A stretch of 64,000 nt of DNA from Halpernia frigidisoli (lineage in GTDB: Bacteria > Bacteroidota > Bacteroidia > Flavobacteriales > Weeksellaceae): positions 558,001-622,000 of the forward strand of contig NZ_FOQT01000001.1 of assembly GCF_900113805.1 (NCBI RefSeq), read 5' to 3'. Under the pieces are notes generated by a model that was given only the letters and a program-made list of their open reading frames with translations, had not been told where the DNA came from and did not search any database. The first letter of the stretch is position 1. Each line of letters opens with the position of its first letter. The translations under genes and the position numbers were made by a program. Positions 1 through 64,000 of this stretch are shown piece by piece.

Positions 1-996
1 GAGATTCCTATCAACAAATCCATTCCTGATGTTACGAATAATCAGCGGCAAGGAATTCACAGAACACAGATAAATACAGGAAGGGTTTCTTACCATCCAA
101 ACTCTTTAGGCGGCGGTTGTCCTTTTCAGGCAGGTCAGGCTGAAGGTGGATTTAATTCTTACGAGGAAAGAATTGACTCTGTAAAGATCAGAAAAAGAAG
201 CAAAAGTTTTTTCGATCATTTCAGTCAGCCAGAACTTTTTTACAACAGTTTATCAAAACACGAAAAACGACATCTTCAAAATGCATTTTCATTTGAACTG
301 GGCAAAGTCAAAACAGTACCAATTCGTCAAAGGGTAGTAAATATGCTTTTAGAAATTGATGAAAGTCTAGCGAAAATCGTTGGTGATAATTTAGGCTTAA
401 TTGCAAGTCGATTACCGCAGCCAATCACAGGAAGTATTCCTGCAGACGCCAAATTGGAAGACTATCATTCTTTTAAAGGAGATTTAGATCTAAAAGAAGC
501 ACCGTCACTTAGTATGTCGGATAAACTTCAAAAAGATATTAAAGCAAGAAAAATTGCATTTTTAGTAGCTGATGGAGTTGATGATAAAGCCTTTACAGAA
601 GTTAAAAAACATATTTGTGAACTTGATGCTACTGTTATTATAATAGCAGAAAAACAGGGATTTATAACTACCAAAGCTGGCGATCAATTTCCAATAGATG
701 AGAGTTTATTGACGGCAGCTTCAGTTGTTTTTGATGCAGTTTATATTCCGGGTGGAGAAGGTGTTAAAAATTTATGCTCAAATGCTGATGCCGTACATTT
801 TGTAGCTGAAGCATTTAAACACTGTAAACCAATCTCCGCAGATGGTAGTGGAATTGAACTGTTGCAAAAATCATTGAATGAAGAAGCAATTAAGGGTGAA
901 GGTATATGTACTTCAGGGAAATTGGAAGATTTTATCGAAGATATCAAACAACATCGTTTTTGGTCAAGAGAAGAAACTCCTGATGTTCCGGCTTAA
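1..996 (+). CDS. katE: Catalase HPII (large subunit, clade 2), C-terminal part; 5' end outside window
   Basis: The open frame runs from base 1 without a stop, so the gene is 5'-truncated; 331 codons remain. Residues 1-110 match the end of the catalase core of large-subunit catalases: an HRTQINTGRVSYHPNSLGG stretch, then an ERIDSVKIRKRS region and an FSFELGKVKT-type helix, which are the equivalents of E. coli HPII. The last 150 residues or so (KIAFLVADGVDD, YIPGGEGVKNL) are the flavodoxin/DJ-1-like extra domain found only in large-subunit catalases. The haem-binding and catalytic residues lie upstream of the window. Role: cytoplasmic breakdown of hydrogen peroxide to water and oxygen. A strong hairpin follows the stop codon. 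An internal ATG at 343 is not the true start. Confidence 0.93.
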   Translation, partial: EIPINKSIPDVTNNQRQGIHRTQINTGRVSYHPNSLGGGCPFQAGQAEGGFNSYEERIDSVKIRKRSKSFFDHFSQPELFYNSLSKHEKRHLQNAFSFELGKVKTVPIRQRVVNMLLEIDESLAKIVGDNLGLIASRLPQPITGSIPADAKLEDYHSFKGDLDLKEAPSLSMSDKLQKDIKARKIAFLVADGVDDKAFTEVKKHICELDATVIIIAEKQGFITTKAGDQFPIDESLLTAASVVFDAVYIPGGEGVKNLCSNADAVHFVAEAFKHCKPISADGSGIELLQKSLNEEAIKGEGICTSGKLEDFIEDIKQHRFWSREETPDVPA

Positions 997-1020
997 ATTT
1001 TAGGTAGAGAATAATTGATT

Positions 1021-1059
1021 AAAAATAAACTCCTTCATAATTTGAAGGAGTTTATTTTT
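1021..1059. terminator. Bidirectional intrinsic terminator
   Basis: A perfect 17-bp inverted repeat (AAACTCCTTCA paired with TGAAGGAGTTT, extended by A/T pairs on both sides) encloses a 5-nt loop. It has a T-run on the right and an A-run on the left, so it can stop katE from the left and the leftward FAD oxidoreductase operon from the right. Confidence 0.88.
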
Positions 1060-1092
1060 TATCTTTAAATTACGAAAATTAACATTTTAAAA

Positions 1093-2529
1093 TTAATCCT
1101 TTGAGATAAGCAATCTGGACATGGCTTCTGGATAACCACGCTGAATGGTAAGTTCGCTTGCCAGTTCATCAATCTCGCTTTTTGGAATATCCAGAAGTGT
1201 GAAGTTCGGATCTACCATTACCTCAACGGAAGAAATGATTTTTTCTTTCTGTATTTGCGCTATGATCTGATTGGCAACCGTTAATGCTGAAGATGCTTTC
1301 ACAATTTCACTTCGCGCATAAGATTTTTCCGGGAAACTTACTTCGCCTACACGAAGATCCGGATTATCTCCCGGAATTTGCTGCGCCCCAAACATGGGCG
1401 GTCCACCAACTACAGCAGTTTCAAATGAAGGTAAAAATTTAGATATGAATTCTATTCCGTTTTCCGTTCTGGTGTTTATTTCTTCTTTTTCCCAGGCAAC
1501 ATTTAATTTTTGACGGATGTCTTTATTGAATCTTGGCTGCACTTCATCTTTTTTAGATTTTACCAGACCATCTTTAAACAAAGTAATATCCTTTGTCATG
1601 CCATGAATTTGGTAATAATCTTCGCAGTAAGGTGTCAGTTGCGCCATGCCGTGGGACGTTCCGCGCTTTCCATGAAATATCAGTTCCGGAATCAAACCTC
1701 CGATTGGTTCCCATTTTGACACGTAAGCCGCTTTAAATTCTATAAGCCGTTTTGTGCTTAAATGTAAAGATTCATCTATAATTCCGGTTTTAAAGCCACA
1801 TGAATTTACCAGATATTTCACTTTGAAAGAGGCGTCTTTGGTTTGTATTTCCCAATTATGATCGACATTTTCATCACGGATATCTTTAATATCTGTAACG
1901 CTTGTATTTAATTTTAGATCGCATTTTTTTGTTTTAATTAAAGCCAACTGTGCCTGCGCTGCAAGTCTAAAAAGATTCCACCCAAATTCCTGAACGATGA
2001 AAACGGGAAGTTTTAGTCTATCTATATCAACTAATTGCAGCGTGTTAGACATCCATTCATCCGTGGTTTTGGGGAATTTTACCGTTGGAAGGTCTTTTAA
2101 TAGGGAAAGTTCTTTCTTATTGTAAATTTTATAATAATCTTCCGGTTCACCGAGAATTTTATTGGAAGGATCATCTTTAATTAACTTTTTATAGTGCTTT
2201 ACAAGCATCTTTAATCTGGTTTCTATGTCATAAGTTTCATAATCTTTTTCAGATTTTGGGATGCTGATAAAAGTGGGTCTTTCATCGATCGATTGCGGGA
2301 AGAGTTTCGCCATATCAATGGATTGCTCCATAAGGATCCTGCATTCTTCATCAGTAATATCAGGATAAAGATTTCCACCTGCGTGCAAATGACAGAAAGG
2401 CGGTCCATTTACCACGCTTTCATGTTCTTCAAATATAATACTTTCTATACCGTATTTAGCGGCTTGTAAAGCCATCACGGCGCCTGAAACACCACCACCG
2501 ATGATCCCTAAATTATAAATCTTTGACAT
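1093..2529 (-). CDS. FAD-dependent oxidoreductase (DAO/GMC-like Rossmann fold)
   Basis: With the start at 2529 the product has 478 residues. Residues 6-16 (NLGIIGGGVSG) are a dinucleotide-binding GxGxxG motif followed by an acidic strand end (IIFEEH), so it should bind FAD. A second conserved element, FPSFETAVVGGPPMFGAQQIPGD, lies near residue 380 where such enzymes close over the cofactor. The substrate cannot be read from the sequence. An upstream in-frame ATG at 2556 would overlap the preceding phosphatase gene by 26 nt; I prefer the ATG at 2529, one base after the stop codon of that gene. The two genes are tightly spaced and probably co-transcribed. Family: high confidence; function: unknown. 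Confidence 0.8.
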   Translation of the reverse strand: MSKIYNLGIIGGGVSGAVMALQAAKYGIESIIFEEHESVVNGPPFCHLHAGGNLYPDITDEECRILMEQSIDMAKLFPQSIDERPTFISIPKSEKDYETYDIETRLKMLVKHYKKLIKDDPSNKILGEPEDYYKIYNKKELSLLKDLPTVKFPKTTDEWMSNTLQLVDIDRLKLPVFIVQEFGWNLFRLAAQAQLALIKTKKCDLKLNTSVTDIKDIRDENVDHNWEIQTKDASFKVKYLVNSCGFKTGIIDESLHLSTKRLIEFKAAYVSKWEPIGGLIPELIFHGKRGTSHGMAQLTPYCEDYYQIHGMTKDITLFKDGLVKSKKDEVQPRFNKDIRQKLNVAWEKEEINTRTENGIEFISKFLPSFETAVVGGPPMFGAQQIPGDNPDLRVGEVSFPEKSYARSEIVKASSALTVANQIIAQIQKEKIISSVEVMVDPNFTLLDIPKSEIDELASELTIQRGYPEAMSRLLISKD

Positions 2530-2530
2530 T

Positions 2531-3202
2531 TTAAAATATGTTTTGTAAGTCTGCAAAATTATCTACAACCAAACTTGGTTTGTAATTAGCAATATGTTCG
2601 TTGTAATTGTAGCCGTAGGTTAAGCCTATACTTTCCATTTCTGCATTTTGAGCCGCAAGAATATCATTTTTAGAATCTCCTATCATGACTGTTTTATCTG
2701 AACTCACTTTCATTTTTTTTGCTAAATGAAGCAGTGGCGCAGGATCCGGTTTTTTCTCCGGCAAAGAATCTTCTCCGATCCAGCAGGTAAAATATTTTTT
2801 AATTTCTAATGTTTCTAATATTGGCTCAATGAAATCGTCCGGTTTATTGGTACAGATCACCATTTTAAAACCCTTTTCATGAAGATATTTTAAGGTTTCA
2901 ATTACACCTGGGTAAGTGTATGTTTCTTTACAAGGCTCTTCTTTATACGCTGCGAAATAATATTTAAAAGCTTTATCAAAAAAAGCATCCGATATTTCTT
3001 TATCTTTCATGGCTTTTTCTAAAGCTCTTTTTACTAGCGTTTTTGCACCGTTGCCAATGAATGGCGTTACCTCTTCCACGGTTAATTCTGCCAAGTCATA
3101 ATGCTTCAACATTTTGTTAATGGCAATCGTAAGATCCGGAATACTGTTGATCAATGTGCCATCTAAATCAAAAATGATTAGTTCTTTGTCTTTAAAATTC
3201 AT
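2531..3202 (-). CDS. HAD-superfamily phosphatase, phosphoglycolate phosphatase-like
   Basis: 223 residues, normal for Gph-type HAD enzymes. Motif I is DLDGT at residues 12-16 (nucleophile D12, acid D14), motif II is CTNKP in the middle, and motif IV is GDSKND near residue 172. A helical cap lies between motifs I and II, as in subfamily IA. It should hydrolyse a small phosphate ester, with 2-phosphoglycolate the usual substrate of the closest family; sequence alone does not prove it. It is the first gene of a two-gene leftward operon with the FAD oxidoreductase. Confidence 0.82.
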   Translation of the reverse strand: MNFKDKELIIFDLDGTLINSIPDLTIAINKMLKHYDLAELTVEEVTPFIGNGAKTLVKRALEKAMKDKEISDAFFDKAFKYYFAAYKEEPCKETYTYPGVIETLKYLHEKGFKMVICTNKPDDFIEPILETLEIKKYFTCWIGEDSLPEKKPDPAPLLHLAKKMKVSSDKTVMIGDSKNDILAAQNAEMESIGLTYGYNYNEHIANYKPSLVVDNFADLQNIF

Positions 3203-3643
3203 AAATTTTATTTGGTATGGAAAGTAATTTGTGTTTTTTATTACTATGATTTGGTGATTTCTATTAATGAAAAAAACATCAATATTTTTAGTAAGAAATT
3301 GTTTTAAATTTTAATATTTGTAATGTAATTATGCAAAGATAACAAAACAATTTAGCAAAAAAAGTGGATGAAAATCATTGTCTTGATTTGAAAATTACAG
3401 TTTGGTGATTTTTAACATCATATTCATCTTTATACAATTATTTTGCCGCTTAGTATTTTACACAGGTTTTATTTTTGCTACGAATGATAAATTTTGATCG
3501 TTATTGTTTTTATATCAAATGCCAGCAATAATGTATATTTTTATATTCTAAATCAGCAAGTCTAATAATTCACGAAAACTAATTTAATAAGTCAAAAAAA
3601 CATTAATTTCAATTAAAATTTTAAAAATGAAAGCAATGATTTT
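3203..3643. other. AT-rich gap, 441 nt, one weak promoter candidate
   Basis: No open frame of credible length. On the minus strand TATCTTTG at 3341-3334 fits the Bacteroidota -7 box TAnnTTTG and could drive the phosphatase operon, but no -33 TTTG lies at the right distance and the leader would be about 125 nt. No clear terminator hairpin is visible for the glycosyltransferase operon ending at 3644. Confidence 0.35.
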
Positions 3644-4477
3644 TTAATACGGATTGGGAGAAACACTATTTTTTATCTGAATTTCCGTAGGTTTTTGAAT
3701 GATGGTAATGTCGTCATCTTCATCGATTTTTATCAATCCTAATTCTTCAAATCTCCGCAACCAGCGCTGCATTGGCAAAACTTTCCATTTTATTTTATAC
3801 TGTTTTGCATTTTTAATGATAGATTCAAAATAATTGAGCGGCGGATCAAACTTATCGTGGTACTGATGCAAAATATAATCACGAACAAAAATTTGCTTAA
3901 TTCCTTCACTATTAAATGACATTGCAAAATCGGTATCTTCTGCGCCATAACCTGTAAAATTTTCATCAAAGCCACCAATTTTCCCAAAAGTTGCTTTTTT
4001 AATGGCAAAAATTAAAGACCAGAATTTCAGATGTGGGATCGGTTCATTCGAAGGAATATGTTTACGCTCGGGATGAGGAATTGCATTATGAATTAATTCC
4101 GAATATGTTCCGTTTTCTGGAACTATTGGCAGATACAACGGATAAGCTACAATAATATTTTCTTCCGTTAAATTCATTAGCATACTTTCGAAAAGACTTG
4201 GCGAAACGATACAGTCAACATCTATAAAAATAATATTATCCGTTTCTGCGGTAGAAATCCCCATATTCCGGGCTGAAGCAAGTGGTAAACTGTGATCGTC
4301 TTTTATTAATTTAATATTGACTTTTAAACCTTCAGGAATTTCAATTCCAGCAAGATTGTCCATGCAAATAATTTGGATATCAAACGGAAAAATAGTCGAT
4401 TGTTTGATTGAATCCAGAAGATTTGCAAGTTGCTTACGCCTTCCTTTTACGAGTGTCACCATACTAAAATCACGCAT
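3644..4477 (-). CDS. Glycosyltransferase family 2
   Basis: 277 residues. The N-terminal GT-A fold is clear: VTLVKGRRKQLANLLDSI at the start, then ASARNMGIS near 68-76 and the metal-binding DVD motif at residues 86-88, preceded by IIFI. GYGAEDTDFAMS near residue 180 is the acidic catalytic region of GT2 chains such as chondroitin-polymerase-like transferases. No membrane segments, so it is cytoplasmic or peripheral. It is the last gene of a five-glycosyltransferase leftward operon and overlaps the previous gene by 8 nt. Donor and acceptor sugars are unknown. Confidence 0.85.
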   Translation of the reverse strand: MRDFSMVTLVKGRRKQLANLLDSIKQSTIFPFDIQIICMDNLAGIEIPEGLKVNIKLIKDDHSLPLASARNMGISTAETDNIIFIDVDCIVSPSLFESMLMNLTEENIIVAYPLYLPIVPENGTYSELIHNAIPHPERKHIPSNEPIPHLKFWSLIFAIKKATFGKIGGFDENFTGYGAEDTDFAMSFNSEGIKQIFVRDYILHQYHDKFDPPLNYFESIIKNAKQYKIKWKVLPMQRWLRRFEELGLIKIDEDDDITIIQKPTEIQIKNSVSPNPY

Positions 4478-5498
4478 ACCAGTTTTTCATTTTTAAAGCT
4501 ATTTCTTTTGGAGCCAATTCATTAACCAAATTATCATGATCAGGCGTAAAAGTTTTTGCTTTTTGAATTAAATCTTGCCATTGATCGGCACTAAAATTTT
4601 CCTCTCCCAGAAGTGCAATATTTTTATTTGCTAAAACCCAGGCGTGAATTTTTTGCTCGTCATAAGGTCTTGTTTCAGGGAGAAGGATCAAACGTTTGCC
4701 AAGCGATAAAAGTTCGGCGACTGTGTTTTGACCGGCTGCTGAAATGACAACATTTCCAACGATCGCCTCACCAATATTTTTAACACGGCCAAGCTGCGAA
4801 GTATTTTTAGCAAGATCATAAGTCCTCTTATTTCCTATAATCGTAAATCGTGTATTTTGATTTTTTGTCATATTTTGAAGAACAGCTTCATCATAATTAT
4901 CATAACCTAAAATTACGGTAACGTCATCTGCTTCTTCAGATTTAAAATGATTAAACTCAAAGCCATAAAACTTTGAAATGTAGCCACTATAATAGGTTTT
5001 ATATTTAAATTGATAATTATCCTGTTCAAGAGAGGGAGGAAAATGTGCAATAATATGATCAGCCAATTCGTGTGCAAAAATCTGCGTTGGATCCTGTTCA
5101 ATATTTCCCGGCAAATGAACTAAAACGACAGGAACGCCCATTCCGCGAACCATAATTGCCAGTTCCGGAAGACCATCGCAATAAAAAGCCTTGGGTTGAT
5201 ATTTAATGATCGCTTCAGCTAAAAACTTGGTGCGAAATGCAGGCTCAATAGAATAGGGCGTCACTTCAAAAGCTTTGGAAAAAGTATGCTCAGGAATTTC
5301 GTAGTTTTCGGGATACTTTGCGGGCAATTCTAAAACTTCAATGTTGTAATTTTTCTCAAGATAATTGGTGATTTCATGATTTGTAGTAATCGCAACCACA
5401 TTAAAAAAGACAGATAATTCCGGGAACAGCATATTAAATGTCGCCCGGTGACCATTTCCGTGCGCATGCACAAAATAAAACAGCGTTGGTTTATTCAT
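4470..5498 (-). CDS. MurG-like glycosyltransferase (GT28/GT1 superfamily)
   Basis: 342 residues, GT-B fold. Near the N-terminus HAHGNGHRAT (residues 11-20) replaces the glycine-rich loop of MurG-like enzymes. The C-terminal half has the nucleotide-sugar site signature ISAAGQNTVAELLSLGK followed by LPETRPYDEQ, as in UDP-sugar-dependent GT28 enzymes. It is too divergent to be MurG, whose gene normally sits in the division cluster. Its ATG overlaps the stop codon of the upstream GT4 gene by one base, so translation is probably coupled. Substrate unknown. Confidence 0.8.
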   Translation of the reverse strand: MNKPTLFYFVHAHGNGHRATFNMLFPELSVFFNVVAITTNHEITNYLEKNYNIEVLELPAKYPENYEIPEHTFSKAFEVTPYSIEPAFRTKFLAEAIIKYQPKAFYCDGLPELAIMVRGMGVPVVLVHLPGNIEQDPTQIFAHELADHIIAHFPPSLEQDNYQFKYKTYYSGYISKFYGFEFNHFKSEEADDVTVILGYDNYDEAVLQNMTKNQNTRFTIIGNKRTYDLAKNTSQLGRVKNIGEAIVGNVVISAAGQNTVAELLSLGKRLILLPETRPYDEQKIHAWVLANKNIALLGEENFSADQWQDLIQKAKTFTPDHDNLVNELAPKEIALKMKNWYA

Positions 5499-6556
5499 TA
5501 TTGTATATTTTTTGCAACGCGTTCATAAATTTTAACATAAGCTTCAGAAGTTTTTGTCATATCAAAAGATGATGCAAAATCCCTGCACGCTTCAAAAGTA
5601 GATTTTTCAGCAATATCTAAAGGTTTTATCAAATCCCGCCAATCGTTTGAATCTACCGCGATACATACTTTTTCGTGGCGCAGTTCCGGTGGAATAGCGG
5701 TATAAAACCCAACAACCGGCAAACCGCTCGCAAGCATTTCTATGGTGCTTAATCCAAAAGGTTCTTCCCAAACGGCAGTTGCAAGAAATGCAGATGCGCC
5801 TGCAGCCAGTTTGCTTAACTTTTGCTGAGTAACATGAGAAATGTATTCTATATTTTCATTCAAGTGCGGCTCAACATGATTTTTAAAATAATCAGTATTA
5901 AATATTGGGCCTACTATTTTTAATTGTTTATTTAAATAATTTGCCAAATGTATAGCGGCTTCCACATTTTTTTCTTTTGCAATTCGCCCGCTCCAAAGTA
6001 AATAACCGTCAGATTTCCGTTGGTTTAATTTCCAGTTTTTTAGTGGAATTCCATTTAAAATTACTGCTAAATCATTACCAAGAAATGGCTTCCATTGTTC
6101 GCTCATTCTTTGTGAAATACCAATCGGTAACGCCCTCGAATGTTTAATGAAAAATTGATACATTAATATAAACTTTTCCGTGGGAGGAAGATGCAGGGTT
6201 AAAATTGCCGGCGTTTTTAAAAGTGCGCCTGCCGCGTATATTTCCGGTATAAAAGAATTGTAATGAATAACATCATAATTTGTAACATCAAACAAACCAT
6301 ATTGCAAAGTCTGAAAATGCTTTTGGCCAAGCTCTTCGGAACACGCCCGGTAAGAATCATCTTTCATGCTCAGCGGACTTTCTTTAAACTCAATTACCTG
6401 AAAGAGATTTTTTTCGTCAGCATCTTTTGCGATCACATCCACGGAATGACCAAGCCGAACTAATTCGTTGGCGTGCTCAACTATAAAAGCTTCTGTGCCA
6501 CCATTATAAGGTTCACGTAATGAGATGAAAGGTCCTGCAACAATTAAAATTTTCAT
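5498..6556 (-). CDS. Glycosyltransferase family 4, paralogue A
   Basis: 352 residues of GT-B fold. The N-terminus MKILIVAGPFISLREPYNGG holds the glycine-rich acceptor loop; LWSGRIAKEKN (about 187-197) begins the donor domain; the EX7E catalytic motif is E265 to E273 (EPFGLSTIE). It belongs to a set of three neighbouring paralogues; this copy resembles the one at 7585-8688 more than the middle copy (shared TALP-type loop LASGLPVVGF). It overlaps the next gene upstream by 4 nt (ATGA). Likely a retaining transferase using a nucleotide sugar; the product is unknown. Confidence 0.87.
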   Translation of the reverse strand: MKILIVAGPFISLREPYNGGTEAFIVEHANELVRLGHSVDVIAKDADEKNLFQVIEFKESPLSMKDDSYRACSEELGQKHFQTLQYGLFDVTNYDVIHYNSFIPEIYAAGALLKTPAILTLHLPPTEKFILMYQFFIKHSRALPIGISQRMSEQWKPFLGNDLAVILNGIPLKNWKLNQRKSDGYLLWSGRIAKEKNVEAAIHLANYLNKQLKIVGPIFNTDYFKNHVEPHLNENIEYISHVTQQKLSKLAAGASAFLATAVWEEPFGLSTIEMLASGLPVVGFYTAIPPELRHEKVCIAVDSNDWRDLIKPLDIAEKSTFEACRDFASSFDMTKTSEAYVKIYERVAKNIQ

Positions 6557-7575
6557 ATTAAATCTTCAAAATACTTTATGTAATTTTCAGCCATTATCTG
6601 TAAAGAAAATTGTTTCGCATGTTGCCTTACTTTTTTACTGTCCAAAGCCATTGCATCGGTGATCGCTTTTGCTAATGATTTTACGTTTTTTTGTTCTGAA
6701 ACAACACCGCTTTTGATATCAATTAATTCACGGAAAGCACCACGTTCAAACCCGGCAACCGGAACTCCCGACGCCATCGCTTCAATATTTGTAAGGCCAA
6801 AAGGCTCTTCCCAACGAACGGCGCTAACAATTGCAGCCGCAGCTTTCATGTTTAACTGAATTTCAGATTGTTTTAAATGTCCTAAATACAGATCACTTCT
6901 TCTGATGCGCGGTTTGATCTGTTCCTCAAAATAGGTTTCATCATCAATTGGTCCGGCAAATTTTAAAGGCATATTTACTTCGTGAGCGGCATCGATCACA
7001 ATATCCAAACCTTTGGCATGCACAATTCTGCCAAACCAGAAAAGATACTCCGCATTTTCCCGAACAGGAGGCCATTTGTAAAGATCAACACCATTATAAA
7101 TCACTGTTGAGCCATTATCTAAAAAAGGTTCCCAGGTTTTTTGAAATGATCTAGAAGGCAGAACGAAATGGAGATTCTTTGAATGTGAAGCAATTTTAAT
7201 CGCTGCTTTCAATTTGCTGATTGGTGGCGTGTGTATCGTTGTGATCAAAGGAACAGAAGATTTTGCACCCCAAAGTATGGGCAATTCGTGCGTGGAATTA
7301 TTATGAACAACATCAAAATCATTCGTCTCAATATCATTTAATATAGAAAGATATTCATCGTCTTCGTAGATGCTAAAATAGTCGCTATCGCGTTTTTCTT
7401 CGCCGTAAAACCCTTTTACATTTAGTTTAGGATCGCTGTCCTTGTGCGCATACAAAGTGATTTCATGACCGAGGCGCAGATATTCCTGACACAAAGAATG
7501 GGTAAAAGATTCTAAACCACCACGAAAAGGTTCAGCAATGGGCAGTCTTGTTTTGGCTATAACAGCAATTTTCAT
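6553..7575 (-). CDS. Glycosyltransferase family 4, paralogue B
   Basis: 340 residues, same architecture as its neighbours: EPFRGGLESF acceptor loop near residue 15, LFWFGRIVHAKG donor-domain strand near 179, and EX7E from E257 to E265 (EPFGLTNIE). It is the most diverged of the three GT4 copies, with MASGVPVAGF after the catalytic motif. It lies 9 nt downstream of the next GT4 gene and overlaps the following one by 4 nt, so all five transferases should be on one transcript. Confidence 0.87.
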   Translation of the reverse strand: MKIAVIAKTRLPIAEPFRGGLESFTHSLCQEYLRLGHEITLYAHKDSDPKLNVKGFYGEEKRDSDYFSIYEDDEYLSILNDIETNDFDVVHNNSTHELPILWGAKSSVPLITTIHTPPISKLKAAIKIASHSKNLHFVLPSRSFQKTWEPFLDNGSTVIYNGVDLYKWPPVRENAEYLFWFGRIVHAKGLDIVIDAAHEVNMPLKFAGPIDDETYFEEQIKPRIRRSDLYLGHLKQSEIQLNMKAAAAIVSAVRWEEPFGLTNIEAMASGVPVAGFERGAFRELIDIKSGVVSEQKNVKSLAKAITDAMALDSKKVRQHAKQFSLQIMAENYIKYFEDLI

Positions 7576-7584
7576 ATTAAACAG

Positions 7585-8688
7585 TTAGTTTAAAGACTGT
7601 AATTTTTCATCAAAGATTTGAACAGAATTATCATCTTTAAATTTTATAGGATCTAATAAATTTTCTTGACTTAAAATATGTTGATACAAATTTAAATAAT
7701 CCAATGTCATTTTTTGAACAGTCATACCAGCTGCAAATTCTCTGCATTTATAAGGGCTGATAGTTCTGCTTTTTTTGATAAGCGCAATCAAATCTTGCCA
7801 GCGTAAAGATGCCGTCGTCAAAACGCTCTCATGCGACCAACCTTGCGGTACAGCGGTGTTAAATCCCACAACCGGCAAACCACTCGCCAGCATTTCTAAA
7901 GCTGCCAGACCAAAAGGTTCCTGCCAGGTTGCCGTGGCGAGATAGGCCATTGCTTTTTTTGCCAAATTATTTAATTCGCTTTGCGTCACATGACCAACAT
8001 ACTCGATCTGTTCATTCAGATGAGGTTTTACCTGATCATCAAAATACGGTTGATCAGCAATTCTGCCGGCAATCTTTAGGGGAAGTTTCATTTCCTGTGC
8101 CACGCGAATGGCAGCTGCCACGTTTTTCTCATCGTTAATTCTTGCAGACCACAGCAAATATTCCGGTTTTCGTGAAGCGTTTGTTGGCCAAAGATTAATG
8201 TCTATTCCGTTGTGTATTAATGGGATATTTAAATCCAGCGCTTTGTCCCATTCATTTTTCACCCGTCCGGATATGGCGATAAATTGCAGATTGTTGTTAA
8301 GAGAGAGTTCCTTATAAGCGGCTACTCGTTTATTGTCTGCCGGGGAATGAAGTGTTAAAAATGATTTATTTTTTAATTCACATCCCGTTTTGATGAGGTG
8401 CGGATAAAACATATTATAGTGCACCACATCATATTGATTGAAATTAATTGTTTTAAACTGAATTTTTTCTGTCAATTGCCGGAGAAAATTAGTTTCGTCT
8501 GCAGTTGATCTTGTGAAGGGATTGATCAAATTAAATTTTGAATTAAGCTCCGCTTTTTCGGCTACGATATCAACTTTGTGACCTTCAGCGATCAGCTGAT
8601 TTGCAAATGAAACGATAAATGATTCGATACCGCTGTCGTAGGGTTCTTTAAGGGAAATGCCAGGACCTGACACCAGTAAAATATTCAT
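7585..8688 (-). CDS. Glycosyltransferase family 4, paralogue C (first gene of operon)
   Basis: 367 residues. Start MNILLVSGPGISLKEPYDSG, donor-domain strand LLWSARINDEKN near 178, EX7E E257 to E265 (EPFGLAALE), then LASGLPVVGF. A C-terminal tail of about 30 residues beyond the usual end is unique to this copy. It heads the leftward five-gene operon. I see no Wzx flippase, polymerase or sugar-nucleotide genes nearby, so the cluster does not look like a complete capsule or O-antigen locus; a glycolipid or small-molecule glycosylation pathway is equally possible. Confidence 0.87.
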   Translation of the reverse strand: MNILLVSGPGISLKEPYDSGIESFIVSFANQLIAEGHKVDIVAEKAELNSKFNLINPFTRSTADETNFLRQLTEKIQFKTINFNQYDVVHYNMFYPHLIKTGCELKNKSFLTLHSPADNKRVAAYKELSLNNNLQFIAISGRVKNEWDKALDLNIPLIHNGIDINLWPTNASRKPEYLLWSARINDEKNVAAAIRVAQEMKLPLKIAGRIADQPYFDDQVKPHLNEQIEYVGHVTQSELNNLAKKAMAYLATATWQEPFGLAALEMLASGLPVVGFNTAVPQGWSHESVLTTASLRWQDLIALIKKSRTISPYKCREFAAGMTVQKMTLDYLNLYQHILSQENLLDPIKFKDDNSVQIFDEKLQSLN

Positions 8689-8973
8689 AACAATAAAAAT
8701 GTGAAGAGATCTCTAAATTATTAAATGTAAAAGACATCTTTAAAAAACAAAATAATTTAAATGATTTACAATGTACAGACATTTTCAAACATTAGAAAAG
8801 ACCAAATTATAAAAGTGGTTTTTGCCTCTTTAATAATTTTTATTGGGTTAAATATTATTATTTAAAAGTTGATTTTTATTCTTTAAATTAGTTGTTCCAT
8901 TAAAACTGATAAATTTTAAATAACTCAATTCAAGTATTGTATTCGGAAAACTAACTTTTAAACTACATTAATT
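8689..8973. other. Divergent intergenic region, 285 nt
   Basis: It separates the leftward glycosyltransferase operon from the rightward M28 peptidase gene and must hold both promoters. It is very AT-rich; I could not identify a convincing TTTG/TAnnTTTG pair on either strand. Confidence 0.3.
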
Positions 8974-10428
8974 ATGACTTCAAAACACCTGATTTTTATT
9001 CCGCTGCTTTTTATTTCAAATTTGTTTTCAAGCCAAACTACCGCGCCCAAGATGGCAGAGATCAAACAGGTTGATCTTAAAAATAATTTGTATGAATTAG
9101 CCGGTGATGCTTTCCGCGGAAGACGAGCCGGCGAGATCGACGAGATGAGAGCCGCAGTTTGGGTGGCTCAAAAAGCGCGGGAAGCAGGATTAAAACCTGC
9201 CGGTGAAGATGGTACTTTTTTTCAGTTTTTTAATATGAAACGCAGTAGGATCGCCGATGCGAGCAGCATTATGTTGAACGGCAAAAAACTTGATCTCTGG
9301 AAAGACGTTTGGGCAACCAATGTTGTTGAAGCAGACCTCAGCGGAAATGTCGTGTGGCTGGACAAAATGCCGGACAGTTCTATGGATCTAAAAGGCAAGA
9401 TTGTCGCGATGAAAATAGTATCGCCTACGCCTGCCATTCCAACCTGGGTCAGTCTTTGGCAATACCGCTATACCGCTTCAGCGATGAGTCAGCAGTCTAA
9501 AGAATTAATTAAAAATGGAGTAGCGGCGGTTATTTTTGTTGCCGATGATACAGTAGAATCTTTAATTTCTTTTACGGGGTTTCATTTTGAAGAAGGCAAT
9601 TATAATATCGAAGGTCAAAAACTCGCTGATAAAAACGCACTTCCTTTATTGCTGGTCAGTAAAAAACTCGAAAATATATTCAGGAATGAAAAACCCGAGG
9701 TTAAACTTGACCTCAAAACAGACGACTTTGATTATCCGTCCGTAAATGTGGTCGCAAAAGTAGAAGGCACAGATGTAAATTTAAAAAAAGACTATGTGCT
9801 TTTTAGTGGTCATATTGACCACGACGGTGTTGGCCCGGAAGTCAATGGAGATCCCATTTGGAATGGTGCTGATGACAACGGCAGTGTGACGGTGGCGATG
9901 TTGGCAATCGGTCGCGCCTGGAGCAAAGCACCGGCAAAAAGATCTGCTCTTTTTGTGTGGCATGGCTCAGAAGAGCGTGGTTTATTGGGTTCCCGTTATT
10001 TCGTAAATCACCCAACTGTGCCGTTAACTTCTATTGCTGCGGTTTTAAACGGCGATATGATCGGCAGAAATGCGCCGGATTCCGCCGCACTTTTAGGCAT
10101 TACTGATCACCGGAATTCTGATGAACTAGTTGCTGTTACGCTTGAGGCAAATAAAACCACGGGCAATTTCAAAATTGATACGTCCTGGGATGCAGCCAGT
10201 CATCCGGAGAACTGGTATTACCGAAGTGACCATTTGCCGTACGCTCAGGCGAAGATACCGGCTATTTTCTTCACTACATTATTACATCCCGATTACCACA
10301 CGCCGTTCGACAGTCCGGACAAGATCGATTATGTAAAACTTACAAAAATGACCAAATGGATGTACGAAACAGGTTGGATAGTCGCGCAGGCACCAAAACG
10401 TCCGGCTTTGATTGAAATCAAAAAATAA
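8974..10428 (+). CDS. Secreted M28-family zinc aminopeptidase
   Basis: 484 residues with a signal peptide (hydrophobic residues 5-20, SSQ cleavage region). The M28 di-zinc ligands are all visible: H280 and D282 in GHIDHD, D300 in NGADDNGS, the E333/E334 pair in HGSEERG, D361 in NGDMIG, and H442 in PDYHTPFD. Between about residues 130 and 250 lies an insert like the PA domain of related secreted aminopeptidases. Expected role: removal of N-terminal residues from peptides in the periplasm or outside the cell. The secreted M13 peptidase gene follows 72 nt downstream, giving a peptide-degrading pair. Confidence 0.9.
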   Translation: MTSKHLIFIPLLFISNLFSSQTTAPKMAEIKQVDLKNNLYELAGDAFRGRRAGEIDEMRAAVWVAQKAREAGLKPAGEDGTFFQFFNMKRSRIADASSIMLNGKKLDLWKDVWATNVVEADLSGNVVWLDKMPDSSMDLKGKIVAMKIVSPTPAIPTWVSLWQYRYTASAMSQQSKELIKNGVAAVIFVADDTVESLISFTGFHFEEGNYNIEGQKLADKNALPLLLVSKKLENIFRNEKPEVKLDLKTDDFDYPSVNVVAKVEGTDVNLKKDYVLFSGHIDHDGVGPEVNGDPIWNGADDNGSVTVAMLAIGRAWSKAPAKRSALFVWHGSEERGLLGSRYFVNHPTVPLTSIAAVLNGDMIGRNAPDSAALLGITDHRNSDELVAVTLEANKTTGNFKIDTSWDAASHPENWYYRSDHLPYAQAKIPAIFFTTLLHPDYHTPFDSPDKIDYVKLTKMTKWMYETGWIVAQAPKRPALIEIKK

Positions 10429-10453
10429 AACAGAAAGCAAGTTCTTAATTTTA

Positions 10454-10461
10454 TATTTTTG
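10454..10461 (+). promoter_or_regulatory. Candidate -7 box for the M13 peptidase gene
   Basis: TATTTTTG fits TAnnTTTG and lies 39 nt before the start codon. No -33 TTTG is seen at the expected distance, so read-through from the M28 gene is also possible. Confidence 0.35.
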
Positions 10462-10500
10462 GTAAATTCTTTCATCTTTTAATTTTATTCTTTTATAACT

Positions 10501-12510
10501 ATGAAAAATATTTTAACCTGTCTACTCGCGGTTTTTACGCTGGCTAATTTTAGCGCTCAGCAAAAGAAGGTCATTGAGATCACCGGCCTGGATCCATCCG
10601 TAAAGCCCGCTGATAATTTCTTTATGCACGTCAACAAAAAGTGGTACGACGCCACGCCGATACCTTCCACACAGGCAGGAGTGGGCGCGTATATGTTTAT
10701 GAATTATCCGCAACGCTTGCGGTTAAAAGCCATCCTAGACAGTGTTTCCCAAAAACAGCAGTCTGTCGGAAGCCTTGAGCAGCAGGTTGGTGATTTCTAT
10801 GCGTCGGGAATGGATACTTTAACCATTGAAAAACGCGGTTTTGACCCTATTAAACCTTTGCTTGCTGACATTGATGCTATCAAAGATATACCGTCATTAA
10901 TGAAATATGTGGCGGGCGCACTTAAAATGAATAATGCTTCTATCATGGCATTTGGCGTGGGTCCAGACGACCGGAACAGCAAGATGAACATTGCACACGC
11001 TTATCAGACAGGTATCAGTTTGCCAGACCGCGACTATTATTTTAAGACAGATGCTTCTACACTTGAGATTCAAAAAGCTTACAAAAATTATATTAGCACT
11101 TTGTTTAAATTAACTGGTAGCGATGCCGGCACCGCAGTTAAAAACGCACAAACTGTTTATAATATTGATAAAGAGATTGCCGGCTCACACCGAACAAGAG
11201 TAGAACTTCGTGATGTGCATGCTAATTACAACCGGTTTTCTGTGGCAGATCTTCAGCAGAAACAACCAAATATTGGGTGGAAAACATTTCTTACAAATAT
11301 AGGCGCGCAGACGGATTCCATAGATGTGGGTCAGCCCAAATATTATGAGAAATTAAATTTACTTTTAAAATCTGTGCCCCTGCAAAACTGGAAGCTTTAT
11401 CTTAAAGCCAATGCACTTTCCAATTACGCTGGCGATCTAAGCAAAGCTTTTGTGGATGCGGAGTTTAATTATGCTAAAGTAATTTCCGGGCAATCGGTTC
11501 AAAAAAAGCGTGGTGAAGTGATGGCAAGTGCTGTTGATGGTTATCTGGGCGATGCTTTGGGACAATTATATGTTAAAAAATATTTCCCTGAATCTGCGAA
11601 GAAACGCATGCAGGAATTGGTCAGCAACGTGCAAAAAGCTTACGCCGTGCGGATCGACAGGCTTGACTGGATGAGTGACAGTACTAAAATAAAAGCCAAA
11701 GAAAAACTCGCTGCCATTACCAAAAAAGTAGGTTATCCCGATAAATGGAAAGATTACAGCCAGGTAAAAGTCGCGCGAAATACTTATTTCGAAAATGTTT
11801 TATCAGCTTCTGCTGCTTCCTGGGAGCGCGAGTTGTCACAATTAGGCAAACCTGTTGATAAATCGGCGTGGTTCACAACGGTATCGACGGTTACGGCTTA
11901 TAACAACCCTTCCGCTAATGAGATCGTTTTTCCCGCAGGTATTTTACAGCCACCTTACTTTGACAATGATGCAGATGATGCGCTTAATTATGGCGGTATC
12001 GGAATGGTCATCGGGCACGAATTGACGCACACTTTTGACGATCAGGGTGCGCAGTATGACAAAGATGGGAACGTAAAAAACTGGTGGAAAAAAGAAGATT
12101 ACGCCAAATTCAAAACAAAAATACAGCAGGTGATCGATCTTTACAGCACTTTCACCGTCCTTGATGAAGTGCATGTCAACGGTGCAATGACGGTAGGAGA
12201 GAATACTGCCGATATTGCAGGCGTAGCCGTGGCTTACGAAGCTTTTAAAATGACACCGGAAGGACAGGATGATACAAAGATCGGCGGCTTAACGCCTGAC
12301 CAGCGGTTTTATATGTCAGTCGCAAAGATCTGGCGGGTGAAAATGAAGGATGAATACCTTCGTTTGTGGATCAACAGCAATCCGCATTCGCCACCATTCT
12401 GGCGCGTAAACGGGCCGTTAATGAACAGTTCGCCCTTCTATAAAGCTTTTGACGTAAAAGAAGGCGATAAAATGTTTGTTCCTTTAAAAAACCGGATCCT
12501 GATCTGGTAA
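10501..12510 (+). CDS. pepO: Secreted M13-family (neprilysin/PepO-like) metallopeptidase
   Basis: 669 residues, the usual length for M13. Signal peptide at residues 1-19 (LLAVFTLANFSAQ). The zinc site is HELTH at 506-510 (HExxH) with the third ligand E567 in GENTADIAG, the M13 hallmark. The C-terminus (RVNGPLMN..., ending RILIW) matches the family's conserved substrate-binding end, so the protein is full length. It should cleave oligopeptides in the periplasm. It shares strand and secretion type with the preceding M28 aminopeptidase and ends at a strong terminator. Confidence 0.92.
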   Translation: MKNILTCLLAVFTLANFSAQQKKVIEITGLDPSVKPADNFFMHVNKKWYDATPIPSTQAGVGAYMFMNYPQRLRLKAILDSVSQKQQSVGSLEQQVGDFYASGMDTLTIEKRGFDPIKPLLADIDAIKDIPSLMKYVAGALKMNNASIMAFGVGPDDRNSKMNIAHAYQTGISLPDRDYYFKTDASTLEIQKAYKNYISTLFKLTGSDAGTAVKNAQTVYNIDKEIAGSHRTRVELRDVHANYNRFSVADLQQKQPNIGWKTFLTNIGAQTDSIDVGQPKYYEKLNLLLKSVPLQNWKLYLKANALSNYAGDLSKAFVDAEFNYAKVISGQSVQKKRGEVMASAVDGYLGDALGQLYVKKYFPESAKKRMQELVSNVQKAYAVRIDRLDWMSDSTKIKAKEKLAAITKKVGYPDKWKDYSQVKVARNTYFENVLSASAASWERELSQLGKPVDKSAWFTTVSTVTAYNNPSANEIVFPAGILQPPYFDNDADDALNYGGIGMVIGHELTHTFDDQGAQYDKDGNVKNWWKKEDYAKFKTKIQQVIDLYSTFTVLDEVHVNGAMTVGENTADIAGVAVAYEAFKMTPEGQDDTKIGGLTPDQRFYMSVAKIWRVKMKDEYLRLWINSNPHSPPFWRVNGPLMNSSPFYKAFDVKEGDKMFVPLKNRILIW

Positions 12511-12529
12511 TATATCTTGCTTTAAATCT

Positions 12530-12569
12530 GAAACCGCAGTTCTATTTTTAGGGCTGCGGTTTCTTTTTT
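12530..12569 (+). terminator. Intrinsic terminator of the M13 gene
   Basis: A perfect 10-bp stem (GAAACCGCAG / CTGCGGTTTC) with a 14-nt loop is followed by six T residues. Confidence 0.88.
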
Positions 12570-12755
12570 AGATCTAAATTCGGAAAGATATTACTGATTT
12601 TTCTATTTTAAATTATTGCAGTTCAGTGTTACTTTTAGACATAATACTCATAAGCTAACTTTAATTTTATAACTTCCTTTAAAGCTCGAAGTTTTAAATA
12701 TAATATTAAAGAAGTACAAATCTTTACATAATTACCTCATCATCTAAACAAAAAC
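12570..12755. other. Rest of the 12511-12870 gap
   Basis: AT-rich, with no open frame. Together with the two hairpins on either side it fills the 360-nt space between convergent genes. I see nothing else in it. Confidence 0.3.
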
Positions 12756-12782
12756 GCTGTCGAAGTATTTGACTTGGACAGC
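12756..12782 (-). terminator. Probable terminator of the small leftward gene
   Basis: GCTGTC and GACAGC form a 6-bp stem around a 15-nt loop; on the minus strand it is followed by GTTTTTGTTT. It lies 88 nt beyond the stop of the small basic protein gene. Confidence 0.55.
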
Positions 12783-12870
12783 ACTTTTTATATTTGATTT
12801 TTACAACCTGAAACTACAATCTAAAATAAGATACGTACTTTAAAAAATTGCGATCAGACCTAAGACTTGA

Positions 12871-13164
12871 TTAATGGTGTCTAACTCCCGTTTGGTGGTG
12901 CTGCACTTTTTGAACGCCTGCATTGTAATTGTTGGCCTGTAAAGCCGGATTACCCGTGGCATCTACACCGTCTGTGATAAAGTTGTGGGAGGCTTTTTTG
13001 TTATACATTTTTTTACCTGCGTTTTTTCCTTTGGACTTTTTCCCGGAATTTTTCTCCTTAATTTTTTGTGCGTCTTCTTGTTTTGCTCTTTTTAAGAAAA
13101 TCAAGGCAAAGACGCCTGCCGTTGCAATTGCGAAGCCTGTGGCCACTTTTATAGTCGTACTCAT
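12871..13164 (-). CDS. Small basic single-membrane-segment protein, unknown family
   Basis: 97 residues from the ATG at 13164. I chose this start because the upstream extension to 13266 is low-complexity and unlike protein. Residues 5-22 form one hydrophobic segment (VATGFAIATAGVFALIFL), followed by a Lys-rich stretch (about residues 25-55, KKSKGKNAGKK) and a His-rich end (VQHHQTGVRHH). This suggests an inner-membrane anchored peptide with a positive cytoplasmic tail. I do not recognise a family. No partner gene is adjacent. Confidence 0.6.
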   Translation of the reverse strand: MSTTIKVATGFAIATAGVFALIFLKRAKQEDAQKIKEKNSGKKSKGKNAGKKMYNKKASHNFITDGVDATGNPALQANNYNAGVQKVQHHQTGVRHH

Positions 13165-13515
13165 ATTTAATAATTTTGACGGAAAATATTCAAAATACTT
13201 GCCAACCATTATTAATTTAAATAAAAATAATTCTTTTTTTACCCGTTGAAAAAAAAAGTTCGACAAAGTTTATCCTCAATTTGGATCGTAAAGAGTTTGA
13301 CAAATATCAGCACGTCTGACTTAAACAAAGTATTTAATTTTATTTAGTATAGATGGATTTCTAAGTTTATTCTCTCTTAAATCTTAAATACATTTTATTG
13401 AAGCTGAAGCGATTTAATATCAATTATAAATACATAATAACATAAGTCAATTCGAGCAAATATGAATGAACCTAAAATTTTATATTGACCGCTTATTTAT
13501 TAATTTATTAAATAT
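13165..13515. other. AT-rich gap upstream of the accessory segment
   Basis: Part of a 518-nt space between divergent genes. No open frame of note and no clear terminator. It probably carries the promoter of the small membrane protein, but no TAnnTTTG match was found at a suitable position. Confidence 0.3.
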
Positions 13516-13563
13516 TTAAATTAATAATATTCTACCTATATCGTTTTAATATTATTAATTTAA
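13516..13563. repeat. Perfect 16-bp AT-only inverted repeat
   Basis: The arms at 13516-13531 and 13548-13563 are exact reverse complements (TTAAATTAATAATATT and its partner) and are separated by 16 nt that contain the only G/C bases. It lies 64 nt upstream of the -7 box of the small HTH gene, so it may be an operator; it could also be a chance product of extreme AT content. Confidence 0.6.
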
Positions 13564-13626
13564 TGCTATAATAAAAACTATTATTTCATAAAATAAAATA
13601 ATTATGTATGATATTCATTAAATTTA

Positions 13627-13634
13627 TATATTTG
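13627..13634 (+). promoter_or_regulatory. Candidate -7 box for the small HTH gene
   Basis: TATATTTG is an exact TAnnTTTG match 48 nt before the start codon. The -33 region (around 13604) holds only TATG, a weak match. Confidence 0.5.
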
Positions 13635-13682
13635 TTATCAACAAAAACATAATCATAGTCTTTAACAAAAAACTAAAAGCTA

Positions 13683-13946
13683 ATGAAACCTAAAAAACAA
13701 TCTTATCTACTGGATGAAGCCACGCTTCAGCAAGTTGTGCTGTTACTTGGTGGAATTTTAGATGCCCTGAATGAAAGTCGCCCACAGGATGCGCATTACT
13801 ATGACAACGCAGACCTCAAAAGGATGTTTAATTTAAGCGACAGCACTCTGCAGCGGCAAAGAAATGCCAACCTGATCCCTTTTTTTAAGATCAGCGGCAA
13901 AATTTATTACCCCAAAGCTTTTTTTAATAATGGCTTTACACTTTAG
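13683..13946 (+). CDS. Small helix-turn-helix protein, excisionase/MerR-like (HTH_17 type)
   Basis: 87 residues. The second half, YYDNADLKRMFNLSDSTLQRQRNANLIPFFKISGKIYYPKAFF in outline, is a winged-helix HTH_17 domain: an acidic helix, the LSDSTLQRQR recognition helix, and a short wing with ISGKIYY. The N-terminal helix (about residues 10-35) may dimerise. In Bacteroidota such small proteins are common on conjugative and integrative elements, as excisionases or local regulators. No integrase lies in the window, so the role is inferred from family and context only. A strong terminator follows. Confidence 0.75.
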   Translation: MKPKKQSYLLDEATLQQVVLLLGGILDALNESRPQDAHYYDNADLKRMFNLSDSTLQRQRNANLIPFFKISGKIYYPKAFFNNGFTL

Positions 13947-13997
13947 AACTTGTTTTTAAAAGGCAAATGCCTGCTCTGTTTTATTTAAAATAGTTCC

Positions 13998-14032
13998 AAA
14001 ACCCTTCTTCGTTCGTACGAAGCAGGGTTTTT
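13998..14032 (+). terminator. Intrinsic terminator of the HTH gene
   Basis: Nested stems AACCCT/AGGGTT and CTTCGT/ACGAAG with a 4-nt loop, then TTTTT. Confidence 0.8.
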
Positions 14033-14060
14033 CTTCGGAAAAAAGATGTTTTTTCCGAAG
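14033..14060. repeat. Perfect 12-bp hairpin (CTTCGGAAAAAA arms)
   Basis: CTTCGGAAAAAA, a GATG loop, TTTTTTCCGAAG. It directly abuts the terminator of the HTH gene and shares the CCGAAG element with the direct repeats that follow. Confidence 0.75.
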
Positions 14061-14096
14061 CGTCTCCGAAGAAAGTTTGGAGCGTCTCCGAAGAAA
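14059..14096. repeat. Two direct repeats of AGCGTCTCCGAAGAAA, 22-nt period
   Basis: Identical 16-nt copies at 14059-14074 and 14081-14096. The 22-nt period puts both on the same face of the DNA, which fits protein binding sites. Confidence 0.65.
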
Positions 14097-14110
14097 TGTG
14101 CAAAGACGGT

Positions 14111-14144
14111 GTCATTTCCAGTCAAAGACCGTCAAATACTGTCA
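14111..14144. promoter_or_regulatory. Four GTCA motifs at an exact 10-bp period
   Basis: GTCA begins at 14111, 14121, 14131 and 14141, a helically phased array ending 73 nt before the DUF6266 start codon. It may be an operator for a cooperatively binding regulator. The regulator is not known; the HTH protein encoded just upstream is a candidate by position only. Confidence 0.45.
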
Positions 14145-14216
14145 TAATTATTTAATGTGAAGATGGTGAGCTTGTTGTGCTATATCTTCGCTCTAATAAC
14201 AAACAAAATTATTATT

Positions 14217-14858
14217 ATGGCAACAATCACAAAAGGAATTCTGGGTGGCATCTCTGGTACAATAGGTACCGTTGTGGGTGCTAACTTCCGGGGGAAAGAC
14301 ATTCTCCGCAGCCGGCCAAAAAAGAGCAGCAAGCTGCCCACTGAAAAGCAACTATTGCAGCAGGCAAAGTTCAAGCTGGTCGTCCAATTTATGCAACCGC
14401 TTAAATTTATCCAGAGCCGGTATTTTGGGCAAAACAGCGGTGCAAAATCCCGGGTCAATCTGGCAGTATCTTACATGCTGGATAATGCCATCTCTGTGGT
14501 GCTGGGGGTTCCGGAGCTGCTTTACAACAAAGTACTGATCACCAAAGGCGACCTGGCGGGTTTTCAAAATCTGACGGCGGCACCGGTGGCGGGACAAAAA
14601 ATTGAGTTCAACTGGGTGGATAACAGTCTGCAGGGCAATGCCAGTGCTGATGATATCGTTAATGTGGTTTGCTACAGTGAAGATCTTGGCAACTTTGAGA
14701 TCTTTCAGAATATCGCAGTGCGCGGTGATCTGTCCGCCGAAATGACGCTGCCTTTATCGTATCAGGCAAAAGCCGTCAGCGTGTGGGTGTATTTTAATAA
14801 TACCAAAGAAAACCTCGCCTGCAACAGCAATTACGTCGGACTGCTTACCATTCTTTAA
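14217..14858 (+). CDS. DUF6266 family protein
   Basis: 213 residues from the ATG at 14217. I reject the in-frame ATG at 14157 because it adds a 20-residue tail that falls in the presumed promoter region. The start ATITKGILGGISGTIGTVVG and the following FRGKDILRSRPKKSS basic segment are typical of DUF6266, a Bacteroidota family of unknown function. QLLQQAKFKLVVQFMQPL follows as a conserved helix. The C-terminal half (about 120-213) looks like a beta-sandwich. Family members often occur near phage-like or accessory genes; no biochemical role is known to me. It has its own terminator. Confidence 0.8.
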   Translation: MATITKGILGGISGTIGTVVGANFRGKDILRSRPKKSSKLPTEKQLLQQAKFKLVVQFMQPLKFIQSRYFGQNSGAKSRVNLAVSYMLDNAISVVLGVPELLYNKVLITKGDLAGFQNLTAAPVAGQKIEFNWVDNSLQGNASADDIVNVVCYSEDLGNFEIFQNIAVRGDLSAEMTLPLSYQAKAVSVWVYFNNTKENLACNSNYVGLLTIL

Positions 14859-14861
14859 GCT

Positions 14862-14892
14862 AAAACCCCACTTGTGATAGTGGGGTTTTTTT
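14862..14892 (+). terminator. Intrinsic terminator of the DUF6266 gene
   Basis: Stem AAAACCCCAC/GTGGGGTTTT with an 8-nt loop and a T-run, immediately after the stop codon. Confidence 0.9.
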
Positions 14893-14923
14893 GTGGGTGA
14901 TTTAGTATTTCACCTAACCCGCC

Positions 14924-15094
14924 TGTCATTGCGAGGAACGAAGCAATCCTTTGCAGTATAGTTATACACAAATTATGAGATTGCTTCGTTCCTCGCAATG
15001 ACAATAGGTGTTCCTCGCAAAAACAATTCGTGTTCGTCGCAAAAACAATTCGTGTTCGTCGCAATAATAATTCATCTTCCTTGCAATAAAGGCG
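14924..15094. repeat. REP-type palindrome cluster, copy 1 (left of GIY-YIG gene)
   Basis: A perfect 25-bp inverted repeat: the left arm starts TGTCATTGCGAGGAACG at 14924, the right arm ends at 15003, and the loop is 30 nt. The right arm continues as degenerate tandem units of 22 nt (variants of CTCGCAATGACAATAGGTG, drifting to GTCGCAAAAACAATTCGTG) up to about 15094. It fills the gap between the DUF6266 terminator and the GIY-YIG gene. Apparent open frames here are translations of the repeat. Confidence 0.9.
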
Positions 15095-15157
15095 TGCAAA
15101 GACTGCTACCCAACTTCTAATAATAAATTTTTAGTACATTCGCTTAAACATTCAAAT

Positions 15158-15478
15158 ATGAAACCCGGTTTTATATACATCCTTACTAATAAATATAATA
15201 CAACACTTTATGTAGGAGTTACTTCAAATTTGCCAAAAAGAATAAAAGATCATAAAGAAAAACGATATGAGAATTCATTCAGTAGCAGATATAATCTTAC
15301 GAAATTGGTTTATTGGGAAGCATTTCAGGAAATAGGAGATGCTATTGCCCGTGAAAAGCAAATAAAAGGAGGATCGAGAAAAAATAAACTCAATTTAATA
15401 AATAATTTTAATGCTGAATGGAAAGATCTGTATGATGAAATTACAATAGAATTTGAAAGTTTAGGAGCAGGTTTTTAA
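15158..15478 (+). CDS. Single-domain GIY-YIG nuclease
   Basis: 106 residues, almost entirely one GIY-YIG domain of the UvrC/YhbQ (URI) type. The motif is FIYIL (5-9) and YVG (18-20), with R28, H32 and the catalytic metal-binding E66 in AIAREKQIKGG, so all active-site residues are present. There is no second DNA-binding domain. Stand-alone members are widespread and mostly uncharacterised; they cut or nick DNA in the homing and repair relatives. The gene is bracketed by two REP-type palindrome clusters, which raises the question of a link between nuclease and repeat. No operon partner. Confidence 0.88.
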   Translation: MKPGFIYILTNKYNTTLYVGVTSNLPKRIKDHKEKRYENSFSSRYNLTKLVYWEAFQEIGDAIAREKQIKGGSRKNKLNLINNFNAEWKDLYDEITIEFESLGAGF

Positions 15479-15538
15479 TATTCAACATCATTACAAAACT
15501 CATGAATATTATTGTAGCTGGAAAGCGATCGCACAAAC

Positions 15539-15737
15539 TGTCATTGCGAGGTACTTTCACTGTCATTGCGAGGTACTTTCATTGTCATTGCGAGGAACTT
15601 TCACTGTCATTGCGAGGTACGAAGCAATCCTCTGCGATATGGTTGCGCACACATGATGAGATTGCTTCGTGCCTCGCAATGACGATATGTGTTCCTCGCA
15701 ATGACGATATGTGTACTTCGCAATGACGACATATGTT
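15539..15737. repeat. REP-type palindrome cluster, copy 2 (right of GIY-YIG gene)
   Basis: Four left units TGTCATTGCGAGGTACTTTC start at 15539, 15561, 15583 and 15605 with an exact 22-nt period. After a central loop, three right units (CTCGCAATGACGATATGTG type) follow with the same 22-nt period. The two sides are mirror images, so the whole block can fold into a long cruciform. It differs from copy 1 by unit number on each side. Confidence 0.9.
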
Positions 15738-15804
15738 TCTTGCTACGACAGCCTGTGTACCATGGAATAACAGATATTAAATAATAGCCAATTATAACCA
15801 ACTA

Positions 15805-18800
15805 ATGACCATTCAATCTTACCTCACCAACATCAACCAAAGATACCTAATGGGAAACGCCACGGAACATACGTTTCGGGGTGATCTGCAGCAGTTGATT
15901 GAAAGTCTGGTGCCGGAAATCAGGGCGACCAACGAACCAAAAAGACAATCTTGTGGTGCGCCGGATTATATCCTCACCAAAAAAGATATCCCCGTTGGTT
16001 TTATTGAAGCAAAAGATGTAGGCGACAAAGATCTGGATGGCAAAAAAAGATCAGGCAACAAGGAACAGTTTGACCGGTATAAAGCTTCCTTGGGTAATCT
16101 TATCTTTACAGATTATGTAGATTTTCATTTGTATAATGATGGGGTGTTTGTGACCAAAGTTGCCATTGGAGAAATTACAGATAAAGGTATTGTGCCGCTT
16201 CCGCAGAATTTTGCACAGTTCGAAAACCTCATCAAAGATTTTTGTGTACACATTGGGCAAAATATTAAAAGTCCAAAAAAACTGGCTGAGATGATGGCAG
16301 GAAAGGCTCGACTCCTTTCTGATGTTATCGCTAAAGCTTTGACGAGCGATGAAACGCACAACGAAAATAGTACGCTGAAAGAACAAATGACGGCTTTCAA
16401 AAGTATTTTGATCCACGATATTACGCCTAAAGGTTTTGCAGATGTTTATGCGCAGACTATTGCGTACGGAATGTTTGCAGCACGTTTGCATGATCCTACT
16501 TTAAAAACCTTCAGTAGACAGGAAGCGGCAGAACTGATCCCAAAATCCAATCCGTTTTTGCGCAAACTCTTCGGCTATATCGCCGGTCCTGATATTGACG
16601 ACCGCATCAAATGGATCGTGGATAATCTGGCGGAAATATTTTTGGCTTGTAATGTAGAAGAGATCCTGAAAAACTATGGTAAGACGACCAAAATGGAAGA
16701 TCCCATCATTCATTTTTATGAAACTTTCCTGGCGGAATATGATCCGGCTTTGCGAAAAGCGCGTGGCGTTTGGTACACCCCTGCGCCAGTGGTCAATTTT
16801 ATTGTGCGTGCGGTAGATGATATTCTAAAAACGGAATTTGATTTGCCCCAAGGTTTGGCAGATACGAGCAAAACAAAAATTAAGGTTGATGTAAATGGAA
16901 AGAAAGTAGAAAAAGAAGTGCATAAAGTGCAGATCTTAGATCCTGCAACGGGAACGGGAACTTTCTTGGCGGAAGTCATTAAACACGTCAACAAAAAATT
17001 TAAAGGACAGGAAGGCATCTGGAGCAGTTATGTAGAAAATAATCTCTTACCAAGATTAAATGGTTTTGAATTATTGATGGCAAGTTATGCAATGGCGCAT
17101 TTGAAGTTGGATCTGCTGTTGAAAGAAACAGGTTTTAAAGCGACCAAAGAGCAACGAACACGTGTTTATCTCACCAATAGTTTAGAAGAGCACCATCCTG
17201 ATACAGGAACTTTGTTTGCCAGTTGGTTGAGCACCGAAGCGAATGAAGCCAATCATATAAAAAGAGATACGCCGGTGATGTGTGTAATCGGTAATCCGCC
17301 ATATTCCTCAAGTAGTACTAACAATGGAAAATGGATAGAAAATTTACTGAACGATTATAAGAAAAATCTTAAAGAAACAAGTTATAATTCATTATCAGAT
17401 GATTATGTAAAATTTATTAAATATGGACAACACTTTATTGATAAAAATGAATATGGAATTTTAGCTTATATTTCTAATAATAGTTTTATTGATGGTGTTA
17501 CTCATAGGCAAATGAGAAAAAATCTTTTACAATCGTTTGATAAAATTTACATTTTAGATTTACATGGTAATTCAAAGAAGAAAGAAACTAGTCCCGACGG
17601 ATCAATAGATCAAAACGTTTTTGATATTATGCAAGGAGTTTCAATAAATATCTTTATTAAAAACATAAATAATAAAACAAAAAAACTTGGTCAGGTTTTT
17701 CACTCTAACTTATATGGTAATAGAGAACATAAATATAATTTTTTAAATAAAAACAATTTAAATGAAATTAATTGGGATTGTCTAAAATATAATGATCCTT
17801 ATTACTACTTTGTTCCTCGTGATTATAAAACTTTAGATTTATATCGAAAAGGATTTGGAATTGAGCAACTTTTTAATACTAACGCAACAGGAATTAAAAC
17901 CGAACGAGATTCTTTTACAATAAAAATAAAGGAAGGCGAATTAGATGAAGTTTTGTATGATCTTGAAAACAACAATCTTGAAAACATTAGATTTAAACAT
18001 AATTTGCAATCGGATGGTAGAGACTGGACATTAAAAAATGCTAAAGATGATGTTCTACAAAATAAAAAGGGTATAAAATCAATAATTCAATATAGACCTT
18101 TTGACTACAGACATACTTATTATACAAGTAAATCTAAAGGGTTTATGGCATATCCACGAAATAAAATTATGGATCATTTAATTCATAAAAATATTGCATT
18201 TGTAACAACACGATTAAATCGGGGGCTTAGTTCTGGATATAGTTTTATAAGTAAAAATATACTTGATTTACATTTATTAGATAGTGCAGCAGATTCATTG
18301 CAAACTTTTCCGCTTTATCTTTATCCAGAAAATAACGGACAACTAACATTTGAATCTTCAGAAAGAACACCTAATCTTAATCAAGAAATTGTAAAAGAAA
18401 TAGAAGAAAAGTTAGGTTTACAATTTACTAATGAGAAAGAAAAAGAAGAGGATTGCTTCGTGCCTCGCAATGACGGTTCGCAGGCAATGCCTCGCAATAA
18501 CACCGACAACCATCAACCATCAACAGACAACCAAACCTTTGCGCCAATTGATCTTTTAGATTATATCTACGCCGTGCTGCATTCTCCCACTTATCGGGAG
18601 AAATACAAAGAGTTTTTGAAGATCGATTTTCCCAGAGTTCCCTATCCAAAAGACGCAGAAACTTTTTGGAAACTCGTGCAATTGGGTGGCGAAATACGGC
18701 AACTGCATTTGTTGGAAGCGGCGCAAACGGAAAATTATATTACCTCTTATCCAAAAGATGGCAGTAATATGATCACCACCAAAGTCGGAAAAAAAGACTG

Positions 18801-19047
18801 GGAACTCTATGATGAAGACCAACAATTGGGCAGAATATGGATCAACGAATCACAGTATTTTGACAAGATCCCTCTTACTGCGTGGGAATTTTACATCGGT
18901 GGCTATCAACCCGCCCAAAAATGGCTAAAAGACCGACAGGGAAGAACGCTGGAGTTTGAAGATATTTTGCATTACCATAAAATTATTGTGGCTTTGTTTG
19001 AAACGGATAGGTCGATGAAGGAGATTGATCTGATTGAAATAGAATAA
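15805..19047 (+). CDS. Single-chain type IIG/ISP-like restriction endonuclease-methyltransferase
   Basis: 1080 residues. The N-terminus has a PD-(D/E)xK nuclease site: P53-D54, then E68 and K70 in FIEAK. The N6-adenine methyltransferase core follows: motif I DPATGTGTF at 379-387 and motif IV NPPY at 497-500. The C-terminal part carries the ISP-type specificity region (IIQYRPFDYRHTYY, then MAYPRNKIM). There is no helicase domain, unlike full type ISP enzymes of about 1570 residues, so it should cut and methylate as one chain. Codons from about 17320 to 18450 (residues 505-880) are much more AT-rich than the flanks, as expected for an exchanged target-recognition domain. Residues 883-899 are encoded by a REP repeat. 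No separate methylase or specificity gene is adjacent. Recognition site unknown. Confidence 0.88.
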   Translation: MTIQSYLTNINQRYLMGNATEHTFRGDLQQLIESLVPEIRATNEPKRQSCGAPDYILTKKDIPVGFIEAKDVGDKDLDGKKRSGNKEQFDRYKASLGNLIFTDYVDFHLYNDGVFVTKVAIGEITDKGIVPLPQNFAQFENLIKDFCVHIGQNIKSPKKLAEMMAGKARLLSDVIAKALTSDETHNENSTLKEQMTAFKSILIHDITPKGFADVYAQTIAYGMFAARLHDPTLKTFSRQEAAELIPKSNPFLRKLFGYIAGPDIDDRIKWIVDNLAEIFLACNVEEILKNYGKTTKMEDPIIHFYETFLAEYDPALRKARGVWYTPAPVVNFIVRAVDDILKTEFDLPQGLADTSKTKIKVDVNGKKVEKEVHKVQILDPATGTGTFLAEVIKHVNKKFKGQEGIWSSYVENNLLPRLNGFELLMASYAMAHLKLDLLLKETGFKATKEQRTRVYLTNSLEEHHPDTGTLFASWLSTEANEANHIKRDTPVMCVIGNPPYSSSSTNNGKWIENLLNDYKKNLKETSYNSLSDDYVKFIKYGQHFIDKNEYGILAYISNNSFIDGVTHRQMRKNLLQSFDKIYILDLHGNSKKKETSPDGSIDQNVFDIMQGVSINIFIKNINNKTKKLGQVFHSNLYGNREHKYNFLNKNNLNEINWDCLKYNDPYYYFVPRDYKTLDLYRKGFGIEQLFNTNATGIKTERDSFTIKIKEGELDEVLYDLENNNLENIRFKHNLQSDGRDWTLKNAKDDVLQNKKGIKSIIQYRPFDYRHTYYTSKSKGFMAYPRNKIMDHLIHKNIAFVTTRLNRGLSSGYSFISKNILDLHLLDSAADSLQTFPLYLYPENNGQLTFESSERTPNLNQEIVKEIEEKLGLQFTNEKEKEEDCFVPRNDGSQAMPRNNTDNHQPSTDNQTFAPIDLLDYIYAVLHSPTYREKYKEFLKIDFPRVPYPKDAETFWKLVQLGGEIRQLHLLEAAQTENYITSYPKDGSNMITTKVGKKDWELYDEDQQLGRIWINESQYFDKIPLTAWEFYIGGYQPAQKWLKDRQGRTLEFEDILHYHKIIVALFETDRSMKEIDLIEIE
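18451..18502. repeat. REP right arm inside the restriction gene
   Basis: GATTGCTTCGTGCCTCGCAA at 18451 and a second CTCGCAATAAC at 18491 match the right arm of the palindromes at 14924 and 15539. It is read in frame as DCFVPRNDGSQAMPRNN, between the AT-rich specificity block and the conserved C-terminal part, so the insertion is tolerated. Confidence 0.85.
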
Positions 19048-19066
19048 ACATTCAAAATATACACAA

Positions 19067-19660
19067 ATGAAAACAAGACTACTAATTATAACTATGTTTC
19101 TCTTCGCTTTCGCTCCATTTGCAAAAAGCCAAACACCGGAACATCTTAGTTTCAAGGGAATTCCTATTGATGGAACACTCAATAATTATATTGCTAAGAT
19201 GAAACTTGGAGGTTTCACGCACAATGGAACGAATAATGGCATGGCTATTTTGAAAGGTGATTTTGCCGGTTATAAAGGGTGTGTTGTAGGAGTTTCCACT
19301 TTAAAGCAAAAAGATCTTGTTTCTAAAATTGCAGTAATTTTTCCACAGAAAGATACCTGGTCCAGCCTTGCAGATAATTACTTTAACTTAAAACAATTGC
19401 TCACTAAAAAGTATGGTGAACCATCAGAAGTAGTTGAGAAGTTTGATAGTATGTTATATTCAGAGGATGCAGATGATGGGAGAAAGATGTATGGAGTTCA
19501 ATTTGATAATTGTAAATACTATTCCATATTTTCAACTGAGTTAGGAAACATACAATTATCTATAGATCATGATGGTGTAGACAGTTGTTTTGTGAAGTTG
19601 ATTTATTTAGATAAAATAAATACTGAGATCACAAATCTTAAAGCACTAGAAGATCTATAG
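19067..19660 (+). CDS. Secreted protein of unknown function
   Basis: 197 residues with a clear signal peptide (LLIITMFLFAFAPFAKSQ, cut near residue 21). The mature part alternates beta-strands and short helices (LSFKGIPIDGTL, FAGYKGCVVGVS, IAVIFPQKDTW, LTKKYGEPSEVVEKF) and contains Cys residues that could pair in the periplasm. A recognisable pattern is the KYGEPSEV segment common to small Bacteroidota periplasmic proteins that follow ligand-induced helix swaps, but I cannot name the family. It begins 19 nt after the restriction gene and may be co-transcribed with it. Confidence 0.7.
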   Translation: MKTRLLIITMFLFAFAPFAKSQTPEHLSFKGIPIDGTLNNYIAKMKLGGFTHNGTNNGMAILKGDFAGYKGCVVGVSTLKQKDLVSKIAVIFPQKDTWSSLADNYFNLKQLLTKKYGEPSEVVEKFDSMLYSEDADDGRKMYGVQFDNCKYYSIFSTELGNIQLSIDHDGVDSCFVKLIYLDKINTEITNLKALEDL

Positions 19661-19747
19661 AAAGTGATATTATAAAATAAATAATCTAATCAAAATTATT
19701 TCTGACCATTAAATAATCTTTGTAATTTTGACTTTAAATATCTTATT

Positions 19748-20398
19748 ATGTGCTACTACGTAGATGCCGGTGTTACAAAAAAGGGAATAAAGGAGGTTTA
19801 TAATCTGGGCTTTGAGGGCAAGGAATTTAGAGCAGATGAATTTTTAAATGGCTACAGTCATCCGCTGGTTGCCGTCGTTTTGGATGAAAATCCAACGGTT
19901 GCGACTTCTGCCAATTGGGGTTTGATCCCGTCCTGGGCCAAAGACCGCAGCATACAAAAACAAACCCTTAATGCCCGCGTGGAAACCGTGGCAGAGAAAC
20001 CATCCTACCGAAATAATTATCAAAAGCGCTGTCTGGTCCTGGTAAAAGGTTTCTATGAATGGAAATGGATGGATGGCAAGGGTAAGCAAAAACAAAAACA
20101 CTACCTCACGCTTCCCAATACGGAGATGATCGCACTGGGCGGCATATATGGCCATTGGACGGATAAAGTCAGCGGTGAGGATCTAACGACTTTTTCTATA
20201 GTAACGACCGGCGCAAATGAACTGATGACCGAGATCCACAATACCAAACACCGAATGCCCATCGTTTTAACGAAAAGCATGGAAAAAGAGTGGCTCACAA
20301 CACGTGATATACAGGATTTTGCCTATCCCAATCATGAGGCAGATCTCGTGGCAGTAAATCTGGATGAGCCTGCAGAACCCACTACTTTATTTGGATAG
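19748..20398 (+). CDS. yedK: SRAP protein (HMCES/YedK family), abasic-site crosslinker
   Basis: 216 residues, typical length. The catalytic Cys2 directly follows the initiator Met (MCYY), so removal of Met exposes the reactive N-terminus. Other active-site residues are N75 in LNARVET, E104 in GFYEWK and H168 in KHRMP, matching the known YedK set. The protein forms a thiazolidine crosslink with abasic sites in single-stranded DNA, protecting replication forks. Stand-alone gene; a TAATCTTTG near 19710 is close to a promoter -7 box. Being next to the restriction enzyme may be coincidental. Confidence 0.93.
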   Translation: MCYYVDAGVTKKGIKEVYNLGFEGKEFRADEFLNGYSHPLVAVVLDENPTVATSANWGLIPSWAKDRSIQKQTLNARVETVAEKPSYRNNYQKRCLVLVKGFYEWKWMDGKGKQKQKHYLTLPNTEMIALGGIYGHWTDKVSGEDLTTFSIVTTGANELMTEIHNTKHRMPIVLTKSMEKEWLTTRDIQDFAYPNHEADLVAVNLDEPAEPTTLFG

Positions 20399-20537
20399 CG
20401 TTCAAAAGTTAAAGATGTTTCTTTAAAACTTTACAAACGCGTGGCTTTATGGTGGAAAAAAACCACTGTTGCTTTTGTTTTTTGAAGCTTTTGTAAAATA
20501 TACTTTTTGACACCTGTTTTAAAATATTAATCTTTGT

Positions 20538-20696
20538 ATGGGAATTTATTTAGAACACTTTAAATACTTTGAAATGAAAGTCGGTTCTTTCGATCGATGG
20601 TCTTTAAAAATAAATTCATTTTGGGGAAGAAAAGCCGCTTCAAAAGCCTTTACTTTGTTTTCGCACAAATTAAAATTGTGTTTTGATCTTTTCTAA
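20538..20696 (+). CDS. Possible small ORF of 52 codons upstream of the DUF1294 gene
   Basis: ATG at 20538 to TAA at 20696. The predicted peptide is basic and aromatic (FDRWSLKINSFWGRKAASK) and has no recognised family. It ends three bases before the ATG of the DUF1294 gene, so it could be a coupled leader. A TAATCTTTG motif, close to the -7 consensus, sits directly in front of its ATG, which would make it leaderless. It could equally be non-coding. Confidence 0.25.
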   Translation: MGIYLEHFKYFEMKVGSFDRWSLKINSFWGRKAASKAFTLFSHKLKLCFDLF

Positions 20697-20699
20697 ATT

Positions 20700-20975
20700 A
20701 TGGTTACCAAATATCTACTTCTTATTTTTACGTTTCTGACCTTCTTCACCTTTGGGCTGGATAAATGGTTTGCAAAAAGGGGAAAGCGAAGAGTGGATGA
20801 AAGTATTCTTCTTTTATTTACTTTTTTGGGCGGTACTTTGGGTGCTGTTTTAGGAATGATCTACTTTAAACACAAAAGCTCAAAAAAGAGTTTTCTGCTC
20901 AAATTTTCTGCGGTGGTTGTTCTGCAGCTCGTGTTGATCACGCTTATGAAAATGCACTTTGCAGGTAAATTTTAA
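20700..20975 (+). CDS. DUF1294 family small membrane protein
   Basis: 91 residues with three hydrophobic segments (about 5-21, 36-57, 68-86). The signature FGLDKWFAKRGKRRVDE and the GGTLGAVLGMIYFKHKSSK segment are diagnostic of DUF1294, whose members occur alone or fused to a cold-shock domain. Function unknown. A separate cold-shock-domain gene lies 2.7 kb downstream, not adjacent. Confidence 0.88.
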   Translation: MVTKYLLLIFTFLTFFTFGLDKWFAKRGKRRVDESILLLFTFLGGTLGAVLGMIYFKHKSSKKSFLLKFSAVVVLQLVLITLMKMHFAGKF

Positions 20976-21106
20976 AAAAGATTGTTTTTAAAATTACAGG
21001 TATAAATAGCTTGTTTTTAAAACTATTTTGGTCCAAACAGTTTTAAAGTTAAGACTGAAGCTTATTTCTAAGTTGATTCCGGTTCATTATTTTACAAAAT
21101 TGATAT

Positions 21107-21133
21107 AAAAAAAAGACCTCTAATGAAGTCTTT
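21107..21133 (-). terminator. Terminator of the dehydrogenase gene
   Basis: Read leftward: AAAGAC, 10-nt loop, GTCTTT, then a run of T residues. It is 96 nt beyond the stop codon. Confidence 0.6.
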
Positions 21134-21228
21134 AATTTTAAAAAATATATTTTAAATTATGCTATGATCATTAAAATATGGAAGTTGACTGAGTAAAAAT
21201 ACGAAGTTTTAAAATACACTTTAAAGAG

Positions 21229-22080
21229 TTATTTGTCCTTTTTTAAATAATTAATGATCCCAATTACATCGTCTTTTCCGTGGCCCTTGTCTTTTGCAGA
21301 CTGGTAGGTTTTTGCTAGAACTTTTGCCAAAGGTGTTTCTGCGCCGGCGTCCACAGCCAAAAGAATATCTTTCAACATCAAATCTAAAGCAAAGGCGGGT
21401 GCAAAGTCATTGCTTAGCAAGAGTGGTGTTTTTACCTTGGTGGCGCCGCTACCACTTGCACTGGCGTTGATAATGCCCAACATATCTTCCCGCGAAATGC
21501 CCAGATGATCGGATAGCAAAATTGTTTCTGCCAAACCCTGATAAAGTGCAGCAATAAAATAATTAACAGATAATTTGGCGGCAATGCCTTTGCCATTTTC
21601 ACCTAAATGTCTGGTTTCTTTGCCCATTTTATCCAAATAAGGTGCAGCTCTTTCCAGATCTTCTTTGCTGCCTCCGGCTAAAATAATCAGCGTGCCTTCT
21701 TCCGCCGGTTTAGTACTTCCTGCCACGGGAGCGTCGATAAAACTCGCGCCTTTGTCATTGATGCTTTGCGCGGTTTTTTTACTCAATTCTGGTGAAATAG
21801 TACTCATATCGACAAAAAGTTTACCTTTCAAATCTTCAAGGAGAATTTCTCTGTAAACTTCCTCAACTGCACTATCATTTGTTAGCATGGAAAAAATCAC
21901 ATCGCTATTCTTAATAAGTTCAGAAATACTGGTGCAAACTGTGGAACTGTCTTTAAAATCTGCTGCTTTCTCAGGTGTTCTGTTATAAACGGATAAGGTA
22001 AATCCTGCTTTTTCAAGGTTTTTTGCCATTGGATGTCCCATATTGCCTAATCCTATAAATCCTGCTTTTTCGTGTGCCAT
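21229..22080 (-). CDS. NAD(P)-dependent beta-hydroxyacid dehydrogenase (HIBADH/GLYR family)
   Basis: 283 residues, normal for the family. The cofactor loop GLGNMG is at residues 10-15 with VYNRTPEKA after it; an Arg at this point (R34) suggests NADP preference. The substrate motif DAPVAGSTKPAEEGT begins near 117 and the catalytic lysine is K169 in GKGIAAKLSVN. Members reduce or oxidise small beta-hydroxyacids such as 3-hydroxyisobutyrate, tartronate semialdehyde or succinic semialdehyde; the exact substrate is open. Single-gene unit with its own terminator, divergent from the aldo/keto reductase gene. Confidence 0.87.
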   Translation of the reverse strand: MAHEKAGFIGLGNMGHPMAKNLEKAGFTLSVYNRTPEKAADFKDSSTVCTSISELIKNSDVIFSMLTNDSAVEEVYREILLEDLKGKLFVDMSTISPELSKKTAQSINDKGASFIDAPVAGSTKPAEEGTLIILAGGSKEDLERAAPYLDKMGKETRHLGENGKGIAAKLSVNYFIAALYQGLAETILLSDHLGISREDMLGIINASASGSGATKVKTPLLLSNDFAPAFALDLMLKDILLAVDAGAETPLAKVLAKTYQSAKDKGHGKDDVIGIINYLKKDK

Positions 22081-22389
22081 TGCTGTTGATTGTTTAGTTT
22101 ATATTTTAATATTTTTTCAGCTGCTACTATCATTCCATTTGAGTTTTGAGCAATTGTTTAATATAGGAAAATTCACTGATATTAAATAAAAATTAGGTGC
22201 TGTTTTATTTAAATTTAACTAAAATATGCCATTGATCCGTTTTAGAAAAGCTTTTCAATTAAGTTTAAATTCCCATTAAATATATGATAGATATATATTT
22301 TCTGTGCCATTGATAATTTAAAATCAATACGACCTTTGCTTGGTCACATAATTGTAAACTTTAAAAACTTATAATAAAGCTTAAAAAAC
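22081..22389. other. Divergent intergenic region of two oxidoreductase genes
   Basis: AT-rich 378-nt gap in total. The only structured element is the promoter candidate at its right end. No clear promoter for the leftward gene and no open frame. Confidence 0.3.
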
Positions 22390-22420
22390 TTTGGAAAAAT
22401 TAGCACTGAGGCTATAATTT
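22390..22420 (+). promoter_or_regulatory. Candidate promoter of the aldo/keto reductase gene
   Basis: TTTG at 22390-22393, a 19-nt spacer, and TATAATTT at 22413-22420. The -33 box and spacing are right; the -7 box is a partial match to TAnnTTTG. Confidence 0.45.
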
Positions 22421-22458
22421 AAAACAACAAAAAATAACTTTACAATAAAAATTAAATA

Positions 22459-23442
22459 ATGGAATACAGAAAATTAGGACACAGCGACCTTGAAGTTTCA
22501 GCAATTACTTTTGGCGCCTGGGCAGCCGGAGGATGGATGTGGGGTAGCACTGACCGCAATGATGCCATCGAAGCCATAAAAACTGCGCATGAATATGGCG
22601 TGACTTCAATCGATACGGCGCCGGTTTACGGACAAGGCACAAGTGAAGAAATCGTTGGTGAAGCTATAAAAGGAATCCCAAGAGATCAAGTTCAGCTTCT
22701 CACAAAATTTGGAATGCGCTGGGATCTTGATAAAGGAAAACTGGCCATGCACTCCAAAGATAATGACGGCAATAAGATTGACATCTATAAATATGCAGGC
22801 AAAGAAAGTGTGATATTTGAATGTGAGCAAAGTTTAAAACGCCTTGGAACAGACTTTATTGATCTTTACCAAATTCACTGGCCCGATGAAACTACCCCGA
22901 TCGATGAAACATTTGAGGCAATTTCAAGATTGATAGAACAGGGAAAAGTGAAATTTGCGGGAGTGTGTAATTATAATGCGGCACAAATGAAAGAAGCCGA
23001 AGAAACTTTAAAATTAGTTTCCAACCAGATCCCATTTAGCATGGTGACTCGTGGCATTGAAAAAGAAACCGTTCCCTATTGTATCGAAAGTAATAAGTCG
23101 ATTTTGGCATACAGCCCAATGGAAAGAGGATTGCTTACTGGAAAAATTACACCTGATTATAAGTTTGAAGAAGGTGACCACCGCGCAGATCTTCCCCATT
23201 TTCAGCCGGATTTCGTTAAAAAAACAAATGAGTTGCTGGATAAAATTAAACCGATCGCAGACGAGCATAAAGCGAGTTTAAGTCAGTTGGTTTTAAGATG
23301 GACCATTGAAAGAGAAGGTATTACGATTGCTTTGGCTGGCGCAAGAAATGCAAAACAGGCGAAACAAAATGCACAGGCAATTGATATAAAACTTAGCAAA
23401 GAAGAATTGAAAACGATCAATGATTACGTGGATCATTTTTAA
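22459..23442 (+). CDS. Aldo/keto reductase
   Basis: 327 residues, TIM-barrel AKR. The catalytic tetrad is complete: D52 and Y57 in DTAPVYG, K83 in LLTKFG and H120 in YQIHWPD. The C-terminal NADPH-binding part (SQLVLRWTIE, ALAGARNAKQAKQNAQA) is of the YajO/IolS-like group. It reduces aldehydes or ketones with NADPH; the substrate is not readable. A terminator hairpin follows. Confidence 0.92.
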   Translation: MEYRKLGHSDLEVSAITFGAWAAGGWMWGSTDRNDAIEAIKTAHEYGVTSIDTAPVYGQGTSEEIVGEAIKGIPRDQVQLLTKFGMRWDLDKGKLAMHSKDNDGNKIDIYKYAGKESVIFECEQSLKRLGTDFIDLYQIHWPDETTPIDETFEAISRLIEQGKVKFAGVCNYNAAQMKEAEETLKLVSNQIPFSMVTRGIEKETVPYCIESNKSILAYSPMERGLLTGKITPDYKFEEGDHRADLPHFQPDFVKKTNELLDKIKPIADEHKASLSQLVLRWTIEREGITIALAGARNAKQAKQNAQAIDIKLSKEELKTINDYVDHF

Positions 23443-23491
23443 CAAGTAAATACTAAGTTGCTATAAATTTTATTTACAGTAATTGAAAAAC

Positions 23492-23522
23492 AAAAAAACC
23501 GGTCGAAAGATCGGTTTTTGTT
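23492..23522 (+). terminator. Terminator of the aldo/keto reductase gene
   Basis: AAACCGGTC, GAAA tetraloop, GATCGGTTT (one G-T pair), followed by TTGTTTTG. Confidence 0.85.
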
Positions 23523-23621
23523 TTGTGGTAAAATCAAACTTAATAATTAAATTTAACTTAATTATTTATTGTGAGAAAAATGAATTAGTTATCGAAGAGA
23601 TTGACGAAAAGATTCTAATTA

Positions 23622-23650
23622 AAAAAAGCGCCATAAGGCGCTTTTTATTT
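23622..23650. terminator. Bidirectional terminator after the cold-shock protein gene
   Basis: AAAAAGCGCC, ATAA loop, GGCGCTTTTT; a perfect stem with A-run and T-run on the two sides. It lies directly at the stop codon of the leftward gene. Confidence 0.88.
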
Positions 23651-23654
23651 TGAT

Positions 23655-24089
23655 TTACTTTACAATTTTAATGTCAACTGCTGAAAAACCTTTAGGAGAT
23701 TTCTCCACTTCAAAAGAAACTCTGTTTCCTTTTTTGATTTGTTCAGTACAGTTATTTTCGTGAAAGAAAACATTTTCCTTACTTTTTTCTTCAGTGATAA
23801 AGCCATAGCCTTTCTCGCTAAGAAAAGTAACAGTTCCAACTTTTAAGGTTTCTTCCGGTTCTATTTTAGCTGCACCCAATTGAATATCATCCAGATCAAA
23901 GTCAACTTTAATGTTCTTGTCTGGTGGAGTGCTTGTTAATTGACCGTAAGCATCAACATACATGATCATGTCATCCAATGTTTTGCCTTTGTCGTTGCTG
24001 TCTTTGCGCTCTTCACGACGCGCTTCTTTTTCCTTTTGCTTTTGAATTTTCTTCTTAATGCCTTCTTTTTTTGTGAAAGAATCCGCCAT
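23655..24089 (-). CDS. Cold-shock-domain protein with basic N-terminal extension
   Basis: 144 residues. The C-terminal 65 residues form a cold-shock domain: GTVTFLSEKGYGFITEE carries a partly degenerate RNP1 and VFFHENN is RNP2. The first 40 residues are a charged, Lys/Glu/Arg-rich helix (KKKIQKQKEKEARREERK) that may bind RNA or ribosomes. A middle linker has YVDAYGQLTSTPPD. This long form is typical of Bacteroidota. The leader of about 90 nt fits mRNAs of this type. Expected role: RNA binding or chaperoning. Confidence 0.88.
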   Translation of the reverse strand: MADSFTKKEGIKKKIQKQKEKEARREERKDSNDKGKTLDDMIMYVDAYGQLTSTPPDKNIKVDFDLDDIQLGAAKIEPEETLKVGTVTFLSEKGYGFITEEKSKENVFFHENNCTEQIKKGNRVSFEVEKSPKGFSAVDIKIVK

Positions 24090-24188
24090 ATATATTATTT
24101 ATTATTTTTATTGGGTGATAAGGTACGAAATAGATCGATACAATACAATAATCTGAAAGATTGCGCTTGTATTTCTTATTTGATCATA

Positions 24189-24196
24189 CAAAGGTA
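24189..24196 (-). promoter_or_regulatory. Candidate -7 box of the cold-shock protein gene
   Basis: On the minus strand TACCTTTG fits TAnnTTTG; the implied leader is about 93 nt. No good -33 box is seen. Confidence 0.4.
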
Positions 24197-24252
24197 GGTT
24201 ATTTTTAAACTACTATTTATTAAAGTTATCAATCTAAATTATACCAATATTT

Positions 24253-27200
24253 TTAGTTTCTGTTTTTAATAGCTACATAACCGGTCATTATTCTTCCGTC
24301 CGAAATAATGATCTGATACCAGTAACTTCCAGTTGACAGTTTCCTTTTTAAATGTTCACCATTCCAGGAGAAGTTGCCTTTTACGGTTGTTTCTAAAACA
24401 GTCACGCCGTAGCGGTCAAGCACTTTTATTTTGGTGCCGGGGTATTTTTCAATGCCGTCGATCTTCCAGGTATCATTAATGCCGTCGCCATCAGGAGAGA
24501 ATATATTGACGATTTTAAAGATAGTGAATTGTTCCTCCGCTACTGCACAAGGTTGTGTGCCACTTCTGACAAAAGCAGTGTAAGTACCGACAGCCACATT
24601 ATAAAAAGTATTTGAAGGTTGCCATACCGATCCGTTGATAGAATATTCTAAAATTCCTGCACCTTTTGCCTTGATCTGCACTGTTGAATTTTCTATTAAA
24701 ATAGAAGTGATTACCGGTAAATCTAGTTTTTTTACAGTAATCGATCTTTCTGTTACACAACCTTTACTGCTACCAACCATTAGTTTATAAATACCGGCAT
24801 CTTTCACATTAATGATCTGCTGCGTACTTATTATTTTTCCACCAAAAATCCAGGTGTAGGTATTTTCGGAAGGTTGAGATCCCGCATCCAGAGTGGCGAA
24901 GTCGTCCTGACAGAATTCTATGAGAAGTTGTGTGCTGATTTTCGGTGCTGCATTAACAAATATATTAAGTTCTACCTTCGCTGAACAACCTGCTGCTGAA
25001 TTAACTTCAACAAATAAATTATTAAGTCCTGTATTTAAAATATAATTTTTTGCATCAGAAATCAGATTATTATTTTGATCATAAAATCGATACGAATATT
25101 GTGATGCGCTTACTACAATGTCAGATTCGTATTTCGTAAGATCAGTTTTTAAGTTGCCGTTTTCGTCTGAGCAAAGTGGCGATGCCGTAACATCTTTTGC
25201 AGGAATAGTTGATGTAACCAAAGAAACAGAAACCGGTAATCTTTGTAAACTTTCGCAATATTGCGTGGTCTGACTTGCGTAATAAGTCACATTATCCTGT
25301 AGTAAAGTAATGAGCGGTAAAACGCTGTTTCCCGTTAGACTGCTATACCATTGTATTTGTGAACCATTTATTGAAATTTCACCAAGTGTTGCCCGTTGAC
25401 TTATGCAGAAAACCTGTGATGCCGTTCCAGAAGGTGGAGACGTTGCAACAATATTGATGGTAACCGGAACTCTTTCACTCTCACAAACATTTATGGTCTG
25501 CGTAGCGTAATAAGACTGTCCGTCAATCAATTTTGTAGTGGATGTGAGCAAATTACCTCCAACCGGCGCATCATACCACGACAAACTTTTTCCATTTGTA
25601 TCAATACTGCCGACCGTTGCATTTTGCTGAACACAAAAGTTTTGAGAAGCCTGAACACGTGGTTTTGGCGTAGGATTTACAAAAACTGCCACAGTTGCCG
25701 TAGTAGGAATCGATATACATCCAGTGGAATTTTTTGTTTTTACATCGTATGTTTTTGGCAGTAAATTATTAAATATATTGGAATTTTGCCAGGTCAAACC
25801 ATTATCAATGCTGTATTCAGTAGCCATTTCATTAATAGTGATCTTTGCTGATGAATGCGTGCAGTCAATTTGCTGAACCTGAAAAGTTGGTTTTAGAGGT
25901 GTATCTAGCGGTTGAATTATTGTTGCAGAAACAACGCCTGATTCACAACCGGCAGCATTTTTTACCTTAATTAAATACATTCCGGGCAATAAAGGTCCAG
26001 AGGTTGATGATGAAGTGTAAGTAACACCATTGTCAAAACTGTACTTATCCTGAACGGAACTTACTGAAATATTACCAAAAGGACTTACACATGACGTTGG
26101 CTGAACAACATTATAAGTTGGCATAGCAGGTGCATTTGGCGGCACATCTACAGTTGCAGATGTTGCGCTCGAAGGACAACCGTTCGCTGATAATTTTATT
26201 CTTACCATATATGTTCCAGGCGATAATGTTGCAGAAGGACTGCTGATCCAGGTCACTCCATCGTCATAAGAATAAAATGCTGCGGCAGAGATCACGGCAA
26301 TATTTCCCGTCGAAGATGTACAAGTTGCAGGATTGCTAACAGAGATCTGTGGCGGTGCAGGAGTGGATGGTTGTTGATCAACATTTGCCGTTCCGGCCAA
26401 AGAAATACATCCGGCTGCGTCTTTCACCATTAAATTATAAGTACCAGGCGCCGCATTATTTTTAATATTACTTATGCCGTAAGTAATACCATTATCGAAA
26501 CTGTACTCTGAAGCTGCTGTAGTAATTGCAATACTTCCTAAAGAAACGGCGCAGTTTGGCTGCGTAATGCTGAATGATGGTGCAGGTAATGGCGCCTGAG
26601 TTGTGACAACCGCAGAAATGACATCAGATAAACATCCGGTTGCATTTTTAATTTTTATCTTATAAGTCCCAGGATTAAGACCGGTTTTGGTATTACTGTA
26701 AACGAAAGTTAAACCATCGTCAAAACTATAGGTGGCAGCAACTGTGGTTACTGTTATACTTCCGGTGGCAACACTGCACGTTGGCTGTTTTACGGAAATA
26801 ACTGGCGCAGGAATATTAACACCTGAATTTAGACTTACAGGAACGGAAAGAGATTCACAACTGGAAGAATTTGTTTTTAGTTTAATAATATAAGTTCCGG
26901 AGCCAATATTCTTTTTAACAGGATTTGTGGTCCATGAGGCGCCGTCATTAAAGGAATAACTTACGGCTGGCGTTGTTATAGTGATCGATCCGTCTGTAGC
27001 ATCACATGCTGAAGGTTGAGTAGAAGTATAAGCAGGCGCTGCGGGAATCGACTGTGCCTGATTAATGTAGGGTGCAATTGCAGACGATTTGCAACCGCTG
27101 GCATTTTTTATTAAAATATAGTAAAAACCGGATGTTAAATTATTTTTGACATTCGAAGTGCTCCACGTTACGCCATTGTCAAAACTGTACTGGTCAGCTA

Positions 27201-30200
27201 TAGAATTAATAATAATAGTGCCGGCAGGAGACGCGCATGTAGGTTGAATTACAGTGTAGACAGGCTGTTGCAAGAAGTATCTGTTAATCCCGGCAGAAGC
27301 AGTTTGAGAAATACATCCTGTTGCATTTTTAATGAGAATATTATAATAACCGGGTGCAGGATTTAAAAGTACAGGGTTTGTTCCCCAGGTCACGCCATTA
27401 TCAAATGAGTATTGTGCACTTTGAGAAACAATGGTAATGCTTCCTCCCGAGCCACAATAGGGTTGTTCAACTTTTATAAATGGTCTTGGAAGAAAAAATG
27501 GTTTAAGATAAATATTTACTGAATAAGGATCAGATGTGCAACCTTGCGCATTTTTTATTACGATCTGATAAGATCCAGAAGGTAAATTGTTTTTTTCATT
27601 TACACTGCTAAATGTTCTTCCTGCATCAAAACTGTATTCGAAACCGGCATTTAATATTTTTATACTTCCGTTTTTACCACAAACAGGTTGCTCAATCAGA
27701 ACATCAGGATTTGGGAGGTAATATTTAACAAGGGAAATATACTGATTGTATGGATTAGATTTACAACCCTGCAGATTACTAACAACTATTCTAAAGTTGC
27801 CCGCCTGCAAATTGTTAAAAATAGGGGAAGTACTCCAGGTATATCCACCATCTATTGAGTATTTATCGGCAGTAGTAGTAATGGTGATCGATCCTCCTAC
27901 ACCACATGTTGGCTGCGTGTATGTGAAAGTCGCATCCGGTAAATAATAGGGTAATATTTGAACAGGTGTGTAATCTGAAACACAGGTTCCATTTTTAACC
28001 AAAATATAATAATAACCACTAAGTAAGTTGGAAGAGGTTGCTGAAGTTGACCATGTATAGCCATTGTCAAAACTAAAACTTGTACCTGCGGAAGTTATAG
28101 TAATGCTTCCATTAACACCACACGAAGGTTGGATCACGGTAAAAGTAGGCGCTGCAAGATTAGTCTTGCTCATTGAGATATAAATAACATCAGATTTACA
28201 GCCAGTTGTGTTTTTTACTGTTAAACCGTAAGAACCTTCTATTAAATTAGTAAAAACCGGAGAAGTGGACCATGTTCGGCCATAATCAATGCTGTAGAAA
28301 TCAGCAGTAGTAGAAAATGTAATGCTTCCAATATTTCCGCAGGAAGGATTTACCACCGTGTAAGCGGGACTTGGCAAATAAATACCTGTAAATGAAACAT
28401 TTGTACTCTCTGAGATGCATCCCAGAGAATTTTTGATCATTGCATTATAATAATTATTCGTCAGATTATTAAATATATTGGATGTAGACCAAGTATAACC
28501 ACCATCAATACTATAAAATGCTGCAGGCGTATTAATTGTGATACTGCTTTTAGTAGTACAGGTTCCCTGCACAGAAGTAACATCTGGCTTTGGAATTGTA
28601 GGTTGGTAGAGCGTCACATAATTTGCATCAGATCTGCATCCCAATGCGTTTTTTATTGCTATTCTATAAGTTCCTGCGGGTAGTGACATTGAATTGGTCG
28701 TAACCCAGGTAACGCCGTCATCAAAACTGTAAAAATCTGATACGCTATTAATGGTAATTTTTCCATTTGCTCCGCAAATTGGCTGAATAACTGAAAAAAT
28801 CGGATAATCGAGTCGTGGTGCATAAAGTGTAACTGTATTGCTGTTCGATACGCATCCTACGGCATTTTTTAGTTTGATCTTATAAGTTCCTGCCGGTAAA
28901 TCTTTTAAATTACTGGTCGTCCACGTAACTCCATTATCGAAGCTGTAAAAATCAGCTTCTGTTTTAATATAAATAGATCCATTCTCTCCACAAACCGGCT
29001 GTATCACATCGGCATCAGGATAAGAATTTTCAAAAGGCTGAAGATAGATGCTCTGAAAATAGGAAATACAACCCAACGTGTTTTTTATACCAACAGAAAA
29101 GTTACCTGTGAAAACATTAGATAAAACATTAGATGTTCCCCAGGTTTGTCCACCGTCAAATGTATAAAAGTCCGAAGGCGTATTAATGGTAATTTTTCCA
29201 GCCACAGTACACGCAGGTTGAACAACAGTAAAATCTGGATTCCCTAAAGTTGCACTGCTGATGTAAACATTTTGTGGGTTTGAAATACAACCTGCAACAT
29301 TCTTTGTACGAATGGTATACAATCCGGGTTGAAGATTATTTATCGTAGAATAAGTCACCCAGGTTAATCCATTATCAAAACTAAAATAGGCGCCATCAGA
29401 TGTGATAGAGATAGTTCCTGTGTCACCGCAGAATTTCGGTTGTGTTGCGGTGTAGTATGGATAGGAGGTAAGCGCGGGAACTATAGAAACTAATTGCGGA
29501 TATGATGTGCAGCCTTTTAATGTTTTTATTAAAACAGAATAATTACCTGGCGATAAATTAGATTTCACAGGATTTGAAACCCAGGTCACGCCATTATCAA
29601 AACTGTATTGCGACGCAACTGAAGTTACTTTAATTGTTCCATAAGAGGAAAAACACGAAGGTTGTGTTATTTCCAATGTCGGCGTAACTGCTGTTTGGCT
29701 TGGTTCAATACTTACACTCACTGTGCTTGCGCAGCCATAACTATCTGTCACTGTCACGCTGTAAATTCCTACGTCTGTGACGGTTATATTTTGAGTTGTT
29801 TCATTGGTACTCCATAAATAGGTAGCGCCAGATGATGCTTTTAGCTCAGTGCTTCCGGAACAAACATTTAAAATACCTGAAATTGTAGCTGTAGGATTTT
29901 TTACTTCCAGATTTACCGGTATAATTTTATAGCATCCCGGGTCTTTCGTAACTCTTACGTAAATGACGGCGGATGGTGAATTATAAGCGGCAAAAGATGT
30001 AATATTTCCCGTATTATTAAAAGCTGAATTGTAATCTTTAAAGTAAGAAAAAGTTAATCCCGTAGTTGAGTTTACAATTTTAGCATCAAAATCTGCCAGA
30101 TTAAAAGATTCATTACCATCGTGGTTCAGATCACATTTTGAGATTTTTGCCGGTTTTACGACAATGTCACAGGAACTGGAGCAATTAAGAAAACTGATGT

Positions 30201-31461
30201 CCCAGCCATCATTTGCGTCAGAATCTGTAGCGGAAGCAAAAGCCGCCGCCGTTCCCGCACTGTTGCAGCCGGTCGGCGTTCCGGCAATATCAAAATCAGC
30301 TGTCACACTTACGTTGTAATTGCTTAGAGAAGTGTTGGGGAAATTCGCTGCGGCAAGTTGAAAAATGAATTTTTTTGTAACTGGATCTGTAGAAAATGGA
30401 GTTGAGGCTGTATAAACTACTGTACCATTACTGTCTAAAAGTTTTAAAGTTAAAGTTTTTAATGTTGCAGTGACACCACCGGAATTTGGTGTTGTGTAAG
30501 TTCCGGAGATATTTACAGGCAATGTCGGACAAACTGCAAATAAAGGATCAATATTTACCGATCCTACAAAATTTTCAGTTGAATGCAACAGGCAGATATC
30601 GTCAACATAAGCGTAGCCGAAATGACCTCCAAGTCCGCATCTCGAAGCCATGAATTCTACGGTAAATTCCTCATTATTAGGAATTGAAGATATGTCAAGA
30701 ATGCCCGATTGCCAGTTTGCAGTATATAAAGTGACGTAACCGCTGCTTCCATCAGGAACTTTCGTGAAAATGCAGTTTTTTTCATCGCCTACAAGGCAAA
30801 ATTCACTAATTACTTTTCCATTTTTATCTAAAATTCTGGCTTTGAAAAAGGCCTGATTATCCGTGTGACTGCTATCATAAACCGACTGCAGAACAGCTTT
30901 ATAGTTGAATTTAAGGAAATTTTCATTATTTGTCTTAAATCTTTTTCCCTGTACAATGGAACCGTAAGTGCCTGAATTTTGATAATTGATCTTTAAAGCA
31001 TATTGATCAAATCCCTTTATGTCGCCCATATATTTGTCAAATACATTTGCGGGAACAGATGTTGCCATTACACTCGTTGAAACGGGATTGTATTGAGGAA
31101 TGTAGGTATCTGCTTTATTGGTAATAGATTTACATTGTGTAGGTCCCGGAGGATCACCAATATTATATAGAAAATTTTTGACAACATTATTGCCGGAAAT
31201 GTTTTCCGTTTGTTCAAAACCACCATTGGTACACATTTCTACGGCAGTCTGACTGGCTTTTTGCATGCTGCTCATTTCAGAAAGCACCTTTTTTGCACGT
31301 TCTTTTAAAAATGCAGATTTTGCCCGTTCTGAAGTGATCATTTTTCCGGAAGCATCTTCAAAAATGCCGTTCCGTAAATAATTAATAGTGTCGTTGTTTT
31401 GCTTTTGAGAATAGAAATTATGAAAGGAAATAAGTAAAAAAAGCAGATAGAGTTTCTTCAT
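24253..31461 (-). CDS. Giant SprB-like repeat adhesin, T9SS type B sorted
   Basis: 2402 residues. Signal peptide MKKLYLLFLLISFHNFYSQ at 1-19. Residues 60-300 form a jelly-roll-like domain (FEQTENISG, then YAYVDDICLL). After a spacer with an Asp-rich SKCDLNHDGNESF segment and one PKD/Ig-like module (ATYLWSTNETTQNITV) come 18 tandem repeats (about residues 590-1930) of about 74 residues: QPxCG, GSITI, YSFDNGxTW, LxxGxY, KNxxGC. Each has two conserved Cys. Two CHU_C-type Ig modules (ASQNFC, ASQVFC; LSWYDAP, IQWYSS) follow. The last 80 residues (FSPDGDGINDTW to GYVAIKNRN) are the gliding-motility type C-terminal sorting domain. The repeats resemble the SprB repeat, so a cell-surface adhesin, possibly for gliding or attachment. 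Monocistronic. Confidence 0.93.
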   Translation of the reverse strand: MKKLYLLFLLISFHNFYSQKQNNDTINYLRNGIFEDASGKMITSERAKSAFLKERAKKVLSEMSSMQKASQTAVEMCTNGGFEQTENISGNNVVKNFLYNIGDPPGPTQCKSITNKADTYIPQYNPVSTSVMATSVPANVFDKYMGDIKGFDQYALKINYQNSGTYGSIVQGKRFKTNNENFLKFNYKAVLQSVYDSSHTDNQAFFKARILDKNGKVISEFCLVGDEKNCIFTKVPDGSSGYVTLYTANWQSGILDISSIPNNEEFTVEFMASRCGLGGHFGYAYVDDICLLHSTENFVGSVNIDPLFAVCPTLPVNISGTYTTPNSGGVTATLKTLTLKLLDSNGTVVYTASTPFSTDPVTKKFIFQLAAANFPNTSLSNYNVSVTADFDIAGTPTGCNSAGTAAAFASATDSDANDGWDISFLNCSSSCDIVVKPAKISKCDLNHDGNESFNLADFDAKIVNSTTGLTFSYFKDYNSAFNNTGNITSFAAYNSPSAVIYVRVTKDPGCYKIIPVNLEVKNPTATISGILNVCSGSTELKASSGATYLWSTNETTQNITVTDVGIYSVTVTDSYGCASTVSVSIEPSQTAVTPTLEITQPSCFSSYGTIKVTSVASQYSFDNGVTWVSNPVKSNLSPGNYSVLIKTLKGCTSYPQLVSIVPALTSYPYYTATQPKFCGDTGTISITSDGAYFSFDNGLTWVTYSTINNLQPGLYTIRTKNVAGCISNPQNVYISSATLGNPDFTVVQPACTVAGKITINTPSDFYTFDGGQTWGTSNVLSNVFTGNFSVGIKNTLGCISYFQSIYLQPFENSYPDADVIQPVCGENGSIYIKTEADFYSFDNGVTWTTSNLKDLPAGTYKIKLKNAVGCVSNSNTVTLYAPRLDYPIFSVIQPICGANGKITINSVSDFYSFDDGVTWVTTNSMSLPAGTYRIAIKNALGCRSDANYVTLYQPTIPKPDVTSVQGTCTTKSSITINTPAAFYSIDGGYTWSTSNIFNNLTNNYYNAMIKNSLGCISESTNVSFTGIYLPSPAYTVVNPSCGNIGSITFSTTADFYSIDYGRTWSTSPVFTNLIEGSYGLTVKNTTGCKSDVIYISMSKTNLAAPTFTVIQPSCGVNGSITITSAGTSFSFDNGYTWSTSATSSNLLSGYYYILVKNGTCVSDYTPVQILPYYLPDATFTYTQPTCGVGGSITITTTADKYSIDGGYTWSTSPIFNNLQAGNFRIVVSNLQGCKSNPYNQYISLVKYYLPNPDVLIEQPVCGKNGSIKILNAGFEYSFDAGRTFSSVNEKNNLPSGSYQIVIKNAQGCTSDPYSVNIYLKPFFLPRPFIKVEQPYCGSGGSITIVSQSAQYSFDNGVTWGTNPVLLNPAPGYYNILIKNATGCISQTASAGINRYFLQQPVYTVIQPTCASPAGTIIINSIADQYSFDNGVTWSTSNVKNNLTSGFYYILIKNASGCKSSAIAPYINQAQSIPAAPAYTSTQPSACDATDGSITITTPAVSYSFNDGASWTTNPVKKNIGSGTYIIKLKTNSSSCESLSVPVSLNSGVNIPAPVISVKQPTCSVATGSITVTTVAATYSFDDGLTFVYSNTKTGLNPGTYKIKIKNATGCLSDVISAVVTTQAPLPAPSFSITQPNCAVSLGSIAITTAASEYSFDNGITYGISNIKNNAAPGTYNLMVKDAAGCISLAGTANVDQQPSTPAPPQISVSNPATCTSSTGNIAVISAAAFYSYDDGVTWISSPSATLSPGTYMVRIKLSANGCPSSATSATVDVPPNAPAMPTYNVVQPTSCVSPFGNISVSSVQDKYSFDNGVTYTSSSTSGPLLPGMYLIKVKNAAGCESGVVSATIIQPLDTPLKPTFQVQQIDCTHSSAKITINEMATEYSIDNGLTWQNSNIFNNLLPKTYDVKTKNSTGCISIPTTATVAVFVNPTPKPRVQASQNFCVQQNATVGSIDTNGKSLSWYDAPVGGNLLTSTTKLIDGQSYYATQTINVCESERVPVTINIVATSPPSGTASQVFCISQRATLGEISINGSQIQWYSSLTGNSVLPLITLLQDNVTYYASQTTQYCESLQRLPVSVSLVTSTIPAKDVTASPLCSDENGNLKTDLTKYESDIVVSASQYSYRFYDQNNNLISDAKNYILNTGLNNLFVEVNSAAGCSAKVELNIFVNAAPKISTQLLIEFCQDDFATLDAGSQPSENTYTWIFGGKIISTQQIINVKDAGIYKLMVGSSKGCVTERSITVKKLDLPVITSILIENSTVQIKAKGAGILEYSINGSVWQPSNTFYNVAVGTYTAFVRSGTQPCAVAEEQFTIFKIVNIFSPDGDGINDTWKIDGIEKYPGTKIKVLDRYGVTVLETTVKGNFSWNGEHLKRKLSTGSYWYQIIISDGRIMTGYVAIKNRN
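25680..29692 (-). repeat. Coding tandem repeats: 18 SprB-like units of about 223 nt
   Basis: Units are recognised by the SFDNG/SIDGG-TW box, counted 18 times, with a decayed 19th (YSINGSVWQPS) further on. Units are diverged at DNA level, so the array is old or under diversifying pressure rather than freshly duplicated. Confidence 0.85.
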
Positions 31462-31515
31462 TCAAAATCGTTTTGAGTTGCAGGTATTCTTTAAAAATTA
31501 GTTAAAGAAACTCCG

Positions 31516-31545
31516 CAAATATAACGAAAAAAGTAAATTATTAAA
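31516..31545 (-). promoter_or_regulatory. Candidate promoter of the adhesin gene
   Basis: On the minus strand TTTA (31545-31542), an 18-nt spacer, then TATATTTG (31523-31516), an exact TAnnTTTG; leader about 50 nt. Confidence 0.5.
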
Positions 31546-31677
31546 TATTTAATAATTTCAATTTTGAAACAGATATTGACATCACTGACAATGTAAAATG
31601 ACGAATATGATTTACTTAAAAAAATTCAAATACAAATTTTTAAAAAAGATATTCCAACAATTTTTTCAGTGATTTTA

Positions 31678-32229
31678 TTATTTTACTTTTTCAAAAAGAT
31701 AAAGTTTTCCGCCGGAAAAAGCATATTTGGGAATTAAGTTTCCTTCCAAAACCATTGTCGTGCTGGTAACATCTATAATTGATATATAATTACTGGAATT
31801 ATATTTCAGGTAATTTTCTTTATTTTTTGTTAAAGGATTTTTGCCAAAATCATATTTATATTTTACAAGTTCTTCTTCAGCAGATTCGCAATGAACCGGA
31901 CGAAATTTTTCTCTGTTTGATTTAAATTCAATTACCTCCAAACCATCCGCGCACTCATTTACATAATTATTTTCAGGATTAGCGTCCTGGGCAAACTGCT
32001 CATAACTTCCATTGTAGACCGCAACCACTTTCCAAACACCATCAATTCTGTCTTCATTTATTTTTCCATCTGCTTTTTGCACGGCCCAGCTTACGCCTTT
32101 TACCGTTCCTTTTACAGCAGAATAGCCAATTTTTGCCGTGGTAGTCACAATTTTAGCAGCAGTTGAAACAATGCATGAACTTAGCAAAAATGCCAAAGCA
32201 GGTAATAAAAAAAGTTTTGAAAATTTCAT
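31678..32229 (-). CDS. Lipoprotein of unknown function
   Basis: 183 residues from the ATG at 32229. This start gives a proper lipoprotein signal MKFSKLFLLPALAFLLSSC with the lipidated Cys at 19; the upstream extension to 32286 has no signal character. The mature start is VSTAAKIVTTTAKIGYSAVKG, a short Ala/Thr/Lys amphipathic stretch, then a globular domain (DGVWKVVAVYNGSYEQF, EFKSNREKFRPVHC) resembling lipocalin-like periplasmic domains. It should be anchored in the outer membrane. Family not named. No obvious operon partner. Confidence 0.72.
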   Translation of the reverse strand: MKFSKLFLLPALAFLLSSCIVSTAAKIVTTTAKIGYSAVKGTVKGVSWAVQKADGKINEDRIDGVWKVVAVYNGSYEQFAQDANPENNYVNECADGLEVIEFKSNREKFRPVHCESAEEELVKYKYDFGKNPLTKNKENYLKYNSSNYISIIDVTSTTMVLEGNLIPKYAFSGGKLYLFEKVK

Positions 32230-32342
32230 AGGAGAGAATATTATAAAGATGCAATTTACCTTTTTAGTTTTAAATCCAAATACCATTGATTTAAAGATGA
32301 GTGAAAATAGAATTGAATTTTAACTAAATTTTTAAAACTTGA

Positions 32343-32873
32343 TCATGGTTCAAAACTTTCAAATTTACCGTTCGAGTAAAACATGACAATTTTTACTAAA
32401 TCTGGTTTTTGCTTTTCAACTCTATTATCAAAATTTTCTTTAACAGTATTTTCTAATCGCTGAGAATCGTTTGCTTTTCCTTCTTTTGAAATTGGTTCAG
32501 TTTTAAAAGATTCTCGTCTGGCTTCATTAGTGATTTTATCTTCACTTTCCGTGATTCCAAACTTATCATCGTCTATTAAACTAAAAAGATCCGGCGCAGC
32601 AACCACTTTGTTTTCCGGCTTAATAAGTTCATTTCGCAAAAGAGAAGAAGAATCCATAAGTAACTTCATTTCCCCTTCACCATTGATAAGCCAGTCCCAG
32701 CTTATATCAGGAAACTTTGATTTTATTTTTGTTACAAATTCTAAAGAAGGTTTATTTCGACCTGAAGTAATATGAGAAACGCTTGAGCGCTGCACTTCAA
32801 TCTCATCTGCAAATTCGGAAGAAGTAAGGCCGCTTTCTTCTAAAATTTTACCAATTCTTTCATTGAGATTCAT
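32343..32873 (-). CDS. XRE-family HTH transcriptional regulator
   Basis: 176 residues from the ATG at 32873; an ATG three codons upstream (32882) is equally possible. Residues 1-60 are a Cro/C1-type HTH: ERIGKILEESGLTSSEFAD, then QRSSVSHITSGRNKPS as the recognition region. The rest is an acidic, low-complexity linker ending in KIVMFYSNGKFESFEP, a conserved tail seen in flavobacterial XRE proteins. Several TTACA/TGTAA motifs lie just upstream of the gene, suggesting autoregulation; the same palindrome occurs upstream of terC and the M14 peptidase gene. Confidence 0.87.
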   Translation of the reverse strand: MNLNERIGKILEESGLTSSEFADEIEVQRSSVSHITSGRNKPSLEFVTKIKSKFPDISWDWLINGEGEMKLLMDSSSLLRNELIKPENKVVAAPDLFSLIDDDKFGITESEDKITNEARRESFKTEPISKEGKANDSQRLENTVKENFDNRVEKQKPDLVKIVMFYSNGKFESFEP

Positions 32874-32894
32874 AACTATCAAATTTAATAATGA

Positions 32895-32965
32895 TTACAA
32901 ATGTAACAATTAAAAAATCAATTGTAATTTACTTTTGTAATTTAAAACATTAACAATTGTAATTT
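32895..32965. promoter_or_regulatory. Operator-like cluster of TTACA-NN-TGTAA sites upstream of XRE
   Basis: TTACAAATGTAA (perfect palindrome) at 32895-32906, a near-perfect TTACAATTGTTA on the minus strand at 32953-32964, and two half sites TTGTAATTT at 32922 and 32936. TACATTTG (minus, 32905-32898) also fits a -7 box, so the palindrome overlaps the likely promoter. Confidence 0.5.
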
Positions 32966-33075
32966 ATCTATAAGTCATTAATATGTAAAGTTTTAGAAGG
33001 AAAAAATTTAGATTTGTGGATAAAATTTTAAATGTAATTTCTGATTGAACTTATTTCATTTAAAGTTAAAAACAA

Positions 33076-34167
33076 TTAATGTTTACCGTCTCCATCTCGG
33101 TCTGGATCATACTTTAAATGACGCTCTTTTTCACTTTTTGGATAGGCCAAAGAAGTACCTACACTTGTTCCTAAAATAAGCAAGATGATTAGGAGGGAAT
33201 GTGTTGTTTTAAATCCCCATTCTTCCATTTGTGTATGAAATATCATTTTCAAACCTATAAAAATAAGCAGTACAGCCAATCCGATTTTTAAATAACGCAG
33301 TTTATCAATAAAATTTGCCAGTAAAAAGAACATAGAACGGAGACCAATAATCGCAAAAATATTAGAAAAAAAGACGATATAAGGATCCTTTGTCACAGAA
33401 AAAATTGCTGGAATACTGTCAACTGCAAAAATAAGATCAGTAAATTCTACGATGATCAACACTAGAAATAGAGGAGTTATCTTCCAAAATCCATCAGTTA
33501 AGATCCAAAATTTATCCCCAACAAAATTGTTATGAACCTTAAAGTACTTATTTGAGAACCGTACTACTGGATGATGCTCGGTATCAATTGTTTCTTCCTT
33601 ATTTCGATCCAGGAACATTTTGATACCCGTAAATATAAGAAATGCGCCGAATACATATAAGATCCAGTCAAACTTCGCAATAAGCGCTGAACCCACGAAA
33701 ATAAAAGCAAAACGCATAACAATAGCACCTAAAATTCCCCAAAATAAAACGCGGTGGTAGTTTTTCTGCTTCACATTAAATGAAGTAAAAATGAGCATTA
33801 TAACAAATATATTGTCAATGGAAAGTGCATATTCTACAACATAACCGGTGAGAAATTCCAGACCGAGATTTTGATTATAAAGATCCAGACTGTGGGGAAG
33901 ATCATTTGGAATGATCTCCACAGGATGTTTATTTGTTGCGATGATCATCTGCAGTTTTTCAAGACTGTCGATACCGTGTATTAAATGGCCGTAAGTAATG
34001 ATAAAAAAATAGAATACCATCGCCAGAGCCACGACAGCAAAACTCATAATTCCCGCATGCTTTAAGGAAATAGTTTCGCTTTTTTTGCTGAGAAGTCCCA
34101 GATCAAATGCCAGTAAAAGCCCTATAAATATTAAAAATCCTATAAGAAAAGTTAATTCAGATGTCAT
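33076..34167 (-). CDS. terC: TerC family integral membrane protein (Alx/MneA-like)
   Basis: 363 residues with about nine hydrophobic helices. Conserved TerC acidic motifs are present: EYALSIDNIFVIMLIF and EFTDLIFAVDSIPAIFSVTKD. The long loop with HHPVVRFSNKYFKVH is typical of the Alx/TerC branch. Homologues export manganese, often together with protein secretion, or are linked to tellurium resistance. Here it is a single gene with a good promoter, not a ter operon, so manganese homeostasis is the better guess. Confidence 0.9.
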   Translation of the reverse strand: MTSELTFLIGFLIFIGLLLAFDLGLLSKKSETISLKHAGIMSFAVVALAMVFYFFIITYGHLIHGIDSLEKLQMIIATNKHPVEIIPNDLPHSLDLYNQNLGLEFLTGYVVEYALSIDNIFVIMLIFTSFNVKQKNYHRVLFWGILGAIVMRFAFIFVGSALIAKFDWILYVFGAFLIFTGIKMFLDRNKEETIDTEHHPVVRFSNKYFKVHNNFVGDKFWILTDGFWKITPLFLVLIIVEFTDLIFAVDSIPAIFSVTKDPYIVFFSNIFAIIGLRSMFFLLANFIDKLRYLKIGLAVLLIFIGLKMIFHTQMEEWGFKTTHSLLIILLILGTSVGTSLAYPKSEKERHLKYDPDRDGDGKH

Positions 34168-34182
34168 ATGAAATTGTTATTG

Positions 34183-34213
34183 CAAATATACCTCAAAATG
34201 GTTTTAAAATAAA
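34183..34213 (-). promoter_or_regulatory. Candidate promoter of terC
   Basis: Minus strand: TTTA (34213-34210), 19-nt spacer, TATATTTG (34190-34183), leader about 10 nt. A TTACA-AT-TGTGA half-conserved palindrome at 34216-34227 lies directly upstream of the -33 box. Confidence 0.55.
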
Positions 34214-34215
34214 AT

Positions 34216-34227
34216 TTACAATTGTGA
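34216..34227. promoter_or_regulatory. TTACA-AT-TGTGA palindrome upstream of terC
   Basis: One mismatch from the palindrome upstream of the XRE gene (second arm TGTGA instead of TGTAA). Confidence 0.4.
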
Positions 34228-34450
34228 AAGTAATGTTAAAGTAGATTATTAAAGTTATTAATTTTGTTTTATATTTATCTCTACAATCGGGGATAACTAG
34301 TACTTCTTGTTATTAAAGTAAGTGTATAGTAAAACTTTAATTAAATATTATAACTAACTGATTTAGTGTTTATTAATATTTAAAATTAAATAAAATGCAA
34401 TACACATTATTATTAACAGACAAACTGACATTCTAAAACGTTTAAGTAAT
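34228..34450. other. Remainder of the divergent gap 34168-34515
   Basis: AT-rich, no ORF, no hairpin of note. The gap as a whole holds the terC promoter on the left and the M14 gene promoter on the right. Confidence 0.3.
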
Positions 34451-34462
34451 TTACAAATGTAA
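34451..34462. promoter_or_regulatory. TTACAAATGTAA palindrome upstream of the M14 gene
   Basis: Identical in all 12 bases to the site upstream of the XRE regulator; it lies 54 nt before the M14 start codon and about 27 nt upstream of its -7 box. Confidence 0.5.
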
Positions 34463-34488
34463 TAATATGAATTTTGCAATTTTTATAT

Positions 34489-34496
34489 TATTTTTG
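34489..34496 (+). promoter_or_regulatory. Candidate -7 box of the M14 gene
   Basis: TATTTTTG fits TAnnTTTG, 20 nt before the start codon. The upstream TTTTG at 34471-34475 is too close for a standard -33 box. Confidence 0.35.
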
Positions 34497-34515
34497 AATA
34501 TTGTAAATTAAGAAA

Positions 34516-35619
34516 ATGAACCACGACTTTAAATACCAAAAAAATCCTGATTTCCCACAGCGCTATATTTCGCCTCAAAAATTATTTAATTGGCTACAGA
34601 AGAATTATGTGGCATTACTAACAGAGATTGGGAAATCAACTTTTGGTCAACCAATTTTTAAATTTTCTTTTGGATCAGGAATTATCAAAGTTGCAGCGTG
34701 GTCTCAAATGCACGGAAATGAATCGACCGCCACACTTTCGATGCTCGATTTTCTTTATTCTTTTGAAAGTGATTTGGCATTAAAACAGACGTTAGAAAAA
34801 TCAATTACACTTGATTTTGTCTTTATGCTAAATCCTGATGGAAGTGAAAAATGGACGCGAAGAAATACGATGGATATTGATCTAAACCGAGATTACAATC
34901 AGGAAGAAAGTGTTGAAATTAAACTTCTGAAAAATTTAATTAGTAATGGAAACTATGATTATGCATTAAATCTTCATGATCAAAGAACCATTTTTACAAC
35001 TGATGGCGTAAATCCGGCGACGCTTTCTTTTCTGTCACCGTCTGAAAATGAGGAACGCGAAGTGACAGAAAATCGTAAAAAAAGTATGGCAATTATTGCA
35101 TACATTTTTGAAAATTTAAACAAAAAACTACCAAACCAAATTGGACGTTACTCCGATGAATTTTATCCAAATTCTGTCGGGGATAATTTAATGAAAGCAG
35201 GAATACCAACAATTTTATTTGAAGGGGGACATTTTCAAAATGACTATTTAAGGCAGGAAACTAGAAAATTTTACACTGAAGCTTTTTACTTTGCAATTCT
35301 TGGAATTATTAATTTAAATGGCTCCACAAATAATTTTGAAAATTATTTTGAAATTCCTGAAAATAGGGAAACACATTTTGATGTGATCTACAGAAATGTA
35401 ACATTAAATACAGATTTTCCCTGCATTTTAGATGTTGCAGTTCAGTTTAGAGAAGATTATTCAGGCGGAGATGAAATTATTTTCACGCCGATTGTAGTCG
35501 AAGTGGGCGATGTTGGCAAAAAGAAAGGTTGGAAAGAAATTGATTGCACTGGAAAGTTTTTTAAATGCGAAAAAAAATACCCGAAGCTTAATGAAGTTCA
35601 AAACTTTGAGATTGTATAA
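34516..35619 (+). CDS. M14-family zinc carboxypeptidase-like protein
   Basis: 367 residues, no signal peptide, so probably cytoplasmic. The zinc site is HGNE (H66, E69) with the third ligand H154 in LNLHDQ; the substrate-binding pair N124-R125 is in DLNRDY. LFEGGHFQ near residue 240 carries the catalytic Glu position. M14 enzymes of this group deacylate or trim peptide or amino-acid conjugates; the exact substrate is unknown. Divergent from terC with a shared 348-nt regulatory gap. Confidence 0.85.
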   Translation: MNHDFKYQKNPDFPQRYISPQKLFNWLQKNYVALLTEIGKSTFGQPIFKFSFGSGIIKVAAWSQMHGNESTATLSMLDFLYSFESDLALKQTLEKSITLDFVFMLNPDGSEKWTRRNTMDIDLNRDYNQEESVEIKLLKNLISNGNYDYALNLHDQRTIFTTDGVNPATLSFLSPSENEEREVTENRKKSMAIIAYIFENLNKKLPNQIGRYSDEFYPNSVGDNLMKAGIPTILFEGGHFQNDYLRQETRKFYTEAFYFAILGIINLNGSTNNFENYFEIPENRETHFDVIYRNVTLNTDFPCILDVAVQFREDYSGGDEIIFTPIVVEVGDVGKKKGWKEIDCTGKFFKCEKKYPKLNEVQNFEIV

Positions 35620-35741
35620 AGCTAAGATTTAAGATTTAAAAACTAATAAGCAACGTTTAATAGATTTTAAACCAATCATAAAATATATTAAAATTACTTT
35701 TTAAAGGTAAAAAAATGAAGTTAAATTTCTATTTTTGCGGC

Positions 35742-37307
35742 ATGTCGAAACAGTATTTTAGATTCCTTATTTTTAGTTTATTCCTTCTGATAATTTCTTG
35801 CGCAACAAAAAAACCGGTCGTAAAACCTGTTAAAAAAGTAGCAAAAGTAGAAGTAAAGATTCAGCCAAAATTACCAGATGCAGTAAAAGAAGCTGCTTTA
35901 ATTTTACCCGAAGTGCCTCGCGAATTCCGTGCCGCCTGGGTTGCCACCGTTGCAAATATAAATTGGCCTTCAAGAAATGATTTGCCGACGGACCAACAAA
36001 AAGCAGAAGCCATTCAACTTTTAGATCTTTTAAAGGATAATAACTTTAATGCCGTTATTTTTCAGGCAAGACCATCTTCGGACGCTTTATATAATAGTAA
36101 ACTCGAACCTTGGTCTTATTTTTTAAGTGGTGAAACCGGAAAAGCACCAAATCCATATTATGATCCGCTGGAATTTTGGATCGCAGAAGCTCATAAAAGA
36201 GGTCTGGAACTTCACGTTTGGCTAAATCCTTTTCGTGCTTATCACACAACTGGCGGCAAAATTAACTCAGAATCAATGGTTAATAAAATGTCAGAAGATG
36301 TTGTAAGATTAAAAAACGGTACTTACTGGATGGATCCGTCCAGTGAAAATACCCAAAATCACGTTTCTGAAGTGGTTAAAGATCTTGTTGCGAGATATGA
36401 TATTGATGGAATTCACTTTGACGATTATTTTTATCCTTATAAAGAATACAATTCTGGCAGAGATTTTCCGGACACAAAATCCTGGAATAATTATTTGCAA
36501 ACTGGTGGAAATTTAGCAAAAGCAGATTGGCGCAGAGCAAATGTCAATAAATTTGTGAAAAGAATTTACGATGAAATAAAACTTCAGAAAAACGACGTGA
36601 AGTTTGGCATCAGTCCTTTTGGCATTTGGAAACCCGGTTTTCCCGCAGAAATTGAAGGTTCTTCACAATATGATGAACTTTTTGCAGATGCAAAATTATG
36701 GCTCAACCAAGGTTGGGTTGATTATTTTTCCCCGCAATTATATTGGCCTACAAATTCTCAAAAGCAAAATTTTAACTCTCTTCTAAATTGGTGGAAATCT
36801 GAAAATACAAAAAACCGCCACCTTTGGCCAGGTTTAAATACGGTTGAAGTAAAATCTTACGACAAACCAACAGAAATTGTAAACGAGATAAATTCAATTA
36901 GAACTACTTTACCAAACAGCAAAGGCGAAATTCATTATAGCATTGCTGGTTTATCTAAAAGTTCAGCAATGACTTTTGCTTTAAAAAACGGGCCCTATAA
37001 AGAGAAAGCATTAGTGCCGGAAACGTCTTGGTTAAAAACTGAATTGCTTAAAAAACCTGAAATTACTATTATCAATAACCAATCAAATATTTTGGTTAAA
37101 TGGACTTCAACGGATTTAAAAAACGTTCGGGAATGGCTTCTATACACAAAATACGGTGAAAATTGGACAGTTGAGATTTTAACACCGGATGTTTTATTTA
37201 AAAATTTAGAGCAAAATAAATTAGGCAAAAAATTAAATGCTGTCGCTTTAAAATCTGTTGGAAAACTCGGAAATGAAAGCGAATACGATTCTGATATTAT
37301 AAAATAA
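35742..37307 (+). CDS. GH10-like (GHL10, YngK-type) glycosidase lipoprotein
   Basis: 521 residues from the ATG at 35742; the upstream ATG at 35715 is less likely because only the later start gives a normal lipoprotein signal (FLIFSLFLLIISC, lipid Cys near 20) and because TATTTTTG (35730-35737), a -7 box, lies between the two. The catalytic barrel follows: REFRAAWVATVANINWPS, IFQARPSSDALYNS, LHVWLNPFRAYHTTGG and IHFDDYFYPY, all hallmarks of the GHL10/DUF187 family. A C-terminal beta-sandwich domain is present. Role: probably outer-membrane anchored hydrolysis of peptidoglycan-related or other glycans. Confidence 0.87.
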   Translation: MSKQYFRFLIFSLFLLIISCATKKPVVKPVKKVAKVEVKIQPKLPDAVKEAALILPEVPREFRAAWVATVANINWPSRNDLPTDQQKAEAIQLLDLLKDNNFNAVIFQARPSSDALYNSKLEPWSYFLSGETGKAPNPYYDPLEFWIAEAHKRGLELHVWLNPFRAYHTTGGKINSESMVNKMSEDVVRLKNGTYWMDPSSENTQNHVSEVVKDLVARYDIDGIHFDDYFYPYKEYNSGRDFPDTKSWNNYLQTGGNLAKADWRRANVNKFVKRIYDEIKLQKNDVKFGISPFGIWKPGFPAEIEGSSQYDELFADAKLWLNQGWVDYFSPQLYWPTNSQKQNFNSLLNWWKSENTKNRHLWPGLNTVEVKSYDKPTEIVNEINSIRTTLPNSKGEIHYSIAGLSKSSAMTFALKNGPYKEKALVPETSWLKTELLKKPEITIINNQSNILVKWTSTDLKNVREWLLYTKYGENWTVEILTPDVLFKNLEQNKLGKKLNAVALKSVGKLGNESEYDSDIIK

Positions 37308-37312
37308 GACTA

Positions 37313-37343
37313 TTTCTTTTCAGTGTTTAAAAACTTATCTTTG
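37313..37343 (+). promoter_or_regulatory. ychF: Candidate promoter of ychF
   Basis: TTTC (37313-37316), 19-nt spacer and TATCTTTG (37336-37343). The leader of about 105 nt contains an 8-bp inverted repeat (TTTAGAGT at 37355, ACTCTAAA at 37383) and AACCGTAAGGTT further on, so the 5' leader may be structured. Confidence 0.5.
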
Positions 37344-37454
37344 CACCCAATAATTTTAGAGTGAAAAGTTTTACTTATTAATACTCTAAATCTCAAATCT
37401 GAATTTATGAAACCGTAAGGTTACATAACTCCAATAAAATATAAAAATTCTGTT

Positions 37455-38546
37455 ATGAAATGTGGAATAGTCGGCTTACCAAACGTAGGCAAATCAACTT
37501 TATTTAATTGTCTTAGCAATGCAAAAGCACAATCTGCAAATTATCCTTTTTGCACAATAGAACCGAATGTAGGAACGGTTTCGGTGCCGGATCAAAGACT
37601 TTTTGAACTTGAAAAATTAGTAAATCCAGAACGCGTTTTACCTGCAGTTGTAGAAATTGTAGATATCGCGGGTTTGGTAAAAGGCGCAAGTAAAGGCGAA
37701 GGTTTGGGAAATCAGTTTTTGGCGACTATCAGAGAATGTGAAGCCATTATTCACGTTTTAAGATGTTTTGAAAATGACAACATTATCCACGTGGAAGGTT
37801 CTGTAGATCCTTTGCGCGACAAGGATATTATCGATATTGAATTGCAGTTGAAAGATGGCGAAGCATTAAACAAAGCCGTTGATAAAGCCAAAAAACACAT
37901 TAAATCCGGTAAAAAAGAAGATGTTTTAACTTATGAAATTTTAGTTAAATTAACTGCTTTTGTAGAGCAGGGAAACAACGCGAGAGAATTTCAAACTGAT
38001 GATTTTGGTCAAAAAATTATGAGTGAAGTTCAACTTTTGACTAATAAACCAATTCTTTACGTTTGCAACGTCGATGAAAATTCCATAAAAAATGGTAATC
38101 CCTGGATTTCCAAGATCGAGGAAATGGCGACAAAGGAAAAAGCAGAGGTTGTTGTTTTAGCCGCTCAAATTGAAGCCGATATCAATGAATTAGACACTTT
38201 CGAAGAACGCCAGATGTTTTTAGAAGAATTAGGATTAACAGAACCAGGAGTAAACCGTTTGATCAGAAAAGCCTACGATCTTTTAAAATTACAAACTTAT
38301 TTCACCGCCGGCGTAAAAGAAGTTCGCGCGTGGACGATTGAAAAAGGTTTTACCGCACCCCAAGCAGCAGGCGTCATTCACACCGATTTTGAAAAAGGAT
38401 TTATCCGCGCAGAAGTTATTAAATTTGATGATTATGTGAAATATGGTTCCGAAGCAAAAATAAAAGAAGCCGGAAAAATGGGCGTGGAAGGCAAAGAATA
38501 CGTCGTTCAAGATGGCGATATTATGCATTTTAGGTTTAATGTTTAA
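37455..38546 (+). CDS. ychF: YchF/OLA1 family P-loop NTPase
   Basis: 363 residues, exactly the family length. G1 loop GLPNVGKST at residues 7-15, then NYPFCTIEPN (switch I), DIAGLVKGASKGEG (G3 and switch II), and an altered G4 region (YVCNVDE rather than NKxD) that makes the family ATP-specific. The C-terminal TGS domain is recognised by TYFTAGVKEVRAWT and EGKEYVVQDGDIMHFRFNV. Ribosome-associated ATPase involved in stress and translation control. Single gene. Confidence 0.97.
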   Translation: MKCGIVGLPNVGKSTLFNCLSNAKAQSANYPFCTIEPNVGTVSVPDQRLFELEKLVNPERVLPAVVEIVDIAGLVKGASKGEGLGNQFLATIRECEAIIHVLRCFENDNIIHVEGSVDPLRDKDIIDIELQLKDGEALNKAVDKAKKHIKSGKKEDVLTYEILVKLTAFVEQGNNAREFQTDDFGQKIMSEVQLLTNKPILYVCNVDENSIKNGNPWISKIEEMATKEKAEVVVLAAQIEADINELDTFEERQMFLEELGLTEPGVNRLIRKAYDLLKLQTYFTAGVKEVRAWTIEKGFTAPQAAGVIHTDFEKGFIRAEVIKFDDYVKYGSEAKIKEAGKMGVEGKEYVVQDGDIMHFRFNV

Positions 38547-38572
38547 TGTCATTGTAAGGAACGAAGCAATCT
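38547..38572. repeat. Solo REP left arm
   Basis: TGTCATTGTAAGGAACGAAG and following bases match the left arm of the palindromes at 14924 and 15539 with two differences. It begins at the ychF stop codon. Confidence 0.75.
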
Positions 38573-38587
38573 GATTATTAATAATCT

Positions 38588-38671
38588 GGGCGCCAATTTC
38601 CGTCTTCCGTTCCCAATCTTTTTGTTCCGCTCTGCTACACAAAAAGGATTTCCACTCAAGCCGGGGCGCGA
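38588..38671 (-). ncRNA. Structured intergenic element, copy A (Flavo-1-like candidate)
   Basis: Read on the minus strand: GCGCC-CCGGC-TTGAGTGGAAATCC, a T-run/A-run stem with an internal loop (TTTTTGT / ACAAAAA), GATTGGGAACGG, then GGCGCCC. The outer stem GCGCC/GGCGC pairs exactly. It sits between the 3' ends of two convergent genes. I think it belongs to the Flavo-1 RNA type described for Flavobacteria, but this is from memory of the motif and needs a covariance search. Confidence 0.55.
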
Positions 38672-38705
38672 TTTAGTTTATAAAACAAAATTTTATTATA
38701 TTAAG

Positions 38706-38738
38706 AAAGCCATTTTCATCTTTTGAAAATGGTTTTTT
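38706..38738 (+). terminator. ychF: Rightward terminator
   Basis: CCATTTTCA, TCTT loop, TTGAAAATGG, then TTTTTTT. It may close the ychF transcript after the REP arm and element A, or serve as a shared stop between convergent genes. Confidence 0.75.
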
Positions 38739-38749
38739 TGTGAAATATT

Positions 38750-39904
38750 TCAAAAATTAATTTTCTGCAATTTTTCTATTGCAGCATCCAAAGTTTCTTT
38801 CTTTTTTGCAAAACAAAAACGAATTACTTTTTCATCTTTCCCGTCAGAATAAAATGCAGAATAGGGAATTGTGGCGACATTATTTTTGATGGTCAGTTCT
38901 GTGCAAAATTCTAAATCAGGTAAATTTGAAATTGACTCGTAACTTGCGGAAAGAAAATAAGTTCCCTCAGAATTTAGCAATGAAAATGGCGTTGTTTCTA
39001 ATCCATTTTTAAAGTAATCCCGCTTTTCCTCATAAAATTTAGAAACCTGTAAATAATTATTTTCATCTTTTAGAAACTCAGCAAGAGCGTATTGTGTCGG
39101 TGTATTGACGGAAAAAACATTGAACTGATGCACTTTTCTTATTTCTGCCATTATTTCTTTTGGCGCAATACAAAAACCGGTTTTCCAACCTGTGACATGA
39201 AATAATTTTCCGAAAGAACCGGCAACAATTGTTCTTTCTTTCAGTTCTGGAAACTGCAAAAATGTCAGGTGTTTTTTACTATCAAAAACAATACTTTCAT
39301 AAACTTCATCGCTTAAAATCAGAATGTTAGTATTTTTTGTAATTTCAATCAGTGCGGAAATATCTTGTATTGTTAAAACTTTTCCTGTCGGATTATTTGG
39401 ATTGTTGATGATGATCATTTTTGTTTTTAAATTCACCAAAGATTTCACAAAATCCCAATCAATTGTAAAGTCTGGAAAATTCAGTTGTACCGTTCTTACT
39501 TTTCCTCCGAACAATTTCACTGTTGGTTCATAACAATCATAAGCCGGTTCAAAAAGTATGACTTCATCATCTTTTTCAATAAAAGTCGCAATTGTGCTAA
39601 AAATCGCTTCAGTTCCGCCTGCTGTAATCGTTATTTCTGAATTTGGATCAAAATCAACATTTGCTGTTTTTTTATATTTATTTAAAATTTCAACTCTTAA
39701 ATTTTCCACGCCTATCATCGGCGCATATTGGTTGAAACCTTTTCTTATAAAGTGATCAACCAAATTTGAAAGATCTTTATTAACTTCAAAATCAGGAAAA
39801 CCTTGTGATAAATTAATTGCATTTTCCTTTTGGGCAAGAAGTGACATTTGCGTGAAAATTGTGGTTTTTACATCCGGTAGTTTGGATGTTGGCAAGTTTA
39901 TCAT
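38750..39904 (-). CDS. PLP-dependent class I/II aminotransferase (methionine/kynurenine aminotransferase-like)
   Basis: 384 residues. Fold type I signatures in order: NLSQGFPDFE at the substrate entry, NQYAPMIGVENLR, GGTEAIFSTIATF (phosphate loop), NNPNNPTGK, LSDEVYE, and the PLP lysine in SFGKLFHVTGWKTGF. The YbdL/CCBL-type start is typical for enzymes that transaminate methionine or aromatic amino acids with broad 2-oxo acid acceptors. I expect a role in methionine recycling, not proven. Single gene, convergent with ychF. Confidence 0.9.
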   Translation of the reverse strand: MINLPTSKLPDVKTTIFTQMSLLAQKENAINLSQGFPDFEVNKDLSNLVDHFIRKGFNQYAPMIGVENLRVEILNKYKKTANVDFDPNSEITITAGGTEAIFSTIATFIEKDDEVILFEPAYDCYEPTVKLFGGKVRTVQLNFPDFTIDWDFVKSLVNLKTKMIIINNPNNPTGKVLTIQDISALIEITKNTNILILSDEVYESIVFDSKKHLTFLQFPELKERTIVAGSFGKLFHVTGWKTGFCIAPKEIMAEIRKVHQFNVFSVNTPTQYALAEFLKDENNYLQVSKFYEEKRDYFKNGLETTPFSLLNSEGTYFLSASYESISNLPDLEFCTELTIKNNVATIPYSAFYSDGKDEKVIRFCFAKKKETLDAAIEKLQKINF

Positions 39905-40028
39905 TTGCAGAACTTATTTAAATTAAATATAAAAATTAACGCTGTAAATTTATTTTCTTTTACTTTATAAAACTACACTTGCTACAATTTATATCGAAAT
40001 TAAATTTAAAAAATTAAAATCAATTTCA

Positions 40029-40036
40029 TATTTTTG
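40029..40036 (+). promoter_or_regulatory. parE: Candidate -7 box of the parE operon
   Basis: TATTTTTG fits TAnnTTTG with TTTA 20 nt upstream (40005-40008). The start codon chosen for parE is 49 nt further on. Confidence 0.45.
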
Positions 40037-40084
40037 TAAGAATCTGAATTGTTAGATTTAAATAAAATTTTCTTAAAAAAATTA

Positions 40085-41968
40085 ATGAACGAAAATATAG
40101 AACCGCAATATACCGAAGACAACATACGGTCACTTGAATGGCAGGAACACATCCGAATTCGTCCCGGAATGTATATCGGGAAATTGGGCGACGGTTCTTC
40201 TGCAGACGATGGTATTTATATTTTGATCAAAGAAATCATTGATAATTCTATCGATGAATTCGTTATGAAATCGGGTAAAAGGATCGATATTAAATTAGAC
40301 GAAGGAAAAATTAGTATTCGGGATTATGGTCGCGGAATTCCTTTGGGAAAAGTTGTTGACGCCGTTTCAAAAATGAATACCGGTGGAAAATACGATTCGA
40401 AAGCCTTCAAAAAATCGGTTGGTTTAAATGGAGTAGGAACGAAAGCCGTAAATGCACTTTCAGATTATTTTCGTGTAAGATCAATTCGTGAAGGTCAATT
40501 AAAAATTGCAGAATTTTCTAAAGGTTTAATTACGGAAGATTCAACAATTACTGAAACAACAGAGAAAAACGGAACAGAAACCACATTTCGTCCGGACGGT
40601 ACAATTTTTACGCATTTCAAATTTCGAAAGGAATATATTGAGAAAATGCTTAAAAATTATGCGTATCTCAATCCGGGTTTAAAACTTTATTTTAATGGTG
40701 AAGTTTTTTACAGTGAAAACGGTTTAAAAGATCTTTTGACAGAAGAATTGGAAGAAGAAACGCTTTATCCAATCATTCATTTAAAGGAAGAAGATATTGA
40801 AGTTGCCATAACACATTCTGATAAATCGCAATCTGAAACTTATTTTTCTTTTGTAAACGGACAAAATACAACGCAAGGTGGAACGCATTTAAATGCTTTC
40901 AGAGAAGCGTATGTAAAAACTATTCGCGAATTTTTCAACAAAAATTTTGAAGCGGCAGATATTAGAAAATCTATTATCGCGGCAGTTGCGGTAAAAGTCG
41001 TAGAACCGGTTTTTGAATCACAGACCAAAACAAAATTAGGTTCCAACGAAATGGAACCGGGAAAGCAAACGGTTCGAACTTTCGTGATCGATTTTATGAA
41101 GTCTAAACTGGATAATTTTTTACATAAAAATCCGGAAGTTGCAGACGCAATCCAACGGAAAATTATGATTTCCGAGCGCGAAAGAAAAGAACTTTCAGGA
41201 ATCCAAAAATTAGCACGTGAAAGAGCGAAAAAAGTATCGCTTCACAATAAAAAATTGCGCGATTGCCGTCAACATTACAGCGATCAGAAAGCCTTAAGAA
41301 AATCTGAAAGCACGATTTTTATTACCGAAGGAGATTCTGCATCTGGCTCAATAACAAAGTCGCGTGATGTAGAAACGCAAGCCGTTTTTAGTCTTAAAGG
41401 AAAACCTTTAAATTGCTACGGAATGACTAAAAAAGTGGTTTATGAAAATGAGGAATTTAATTTGTTGCAAGCCGCTTTAAATATTGAAAATAGTTTAGAA
41501 GATCTGCGTTACAACCAAGTCGTAATAGCAACTGATGCCGATGTCGATGGAATGCATATTCGTTTACTTTTAATTACTTTTTTTCTACAATTTTTCCCGG
41601 ATTTAATTAAAAACGGACATCTTTATATTTTATCTACGCCACTTTTTAGAGTTAGAAATAAGAAGGAAACCAGATATTGTTATACAGAAGAAGAAAGGTT
41701 GAAAGCGCTTAATGACTTAGGAAAAAATCCAGAAATTACTAGATTTAAAGGTTTAGGAGAGATTTCGCCGGATGAATTTAAACATTTTATAGGCAAAGAT
41801 ATTCGCTTGGAACCCGTTGTTTTAGGAAAAGATACCACGATAGAAAATTTATTGGAATTTTATATGGGAAAAAACACGCCAGACCGTCAGGTTTTTATTC
41901 TTGAAAATTTGGTTGTAGAGGAAAATTTACTGGATCCCAAACAAAATATGCAAACTGCCGAAGCATAA
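40085..41968 (+). CDS. parE: DNA topoisomerase IV subunit B
   Basis: 627 residues from the ATG at 40085; I chose this over the ATG at 40049 because [15 protein letters not shown] is the normal start and the upstream addition lies within 13-19 bases of the -7 box. ATPase part: [17 protein letters not shown] and [34 protein letters not shown] and DADVDGMHI. Length and lack of a large insertion fit ParE rather than GyrB. Together with the A subunit it decatenates chromosomes. A small membrane protein gene starts 8 nt downstream and then parC. Confidence 0.93.
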
Positions 41969-41976
41969 TTTTTCAG

Positions 41977-42468
41977 ATGAGACTAAGCAATAAATCAAAA
42001 GTTCCGCTTTACAACTTTTATCTTACAGTAATTAATTTGCTCTTATTTGCGGGTATTATAGCTTTTTTACTGGAAATTTTGAGGTTTAATATTTTGGGAA
42101 ATGAGCAGTATTTATTGCTGATCGTTCCAGTTCTCTTATTAGCAATTTTTATTTTAAGAGGTAAGCAGATCTTTGAATATGACAGTGATGGGGAAGCGAT
42201 CAATTTTAAAAACAGAAATATTTTTCCGTTATTTTATAAAAATGTCAGTGACGAATTTCCAAAATATAAAGTGATAAAATACGAGGTCAAAGATTTGATT
42301 GTTTTAAAAAGATTATATCTTACGATCTCAAGCAAAAAGAAAAATTTTATTATTCTAAAATATGACATTTCCTATCTTACAAAAAAGGAACTAAACGACT
42401 TAAAATTTTCTTTAAATAAAGTGATAAAAAATAACCGTGAAAAGGAAAAACTTCAATTAACGCAATGA
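41977..42468 (+). CDS. Small membrane protein between parE and parC
   Basis: 163 residues. Two hydrophobic segments in the first 60 residues (YNFYLTVINLLLFAGIIAFLLEI and YLLLIVPVLLLAIFIL), then a soluble domain of strands (QIFEYDSDGEAINFKNRN, YKVIKYEVKDLIVLKRLYLTIS) that resembles a PH-like fold of bacterial membrane proteins. Basic C-terminus. It begins 8 nt after parE and overlaps parC by 4 nt (ATGA), so it is co-translated with the topoisomerase genes. I do not know a named function. Confidence 0.7.
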   Translation: MRLSNKSKVPLYNFYLTVINLLLFAGIIAFLLEILRFNILGNEQYLLLIVPVLLLAIFILRGKQIFEYDSDGEAINFKNRNIFPLFYKNVSDEFPKYKVIKYEVKDLIVLKRLYLTISSKKKNFIILKYDISYLTKKELNDLKFSLNKVIKNNREKEKLQLTQ

Positions 42469-45071
42469 TAGAAGACAATTCTCAAGAAGAAGACAGCTTA
42501 AAGAAAGTTTCCGGACTTTACCAGGATTGGTTTTTAGATTATGCCTCTTATGTAATTTTAGACCGCGCAATCCCCTCAATTTTTGATGGTTTTAAACCCG
42601 TTCAGCGTAGAATTATGCATTCAATGCGTGAGTTGGAAGATGGCCGTTACAATAAAGTAGCGAATATCGTGGGAAATACCATGAAATACCATCCACATGG
42701 CGATGCGTCGATCACTGATGCGATGGTTCAGATTGGGCAAAAAGATATTTTAATTGACACCCAGGGAAACTGGGGAAATATTTACACCGGAGATTCTGCA
42801 GCTGCTGCAAGATATATTGAAGCGAGATTAACGCCTTTTGCTTTGGAAGTTGTGTTTAATCCAAAAACTACGGAATGGAGCAAATCTTATGATGGTAGAA
42901 ATAATGAACCTGTTGATTTGCCGGTTAAATTTCCTTTACTTTTAGCGCAAGGCGTTGAAGGAATTGGTGTTGGACTTTCCACCAAGATTATGCCGCACAA
43001 TTTTAATGAATTAATCGCTGCTTCGATAAATCATTTAAAAGGCAAAAAATTTGAATTATTTCCAGATTTTTTAACCGGCGGACTTTTAGATGTTGCGAAT
43101 TACAACGATGGCGAAAGAGGTTCAAAACTCCGCACTAGAGCCAGAATTATCCAAAAAGACAAACACACGCTTTGCATTACAGAATTACCTTTTGGTAGAA
43201 ATACAGGCGATTTAATTGACAGCGTCATTAAAGCCAACGAAAAAGGTAAAATTAAAATTAAAAAAATTGAAGACAATACTTCTGATGTTGTTGAAATTAA
43301 TATTTATCTAAATAGTGATGTTTCGCCGGACAAAACGATAGATGCACTTTACGCATTCACAGATTGTGAAATTCCTATTTCGCCAAATGCTTGTGTAATT
43401 GTCGGCAATAAACCGATGTTTCTTACCGTTTCAGAAATTCTACGTAGAAATACAGAATTTACGCGGGATTTACTTCAAAAAGAATTAGAAATAGAACTTT
43501 TTGAACTTCAGGAAAAATGGCACTTTGCAAGTCTCGAAAAAATATTTATTGAAAACGAAATTTACCAGGAAATAAAAAACCGCGCTTCAAAAGAAGAAGT
43601 TTATGCAGCGGTAGATTTAGCCTTAAAACCTTTTACCAAAAATCTTTTACGCGAAGTTACCACAGAAGATATTATCAGATTAACGGAACTTCCTTTCATG
43701 AAAATTTCCCGTTATGACCAGGATAAAGCGCAGGATAATATTGTTGGATTAGAAGGAAAAATGGAAGAGGTAAAACACCATTTGGCTAATTTAACAGCGT
43801 ATGCGATTGCATATTATGAAAATATTCAAAAAAAATACGGCAAAAACCGCGAGCGTAAAACGGAATTACGAATGTTTGAGACCATCGATGCTTCAAAAGT
43901 AGCCGTCGCAAACGAAAAATTCTACGCTAATTTTGAAGAAGGTTTTATTGGAACTTCGCTCAAAAAAGACCAATATTTATTTGACTGTTCAGATATTGAT
44001 GACATCATTATTTTCCGGAAAGATGGCGTGATGCAGGTCGTAAAAGTAGAAGCAAAAACTTTCGTTGGCAAAGATTTGCTTCATGTTGGTATTTTCAAAA
44101 AAGGTGATACACGCACAGTTTACAATATGATTTACCGCGAAGGGAAAGTTGGACCTTATTATATGAAACGCTTTGCAGTCACTTCTATCACAAGAAATAC
44201 AGAATATTTCTTAGCTTCTGAGGTAAAAGGTTCAGAAATGCTTTACTTTTCAGCCAATCCGAATGGTGAAGCAGAATTGGTAAGTATTTTATTAAAACCA
44301 AATGCGCGCGTTCGTAAAAATAAAATTGATATCGATTTCTCTGAATTGGCTATTAAAGGTAGAAATTCCAAAGGAAATTTAGTGACGAAATATGCGGTAA
44401 AAAAAGTAGATCTTAAAGAAGAAGGACATTCAACATTAGCACCTCGTAAAATCTGGTTTGATGACACGGTACGTCGCTTAAATGCCGATGCACGCGGAAA
44501 TTTACTCGGAACTTTTAAGGGCGACGATAAAATTTTGTTAGTCAATTCTCATGGTGAAGCGAAACTTATTTCCTTTGATCTTCAAAACCGTTTTGATGAT
44601 GAATACTTGATTTTAGAAAAATGGAAGCCGGAACAGCCGCTTTCCTGCATCTATTATGATGGAGAAAAACAGATCTATTTCGTTAAAAGATTTTTACTGG
44701 AAAACACATCAAATGTTCAAACTTTTTTCCCTTCCGAACATCCGAAATCTTTTGTGGAAATAATTATAACAGATTCTAATGCAACCGCAGAATTGATTTT
44801 CGCCAAAGAAAAAGGCAAGGAGAAAGAAAATGAAACCATCAATATTGATGAATTTATTTCCGTTAAAGGTATTAAAGCTTTAGGAAATCAATTAACAAGA
44901 GACAAAATAAAAGACATCAAAATAGAAATTCCTGAACCGACGGAAGAATTTAATCCAGGATTCGACGAAGTAGAATACACCGAAGGACACGTCAGTTTCA
45001 TTGACCACGATGTTAAAGATGAAGATTTCCCGGAAGAGGGAAGTATAGGTTCGCTTTTTGGTGAGGAATAA
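42465..45071 (+). CDS. parC: DNA topoisomerase IV subunit A
   Basis: 868 residues. The catalytic tyrosine is Y117 in AAAARYIEARL. The quinolone region reads HPHGDASITDA (residues 76-86), with Ala at position 81 where many ParC/GyrA have Ser; this is usual in flavobacterial ParC. The C-terminal beta-pinwheel has GRNSKGNLVTKY where gyrase would have its GyrA box QRRGGKG, so it is ParC and not GyrA. A long acidic tail (FPEEGSIGSLFGEE) ends the protein. Third gene of the parE-membrane protein-parC operon. Confidence 0.94.
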   Translation: MIEDNSQEEDSLKKVSGLYQDWFLDYASYVILDRAIPSIFDGFKPVQRRIMHSMRELEDGRYNKVANIVGNTMKYHPHGDASITDAMVQIGQKDILIDTQGNWGNIYTGDSAAAARYIEARLTPFALEVVFNPKTTEWSKSYDGRNNEPVDLPVKFPLLLAQGVEGIGVGLSTKIMPHNFNELIAASINHLKGKKFELFPDFLTGGLLDVANYNDGERGSKLRTRARIIQKDKHTLCITELPFGRNTGDLIDSVIKANEKGKIKIKKIEDNTSDVVEINIYLNSDVSPDKTIDALYAFTDCEIPISPNACVIVGNKPMFLTVSEILRRNTEFTRDLLQKELEIELFELQEKWHFASLEKIFIENEIYQEIKNRASKEEVYAAVDLALKPFTKNLLREVTTEDIIRLTELPFMKISRYDQDKAQDNIVGLEGKMEEVKHHLANLTAYAIAYYENIQKKYGKNRERKTELRMFETIDASKVAVANEKFYANFEEGFIGTSLKKDQYLFDCSDIDDIIIFRKDGVMQVVKVEAKTFVGKDLLHVGIFKKGDTRTVYNMIYREGKVGPYYMKRFAVTSITRNTEYFLASEVKGSEMLYFSANPNGEAELVSILLKPNARVRKNKIDIDFSELAIKGRNSKGNLVTKYAVKKVDLKEEGHSTLAPRKIWFDDTVRRLNADARGNLLGTFKGDDKILLVNSHGEAKLISFDLQNRFDDEYLILEKWKPEQPLSCIYYDGEKQIYFVKRFLLENTSNVQTFFPSEHPKSFVEIIITDSNATAELIFAKEKGKEKENETINIDEFISVKGIKALGNQLTRDKIKDIKIEIPEPTEEFNPGFDEVEYTEGHVSFIDHDVKDEDFPEEGSIGSLFGEE

Positions 45072-45185
45072 TATTTAGCAAACAAAAAAAATTTCCGCAT
45101 CTTTTGCAAACTTTTGAGAGAAAGACACAATAAAACTTTTGCAACTTTTGCGGTAAACAATTTTATTAAAGTAAAGAAAAACTAT

Positions 45186-45842
45186 ATGGCACCCATTTTA
45201 ATTATAATCATCGCCGCGACTGCAATTTTTAGTTATTACGGCTGGCAAAATCCACATATTTTTGAAAAATATAAATTCAACGTAGGCGCAATTTTAAGAA
45301 ATAAAGAATATGTAAGGCTCGTTTCTGCAGGATTTTTACATGCAGATCCGATGCACTTGATCTTTAATATGTTAACGCTTTACTTTTTTGGGCCAGTCGT
45401 TTTACAGGTTTTCGGACCTATTGGTTTTTTAATTATTTATTTTGGTTCGGTCATTTTGGGCAATGCGTTTTCGCTTTATTTATACAAAAATCAAGCTTGG
45501 TACTCCGCGATTGGTGCCAGTGGTGGCGTTTCGGGGATTTTATTCGCGGCAATCGGGATAATTCCTTCCATGCCGATCTACTTCTTTTTTATTCCGATAG
45601 GTATTCCCGGCTTTCTTTTTGGCTTCGGTTATTTTGCTTATTCGGTTTATTCTATGCTCAATCCGCGCGTAAACGACAATATTGGTCACGCAGCGCATTT
45701 AGGTGGCGCCGCTTTTGGCTTGGTTTACGCAGTGGTTTTTCAGCCCGTAGAAGCAATTCAGAACGCTCTATTTTTGTTTATTATGGCTTTACCACTAATT
45801 TACATGGCATATGTGGTTTTTGTGCAGAAGAAAATTCTTTAA
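45186..45842 (+). CDS. Rhomboid intramembrane serine protease
   Basis: 218 residues from the ATG at 45186; the longer frame from 45114 starts with a repetitive non-membrane stretch (acttttgc repeats) and is rejected. About six membrane helices. The catalytic serine is in GASGGVSG and the catalytic histidine in GHAAHLGG; the helix-1 region HADPMHLIFNM carries the conserved HxxxN-type loop. Rhomboids cleave membrane proteins inside the bilayer; substrate unknown. It lies 114 nt after parC and has no partner. Confidence 0.9.
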   Translation: MAPILIIIIAATAIFSYYGWQNPHIFEKYKFNVGAILRNKEYVRLVSAGFLHADPMHLIFNMLTLYFFGPVVLQVFGPIGFLIIYFGSVILGNAFSLYLYKNQAWYSAIGASGGVSGILFAAIGIIPSMPIYFFFIPIGIPGFLFGFGYFAYSVYSMLNPRVNDNIGHAAHLGGAAFGLVYAVVFQPVEAIQNALFLFIMALPLIYMAYVVFVQKKIL

Positions 45843-45850
45843 AATATTTA

Positions 45851-45960
45851 GGAGCAACACGGTGATGCTGTCTCCGAATAGTGTTCCCGCTGTCCACTAT
45901 ATCTTTTTTGCCGCTCGCTTCGCTCGCGCCAAAAAAGGATGCCGTTTCCATCGGGGCTAG
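45851..45960 (-). ncRNA. Structured intergenic element, copy B (diverged relative)
   Basis: Minus strand: TAGCCCCGATGGAAACGGCATCC, then TTTTTTG ... CAAAAAAG around a GC-rich loop with AAGCGAGCG, then ATATAGTGGACAGCGGGAAC. This is the variant I associate most closely with the Flavo-1 motif of Flavobacterium genomes. It shares the CCCGA start, the T6/A6 stem and the GGGAAC end with copies A, C, D and E, but its outer stem partner is not evident. Confidence 0.5.
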
Positions 45961-46030
45961 AAATAAAGGTTATTTTTTTGTCCACCATTGCACAATAACC
46001 ATTTTTAAAAAGAATATAAAAATCAACTAA

Positions 46031-46606
46031 ATGTCAGAACTTCATTTTCAGCATCAAATTTTCGATAAAATAAATGCAACTGAAAATCCTTTTGTTAAAG
46101 CAGAATATGAAAACTGCACCTTCAAAAACTGTAATTTTAATGAGTTTGATTTTAGTGGCTATAAATTTTTAGATTGTGATTTTTCAGATTGTGATCTAAG
46201 TTTAGCAAAAGTCAACGATACTGTCTTTCGGGAAATTCGCTTTAAAGACTGCAAAATGCTCGGACTTCAATTTGAAAGATGCAACACTTTTGGACTTGCA
46301 TTTTCTTTTCAAAATTGCCAGTTAAACCATTCTTCTTTTTTTCAACTTACCCTTCGTAAAACCACTTTTAAAGAATGTCAGCTAAGAGAAATTGATTTTT
46401 CAGAAGCAGATTTCAGCAATTCAAACTTTTTAGAATGTGATCTTTCTCAATCTGTTTTTCAAAATACAAATCTTGAAAAAGCTGATTTTACTAGTTCCTA
46501 TAATTATTCAATCGATCCGGAAAACAACCGCATAAAAGGCGCAAAGTTTTCATTATCGGGAATCACGGGACTTTTAGATAAATATCAGATTAAAATAGAA
46601 TCGTAA
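46031..46606 (+). CDS. Pentapeptide-repeat protein
   Basis: 191 residues. Almost the whole protein is a run of A(D/N)LxX pentapeptides (FKNCNF, DFSGYKFLDCDF, FKECQLREIDF, ADFSNSNFLECDL), expected to fold into a right-handed quadrilateral beta-helix. The C-terminal ASYNYSIDPENNRIKGAKF block is typical of Bacteroidota members. Qnr- and MfpA-type relatives mimic DNA and protect type II topoisomerases; position next to parE/parC is suggestive, but the family is broad. Convergent with the transporter gene. Confidence 0.83.
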   Translation: MSELHFQHQIFDKINATENPFVKAEYENCTFKNCNFNEFDFSGYKFLDCDFSDCDLSLAKVNDTVFREIRFKDCKMLGLQFERCNTFGLAFSFQNCQLNHSSFFQLTLRKTTFKECQLREIDFSEADFSNSNFLECDLSQSVFQNTNLEKADFTSSYNYSIDPENNRIKGAKFSLSGITGLLDKYQIKIES

Positions 46607-46618
46607 TTTTTTCGTTGA

Positions 46619-47596
46619 CTAATCTTCATTTAAAATTTCGGGCAAAACTTTATTTTTTTTCTTCAGATTCATTACCACAATAGCAGTAATAATTAAGATT
46701 ATGCCGATCCATTGAGAAAGCGCGACTTGCTCATGAAGCAGAAAGAAAGCCATCAATACTGAAACCGGCAATTCCAAAGAAGAAACAATACTCCCCAAAC
46801 CAATTCCCGTCAAAGGAAATCCCGCATTTAACAAAAGCGGCGGAATTACCGTCCCAAATAGAGACAAGACAATTCCCCATTTTAAAAATATCGAGTAATT
46901 AAAAACTTTCGGCGTAGAAAAAATTCCCATCATCTGATTAAAACTTTCCGACTGTGATGGACTTATTTGAGTGATTATTGTAAAAATTAAGACTAGAATT
47001 CCGCCACCAAAAAGCATATACAAACTTCTTTGTGGCGCCGAAATATTTGTTGCAATGCTGTTTGCCGTAAACATTGTTGTCGTAAAAGAAGCGGCCGCCA
47101 AAAGTCCAAAAAAGATTCCTAAAGGATTTAAGTGCGCGGAAGTATTCATTAAATTAGTTGCCAAAGCGGTTCCTATCAAAACAATTATTACAGAAATGAT
47201 CTTTAATTTTGAAGGTAATTTTTTTTCAAGTATCATTTCCAGCAAAACGCCCATCCAAACTGTTTGCATGAGCAAAACGATCGCAATAGAAACCGGAATA
47301 TCAAATTTTACTGCCAAATAATAAAAGATACTTGTTAATCCTGTGGAACTTCCCGCCAACATCAATTGTTTGATGTTTTTTGGTGAAGCTTTTTCTGCTG
47401 AATTTTTATTTTTTATGCGTAGAAATAAATTGATCAAAAGCATTCCGATAATACCAAAAGCAAATTGGGCAAATGTAATTTCGGCGGTCGTATAACCTTC
47501 TTTATAAGCTAATTTTACAAAAGTCGCAAGCATTCCATAGCTTGTAGCGCCTAATGCAACAAGGAAAACGCCTTTTAATACTGAGTTTTTTACCAT
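46619..47596 (-). CDS. EamA/DMT-superfamily transporter
   Basis: 325 residues with ten hydrophobic segments in two EamA halves (GATSYGMLATFVKLAY near the start, SLELPVSVLMAFFLLHEQVALSQWIG near the end). Such proteins export amino acids or other metabolites from the inner membrane; specificity cannot be assigned. Single gene with a -7 box just upstream; its 3' end meets the pentapeptide gene with 12 nt in between. Confidence 0.87.
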   Translation of the reverse strand: MVKNSVLKGVFLVALGATSYGMLATFVKLAYKEGYTTAEITFAQFAFGIIGMLLINLFLRIKNKNSAEKASPKNIKQLMLAGSSTGLTSIFYYLAVKFDIPVSIAIVLLMQTVWMGVLLEMILEKKLPSKLKIISVIIVLIGTALATNLMNTSAHLNPLGIFFGLLAAASFTTTMFTANSIATNISAPQRSLYMLFGGGILVLIFTIITQISPSQSESFNQMMGIFSTPKVFNYSIFLKWGIVLSLFGTVIPPLLLNAGFPLTGIGLGSIVSSLELPVSVLMAFFLLHEQVALSQWIGIILIITAIVVMNLKKKNKVLPEILNED

Positions 47597-47616
47597 TTTT
47601 TATTTTGAAAAGGCGA

Positions 47617-47624
47617 CAAAGATA
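47617..47624 (-). promoter_or_regulatory. Candidate -7 box of the EamA gene
   Basis: Minus strand TATCTTTG, an exact TAnnTTTG; leader about 14-20 nt. No -33 TTTG at the right spacing. Confidence 0.45.
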
Positions 47625-47680
47625 CTGATTTAGCTTTTAGGCTGTATTTTTAATTTATGATTTTGAGAATGTTAAAATTT

Positions 47681-48556
47681 TTATTTTATAACAAAAATAA
47701 AACGGTCATTTCCAGACATATCTTTCAATAATTCTGAATGCGAGAAATTTTGAAATAATGCTAAAGTTTCTTTTCCTAATTTTTGATTGATCTCTAAAAA
47801 AATCTGTCCGTTATCGTTTAAAAATTGTTTTGCGTCTTCTGCAATTTTCTTGTAAAAAATTAATGGGTCAGAAGTAGGAGAGAAGAGCGCAATTTTTGGC
47901 TCTTTATTTTTCACAGAATCTTCTATCTCATTTTCTTCATTTAGCCCAATATAAGGTGGGTTTGAAATGATGACATCATATTTTTCAGATAGATTATTTG
48001 ATAAATAGTCTCCAAAAATAAAATCTATTTTTAGATCATAATTTTCAGCATTTTGCTTTGCGATTTCAAGCGCTTCTTGGGAAAAATCAATGGAAGAAAT
48101 TTCAGCATCCTGGAAATATTTTTTTAAAATTATTGGAATTATTCCGCTTCCAGTTCCGATATCTAATATTTTAAAACTTTTATCGTAATTATCACTTTTT
48201 AATTCCTGAATATTTTTTCGTGATTCTTTTATCTTTCTTATCGCCAATTCTAATAATTCTTCGGTTTCCGGTCTGGGAATTAAAACGGCTGACGAAACTT
48301 TGAAATTTAAACCAAAAAATTCACTTTTACCCAAAATATATTGATAAGGAATTTCATTTTTAAGTTGCTTTAAAATATCTAAAAAGTAGTTTGAAATATC
48401 ACCTGAAAGTTTGCTTGATAAATTATTTCTTAATTCAATCTTTGAAAAATTTAATTTTTCTTCCACAAAAATCGAAAATAATTCTAAAATTTCTGAAAGG
48501 GTATAAATTTCAGAAAGTTCCGCTGAAAAAGTTGACTTTAATTTTTCTAATGTCAT
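47681..48556 (-). CDS. prmC: Release-factor glutamine methyltransferase
   Basis: 291 residues. PrmC domain order: N-terminal helical domain with YQYILGKSEFFGLNF, then PRPETEELLEL, SAM motif I ILDIGTGSGIIPI, and the signature NPPYIGLNEEN that binds the target glutamine. It methylates the GGQ glutamine of release factors 1 and 2. The start lies 5 nt downstream of the yaaA gene's stop on the same strand, so they form a two-gene unit. Confidence 0.93.
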   Translation of the reverse strand: MTLEKLKSTFSAELSEIYTLSEILELFSIFVEEKLNFSKIELRNNLSSKLSGDISNYFLDILKQLKNEIPYQYILGKSEFFGLNFKVSSAVLIPRPETEELLELAIRKIKESRKNIQELKSDNYDKSFKILDIGTGSGIIPIILKKYFQDAEISSIDFSQEALEIAKQNAENYDLKIDFIFGDYLSNNLSEKYDVIISNPPYIGLNEENEIEDSVKNKEPKIALFSPTSDPLIFYKKIAEDAKQFLNDNGQIFLEINQKLGKETLALFQNFSHSELLKDMSGNDRFIFVIK

Positions 48557-48561
48557 TATAA

Positions 48562-49320
48562 CTATCGTGTGAAAACTAAATTTTTTGGCTTCGAAAGTGA
48601 TTCATCAAAGAGATATCTATCGACGTTGAATGCTTTGATGTCGTTCAAGGTTTTGGCGTTGGTTTCCGCGCAAAATCTTGCCAGTAATCCTCTCGCATGC
48701 TTTGTGTAAACTACGATGGTTTTTGGTTTACCATTGCGGATTTCCTTAAATTCGACATTTACGATATGATCTTTTAATTCTTTTTGATCAACAGCTTTAA
48801 AATATTCTGTGCTGGCAACATTTAAAAGTATTTCGCCTTTTTTTAATTCAGATTTTAATTCCGCGGTTATTTTATTTTGCCAGAAATCATAAAGATTTTT
48901 ATTCCTTTCAAAATTAAATGACCGTCCCATTTCAAGTCTGTAAGGCATAATTTTATCTGACGGACGAAGCAAACCGTACAATCCTGAAAGCATTCTGAAA
49001 TTTTTCTGTAAATAATCAACTGCTTTCTCGTCCAAATTTTCAACTTCCAGGCCTTTGTAAACTTCACCATTAAAAGAATAAATAGCTTGAGAACTTTCTT
49101 TTAATGCTGGTTTTGAATTCCATTTTTGATTTCTCTGCCAGTTTTCATCAGCTAATTTTTGAGAAATATCCATTAATTCCATCAGGAACTTTGGATTTTT
49201 TGGCCTTAAATTTTTTTGTATTAATTCTGCTTCTTCGATAAATTTTGGTGTGGTACTTCTTAAAGGTGTTTTTAAAGTATTAAATTTCATCAATTTGGCA
49301 GGCGAACTTATAATTTTCAT
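48562..49320 (-). CDS. yaaA: Peroxide-stress protein YaaA
   Basis: 252 residues, typical length. Begins MKIISSPAKLM, the family's diagnostic start, and has SGLYGLLRPSDKIMPYRLEMG and VVYTKHARGLLARFCAE. YaaA limits iron-driven oxidative damage in E. coli by an unclear DNA-binding activity. Upstream of prmC in a two-gene unit. Confidence 0.94.
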   Translation of the reverse strand: MKIISSPAKLMKFNTLKTPLRSTTPKFIEEAELIQKNLRPKNPKFLMELMDISQKLADENWQRNQKWNSKPALKESSQAIYSFNGEVYKGLEVENLDEKAVDYLQKNFRMLSGLYGLLRPSDKIMPYRLEMGRSFNFERNKNLYDFWQNKITAELKSELKKGEILLNVASTEYFKAVDQKELKDHIVNVEFKEIRNGKPKTIVVYTKHARGLLARFCAETNAKTLNDIKAFNVDRYLFDESLSKPKNLVFTR

Positions 49321-49415
49321 TTGATAATTAGTTGAGATAAAAACGTGTTTTTATGATTGTTGAAAGTGGAAATATACCATTTCTCCTTGTAAATGTCAGT
49401 GATTTTGGGCAAACA

Positions 49416-49495
49416 TTGCGCCCCGACTTGAGTGGAACTCCTTTTTTTTGCATTTGAAAAAAAAGAGTGGGAACGGAAGGCGGAAATGTGCGCCA
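49416..49495 (+). ncRNA. Structured intergenic element, copy C
   Basis: GCGC-CCCGAC-TTGAGTGGAACTCC, T-run, CATTTG loop, A-run, GAGTGGGAACGGAAGG, GTGCGCC. The outer stem is GCGC/GCGC; a second GGCGCCC at 49534 could extend it. It lies between the yaaA promoter side and the YciO-family gene 3' end, opposite in direction to both. Confidence 0.55.
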
Positions 49496-49548
49496 AAATA
49501 AATTAATAGATGAACATTCGACAAAGTCAAATTGGCGCCCAAATAATT

Positions 49549-50160
49549 CTAGATAATTCCTTTTCCCTGACGTATGATTTCCGGTTCACCGCTGGTAAGA
49601 TCAACAATAGTCGACGCAACATTGTCGCCGTAACCCGAGTCAATTACGAGGTCTACAAATTTATCGTATTTCTCAGCGATCAATTCCGGATCTGTAGAAT
49701 ATTCTAAAACATCATCGTCGTCATGTATTGACGTAGAAGCAATGGGATGGCCCAGTTTCTCGACAATCATTTTTGGAACAGAATGGTTTGGAACTCTGAT
49801 GCCGATGGTTTTTTTGCCTTTGTAAGCGAGCGGTAGATTTTTGCTTGCTTCAAGAATAAAAGTGAACGGACCGGGCAGATGATTTTTTAAAAAACGGAAA
49901 ACTGGCGTGTCAAGAGCTTTTGTGTAATGCGAAAGATGGCTCAAATCATTACAAATTACTGAAAACTGTGATTTTTCGAGCTTCACAGACTTTAATTCCG
50001 CTAATTTTTCCATGGCTTTTAAGTTAAAAATATCGCAACCTAAAGCATAGATCGTATCTGACGGATAAATGATCAAGCCGCCTGATTTTAAGACTTTTAC
50101 AACTTCGTCCAACAGGTTTTCCTGTGGATTTTCCGGGTAGATTTTTAGGATTTTTGCCAT
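49549..50160 (-). CDS. Sua5/YciO/YrdC family protein, YciO-like
   Basis: 203 residues. Nucleotide-binding core: YPSDTIYALGCDIFNLKAM, SQFSVICNDLSHLS, KKTIGIRVPNHSVP, ASTSIHDDDD, and STIVDLTSGEPEIIRQGKG. The ALGCD and TPGPF-like loops are closer to YciO than to TsaC. If it carries Sua5 activity it makes threonylcarbamoyl-AMP for the t6A tRNA modification; no other tsa gene is nearby. It starts 91 nt upstream of the initiator tRNA gene, in the opposite direction. Confidence 0.83.
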   Translation of the reverse strand: MAKILKIYPENPQENLLDEVVKVLKSGGLIIYPSDTIYALGCDIFNLKAMEKLAELKSVKLEKSQFSVICNDLSHLSHYTKALDTPVFRFLKNHLPGPFTFILEASKNLPLAYKGKKTIGIRVPNHSVPKMIVEKLGHPIASTSIHDDDDVLEYSTDPELIAEKYDKFVDLVIDSGYGDNVASTIVDLTSGEPEIIRQGKGII

Positions 50161-50208
50161 ATGTAAATTTACTAATTTCTAAATAATAATAAGAATTTTT
50201 CAAAAAAA

Positions 50209-50239
50209 TTTGGAGCGCTAATTTATTATTGTATATTTG
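50209..50239 (+). promoter_or_regulatory. Promoter of the initiator tRNA gene
   Basis: Textbook Bacteroidota promoter: TTTG (50209-50212), exactly 19 nt, TATATTTG (50232-50239). Transcription should start near 50246, about 5 nt before the tRNA. Confidence 0.82.
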
Positions 50240-50250
50240 CACCACAATAA

Positions 50251-50323
<73 letters not shown>

Positions 50324-50327
50324 CTAC

Positions 50328-50360
50328 AAAAGAGAATCAGTTTTGATTCTCTTTTTTTGT
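50328..50360 (+). terminator. Terminator of the tRNA gene
   Basis: AGAGAATCA, short loop, TGATTCTCT, followed by TTTTTTT. Confidence 0.9.
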
Positions 50361-50429
50361 GCGTTAAACATTTAAGTATTTTAATTAATTTAATGCGCAA
50401 AATGCTTTAAATCAATTTATTATAAAAAA

Positions 50430-51734
50430 TTAGTTATTGTCAAGTGCTTTTTTGTAAGCATCAAGTGTTTTGATTCTTGCCTCTTTGTGAACAACCATTG
50501 GTTGAGGATAATCTTCTGTACCAAATTCCGGAACCCATTTTTTAACGTATTTAAAGTCAGGGTCAAATTTTTCCTGCTGAGAAGTTGGATTAAAAATTCT
50601 GAAATAAGGTGCAGAATCGCATCCGGTTCCTGCAGCCCACTGCCAGTTGCCATTATTAGAAGACAATTCGTAATCCAAAAGTTTTTCGGCAAAATAAGCC
50701 TCACCAATTCGCCAGTCGATCAGGAGATCCTTTACCAGAAAACTTGCAGTTATCATTCTTACACGGTTGTGCATAAAACCTGTTTCGTTTAATTCGCGCA
50801 TTCCTGCATCAACAATGGGAAATCCTGTCTTTCCCTCACACCATTTTTCAAGATTAATTTTGCTTTCGCTCCACTTTATACCGTCGTATTTCGGCTTGAA
50901 ATTATGCGTAACTACCTTAGGAAAATGATATAAGATCTGCATAAAGAATTCCCGCCAGATCAGTTCTTTCAAAAAAACCTCATTCAGATCTTCTGTCTCA
51001 GCAACTATTGCGCGAATACTTTTCGTTCCGAATCTCAGATGAATACTTAATCTTGAAGTTTTATCCGCTGCGGGATCATTCCGGTTTTTATCATAATCCT
51101 TTACAAGATCTTTATTTATTTTTTTCGAAGGAAAATGAATATCGGTCTTTTTAAAACCCATTTTTTCTAAGCTAAAATTTTTAGGTTTTAAATCTAATAG
51201 CTTGTTAAGGTTTTTCTCTGATGCAAAACTTTTTGGAGGATTTTTCTGAAAATTTTCCAGCCAAATTTTGGAATAAGGCGTATAAATGGTGTACGGCGAT
51301 TTATCCGACTTTAAAACTTCATCTTTATGAAAAATTACCTGATCTTTAAAGAGATCAAATTCAATATTTTTTTCAGCTAAAAATTTAGAAATATTTTTGT
51401 CGCGTTCTATGGCTTGTGGCTCATAATCTTCATTTGCAAAAACTTTAACAATATCAAATTTTGAAGTTAATTCTTCAAAAACTGTTAAAGCTTCACCGTG
51501 GTAATATTGAATTCCCTTTCCAGTTTTGTCTAATTTCTCGTTTAAATCTTCAAGCTGATCAAAGATAAATTCAACTCTTGCATCAAATTTTGAAGGCAAT
51601 TTTGAAAGAATTTCTGTGTCAAAAATAAATATGGGGAGAACATTTTCGTCAGCCGTTAAAGCTTGAAATAAAGCATGATTATCATCTAAACGCAAATCGC
51701 GTCGAAACCAAAAGATATTAATTTTATCCGTCAT
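50430..51734 (-). CDS. phrB: Cryptochrome/deoxyribodipyrimidine photolyase, class I CPD type
   Basis: 434 residues. N-terminal alpha/beta domain FWFRRDLRLDDNHAL, then the helical FAD domain with WREFFMQILYHFP, GMRELNETGFMHNRVRM, FLVKDLLIDWRIGE, and the C-terminal NGNWQWAAGTGCDSAPYFRIFNP FAD and DNA-lesion site. It repairs UV pyrimidine dimers with blue light. It overlaps the MarR regulator gene by 4 nt and is the last gene of a leftward four-gene unit next to the pigment genes. Confidence 0.95.
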   Translation of the reverse strand: MTDKINIFWFRRDLRLDDNHALFQALTADENVLPIFIFDTEILSKLPSKFDARVEFIFDQLEDLNEKLDKTGKGIQYYHGEALTVFEELTSKFDIVKVFANEDYEPQAIERDKNISKFLAEKNIEFDLFKDQVIFHKDEVLKSDKSPYTIYTPYSKIWLENFQKNPPKSFASEKNLNKLLDLKPKNFSLEKMGFKKTDIHFPSKKINKDLVKDYDKNRNDPAADKTSRLSIHLRFGTKSIRAIVAETEDLNEVFLKELIWREFFMQILYHFPKVVTHNFKPKYDGIKWSESKINLEKWCEGKTGFPIVDAGMRELNETGFMHNRVRMITASFLVKDLLIDWRIGEAYFAEKLLDYELSSNNGNWQWAAGTGCDSAPYFRIFNPTSQQEKFDPDFKYVKKWVPEFGTEDYPQPMVVHKEARIKTLDAYKKALDNN

Positions 51735-52372
51735 ACCATTGATTCCAGTTCCTTCAGGCTTTCACTTTTTTTATTTACGTAGATGGTATTATGAAAAGTA
51801 TTTAGCTTTTTTAAGTTTTTTAATAGCTCTCCTTTTTCTTCTTTGTCAAGATTTCCACACATGATTTTTGAAACAACAGTGATGTCTTCCATAGAATCTT
51901 TGAAAACTTTTCTGCCTTTTTCCGTCACTGAAACACGCACACTTCTCTTGTCATTTTCATCAGGTGTTTCAGAAACAAGATCATTTTTCGTCAATCTTTT
52001 TATAATTTCTATACCACTTTGCTTTTCATGACCGTTTTTTTCAATCAACTGAGTTTTAGTTAAAGAATCGTAGTCCATAAGTCGGTATAAATACGTAAAA
52101 TCTTCATTAACAAGATCTGGATGATTTTCCAAACCTTTTCTTATGAGCTGTTTTCCATATCTTCCCAAAAGCAAAATCTGCTTTGTGATTTCATTTTCGA
52201 AGTTATTTACTTTCAAATCAAATTTGTCAGCCAAATTTATAGGATTTTCTTCTTCGTAAGCTTTTTCGTTTAAAAAATGACGAAAATCTTCAACCGTACA
52301 GTTGTTTTTATGTGCCTCCTTTTCAAAAGCTTTCACTTCTACAAGAAGATCCATTATTAAATTTATACTCAT
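51731..52372 (-). CDS. MarR-family transcriptional regulator
   Basis: 213 residues, with an N-terminal helical addition of about 60 residues before the winged-helix domain. LTKTQLIEKNGHEKQSGIEIIKRLTKNDLV (about 130-160) is the recognition helix region and DENDKRSVRVSVTEKGRKVF the wing. The ligand is unknown. It lies between the UbiB kinase and photolyase genes, so a role in light- or oxidative-stress control of the module is likely. Confidence 0.87.
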   Translation of the reverse strand: MSINLIMDLLVEVKAFEKEAHKNNCTVEDFRHFLNEKAYEEENPINLADKFDLKVNNFENEITKQILLLGRYGKQLIRKGLENHPDLVNEDFTYLYRLMDYDSLTKTQLIEKNGHEKQSGIEIIKRLTKNDLVSETPDENDKRSVRVSVTEKGRKVFKDSMEDITVVSKIMCGNLDKEEKGELLKNLKKLNTFHNTIYVNKKSESLKELESMV

Positions 52373-52384
52373 TTTAATTAGATT

Positions 52385-53701
52385 TTAATTATTGATTGAA
52401 AGATAATTATTTATCTTCACATTTTTTGCGCCAATTTCGTGCATTAAACTGTAAAGACCAAAAAAAGTTCTGTTAATATATATAAAATGTTTTGAACCGC
52501 GATTGCCATTCATATTTTTCATCTGCGTGTTTTTTGCATATTTCTGTCCTAAATCTGCAATGTCAGTAAAAAATTTATCATCAGAAAAGTCAAAAAATTC
52601 TGCCTGAAGAGGTTTTGTAAAAAGAACCAACAATTCTTTAAAAATTTCTTTAAAAAATTTTCGCTCTGCTGGTGAATCATCTTCACGGATAATTTCAAGT
52701 TCAAATAATTTCTTCTCAAAAAACTCTGGATTTTCAAGATTTTCTTTTACTGCCAGTTCAAAATAAGGAATGTAAAACTCATCCGGTACCTCTTTCATAC
52801 AACCAAAATCAATTGCGATCAGTTCATTTTCAGCATTTACTAAAAAATTACCAGGATGCGGATCAGCGTGCACTTTTCTTAAATTATGCATCTGATACAT
52901 ATAAAAATCCCAGAAAGTTTGTCCAACCTTATTAGCGATTTCTTCGCTTTTATTATTCTTAGAAAATTCTGAAAGTGGAACGCCGTCCATCCAATCCATT
53001 GTAATAATGCGTTCGTTGGAATATTCTTGATAATATTTAGGAAATAACAAATTGTCGATGTTTTTACAACTTTCAGCAACTTCCATACTTTGCTTAATTT
53101 CTAATATATAGTCAGTTTCTTCCAGCAATTTATTTTCAACCTCTTTAAAGTACTGATCAGAATCTTTTCCTTTAATATTAAACATTCTTATTGCAATAGG
53201 CTTTACCATCGCAAGATCGGTCGAAATGCTATCTGAAACGCCAGGATACTGAATTTTTACCGCCAGTTTTTTGCCATCTTTTTCTGCTCTGTGAACCTGA
53301 CCGATACTTGCTGCATTCACAGAATCTAAACTAAATTTATCAAATATTTCACTCGGATTTTTCCCAAAATATTTGCGGAAAGTTTTCGCGACAAGAGGCG
53401 CAGACAATGGCGGAACGGAAAACTGGCTTAAAGAAAATTTCTCAGAATAGGCCTCTGGCAGAATATTTTTCTCCATACTAAGCATTTGCGCTACTTTTAA
53501 AGCGCTTCCTTTCAATTCCTTTAAACTGTCATAGATGTCTTCCGCATTATTTTTATCTAAATTTGACTTTGCTTCTTCTTCAGTTTTAGTGATTTTTTCA
53601 CCGTAATATTTTAAATAATTCACACCCACTTTCGCTCCAGTTGTAATTAACTTAGATGCACGCTGAATTTTGGATGTTGGAATTTTATCTAATGTTTTCA
53701 T
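52385..53701 (-). CDS. ABC1/UbiB (AarF) family atypical kinase
   Basis: 438 residues from the ATG at 53701 (a second ATG one codon upstream). Kinase-like signatures: VNAASIGQVHRAEKDGK (modified nucleotide loop), KLAVKIQYPGV, TMDWMDGVPLSEF, HADPHPGNFLV and AIDFGCMKEVPDE. The family hallmark KxGQ reads KVAQ here (LKVAQMLS). Family members support quinone or isoprenoid-lipid metabolism as ATPases. Placement beside crt genes suits a lipid or carotenoid link. It starts 8 nt after the stop of the TetR gene. Confidence 0.9.
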   Translation of the reverse strand: MKTLDKIPTSKIQRASKLITTGAKVGVNYLKYYGEKITKTEEEAKSNLDKNNAEDIYDSLKELKGSALKVAQMLSMEKNILPEAYSEKFSLSQFSVPPLSAPLVAKTFRKYFGKNPSEIFDKFSLDSVNAASIGQVHRAEKDGKKLAVKIQYPGVSDSISTDLAMVKPIAIRMFNIKGKDSDQYFKEVENKLLEETDYILEIKQSMEVAESCKNIDNLLFPKYYQEYSNERIITMDWMDGVPLSEFSKNNKSEEIANKVGQTFWDFYMYQMHNLRKVHADPHPGNFLVNAENELIAIDFGCMKEVPDEFYIPYFELAVKENLENPEFFEKKLFELEIIREDDSPAERKFFKEIFKELLVLFTKPLQAEFFDFSDDKFFTDIADLGQKYAKNTQMKNMNGNRGSKHFIYINRTFFGLYSLMHEIGAKNVKINNYLSINN

Positions 53702-53709
53702 CAATTTTT

Positions 53710-54375
53710 TTAATTATTTCTAACTTTTTCTTTCCAGATAAATTTACCGAAGTCAAGCAGTTTTTCTAATGGTTTGGTATTTACAAAGTCAAAAGTTGAT
53801 TCTACAGATTTCTCTATATAAATGTCAGTTTTTTCAAAAGCCGAACTTGTATCGTCTATCCAAAATTTTAATGTTAATAAGAAATTATTCCAAAATAATT
53901 CTTCAACACCTTTATTTTTTAATTTTTCAAGTTTTTGGAGACTCGTGTTTTCCAACATATCACTCATGGTATTGATGTCTAAAGTTTTGATAAAATCTAA
54001 AAACATTGTTTTCAATTTTGACAATTTTTTTAAACGCTCCATCGGATTTCTGCTTTTCAAGATAACCATTACCAAACTTCGGTTCATGGTTAATTGCTCG
54101 AAATATGTAAAATAGAGGCTAAGCAATTTCGTTTTGCTGTCCATTTGCATATAATTTTCATCATTTGCTAATAAAAAAAGGCTTTCTTCAAAGAAATAAA
54201 CCAAATATTCTTTTTCGATTTCCTCGAAATTAGCAAAGAAAATATAGAACTCGTTTTCAGACATTTCATTATCTTCACAGAATGAATAAACGTTTTTCGG
54301 CGGATGATTGTGTCTTAAGATATAGTCAGAATATTTTTTAAGAATCGTTTTTTTATCTATCAAGGAATTTTCCAT
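53710..54375 (-). CDS. TetR-family transcriptional regulator
   Basis: 221 residues. An N-terminal DNA-binding helix bundle with KILKKYSDYILRHNHPPKN, NEMSENEFYIFFANF (the recognition helix) and a mostly helical ligand domain with a single Trp-rich FWNNFLLTLKFW segment. It is divergent from crtI with about 85 bp between the coding regions; an AAAAATA-GTA-TATTTTT inverted repeat lies on the crtI promoter, so it is a candidate controller of the pigment operon and of its own gene. Confidence 0.83.
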   Translation of the reverse strand: MENSLIDKKTILKKYSDYILRHNHPPKNVYSFCEDNEMSENEFYIFFANFEEIEKEYLVYFFEESLFLLANDENYMQMDSKTKLLSLYFTYFEQLTMNRSLVMVILKSRNPMERLKKLSKLKTMFLDFIKTLDINTMSDMLENTSLQKLEKLKNKGVEELFWNNFLLTLKFWIDDTSSAFEKTDIYIEKSVESTFDFVNTKPLEKLLDFGKFIWKEKVRNN

Positions 54376-54397
54376 TTTTATATATTTAATTATTAAA

Positions 54398-54405
54398 CAA
54401 AAGTA
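54398..54405 (-). promoter_or_regulatory. Candidate -7 box of the TetR operon
   Basis: Minus strand TACTTTTG, exact TAnnTTTG, leader about 20 nt. No -33 TTTG at the standard distance. Confidence 0.45.
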
Positions 54406-54415
54406 GTAAAAATAT

Positions 54416-54446
54416 TTTCTAATTTATTAAAAATAGTATATTTTTG
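54416..54446 (+). promoter_or_regulatory. crtI: Candidate promoter of the crtI operon
   Basis: TTTC (54416-54419), a 19-nt spacer, TATTTTTG (54439-54446); start codon 15 nt further on. Confidence 0.58.
54429..54445. promoter_or_regulatory. AAAAATA-GTA-TATTTTT operator candidate
   Basis: Perfect 7-bp inverted repeat covering most of the crtI -7 box. A repressor bound here would block crtI; the divergent TetR or the MarR regulator is the obvious candidate. Confidence 0.5.
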
Positions 54447-54460
54447 TGCTAAGTTATTTT

Positions 54461-55924
54461 ATGAAGAAAGTTATCATCATTGGTTCCGGATTTTCTGCAA
54501 TTGCATCTGCCTGTTATATGGCAAAAGCGGGTTTTGAAGTAATCGTTCTGGAAAAGAATGAGCAAATAGGAGGCCGCGCTTCTCTCTGGGAAAAGGAAAA
54601 TTTTAAATTTGATATGGGTCCAAGCTGGTATTGGATGCCGGACATTTTCGAAAAATTCTTCGCAGATTTTGGTAAAAAAGTTTCTGAATATTATGAGTTA
54701 AAAAAACTGTCCCCGGGTTACAGGGTTTATTTTGGTGAAAATGATTTTATAGATATTTCAGACGAGCCGGAAAAAATTATCGAGAAATTTGAAGAAGTAG
54801 AGCCCGGAAGTGGGAAGCATTTGAGAAAATTTATGTCAGATGCTAAAAAAAACTATGCCATTGCGATGCAGGATCTGGTTTATAATCCAGGAAAATCGCT
54901 GTTAGAATTAGTAAGTATTAAAACAGCAGTTCGTTTACCGCTGTTTGTTCAAAACATCAAACAGACTGTTCGAAAAAATATAAAAAATCCTAAACTTCAA
55001 AGTATTTTAGAATTTCCTGTTTTGTTTTTAGGGGCAAAACCAAGCGACACACCGGCTTTTTATAATTTCATGAACCACGCAGATTTTGGGATGGGAACAT
55101 GGTATCCAAAAGGTGGATTTAATGCGGTGGCAAAAGGAATGGCGAAACTAGCGACAGAACTAGGTGTAAAATTTCATGTTAATGAAGAAGTTTTAAAAAT
55201 AGAAACTGAAAATAATAAGGTAAAAACGATTAAGACCAACAAAGGAAATTATTTCGCTGATATTGTAATTTCTGGTGCAGATTATGCGCACACAGAAACT
55301 TTATTAGATGAAGATGTAAAAAATTATTCCGAAAAGTATTGGCAAAAGAAGGTTTTTGCACCTTCTTCATTCTTATATTATGTGGCCTTTGATAAAAAAA
55401 TTAAAAATCTGGAACATCATAATTTGTTCTTCGATACAGATTTTGAGAAACATGCAGAAGAAATTTATGACGATCCGAAATTGCCGAAAAAACCGCTGTT
55501 TTACGCAAATTTTTCCAGTATGACAGATTTAGATCTGGCTCCGGAAGGAAAGGAAGTTGGTTTTTTTCTAATTCCTGTTGCGGTAGATCTTGAAGATTCT
55601 GAGGAAATTCATGAGCATTATTTTAATTTAATTTTGGACAGAATAAAAGAAAATACTGGAGAAGATCTTAAACCACTCGTTTTATTTAAAAGAAGTTTTG
55701 GAGTTCAGGATTTTAAGGATAGATATAATTCCTGTCGTGGGAATGCTTATGGATTAGCAAACACGTTGCTGCAAACTTCAATATTGAGACCACAGATTGA
55801 TAACAAGAAAATTAAAAATCTTTTTTACACAGGACAATTAACCGTTCCGGGACCTGGAGTTCCACCGGCGTTGATTTCAGGTAAAGTGGTAACGGATTAT
55901 ATTTTGAAAAAATTTGTTAAATAA
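54461..55924 (+). CDS. crtI: Phytoene desaturase
   Basis: 487 residues from the ATG at 54461, chosen because it directly gives the FAD motif MKKVIIIGSGFSAIASA; an ATG at 54446 only adds a non-conserved segment inside the promoter. Further features: VLEKNEQIGGRASLWEKENFKFDMGPSWYWMP near 30-65 (phytoene desaturase signature) and YNSCRGNAYGLANTLLQTS near 425, ending with FYTGQLTVPGPGVPPALISGK, the C-terminal FAD signature. It turns phytoene into lycopene in the membrane. First gene of the pigment operon. Confidence 0.95.
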   Translation: MKKVIIIGSGFSAIASACYMAKAGFEVIVLEKNEQIGGRASLWEKENFKFDMGPSWYWMPDIFEKFFADFGKKVSEYYELKKLSPGYRVYFGENDFIDISDEPEKIIEKFEEVEPGSGKHLRKFMSDAKKNYAIAMQDLVYNPGKSLLELVSIKTAVRLPLFVQNIKQTVRKNIKNPKLQSILEFPVLFLGAKPSDTPAFYNFMNHADFGMGTWYPKGGFNAVAKGMAKLATELGVKFHVNEEVLKIETENNKVKTIKTNKGNYFADIVISGADYAHTETLLDEDVKNYSEKYWQKKVFAPSSFLYYVAFDKKIKNLEHHNLFFDTDFEKHAEEIYDDPKLPKKPLFYANFSSMTDLDLAPEGKEVGFFLIPVAVDLEDSEEIHEHYFNLILDRIKENTGEDLKPLVLFKRSFGVQDFKDRYNSCRGNAYGLANTLLQTSILRPQIDNKKIKNLFYTGQLTVPGPGVPPALISGKVVTDYILKKFVK

Positions 55925-55989
55925 TAATATATACACAAAAAATAAAAAAATTCACTAATTTTGAAATAAAAGTCGAAAGAAGCGAAAAT

Positions 55990-56070
55990 TGCGCCCCGAC
56001 TTGAGTGGAAATCCTTTTTTTTGCATTTGAAAAAAAAGATTGGGAACGGAAGGCGGACAAAGGCGCCCAA
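55990..56070 (+). ncRNA. Structured intergenic element, copy D (between crtI and crtB)
   Basis: GCGCC-CCGAC-TTGAGTGGAAATCC, T8/A8 stem with GCATTTG loop, GATTGGGAACGGAAGG, then GGCGCCC; the outer stem GCGCC/GGCGC is exact. It lies inside the pigment operon, on the same strand, so it should be part of the crt transcript if read-through occurs. Confidence 0.58.
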
Positions 56071-56123
56071 AAGAATTAAAAAATATTTTAGGATTAAAAA
56101 ATTGCCTAAATTAAATATAAAGA

Positions 56124-56966
56124 ATGATACAAAATTTGCATGATCAGGTAAGTTTTAGTTGTAGCAAACTGGTTACAAAATCTTATAGCAGTTCATTTTC
56201 TCGCGCAATTTTGCTTTTTCCGGAAGAGATTCGGCAGGCGATTTATAATATTTACGGTTTTGTTCGATTTGCCGATGAAATAGTAGATACTTTTCATGAT
56301 TTTCCCAAAAGAGAGTTGATGGATGATTTTATGAAACAGTATGAAGATGCCATGAACAAAGGGATTTCACTGAACCCGATTTTGCATTCTTTCACGCAAA
56401 CGGTGAAAAAATATCAGATCGATCAAGGTTTAATTGATGCTTTTATAGATTCAATGTATATGGATCTGGGCGAAATAAATTATCAAAATAGGGCAGAATA
56501 TGAAGCTTATATTTATGGAAGTGCGGAAGTTGTAGGTTTGATGTGTTTGACGGTTTTTGTAAATGGAGATGTGAAAGAGTTTAAAAAACTGGAGCCTTTT
56601 GCGAGAAGTTTAGGTGCGGCTTTTCAAAAAATAAATTTTTTAAGAGATATTCAAGCTGATTTTTTAGTTTTAAATCGGATGTATTTTCCGGGAGTGGATT
56701 TTAATAATTTCACTCAGGAAGATAAAAATACTATTGAAAAAGATATTGCCTATGACTTTGAACAAGCATTGATCGGCATAAAAATGCTGCCGATTTCCAG
56801 TAAATTAGCCGTGTTTATGGCTTACCGCTATTACATTAATTTATTTAAAAAAATTAAAAATACGGAACCAAAAGTGTTGCTTACAAAGAGAATCCGAGTG
56901 AGCAACGCAAGGAAAGCTTATTTAATGTTTGAACTTTTACTTACCAAGAATCTTAATTTATTGTGA
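56124..56966 (+). CDS. crtB: Phytoene synthase
   Basis: 280 residues. Both Mg-diphosphate aspartate motifs are present: DEIVD at 51-55 and RDIQAD with D175 and D179 (DxxxD). SYSSSFSRA and FVRFADEIVDTFH are typical. It condenses two geranylgeranyl diphosphates into phytoene. The following gene overlaps its stop codon by 4 nt (GTGA). Confidence 0.95.
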   Translation: MIQNLHDQVSFSCSKLVTKSYSSSFSRAILLFPEEIRQAIYNIYGFVRFADEIVDTFHDFPKRELMDDFMKQYEDAMNKGISLNPILHSFTQTVKKYQIDQGLIDAFIDSMYMDLGEINYQNRAEYEAYIYGSAEVVGLMCLTVFVNGDVKEFKKLEPFARSLGAAFQKINFLRDIQADFLVLNRMYFPGVDFNNFTQEDKNTIEKDIAYDFEQALIGIKMLPISSKLAVFMAYRYYINLFKKIKNTEPKVLLTKRIRVSNARKAYLMFELLLTKNLNLL

Positions 56967-57421
56967 AAAAAAAGTTTGGTTTTACACTAATATTTTTAAC
57001 GATCATGATGCAGGCGCAAAACAGAACAGAATATACCAATCTGATGCTAAAATCTGAAAATTCTGAAGTGGCAACACAACAGTTTTTAACTAAAGCAAAG
57101 GAAGATTTCAAAAGCACAAAACTTCCTATTTTCGGGGCTTATATCGGCATTGGAAATCTTTTTATGGCAAAACATGCCGGAAATCCTTTTTCTAAATTAT
57201 CCTATTTTAAAACGGGGAAAAAATTTCTTGAAAAAGCAGTTTCTTCAGCTCCAGAAAGTTTAGAAATACGTTTTTTGCGGTATACAACACAAACTGAAAT
57301 GCCTGCTTTTTTGGGCTATAACAAAAATATGGCGGAAGATAAAATATTTATTTTAGACCACTACAAAGATTCAAAAGATGAAGTATTGGTTGAACAGATA
57401 AAACAATTTTTAAAAATTTAA
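56963..57421 (+). CDS. Secreted protein of unknown function in the pigment operon
   Basis: 152 residues, starting with GTG that overlaps the crtB stop. Signal peptide MKKKFGFTLIFLTIMMQAQ. The mature part is mostly helical with TPR-like character (TKAKEDFKSTKLP, FGAYIGIGNLFMAKHAG, LEKAVSSAPESLEIRFLRY). Families with this pattern in flavobacterial crt clusters are annotated as hypothetical. Tight overlap with crtB and 4-nt gap to crtZ argue for a real function in the pathway, for example in carotenoid handling at the envelope, but this is inference. Confidence 0.75.
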   Translation: MKKKFGFTLIFLTIMMQAQNRTEYTNLMLKSENSEVATQQFLTKAKEDFKSTKLPIFGAYIGIGNLFMAKHAGNPFSKLSYFKTGKKFLEKAVSSAPESLEIRFLRYTTQTEMPAFLGYNKNMAEDKIFILDHYKDSKDEVLVEQIKQFLKI

Positions 57422-57425
57422 TTTA

Positions 57426-57875
57426 ATGCAGATTTTACTTTATATATTGACAACTTTGGCCGTTTTTGTAACAATGGAAGGTGTCACGTGGCTTACTCAC
57501 AAATACATCATGCACGGTTTTGGTTGGTATTTTCACGAAGATCACCATCAGCCGGGATATCCGCACGTTTTTGAGAAAAATGATGCGTTCTTTGTTGTTT
57601 TTGCAATTCCAAGTATGCTTTTATTTTACTTTGGAACCTGGCACGGCCTTAATTATTTGTTTTTTATAGGTTTGGGAATATTAATGTATGGAACCGCTTA
57701 TTTTTTGATACATGATGTTTTAATTCACCGCCGTTTCAAATGGTTTGATAATACGAATAATTATTATCTCAAAGGATTACGAAAAGCGCACAAAATTCAC
57801 CATAAACATTTAGGAAAAGAGAAAGGTGAAAATTTCGGCATGTTGTATGTGCCGATAAGATATTTTAAAATGTAG
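57426..57875 (+). CDS. crtZ: Beta-carotene hydroxylase
   Basis: 149 residues, membrane protein of the fatty-acid-hydroxylase superfamily. The histidine boxes for the di-iron centre are HKYIMH (25-30), HEDHH (37-41), HDVLIHRR near 100 and HKIHHKH near 120. It adds hydroxyl groups to beta-carotene rings to give zeaxanthin. It is 4 nt downstream of the secreted-protein gene and 2 nt upstream of the cyclase gene. Confidence 0.95.
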   Translation: MQILLYILTTLAVFVTMEGVTWLTHKYIMHGFGWYFHEDHHQPGYPHVFEKNDAFFVVFAIPSMLLFYFGTWHGLNYLFFIGLGILMYGTAYFLIHDVLIHRRFKWFDNTNNYYLKGLRKAHKIHHKHLGKEKGENFGMLYVPIRYFKM

Positions 57876-57877
57876 AG

Positions 57878-58570
57878 ATGAATTATTACTACATCCTTTT
57901 GGATATGTTTTCTTTTTTAGTCCCTTTTGCTTTTAGTTTTGAAAAGAAAATGCTGCATTTTATTCAATATTGGAAGGCGTTTTTCACTGCAATTATTTCA
58001 GTTGGCTTATTTTTTATAGCGTGGGACATTTATTTCACTTATCAGGATGTATGGGGTTTCAGTCCGCAATATCTTCTTGGCATAGATATTTTTAGATTGC
58101 CGTTGGAAGAGTGGTTGTTTTTTTTATTAATTCCTTATTCCAGTTTGTTCATTCATTATGCGCTGCTTTATTTTTTTCCAAAACCTCAATTAGGCGTAAA
58201 ACTAACTCAAATAATAACCGTTTTTTTATTTGGAATATCTCTTTATGTTGCCGTTTTCCATCATGATAAAATTTATACATTTTGCAGCTTTGGACTGTTT
58301 GCGATTTTAATGTTATTGCAGTTGGTCTTTAAGTACCGATACGCACGACGGTTTTATTTAAGTTTTATTGTTATTTACATCCCTTTTTTCTTTGTTAATA
58401 ATGCCTTAACTGGCGCATATTCAGAAAGTCCGGTTGTGTATTATAACACTTCAGAAATTATTGGATATAGAGTAGGAACGATGCCTTTAGAAGATAGTTT
58501 TTATTGTTTTTCATTGCTCTACGGAATTTTATTGGTCTTTGAATATTTAAAGAATAAGTGGAATTATTGA
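57878..58570 (+). CDS. crtY: Lycopene cyclase (CrtYcd type)
   Basis: 230 residues with about seven hydrophobic helices in two related halves. The repeated signature is FRLPLEEWLFF in the first half and GTMPLEDSFYCF in the second, the PxE(E/D) motif of heterodimeric-type CrtYc/CrtYd cyclases fused into one chain. It closes both ends of lycopene to beta rings. Together with crtI, crtB and crtZ it completes the route to zeaxanthin. Confidence 0.93.
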   Translation: MNYYYILLDMFSFLVPFAFSFEKKMLHFIQYWKAFFTAIISVGLFFIAWDIYFTYQDVWGFSPQYLLGIDIFRLPLEEWLFFLLIPYSSLFIHYALLYFFPKPQLGVKLTQIITVFLFGISLYVAVFHHDKIYTFCSFGLFAILMLLQLVFKYRYARRFYLSFIVIYIPFFFVNNALTGAYSESPVVYYNTSEIIGYRVGTMPLEDSFYCFSLLYGILLVFEYLKNKWNY

Positions 58571-58686
58571 AAACCTAAGACAAATATCACAAAAGCTTTT
58601 ATGTACAAAGACAAGTAATACCAATTTTTATTCACAAATATTATTGAAAATCTGCGTGAAAAAAATTAAAAAATTAATTTAAAAAA

Positions 58687-59175
58687 ATGAACTTGAATAT
58701 TAAAAAACAATCTGGTATTTATACTTTAACATCCGAGCAGATTTTACCGATAAGTTTAGAAACCGCGTGGGAATTTTTCTCTACACCAAAAAATTTAGAT
58801 AAAATTACGCCTGCGGAAATGAATTTTAACATTACAAATGATCCACCAGACAAAACTTATCCCGGACAAATTATTACTTATAAAATCGGAATTTTACCCG
58901 GTATAAAATCTAATTGGGTAACGGAAATCACACAATTAAAAGAGAAAGAATTTTTCGTTGATGAGCAACGTTTTGGACCTTATGCAATGTGGCATCATGA
59001 ACATCATTTCGAAAAAATTTCTGAATCAGAAACGTTAATGCGAGATCTTCTTAATTTTAAAATGCCATTAGGCGCGTTTGGTGACTTGGTTGCCGGAAAA
59101 TTAGTTTTAAATAAGGTGAAATTTATTTTTGAAAGTCGATTCAAAATTCTGGAAGATTATTTCTCACGAAAATAA
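58687..59175 (+). CDS. SRPBCC (START-like) family protein
   Basis: 162 residues. LTSEQILPISLETAWEFFSTPKNLDKITP is the typical start and MWHHEHHFEKI the mid-strand; the fold binds hydrophobic ligands in a pocket. It follows the pigment genes by 116 nt and is a frequent neighbour of flavobacterial crt clusters, so lipid or carotenoid binding is plausible. Function unproven. Confidence 0.8.
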   Translation: MNLNIKKQSGIYTLTSEQILPISLETAWEFFSTPKNLDKITPAEMNFNITNDPPDKTYPGQIITYKIGILPGIKSNWVTEITQLKEKEFFVDEQRFGPYAMWHHEHHFEKISESETLMRDLLNFKMPLGAFGDLVAGKLVLNKVKFIFESRFKILEDYFSRK

Positions 59176-59223
59176 TCACACATCAGTATTTTAAAATTAT
59201 TCGGAAACATTCTAAAAAAAAAA

Positions 59224-59294
59224 ACTTGCCTTTTAGATTTATCTATTTTTTAAATAAATCAATTAAGGCAAGTCTTAAAAGAGAACTCTCTTTT
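59224..59294. terminator. Two successive hairpins between convergent genes
   Basis: A long hairpin ACTTGCCTT ... AAGGCAAGT (59224-59273) encloses a second stem GATTTAT/ATAAATC; then AAAAGAGA-AC-TCTCTTTT at 59277-59294. They separate the SRPBCC gene from the leftward Crp/Fnr gene and can act as terminators in both directions. Confidence 0.65.
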
Positions 59295-59359
59295 TCATCA
59301 ATTGTGTTAGAATCGGTAACAAAGGTAGTATCTCAAAAACTTATTTTACTTAACATTTG

Positions 59360-60007
59360 TTAATTTCCTTTAAGTTTTATTCTTTCTTTACGAATTCTTG
59401 ATAAATGTACAGCTGAAATATTTAACCAGGAAGCAAGATGTTTGAGTGGAACGACATCCAAATAATATTTAAAATAACTTTCTAAAAAATCATAATTTTC
59501 AGCAGCGCTGTTGAAAGTTAATAGATTTTTTATCTTTAATAAATTGACGTAATGCTCTTCCATTACCAGCAAACCGTAAATTGCCCAATCGTGGTATTGA
59601 GCGTAAAGTGCCATTAAATTTTCTCTGTCAATCGAGTAAATAAGTGAATCTTCATAGCAGCAAATATCGCAATTACTGGCATTCTGCGTGCTGAAACTTT
59701 CATAATCTGTGATAACCGTTTTTTTCGGTTCCAGCCAAATTGTTTTTTCTTCCCCGTTCTTATTTGTAAAATAGCAGCGTGTAACAGAACTTTCGGCCAT
59801 AAAAATCCTTTTGCATATTTCTCCGGTTTTTAAAATAAAATCGCCGCTTTTGCACTCAGTTATTTGAAATTTATCAACACCTGTCTCTAAAATTTCTAAA
59901 TTAAAATCTGGTTTATAAGATAGAACAGTTTCCTTTATAAAACTTTTATCTCCATTATTCTTTATCATTAATATATTATTTAAAAGGTCTTTACCTGAAA
60001 TTACCAA
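59360..60007 (-). CDS. Crp/Fnr-type regulator with cNMP-binding domain
   Basis: 215 residues; the ATG at 59968 (13 residues shorter) is also possible. The N-terminal beta-roll has GDFILKTGEICKRIFMAES, and the C-terminus LKHLASWLNISAVHLSRIRKER is the HTH with recognition helix. It has the CDICCY stretch, which lies outside a classical Fe-S binding pattern. Signal ligand unknown. It might regulate the adjacent symporter, but there is no shared promoter. Confidence 0.85.
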   Translation of the reverse strand: MVISGKDLLNNILMIKNNGDKSFIKETVLSYKPDFNLEILETGVDKFQITECKSGDFILKTGEICKRIFMAESSVTRCYFTNKNGEEKTIWLEPKKTVITDYESFSTQNASNCDICCYEDSLIYSIDRENLMALYAQYHDWAIYGLLVMEEHYVNLLKIKNLLTFNSAAENYDFLESYFKYYLDVVPLKHLASWLNISAVHLSRIRKERIKLKGN

Positions 60008-60081
60008 GTTTGGTGTGGGCTTTAAAATTATTTACTCTTAATTTTTTAAATTTTATTTTTTTTATTGACGAGTTTTCGCTT

Positions 60082-61362
60082 TTATACCTCAAGATCATTT
60101 TCAATTCTGCGTGGATGATTTAATGCCAACTGTAGCTGATCTTTATCTAATTGATTTTCCCAGTTTGCAACAACAACTGTCGCGACAGAATTTCCTATAA
60201 CGTTCGTCAAAGCGCGACATTCACTCATAAATTTATCAATTCCTAAAATTAAAGTCATACCTGCAATTGGGATTTCCGGAACTACTGCGAGAGTTGCTGC
60301 TAAAGTGATAAAACCTGCACCTGTAACGCCTGCTGCACCTTTTGAACTAAGCATGGCGACCAAAAGTAAAATGATCTGTTTTTCTAATGAAAGATGAATA
60401 TTTAAAGCCTGCGCGATGAAAAGCGACGCTAAAGTCATGTAGATATTTGTGCCGTCAAGATTAAAAGAATAACCTGTCGGAATCACCATTCCCACAATAG
60501 TTTTGGAACAACCGGCTTTTTCCATTTTTTCCATAAGCGTTGGCAAAGCGGCTTCTGAAGAACTTGTTCCCAAAACCAAAAGTAATTCTTCTTTTAAATA
60601 TCTTAATAGTTTAAAAATATTAAAACCATTGTACCACGCAACACTTCCTAAAACCAATGTTACAAATAAAATTGAAGTAAAATAAAATGTGGCAACCAAA
60701 TAAATTAAATTAATAATAGAAGCCAAACCATATTTTCCAACCGTAAAAGCGATTGCGCCAAAAGCACCAATTGGCGCCAATTTCATCAAAATGTGAACAA
60801 TTTTAAAAATAGGAAAAGACATCATTTGCAAAAAATCTGTCACTTTCTGGCTTTTTTCTTTTGTTAAAACCAAGGCAACACCGAACAAAATCGCAACTAA
60901 AAGAACCTGCAAAATATTATCACCAACCAACGGACTTATCAAAGTTTCCGGGATAATATTTATTAAAAAACCCGTCAGCGTCGTTTCGTGTGCTTTTGAA
61001 GCATACATTGAAACATCGCCAGAAAGTGTGGCGGGATCGATATTTAAACCTGCACCAGGTTGAACAACATTGGCGACGATCAAACCAATTACTAAAGCCA
61101 AAGTCGAAAAAGTGATAAAGTAAATCATTGCTTTTGCTGCAATTCTACCTACTTTTTTTAGATCTGACATGTGCGCAATTCCCAAAGTAAGCGTGATGAA
61201 AATAATGGGCGCGATGATCATTTTTACCAGTTTGATAAAAGCATCACCCAAAAATTTCATTTTTTCTCCCAATTCGGGATAAAATTTTCCCAGCAAAATT
61301 CCCAGGATAATTGCAATTAGAACTTGTATGTATAATTCCTGGTAGAACTTTTTCTTTTGCAC
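60082..61362 (-). CDS. gltP: Dicarboxylate/amino acid:cation symporter (DAACS, GltP/DctA type)
   Basis: 426 residues with about eight membrane helices and two hairpins. Signatures: [35 protein letters not shown] (serine-rich re-entrant hairpin HP1), [20 protein letters not shown], and [22 protein letters not shown]. These match glutamate/aspartate or C4-dicarboxylate symporters with Na+ or H+. Substrate not decided between glutamate and dicarboxylates. Single gene on the minus strand. Confidence 0.93.
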
Positions 61363-61404
61363 TTTTTCTTTTTAGTTTGTTTCGATTATTTTTTAAAATA
61401 TTTT

Positions 61405-61815
61405 CTAATCAATAAATACAGGTTTTTTATCTGAATATACAGTTTCAAGCAAATCTTTGCCTCGAAATTCTATATATAAATATTTATACTTAAAATTTAT
61501 TTCAATCTTACTTCTCTTACCGTTATATTCAACAAGTAGAAATTTAGTATTTATTGGTATTTCAATTTCTAAAAACTCACTTTTAATTGTATTTTTATTC
61601 AAATATAACTGAACACTATTATTGGTTTTAATATTAATTTTTTTATTCACATCATTCTCTGGATAAATATAAAGAAGTAGTTTTAAATTATTTAAATCAG
61701 GTTTTATATTTTGAAGTGACTGTTCTGGAATAAAAGTATATCTAACTTTATTCGCAGAACAATTTATAATTATTAATGGTAAAAATATTAGATATAAAAG
61801 TTTTATATTTTTCAT
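61405..61815 (-). CDS. Small lipoprotein, unknown function
   Basis: 136 residues. Lipoprotein signal MKNIKLLYLIFLPLIIINC with lipidated Cys at 19. The mature part is beta-rich (LKLLLYIYPENDVNKK, FLEIEIPINTKFLLVEYNG) and very AT-rich in codon use compared with neighbours, hinting at recent acquisition or relaxed selection. I know no family name. It lies between the symporter and ggt genes on the same strand. Confidence 0.65.
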   Translation of the reverse strand: MKNIKLLYLIFLPLIIINCSANKVRYTFIPEQSLQNIKPDLNNLKLLLYIYPENDVNKKINIKTNNSVQLYLNKNTIKSEFLEIEIPINTKFLLVEYNGKRSKIEINFKYKYLYIEFRGKDLLETVYSDKKPVFID

Positions 61816-61866
61816 TTCAAAATAATCATTTTATTTTTAAAAAATTTATTAGGTTTGTAAAATTCT

Positions 61867-63549
61867 TTATTCAACTCCCACAGAATCATCGCCACGTCCG
61901 TCTGCAACGCCAGATATTGTTCCATCCTTATTTACCAAGATCATTTCAGTTCTTCCAATTTGTCCTCTTTTTTCTATTTTATAATTCATTTTTTCCAAAG
62001 AATTAATCGTACTTTCAGGGAAGTTTTCTTCCACAAAAACCACATCAGGCAACCATTGCATATGAAATTTTGGTGAATTAATAGAAAGATTGGCGTTCAT
62101 TTTAAAATCTACCACATCAACAATTGATTGATAAACCGAAGTGGGAATTGTCGTTCCTCCTGGCGTTCCGACAACCATTAAGACTTTTCCATTTTTTAAA
62201 ACCAAAGTCGGAGTCATTGAACTTAGCATTCTTTTTCCCGGCTGAATAGAATTTGCTTTTCCACCAACTGCACCATACATATTGGGAACGCCCGGTTTTA
62301 CAGAAAAATCATCCATTTCATTATTAAGGAAAAATCCTGCACCTGAAACTACCACTTTACTTCCATACAAACCGTTCAAAGTTGTTGTTACAGAAACGGC
62401 ATTTCCATCTTTATCCAAAATTGAAATGTGCGTCGTTTCCGTTGATTCTTTTGGTTGCGGAATTATTGTTCCGACATCGCCGCTTGGTGTTGCTTTTTCT
62501 GGATTGTAACTTTTCCAGCGGTTTTTTAAATAATCATCAGAAACTAATTTCGCCGTGTTATCCTGAATAAATGCAGGATCGCCCATATATTCTGCTCTGT
62601 CGGCGAACGCGCGTCTTTCTGCTTCTACCATTGGTTGAACGGCTTGCGCAGAATTTTGCTGGTATTTTTCAATGTTTGCGTAAGAACTCATTTTTAACAT
62701 TTGCTGTAAAAGAATTCCGCCACTTGAAGGCAAACCCATCGCTACAATTTCGTTTCCTTTGTAGTCGAAAGTCAATGGTTTTCGGGAAATTGTTTTGTAA
62801 TTTTTGAGATCTTCTAAAGTGACAATTCCGTTTCCGCGTTTCATTTCTGCCACGATTGCTTTTGCAGTTTCGCCTTCATAAAAACCTTTTTCGCCTAAAT
62901 CTCTAATTCTGATCAATGTTTTGGCTAATTCTTTTTGAATTAAAAGATCGCCTGCTTTCCAGGTTGAATTTTTTATAAAAACTGTTGCTAATTTGTTGTG
63001 CTTTTGAAAATCTGCTTTGGTTTCATTTAATTCATTGGCTTCTTTTGAAGTAATTGCAAAACCATTTTCTGCTAAATCGATGGCGGGCTGAATTAAATCT
63101 TTCATCGGTAATTTTGCATATTTTAAAGTCGCAAAAAATCCAGAAACCGAACCTGGAACGCCAACTGCTAATCTTCCGTTTTGTGAAAGATCTGTATTTG
63201 CATTACCTTTTGCATCGAGATACATATCTGCATTTGCTTTTGAAGGCGCCGTTTCACGGTAATCTAATGTAAATTTTTCGCCGTTTTTAAAACCGACTAA
63301 AAATCCGCCACCACCGATATTTCCGGCATGCGGATAAACAACTGCGAGAGCCAATTGTGTTGCTATAACCGCGTCAAAAGCATTTCCACCTTTTTTTAAG
63401 ATTGCAGCACCAACTTCGCTCGCCAAAGGATGCGCAGAAACTACAATTCCTTTTTGCCGTACTTCAACTTCCTTTACTGTGGTATAATCTGTCTTTTGTG
63501 CCGATAAAATCTGGCCGAAAACAATCAGAAGAACGAAATATTTTTTCAT
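61867..63549 (-). CDS. ggt: Gamma-glutamyltransferase
   Basis: 560 residues, one precursor chain. Signal peptide MKKYFVLLIVFGQILSAQ. The N-terminal part has GNAFDAVIATQLALAVVYPHAGNIGGGGFLV; autoprocessing occurs before the Thr in TTHISILDKDG (small subunit start), followed by NNEMDDFS and SMTPTLVLKNG. It hydrolyses or transfers gamma-glutamyl groups from glutathione in the periplasm. Single gene; promoter candidate just upstream. Confidence 0.95.
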   Translation of the reverse strand: MKKYFVLLIVFGQILSAQKTDYTTVKEVEVRQKGIVVSAHPLASEVGAAILKKGGNAFDAVIATQLALAVVYPHAGNIGGGGFLVGFKNGEKFTLDYRETAPSKANADMYLDAKGNANTDLSQNGRLAVGVPGSVSGFFATLKYAKLPMKDLIQPAIDLAENGFAITSKEANELNETKADFQKHNKLATVFIKNSTWKAGDLLIQKELAKTLIRIRDLGEKGFYEGETAKAIVAEMKRGNGIVTLEDLKNYKTISRKPLTFDYKGNEIVAMGLPSSGGILLQQMLKMSSYANIEKYQQNSAQAVQPMVEAERRAFADRAEYMGDPAFIQDNTAKLVSDDYLKNRWKSYNPEKATPSGDVGTIIPQPKESTETTHISILDKDGNAVSVTTTLNGLYGSKVVVSGAGFFLNNEMDDFSVKPGVPNMYGAVGGKANSIQPGKRMLSSMTPTLVLKNGKVLMVVGTPGGTTIPTSVYQSIVDVVDFKMNANLSINSPKFHMQWLPDVVFVEENFPESTINSLEKMNYKIEKRGQIGRTEMILVNKDGTISGVADGRGDDSVGVE

Positions 63550-63565
63550 GGGAAATAATTTTAAA

Positions 63566-63573
63566 CAAATATA
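63566..63573 (-). promoter_or_regulatory. ggt: Candidate -7 box of ggt
   Basis: Minus strand TATATTTG, exact TAnnTTTG, about 17 nt before the start codon. TTTA 16 nt further upstream is a weak -33 match. Confidence 0.48.
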
Positions 63574-63596
63574 ATTTTTTGTAATTGATTAAAATA

Positions 63597-63625
63597 AAAA
63601 ACCTTTGAAATTTTCAAAGGTTTGA
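63597..63625. terminator. Hairpin of the AAACCTTTGAAA type
   Basis: AAACCTTTGAAA and TTTCAAAGGTTT are exact complements around a very short loop; on the minus strand it runs into TTTTTTATTTT, on the plus strand into TTTGATTTTT. It can stop transcription in both directions. Confidence 0.72.
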
Positions 63626-63657
63626 TTTTTAAAATAACTCTTTTTAGAAGCGACAAA

Positions 63658-63763
63658 CTGCAGCCCGACTTGAGTGGAAATCCTTTTTGCGTTAAAAAAT
63701 AGTTTTAATTATAAAAGACCTTTTAATGCAAAAAGATTGGGAACGGAAGACGGAAAAGCTGCC
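63658..63763 (+). ncRNA. Structured intergenic element, copy E
   Basis: GCAGC-CCGAC-TTGAGTGGAAATCC, extended stem TTTTTGCGTTAAAA / TTTTAATGCAAAAA, GATTGGGAACGGAAG, then GCTGCC. Relative to copies A and D the outer stem changes from GCGCC/GGCGC to GCAGC/GCTGC, a double compensatory change. Confidence 0.6.
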
Positions 63764-63840
63764 ATAAAAAAATAACTAAACTGCTTTCGACGTAAGTCAA
63801 ATGTCTGCCCAAATAAATTAAAATCATAAATAATTTCAAT

Positions 63841-63866
63841 GGATTGCTTCGTTCCTCGCAATGACG
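63841..63866. repeat. Solo REP right arm
   Basis: GGATTGCTTCGTTCCTCGCA and following bases match the right arm at 14979-15003 almost exactly. It lies 3 nt upstream of a terminator hairpin. Confidence 0.85.
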
Positions 63867-63868
63867 AA

Positions 63869-63895
63869 AAAACCTTCGCACATTGCAAAGGTTTT
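63869..63895. terminator. Terminator of the E2 gene
   Basis: AAAACCTT, 11-nt loop, AAGGTTTT; 8 nt beyond the stop codon of the leftward gene, with T-run in that direction. Confidence 0.75.
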
Positions 63896-63902
63896 AAAAG
63901 TT

Positions 63903-64000
63903 TTAAATCTCGGTGTCTAAATCCCAGTTTTCCAAATAATCGTGAACATGTTTTAAAAACATGCCGCCCAAAGAACCGTCTACCACGCGGTGATCGTAAG
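63903..64000 (-). CDS. 2-oxo-acid dehydrogenase E2 component, C-terminal end; 5' end outside window
   Basis: 32 codons plus a partial one are visible. The peptide begins YDHRVVDGSLGGMF, whose HRVVDG is the catalytic HxxxDG motif of the E2 acyltransferase domain, and it ends WDLDTEI. The rest of the gene lies to the right. It fits dihydrolipoamide acetyltransferase (pyruvate) or a related E2; which one cannot be told from this fragment. Confidence 0.88.
   Translation of the reverse strand, partial: YDHRVVDGSLGGMFLKHVHDYLENWDLDTEI

Follow-up and report, generated by a model that had tools for sequence, protein, structure and literature searches.

A GIY-YIG gene between two palindrome clusters

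The window analysed here is a 64,000-nucleotide stretch of the Halpernia frigidisoli genome. Between a DUF6266 gene, which ends at position 14858, and a Type ISP restriction-modification gene (15805-19047), it contains an 814-bp stretch made up of two palindrome clusters and one gene. The gene encodes a GIY-YIG protein of 106 residues, and both clusters flanking it are built from the TGTCATTGCGAGG palindrome. In the window, the palindrome unit consists of TGTC or CGTC followed by ATTGCGAGG(A/T/C)ACGAAGCAAT, and its hairpin has a stem of 5 bp, a loop of 10 nt and the tails CCTT and CTCA. The features are the following:

14924..15003, no strand: left complete head-to-head palindrome, two TGTCATTGCGAGGAACGAAGCAATC arms with tags outward (inverted repeat of 25 nt, 100% complementary; motif scan)
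15004..15089, no strand: decaying ladder of single arms in ~22-nt steps, right of the left palindrome (sequence; repeat match)
15158..15478, + strand: GIY-YIG nuclease gene, 106 aa, active-site residues conserved (ORF, Pfam PF01541, alignment, predicted model with pLDDT 92)
15539..15604, + strand: three truncated 22-nt left units, each a tag plus the first stem half (repeat family, spacing 22, 22, 22)
15605..15684, no strand: right complete head-to-head palindrome (motif scan, sequence)
15685..15737, - strand: more 22-nt right units, tags outward, decaying (sequence, inverted repeats)
18452..18475, - strand: lone unit of the window palindrome, in frame inside the Type ISP restriction-modification ORF (motif scan, ORF translation)
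63843..63866, - strand: lone unit of the window palindrome (motif scan)

Based on the repeat search and the motif scan, each of the complete structures (14924-15003 and 15605-15684) is composed of two units placed head-to-head with their tags pointing outward. The tags (TGTC/CGTC with ATTGC...GCAAT) lie at 14924 and 15605 on the + strand and at 14979-15003 and 15661-15684 on the - strand. The arms of the left cluster (14924-14948 and 14979-15003) are 25 nt each, 100% complementary and separated by a spacer of 30 nt. In the right cluster, the complete palindrome is extended outward by single arms at 22-nt intervals, three on its left and two on its right, so that four left units start at 15539, 15561, 15583 and 15605 and right units are found at about 15669, 15691 and 15713. 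The initial annotation had described the gene as bracketed by two palindrome clusters, with perfect 25-nt arms on the left, four left and three right units on the right and a 22-nt period, and had placed the only complete palindromes of the window at this locus. All of this was borne out, with exact spacings of 22, 22 and 22 for the left units of the right cluster and only the two single units listed above elsewhere in the window. Beyond that description, the left cluster also carries a decaying ladder on its right side, the positions 14923-15089 and 15604-15770 match each other as a direct repeat (74%), and the genome contains three more bracketed GIY-YIG genes (see below).

Genome-wide, the core TCATTGCGAGG occurs 29 times, against one occurrence of the same pattern read backwards, and thus the window palindrome is not a product of chance. 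The genome has 24 tags, several of which form + and - pairs. The lone unit at 18452-18475 contributes residues such as ...DCFVPRND... to the restriction-modification protein; Rickettsia palindromic elements are likewise reported within proteins in the available part of PMC10969869.

The window protein matches the Pfam GIY-YIG domain (PF01541) with an E-value of 4.3e-17. Across 77 aligned sequences, H32, E66 and N85 do not vary and conservation is at least 90% for Y7, Y18 and R28, so the protein carries the conserved Y, Y, R, H, E and N of the GIY-YIG superfamily, and the active site that had been read as intact from the sequence (Y7, Y18, R28, H32, E66) is confirmed. The AlphaFold model (pLDDT 92, pTM 0.84) has as closest solved fold the UPF0213 protein BH0048 (1zg2; Foldseek E 3e-4), the sole match below 0.001, followed by the branched-DNA nuclease Slx1 (E 0.01-0.1, TM-score ~0.5) and the N-terminal domain of UvrC. 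Profile match and predicted fold therefore liken the protein to the UPF0213 or single-domain GIY-YIG proteins (1zg2, 1ywl) and to Slx1, which works together with Slx4. The group of the window nuclease is presumably COG2827. In the literature searched, no palindrome partner is described for the UPF0213 group, and no paper names both YhbQ and GIY-YIG.

Bracketed genes in the host genome and across phyla

The host genome contains three further small GIY-YIG genes with E-values no higher than 0.001, of which one is interrupted by stops. These are bracketed by inverted repeats starting with TGTCATT, of 36 nt (89% complementary), 37 nt (97%) and 27 nt (100%), the broken copy sitting within the intact 27-nt repeats. 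As a result, all four small GIY-YIG genes found in the genome are bracketed by inverted TGTCATT repeats. Two of the four repeats are nearly alike (CCGTAGG and CCGAAGG), while the third and the one of the window differ. Given this shared architecture, the question was widened from a single locus to a family.

The window locus is one case of a much wider pairing, which recurs in many bacterial phyla. In a set of 13 loci taken from 33 records of a plasmid collection with a relative, the bracketing repeats clearly exceed those of shifted intervals in nine, namely in Azospirillum, Novosphingobium, N. gonorrhoeae, S. meliloti, Aeromonas, Shinella, Sinorhizobium K101 and two Sphingobium loci. No bracketing repeat was found in the Photobacterium and Rhizobium K1/93 loci of this set; those of Planktothrix and Spirosoma have a weak bracketing score, yet tagged hairpins are readable in their flanks. 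For a set covering many phyla, the best 80 of at least 575 relatives by protein similarity were taken, of which 79 were usable (L152 was left out because of a short flank). The query for this set was built from six of the plasmid-collection loci, most of them already seen to be flanked by palindromes, and another query consisted of the three intact genes of the host genome.

Within 300 bp of the gene, outward-pointing (C/T)GTC-tagged hairpins are present upstream in 47, downstream in 53 and on both sides in 37 of the 79 loci of the many-phyla set. The expectation per side is 0.033, i.e., ~2.6 of 79, as calculated from the distant parts of the same loci (48 hits in 254,693 bp), and a scrambled tag is found upstream in one locus, downstream in one and on both sides in none. 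Inward-pointing units are also frequent (33/79 and 29/79), as expected if complete head-to-head pairs stand on each side. In 14 of the 79 loci, the tagged-hairpin motif detects nothing within 300 bp, whether outward- or inward-pointing; six of those have inverted repeats scoring 16 or more. Inverted repeats that bracket the gene and reach this score were identified in 39/79 loci, compared with 23/2863 shifted intervals of the same length in the same loci and 51/1000 combinations of left and right flanks from different loci. Since palindromes prefer intergenic DNA, the comparison was also made within non-coding DNA alone, where they are 10.5-12.1 times denser near the gene than far from it (the range depends on the ORF cutoff). 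Chance and plain intergenic clustering are therefore rejected by the shifted-interval, scrambled-tag and non-coding-only comparisons. The initial annotation had made its reading depend on a positional link between REPs and GIY-YIG genes in other strains, and this link is found.

The host family was covered with 120 genomes, at least 74 of which have a match, and 80 regions were taken beyond those loci. Outward hairpins occur upstream in 48, downstream in 53 and on both sides in 31 of 136 rows, which include fragments, split pseudogenes and three spurious rows scoring near 0. Inverted repeats scoring 16 or more bracket 48 of the 84 host-family genes outside the YILYS and DGSYYTGST clades (see below), versus 2/649 shifted intervals. 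Some loci have more elaborate arrangements. At L046 (G107:C25:85366-86485), head-to-head pairs are repeated with a 172-bp period on one side of the GIY-YIG gene, i.e., whole pairs are amplified and not arms. In Rhizobium bangladeshense (L128/L250), two GIY-YIG genes with their palindromes stand in tandem, ~90% identical over 544 bp.

Nuclease clades, empty sites and copy number

The sequence of the palindrome tracks the clade of the nuclease and not the host genome. For 57 genes from 35 genomes, protein and palindrome similarity are correlated with a Mantel r of 0.688, which none of 5000 permutations reached (highest 0.205). Similar nucleases in different genomes have a mean palindrome similarity of 0.52 (278 pairs), compared with 0.23 for unlike nucleases in one genome (27 pairs) and 0.17 for unlike nucleases across genomes (1284 pairs). 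The first six stem bases are identical to those at the closest protein from another genome in 34 of the 57 cases, versus 6.4 expected. A palindrome of another clade is, for instance, TGTCATTCCGTAGGAATC. The match between left and right repeats averages 19.3 within an element, 15.0 between elements of the same clade and 9.6 between clades, and the label "flanked" requires 15 changes on a tree of 114 genes versus 38 when shuffled, with none of 500 shuffles as low.

Two clades depart from the GTC tag. In the DGSYYTGST clade, the GTC-tag motif is found in 0/12 tree rows, and GGTG palindromes stand upstream in 11/12 and downstream in 12/12, against 1/74 and 0/74 in other clades; as the GGTG motif was defined after viewing the same DGSYYTGST loci, these counts are post hoc. 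In one locus, another 15 hits were seen at a greater distance. Inverted repeats scoring 16 or more occur in 3/12 genes of this clade versus 0/36 shifted intervals. The GGTG palindromes, of the GGTGGTTGAGCGGAGTCGAAACCACC type, were seen around L185, L192, L205, L207, L211, L212, L214, L215, L216, L218, L219 and L221, and at L185 they form a longer array. The YILYS clade is a natural negative, with a tagged hairpin in 1/26 tree rows. Inverted repeats scoring 16 or more are nonetheless raised in this clade (7/27 versus 7/463 shifted intervals), so that this score lacks specificity when used by itself.

A link of all small GIY-YIG genes to GTC-tagged palindromes was rejected on account of the YILYS rows and of the tRNA genes, which lie near the nuclease in 8/10 scanned loci of this clade (YILYSxxLDxYYxG; L227, L234, L237, L240, L222, L232, L239, L037). 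Several YILYS loci are tandem arrays with a period of ~340-470 bp, in which tRNA genes or tRNA-like fragments alternate with the nuclease. This arrangement recalls the tRNA-linked phage enzyme SegB, as described in the accessible part of PMC13096335.

The presence or absence of a whole block at the same site, which marks a mobile element, is seen for the sister elements L002, Azospirillum and Sphingobium, and not for the element of the window itself, for the right flank of which the one other genus genome compared gave no match. In the case of L002, 472 bp comprising gene and repeats are absent from the syntenic site in the only other genus genome compared; the flanks are 79.8 and 79.7% identical between both genomes and abut in the one without the element. 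L003 and L035 represent one shared insertion site, and therefore no empty site could be obtained from either. The Azospirillum lipoferum gene sits between sufB and sufC, flanked on either side by a palindrome pair, and the three aligned relatives, out of at least 11 records covering ~70% of the query, have neither gene nor palindromes at this site. In Sphingobium, the gene is found between fnrL and a response regulator in three aligned strains (with a one-base gap in TYG73). Among three of at least five partially matching records, the empty site has one compact palindrome in TYG64 and TYG74 and none in TYG72. The TYG64 palindrome is identical to a fusion of the two bracketing palindromes at their common CCCCGGG, and may be either a deletion product or an earlier target. 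Two Sphingobium copies of the gene differ by three synonymous changes and one non-synonymous change, too few to be of use. No target-site duplication stood out in the aligned empty sites.

A Parcubacteria genome contains two copies 2.5 kb apart that are 75% identical over ~354 bp. Their alignment runs from one palindrome's tag to the other's, its end falling no more than one base away from the latter tag (which reads AGTC in one copy); a third copy matches only over the inner 273 bp. In the 33 genomes searched through such loci, between 1 and 10 relatives were found in each. In Calothrix PCC 7103 (L279, L280), a GIY-YIG gene and its surroundings, at least 2.25 kb in all, are present twice, 2.7 Mb apart and 99% identical. 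These loci were dropped as transposition copies, since the entire 2.25 kb is duplicated and there is no tagged hairpin; the region is perhaps a larger duplicated element.

Whether REPs are commoner in genomes with the gene, as the reading of the initial annotation implied, was answered differently for two palindromes. Excluding the copies adjacent to the gene, the window palindrome has a mean of 5.07 copies in the 14 genomes with the clade versus 0.53 in the 106 without it (p 1.2e-6, a value that ignores phylogeny). Within one genus (g20), this association is weak (p 0.026). For both palindromes, the counts were compiled manually, with manual assignment of clade membership, among the matches listed, and of the copies next to the gene. 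The second palindrome, CCGNAGG, has overall a mean of 15.5 copies in the 11 genomes with its clade versus 2.77 in the 109 without it, and within g20 the presence of the clade does not predict its copies (p 0.34). Also, CCGNAGG copies range from 0 to 39 among the 12 genomes of genus g8, with the matching clade absent among the matches listed, and many palindromes are present in G077 (22), G081 (19) and G029 (9), with GIY-YIG absent among the matches listed. Thus, palindromes either persist, or are moved by something else, in genomes that do not now have the gene.

The ladders were analysed for 625 complete palindromes from the loci used here, an extra copy being defined as ten of the first bases of the palindrome found again 14-60 nt away. 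An extra copy lies outside the tag in 54 palindromes, coming from 25 loci, and beyond the inner end in 23. Among the 54, the commonest spacing is 22 nt, and 33 are at 16-27 nt. Ladders with similar spacings occur in a cyanobacterium (23), an Anaerolineae bacterium (23-24) and a gammaproteobacterium (21-22); such recurrence across phyla makes the ladder look like a feature of the system. The initial annotation had attributed the 22-nt steps to replication slippage or to repair at a cruciform; slippage, repair and repeated cutting may each give rise to them. The ladder of the window would then be a recurrent product that extends from the tagged end, consistent with, though no proof of, repeated cutting there.

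A putative GIY-YIG counterpart of RAYT elements

The REP sequences were split in the 2013 survey of Di Nocera into GTAG repeats, linked to RAYT, and CGTC repeats; the latter often carry TGTC, start their stem with A-T, are mostly arranged as head-to-head dimers, were found in five phyla and include dRS3, RPE-4 and RPE-6, and four named families have a stem of 8-9 bp, a loop of 4-5 nt and a tail that is mostly CCA (PMC3733652, in the portion available). The same portion states that CGTC REPs "apparently lack a dedicated transposase" and that no tyrosine transposase gene was found flanked by them. In the available text of a 2025 REP survey (PMC12306157) and a 2018 HUH survey (PMC6006769), CGTC appears only in the citation of the 2013 survey. 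With its (C/T)GTC tag, A-T stem start, head-to-head dimers and dispersal in the genome, the window palindrome resembles the CGTC REPs; however, its 5-bp stem and 10-nt loop fall outside the four named families, and the unit is thus a relative and not a member of them. Four of the organisms named in the survey (A. lipoferum, S. meliloti, N. aromaticivorans and Neisseria; PMC3733652) have GIY-YIG genes between CGTC-type repeats. Among the matches listed in a search of the literature by titles and abstracts, with bioRxiv outside its range, no earlier report links GIY-YIG genes with REP palindromes.

We consider it probable, from comparative sequence evidence, that the locus is a member of a widespread group of very small selfish elements, each consisting of a single-domain GIY-YIG gene and its cognate (C/T)GTC-tagged palindrome. 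Both the cutting by the nuclease and the movement of the element are inferred. In such an element, the Slx1-like nuclease would recognise its own palindrome when extruded as a hairpin or cruciform, and would cut near the tag. Repair or replication of the cut palindromes would copy them, giving rise to dispersed REPs and to ladders, and sometimes the gene, as a palindrome-gene-palindrome unit, would be copied elsewhere too. The gene-free palindromes would then be deletion derivatives or non-autonomous copies, comparable to MITEs in relation to transposons. Counting against such an element are the genomes rich in palindromes with GIY-YIG absent among the matches listed, the CCGNAGG copy numbers within g20 and g8, the 14 loci without a tagged hairpin by the motif, the YILYS clade, and the aligned empty sites, in which no target-site duplication stood out.

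The data suggest the Slx1-like nuclease as the enzyme of the CGTC-type REPs, in a role like that of RAYT but filled by an unrelated protein. The initial annotation had put a GIY-YIG protein in the place of RAYT. This interpretation is supported in part, by the association, the co-variation with the clade and the absence of the whole unit in relatives. As in RAYT/REPtron/REPIN systems, described in the portion of PMC3733652 at hand, tagged palindromes stand on both sides of a nuclease gene and are also present elsewhere in many copies without it. Two differences set the window locus apart: its gene encodes a GIY-YIG protein and not an HUH tyrosine (Y1) transposase, and its tags are TGTC/CGTC and not GTAG. 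To our knowledge, no covalent tyrosine chemistry is to be expected of a GIY-YIG element, unlike RAYT.

Several other explanations have to be weighed against this element. The gene could encode a free-standing homing endonuclease for which the palindrome is the cutting target and not the end of an element, with the repair of breaks copying the gene in or amplifying its flanks. The intron-less gene resembles those of Seg enzymes, from which it differs in standing between palindromes that are also dispersed as genomic repeats. SegB provides a precedent, since its breaks lead by homologous recombination to tandem amplification of the neighbourhood (PMC13096335, in the part available). Ladders and clusters do surround the genes, and the gene-less Sphingobium strains TYG64 and TYG74 (not TYG72) have a compact palindrome exactly at the site. 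The TYG64 palindrome is, however, equally explained by a deletion between the CCCCGGG repeats of the bracketing palindromes. Moreover, the three aligned Azospirillum empty sites have no palindrome, and the flanks of L002 abut. We regard homing as unlikely. A function in host housekeeping, in which the nuclease would remove or resolve harmful cruciforms and hairpins while the palindromes regulate or protect the gene and are not spread by it, is suggested by the likeness of the predicted structure to Slx1 and by the conserved active site. We find it quite improbable, given that the genes are scattered, with several clades within one genome, and absent at the syntenic site of a relative, that a broken copy lies within intact 27-nt repeats, and that palindrome and clade go together.

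It is also conceivable that a RAYT or another transposase elsewhere moves the palindromes and that the GIY-YIG gene is only cargo. The Y1_Tnp profile, the only one used here, indeed has one short match in the genome. This match lies ~550 kb from the window locus, and no palindrome of the family was found by motif scan in the 3.2-kb locus around it, so that a Y1 transposase partner in the host genome was rejected. Together with the lack of CGTC-flanked tyrosine transposase genes in the consulted part of the 2013 survey (PMC3733652), this makes cargo very improbable. Finally, REPs are found mainly between or downstream of coding regions (same part of PMC3733652), and palindromes gathering in intergenic DNA might coincide with a gene that is merely there too. 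Such a coincidence is hardly credible in view of the enrichment within non-coding DNA alone, of the clade-specific palindrome sequence, and of a left-right match that is higher within elements than in cross pairs of the same clade.

Returning to the selfish element, we lean, by a little, towards a still broader proposal, in which such loci form a class of mobile DNA present in many phyla, of ~350-520 bp without ladders, whose GIY-YIG nuclease would move itself and its palindromes by hairpin cutting. This class would explain how the CGTC REPs arose and spread (dRS3, RPE-4, RPE-6, as well as TGTCATT repeats in Bacteroidota and elsewhere), and it would be to GIY-YIG enzymes what RAYT/REP is to HUH enzymes. 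The (C/T)GTC palindromes occur in many bacteria and can lie inside genes, and their mover was left open by the 2013 survey in the portion available (PMC3733652). A nuclease that lies between the palindromes, co-varies with them and shares their presence or absence turns this question into an assay of one protein of 100 residues. The natural pairs of nuclease and palindrome are also on offer for studies of hairpin recognition. If the proposal is true, GIY-YIG enzymes gain a role in spreading bacterial elements outside of introns and phages, and the elements would be among the smallest that encode their own enzyme.
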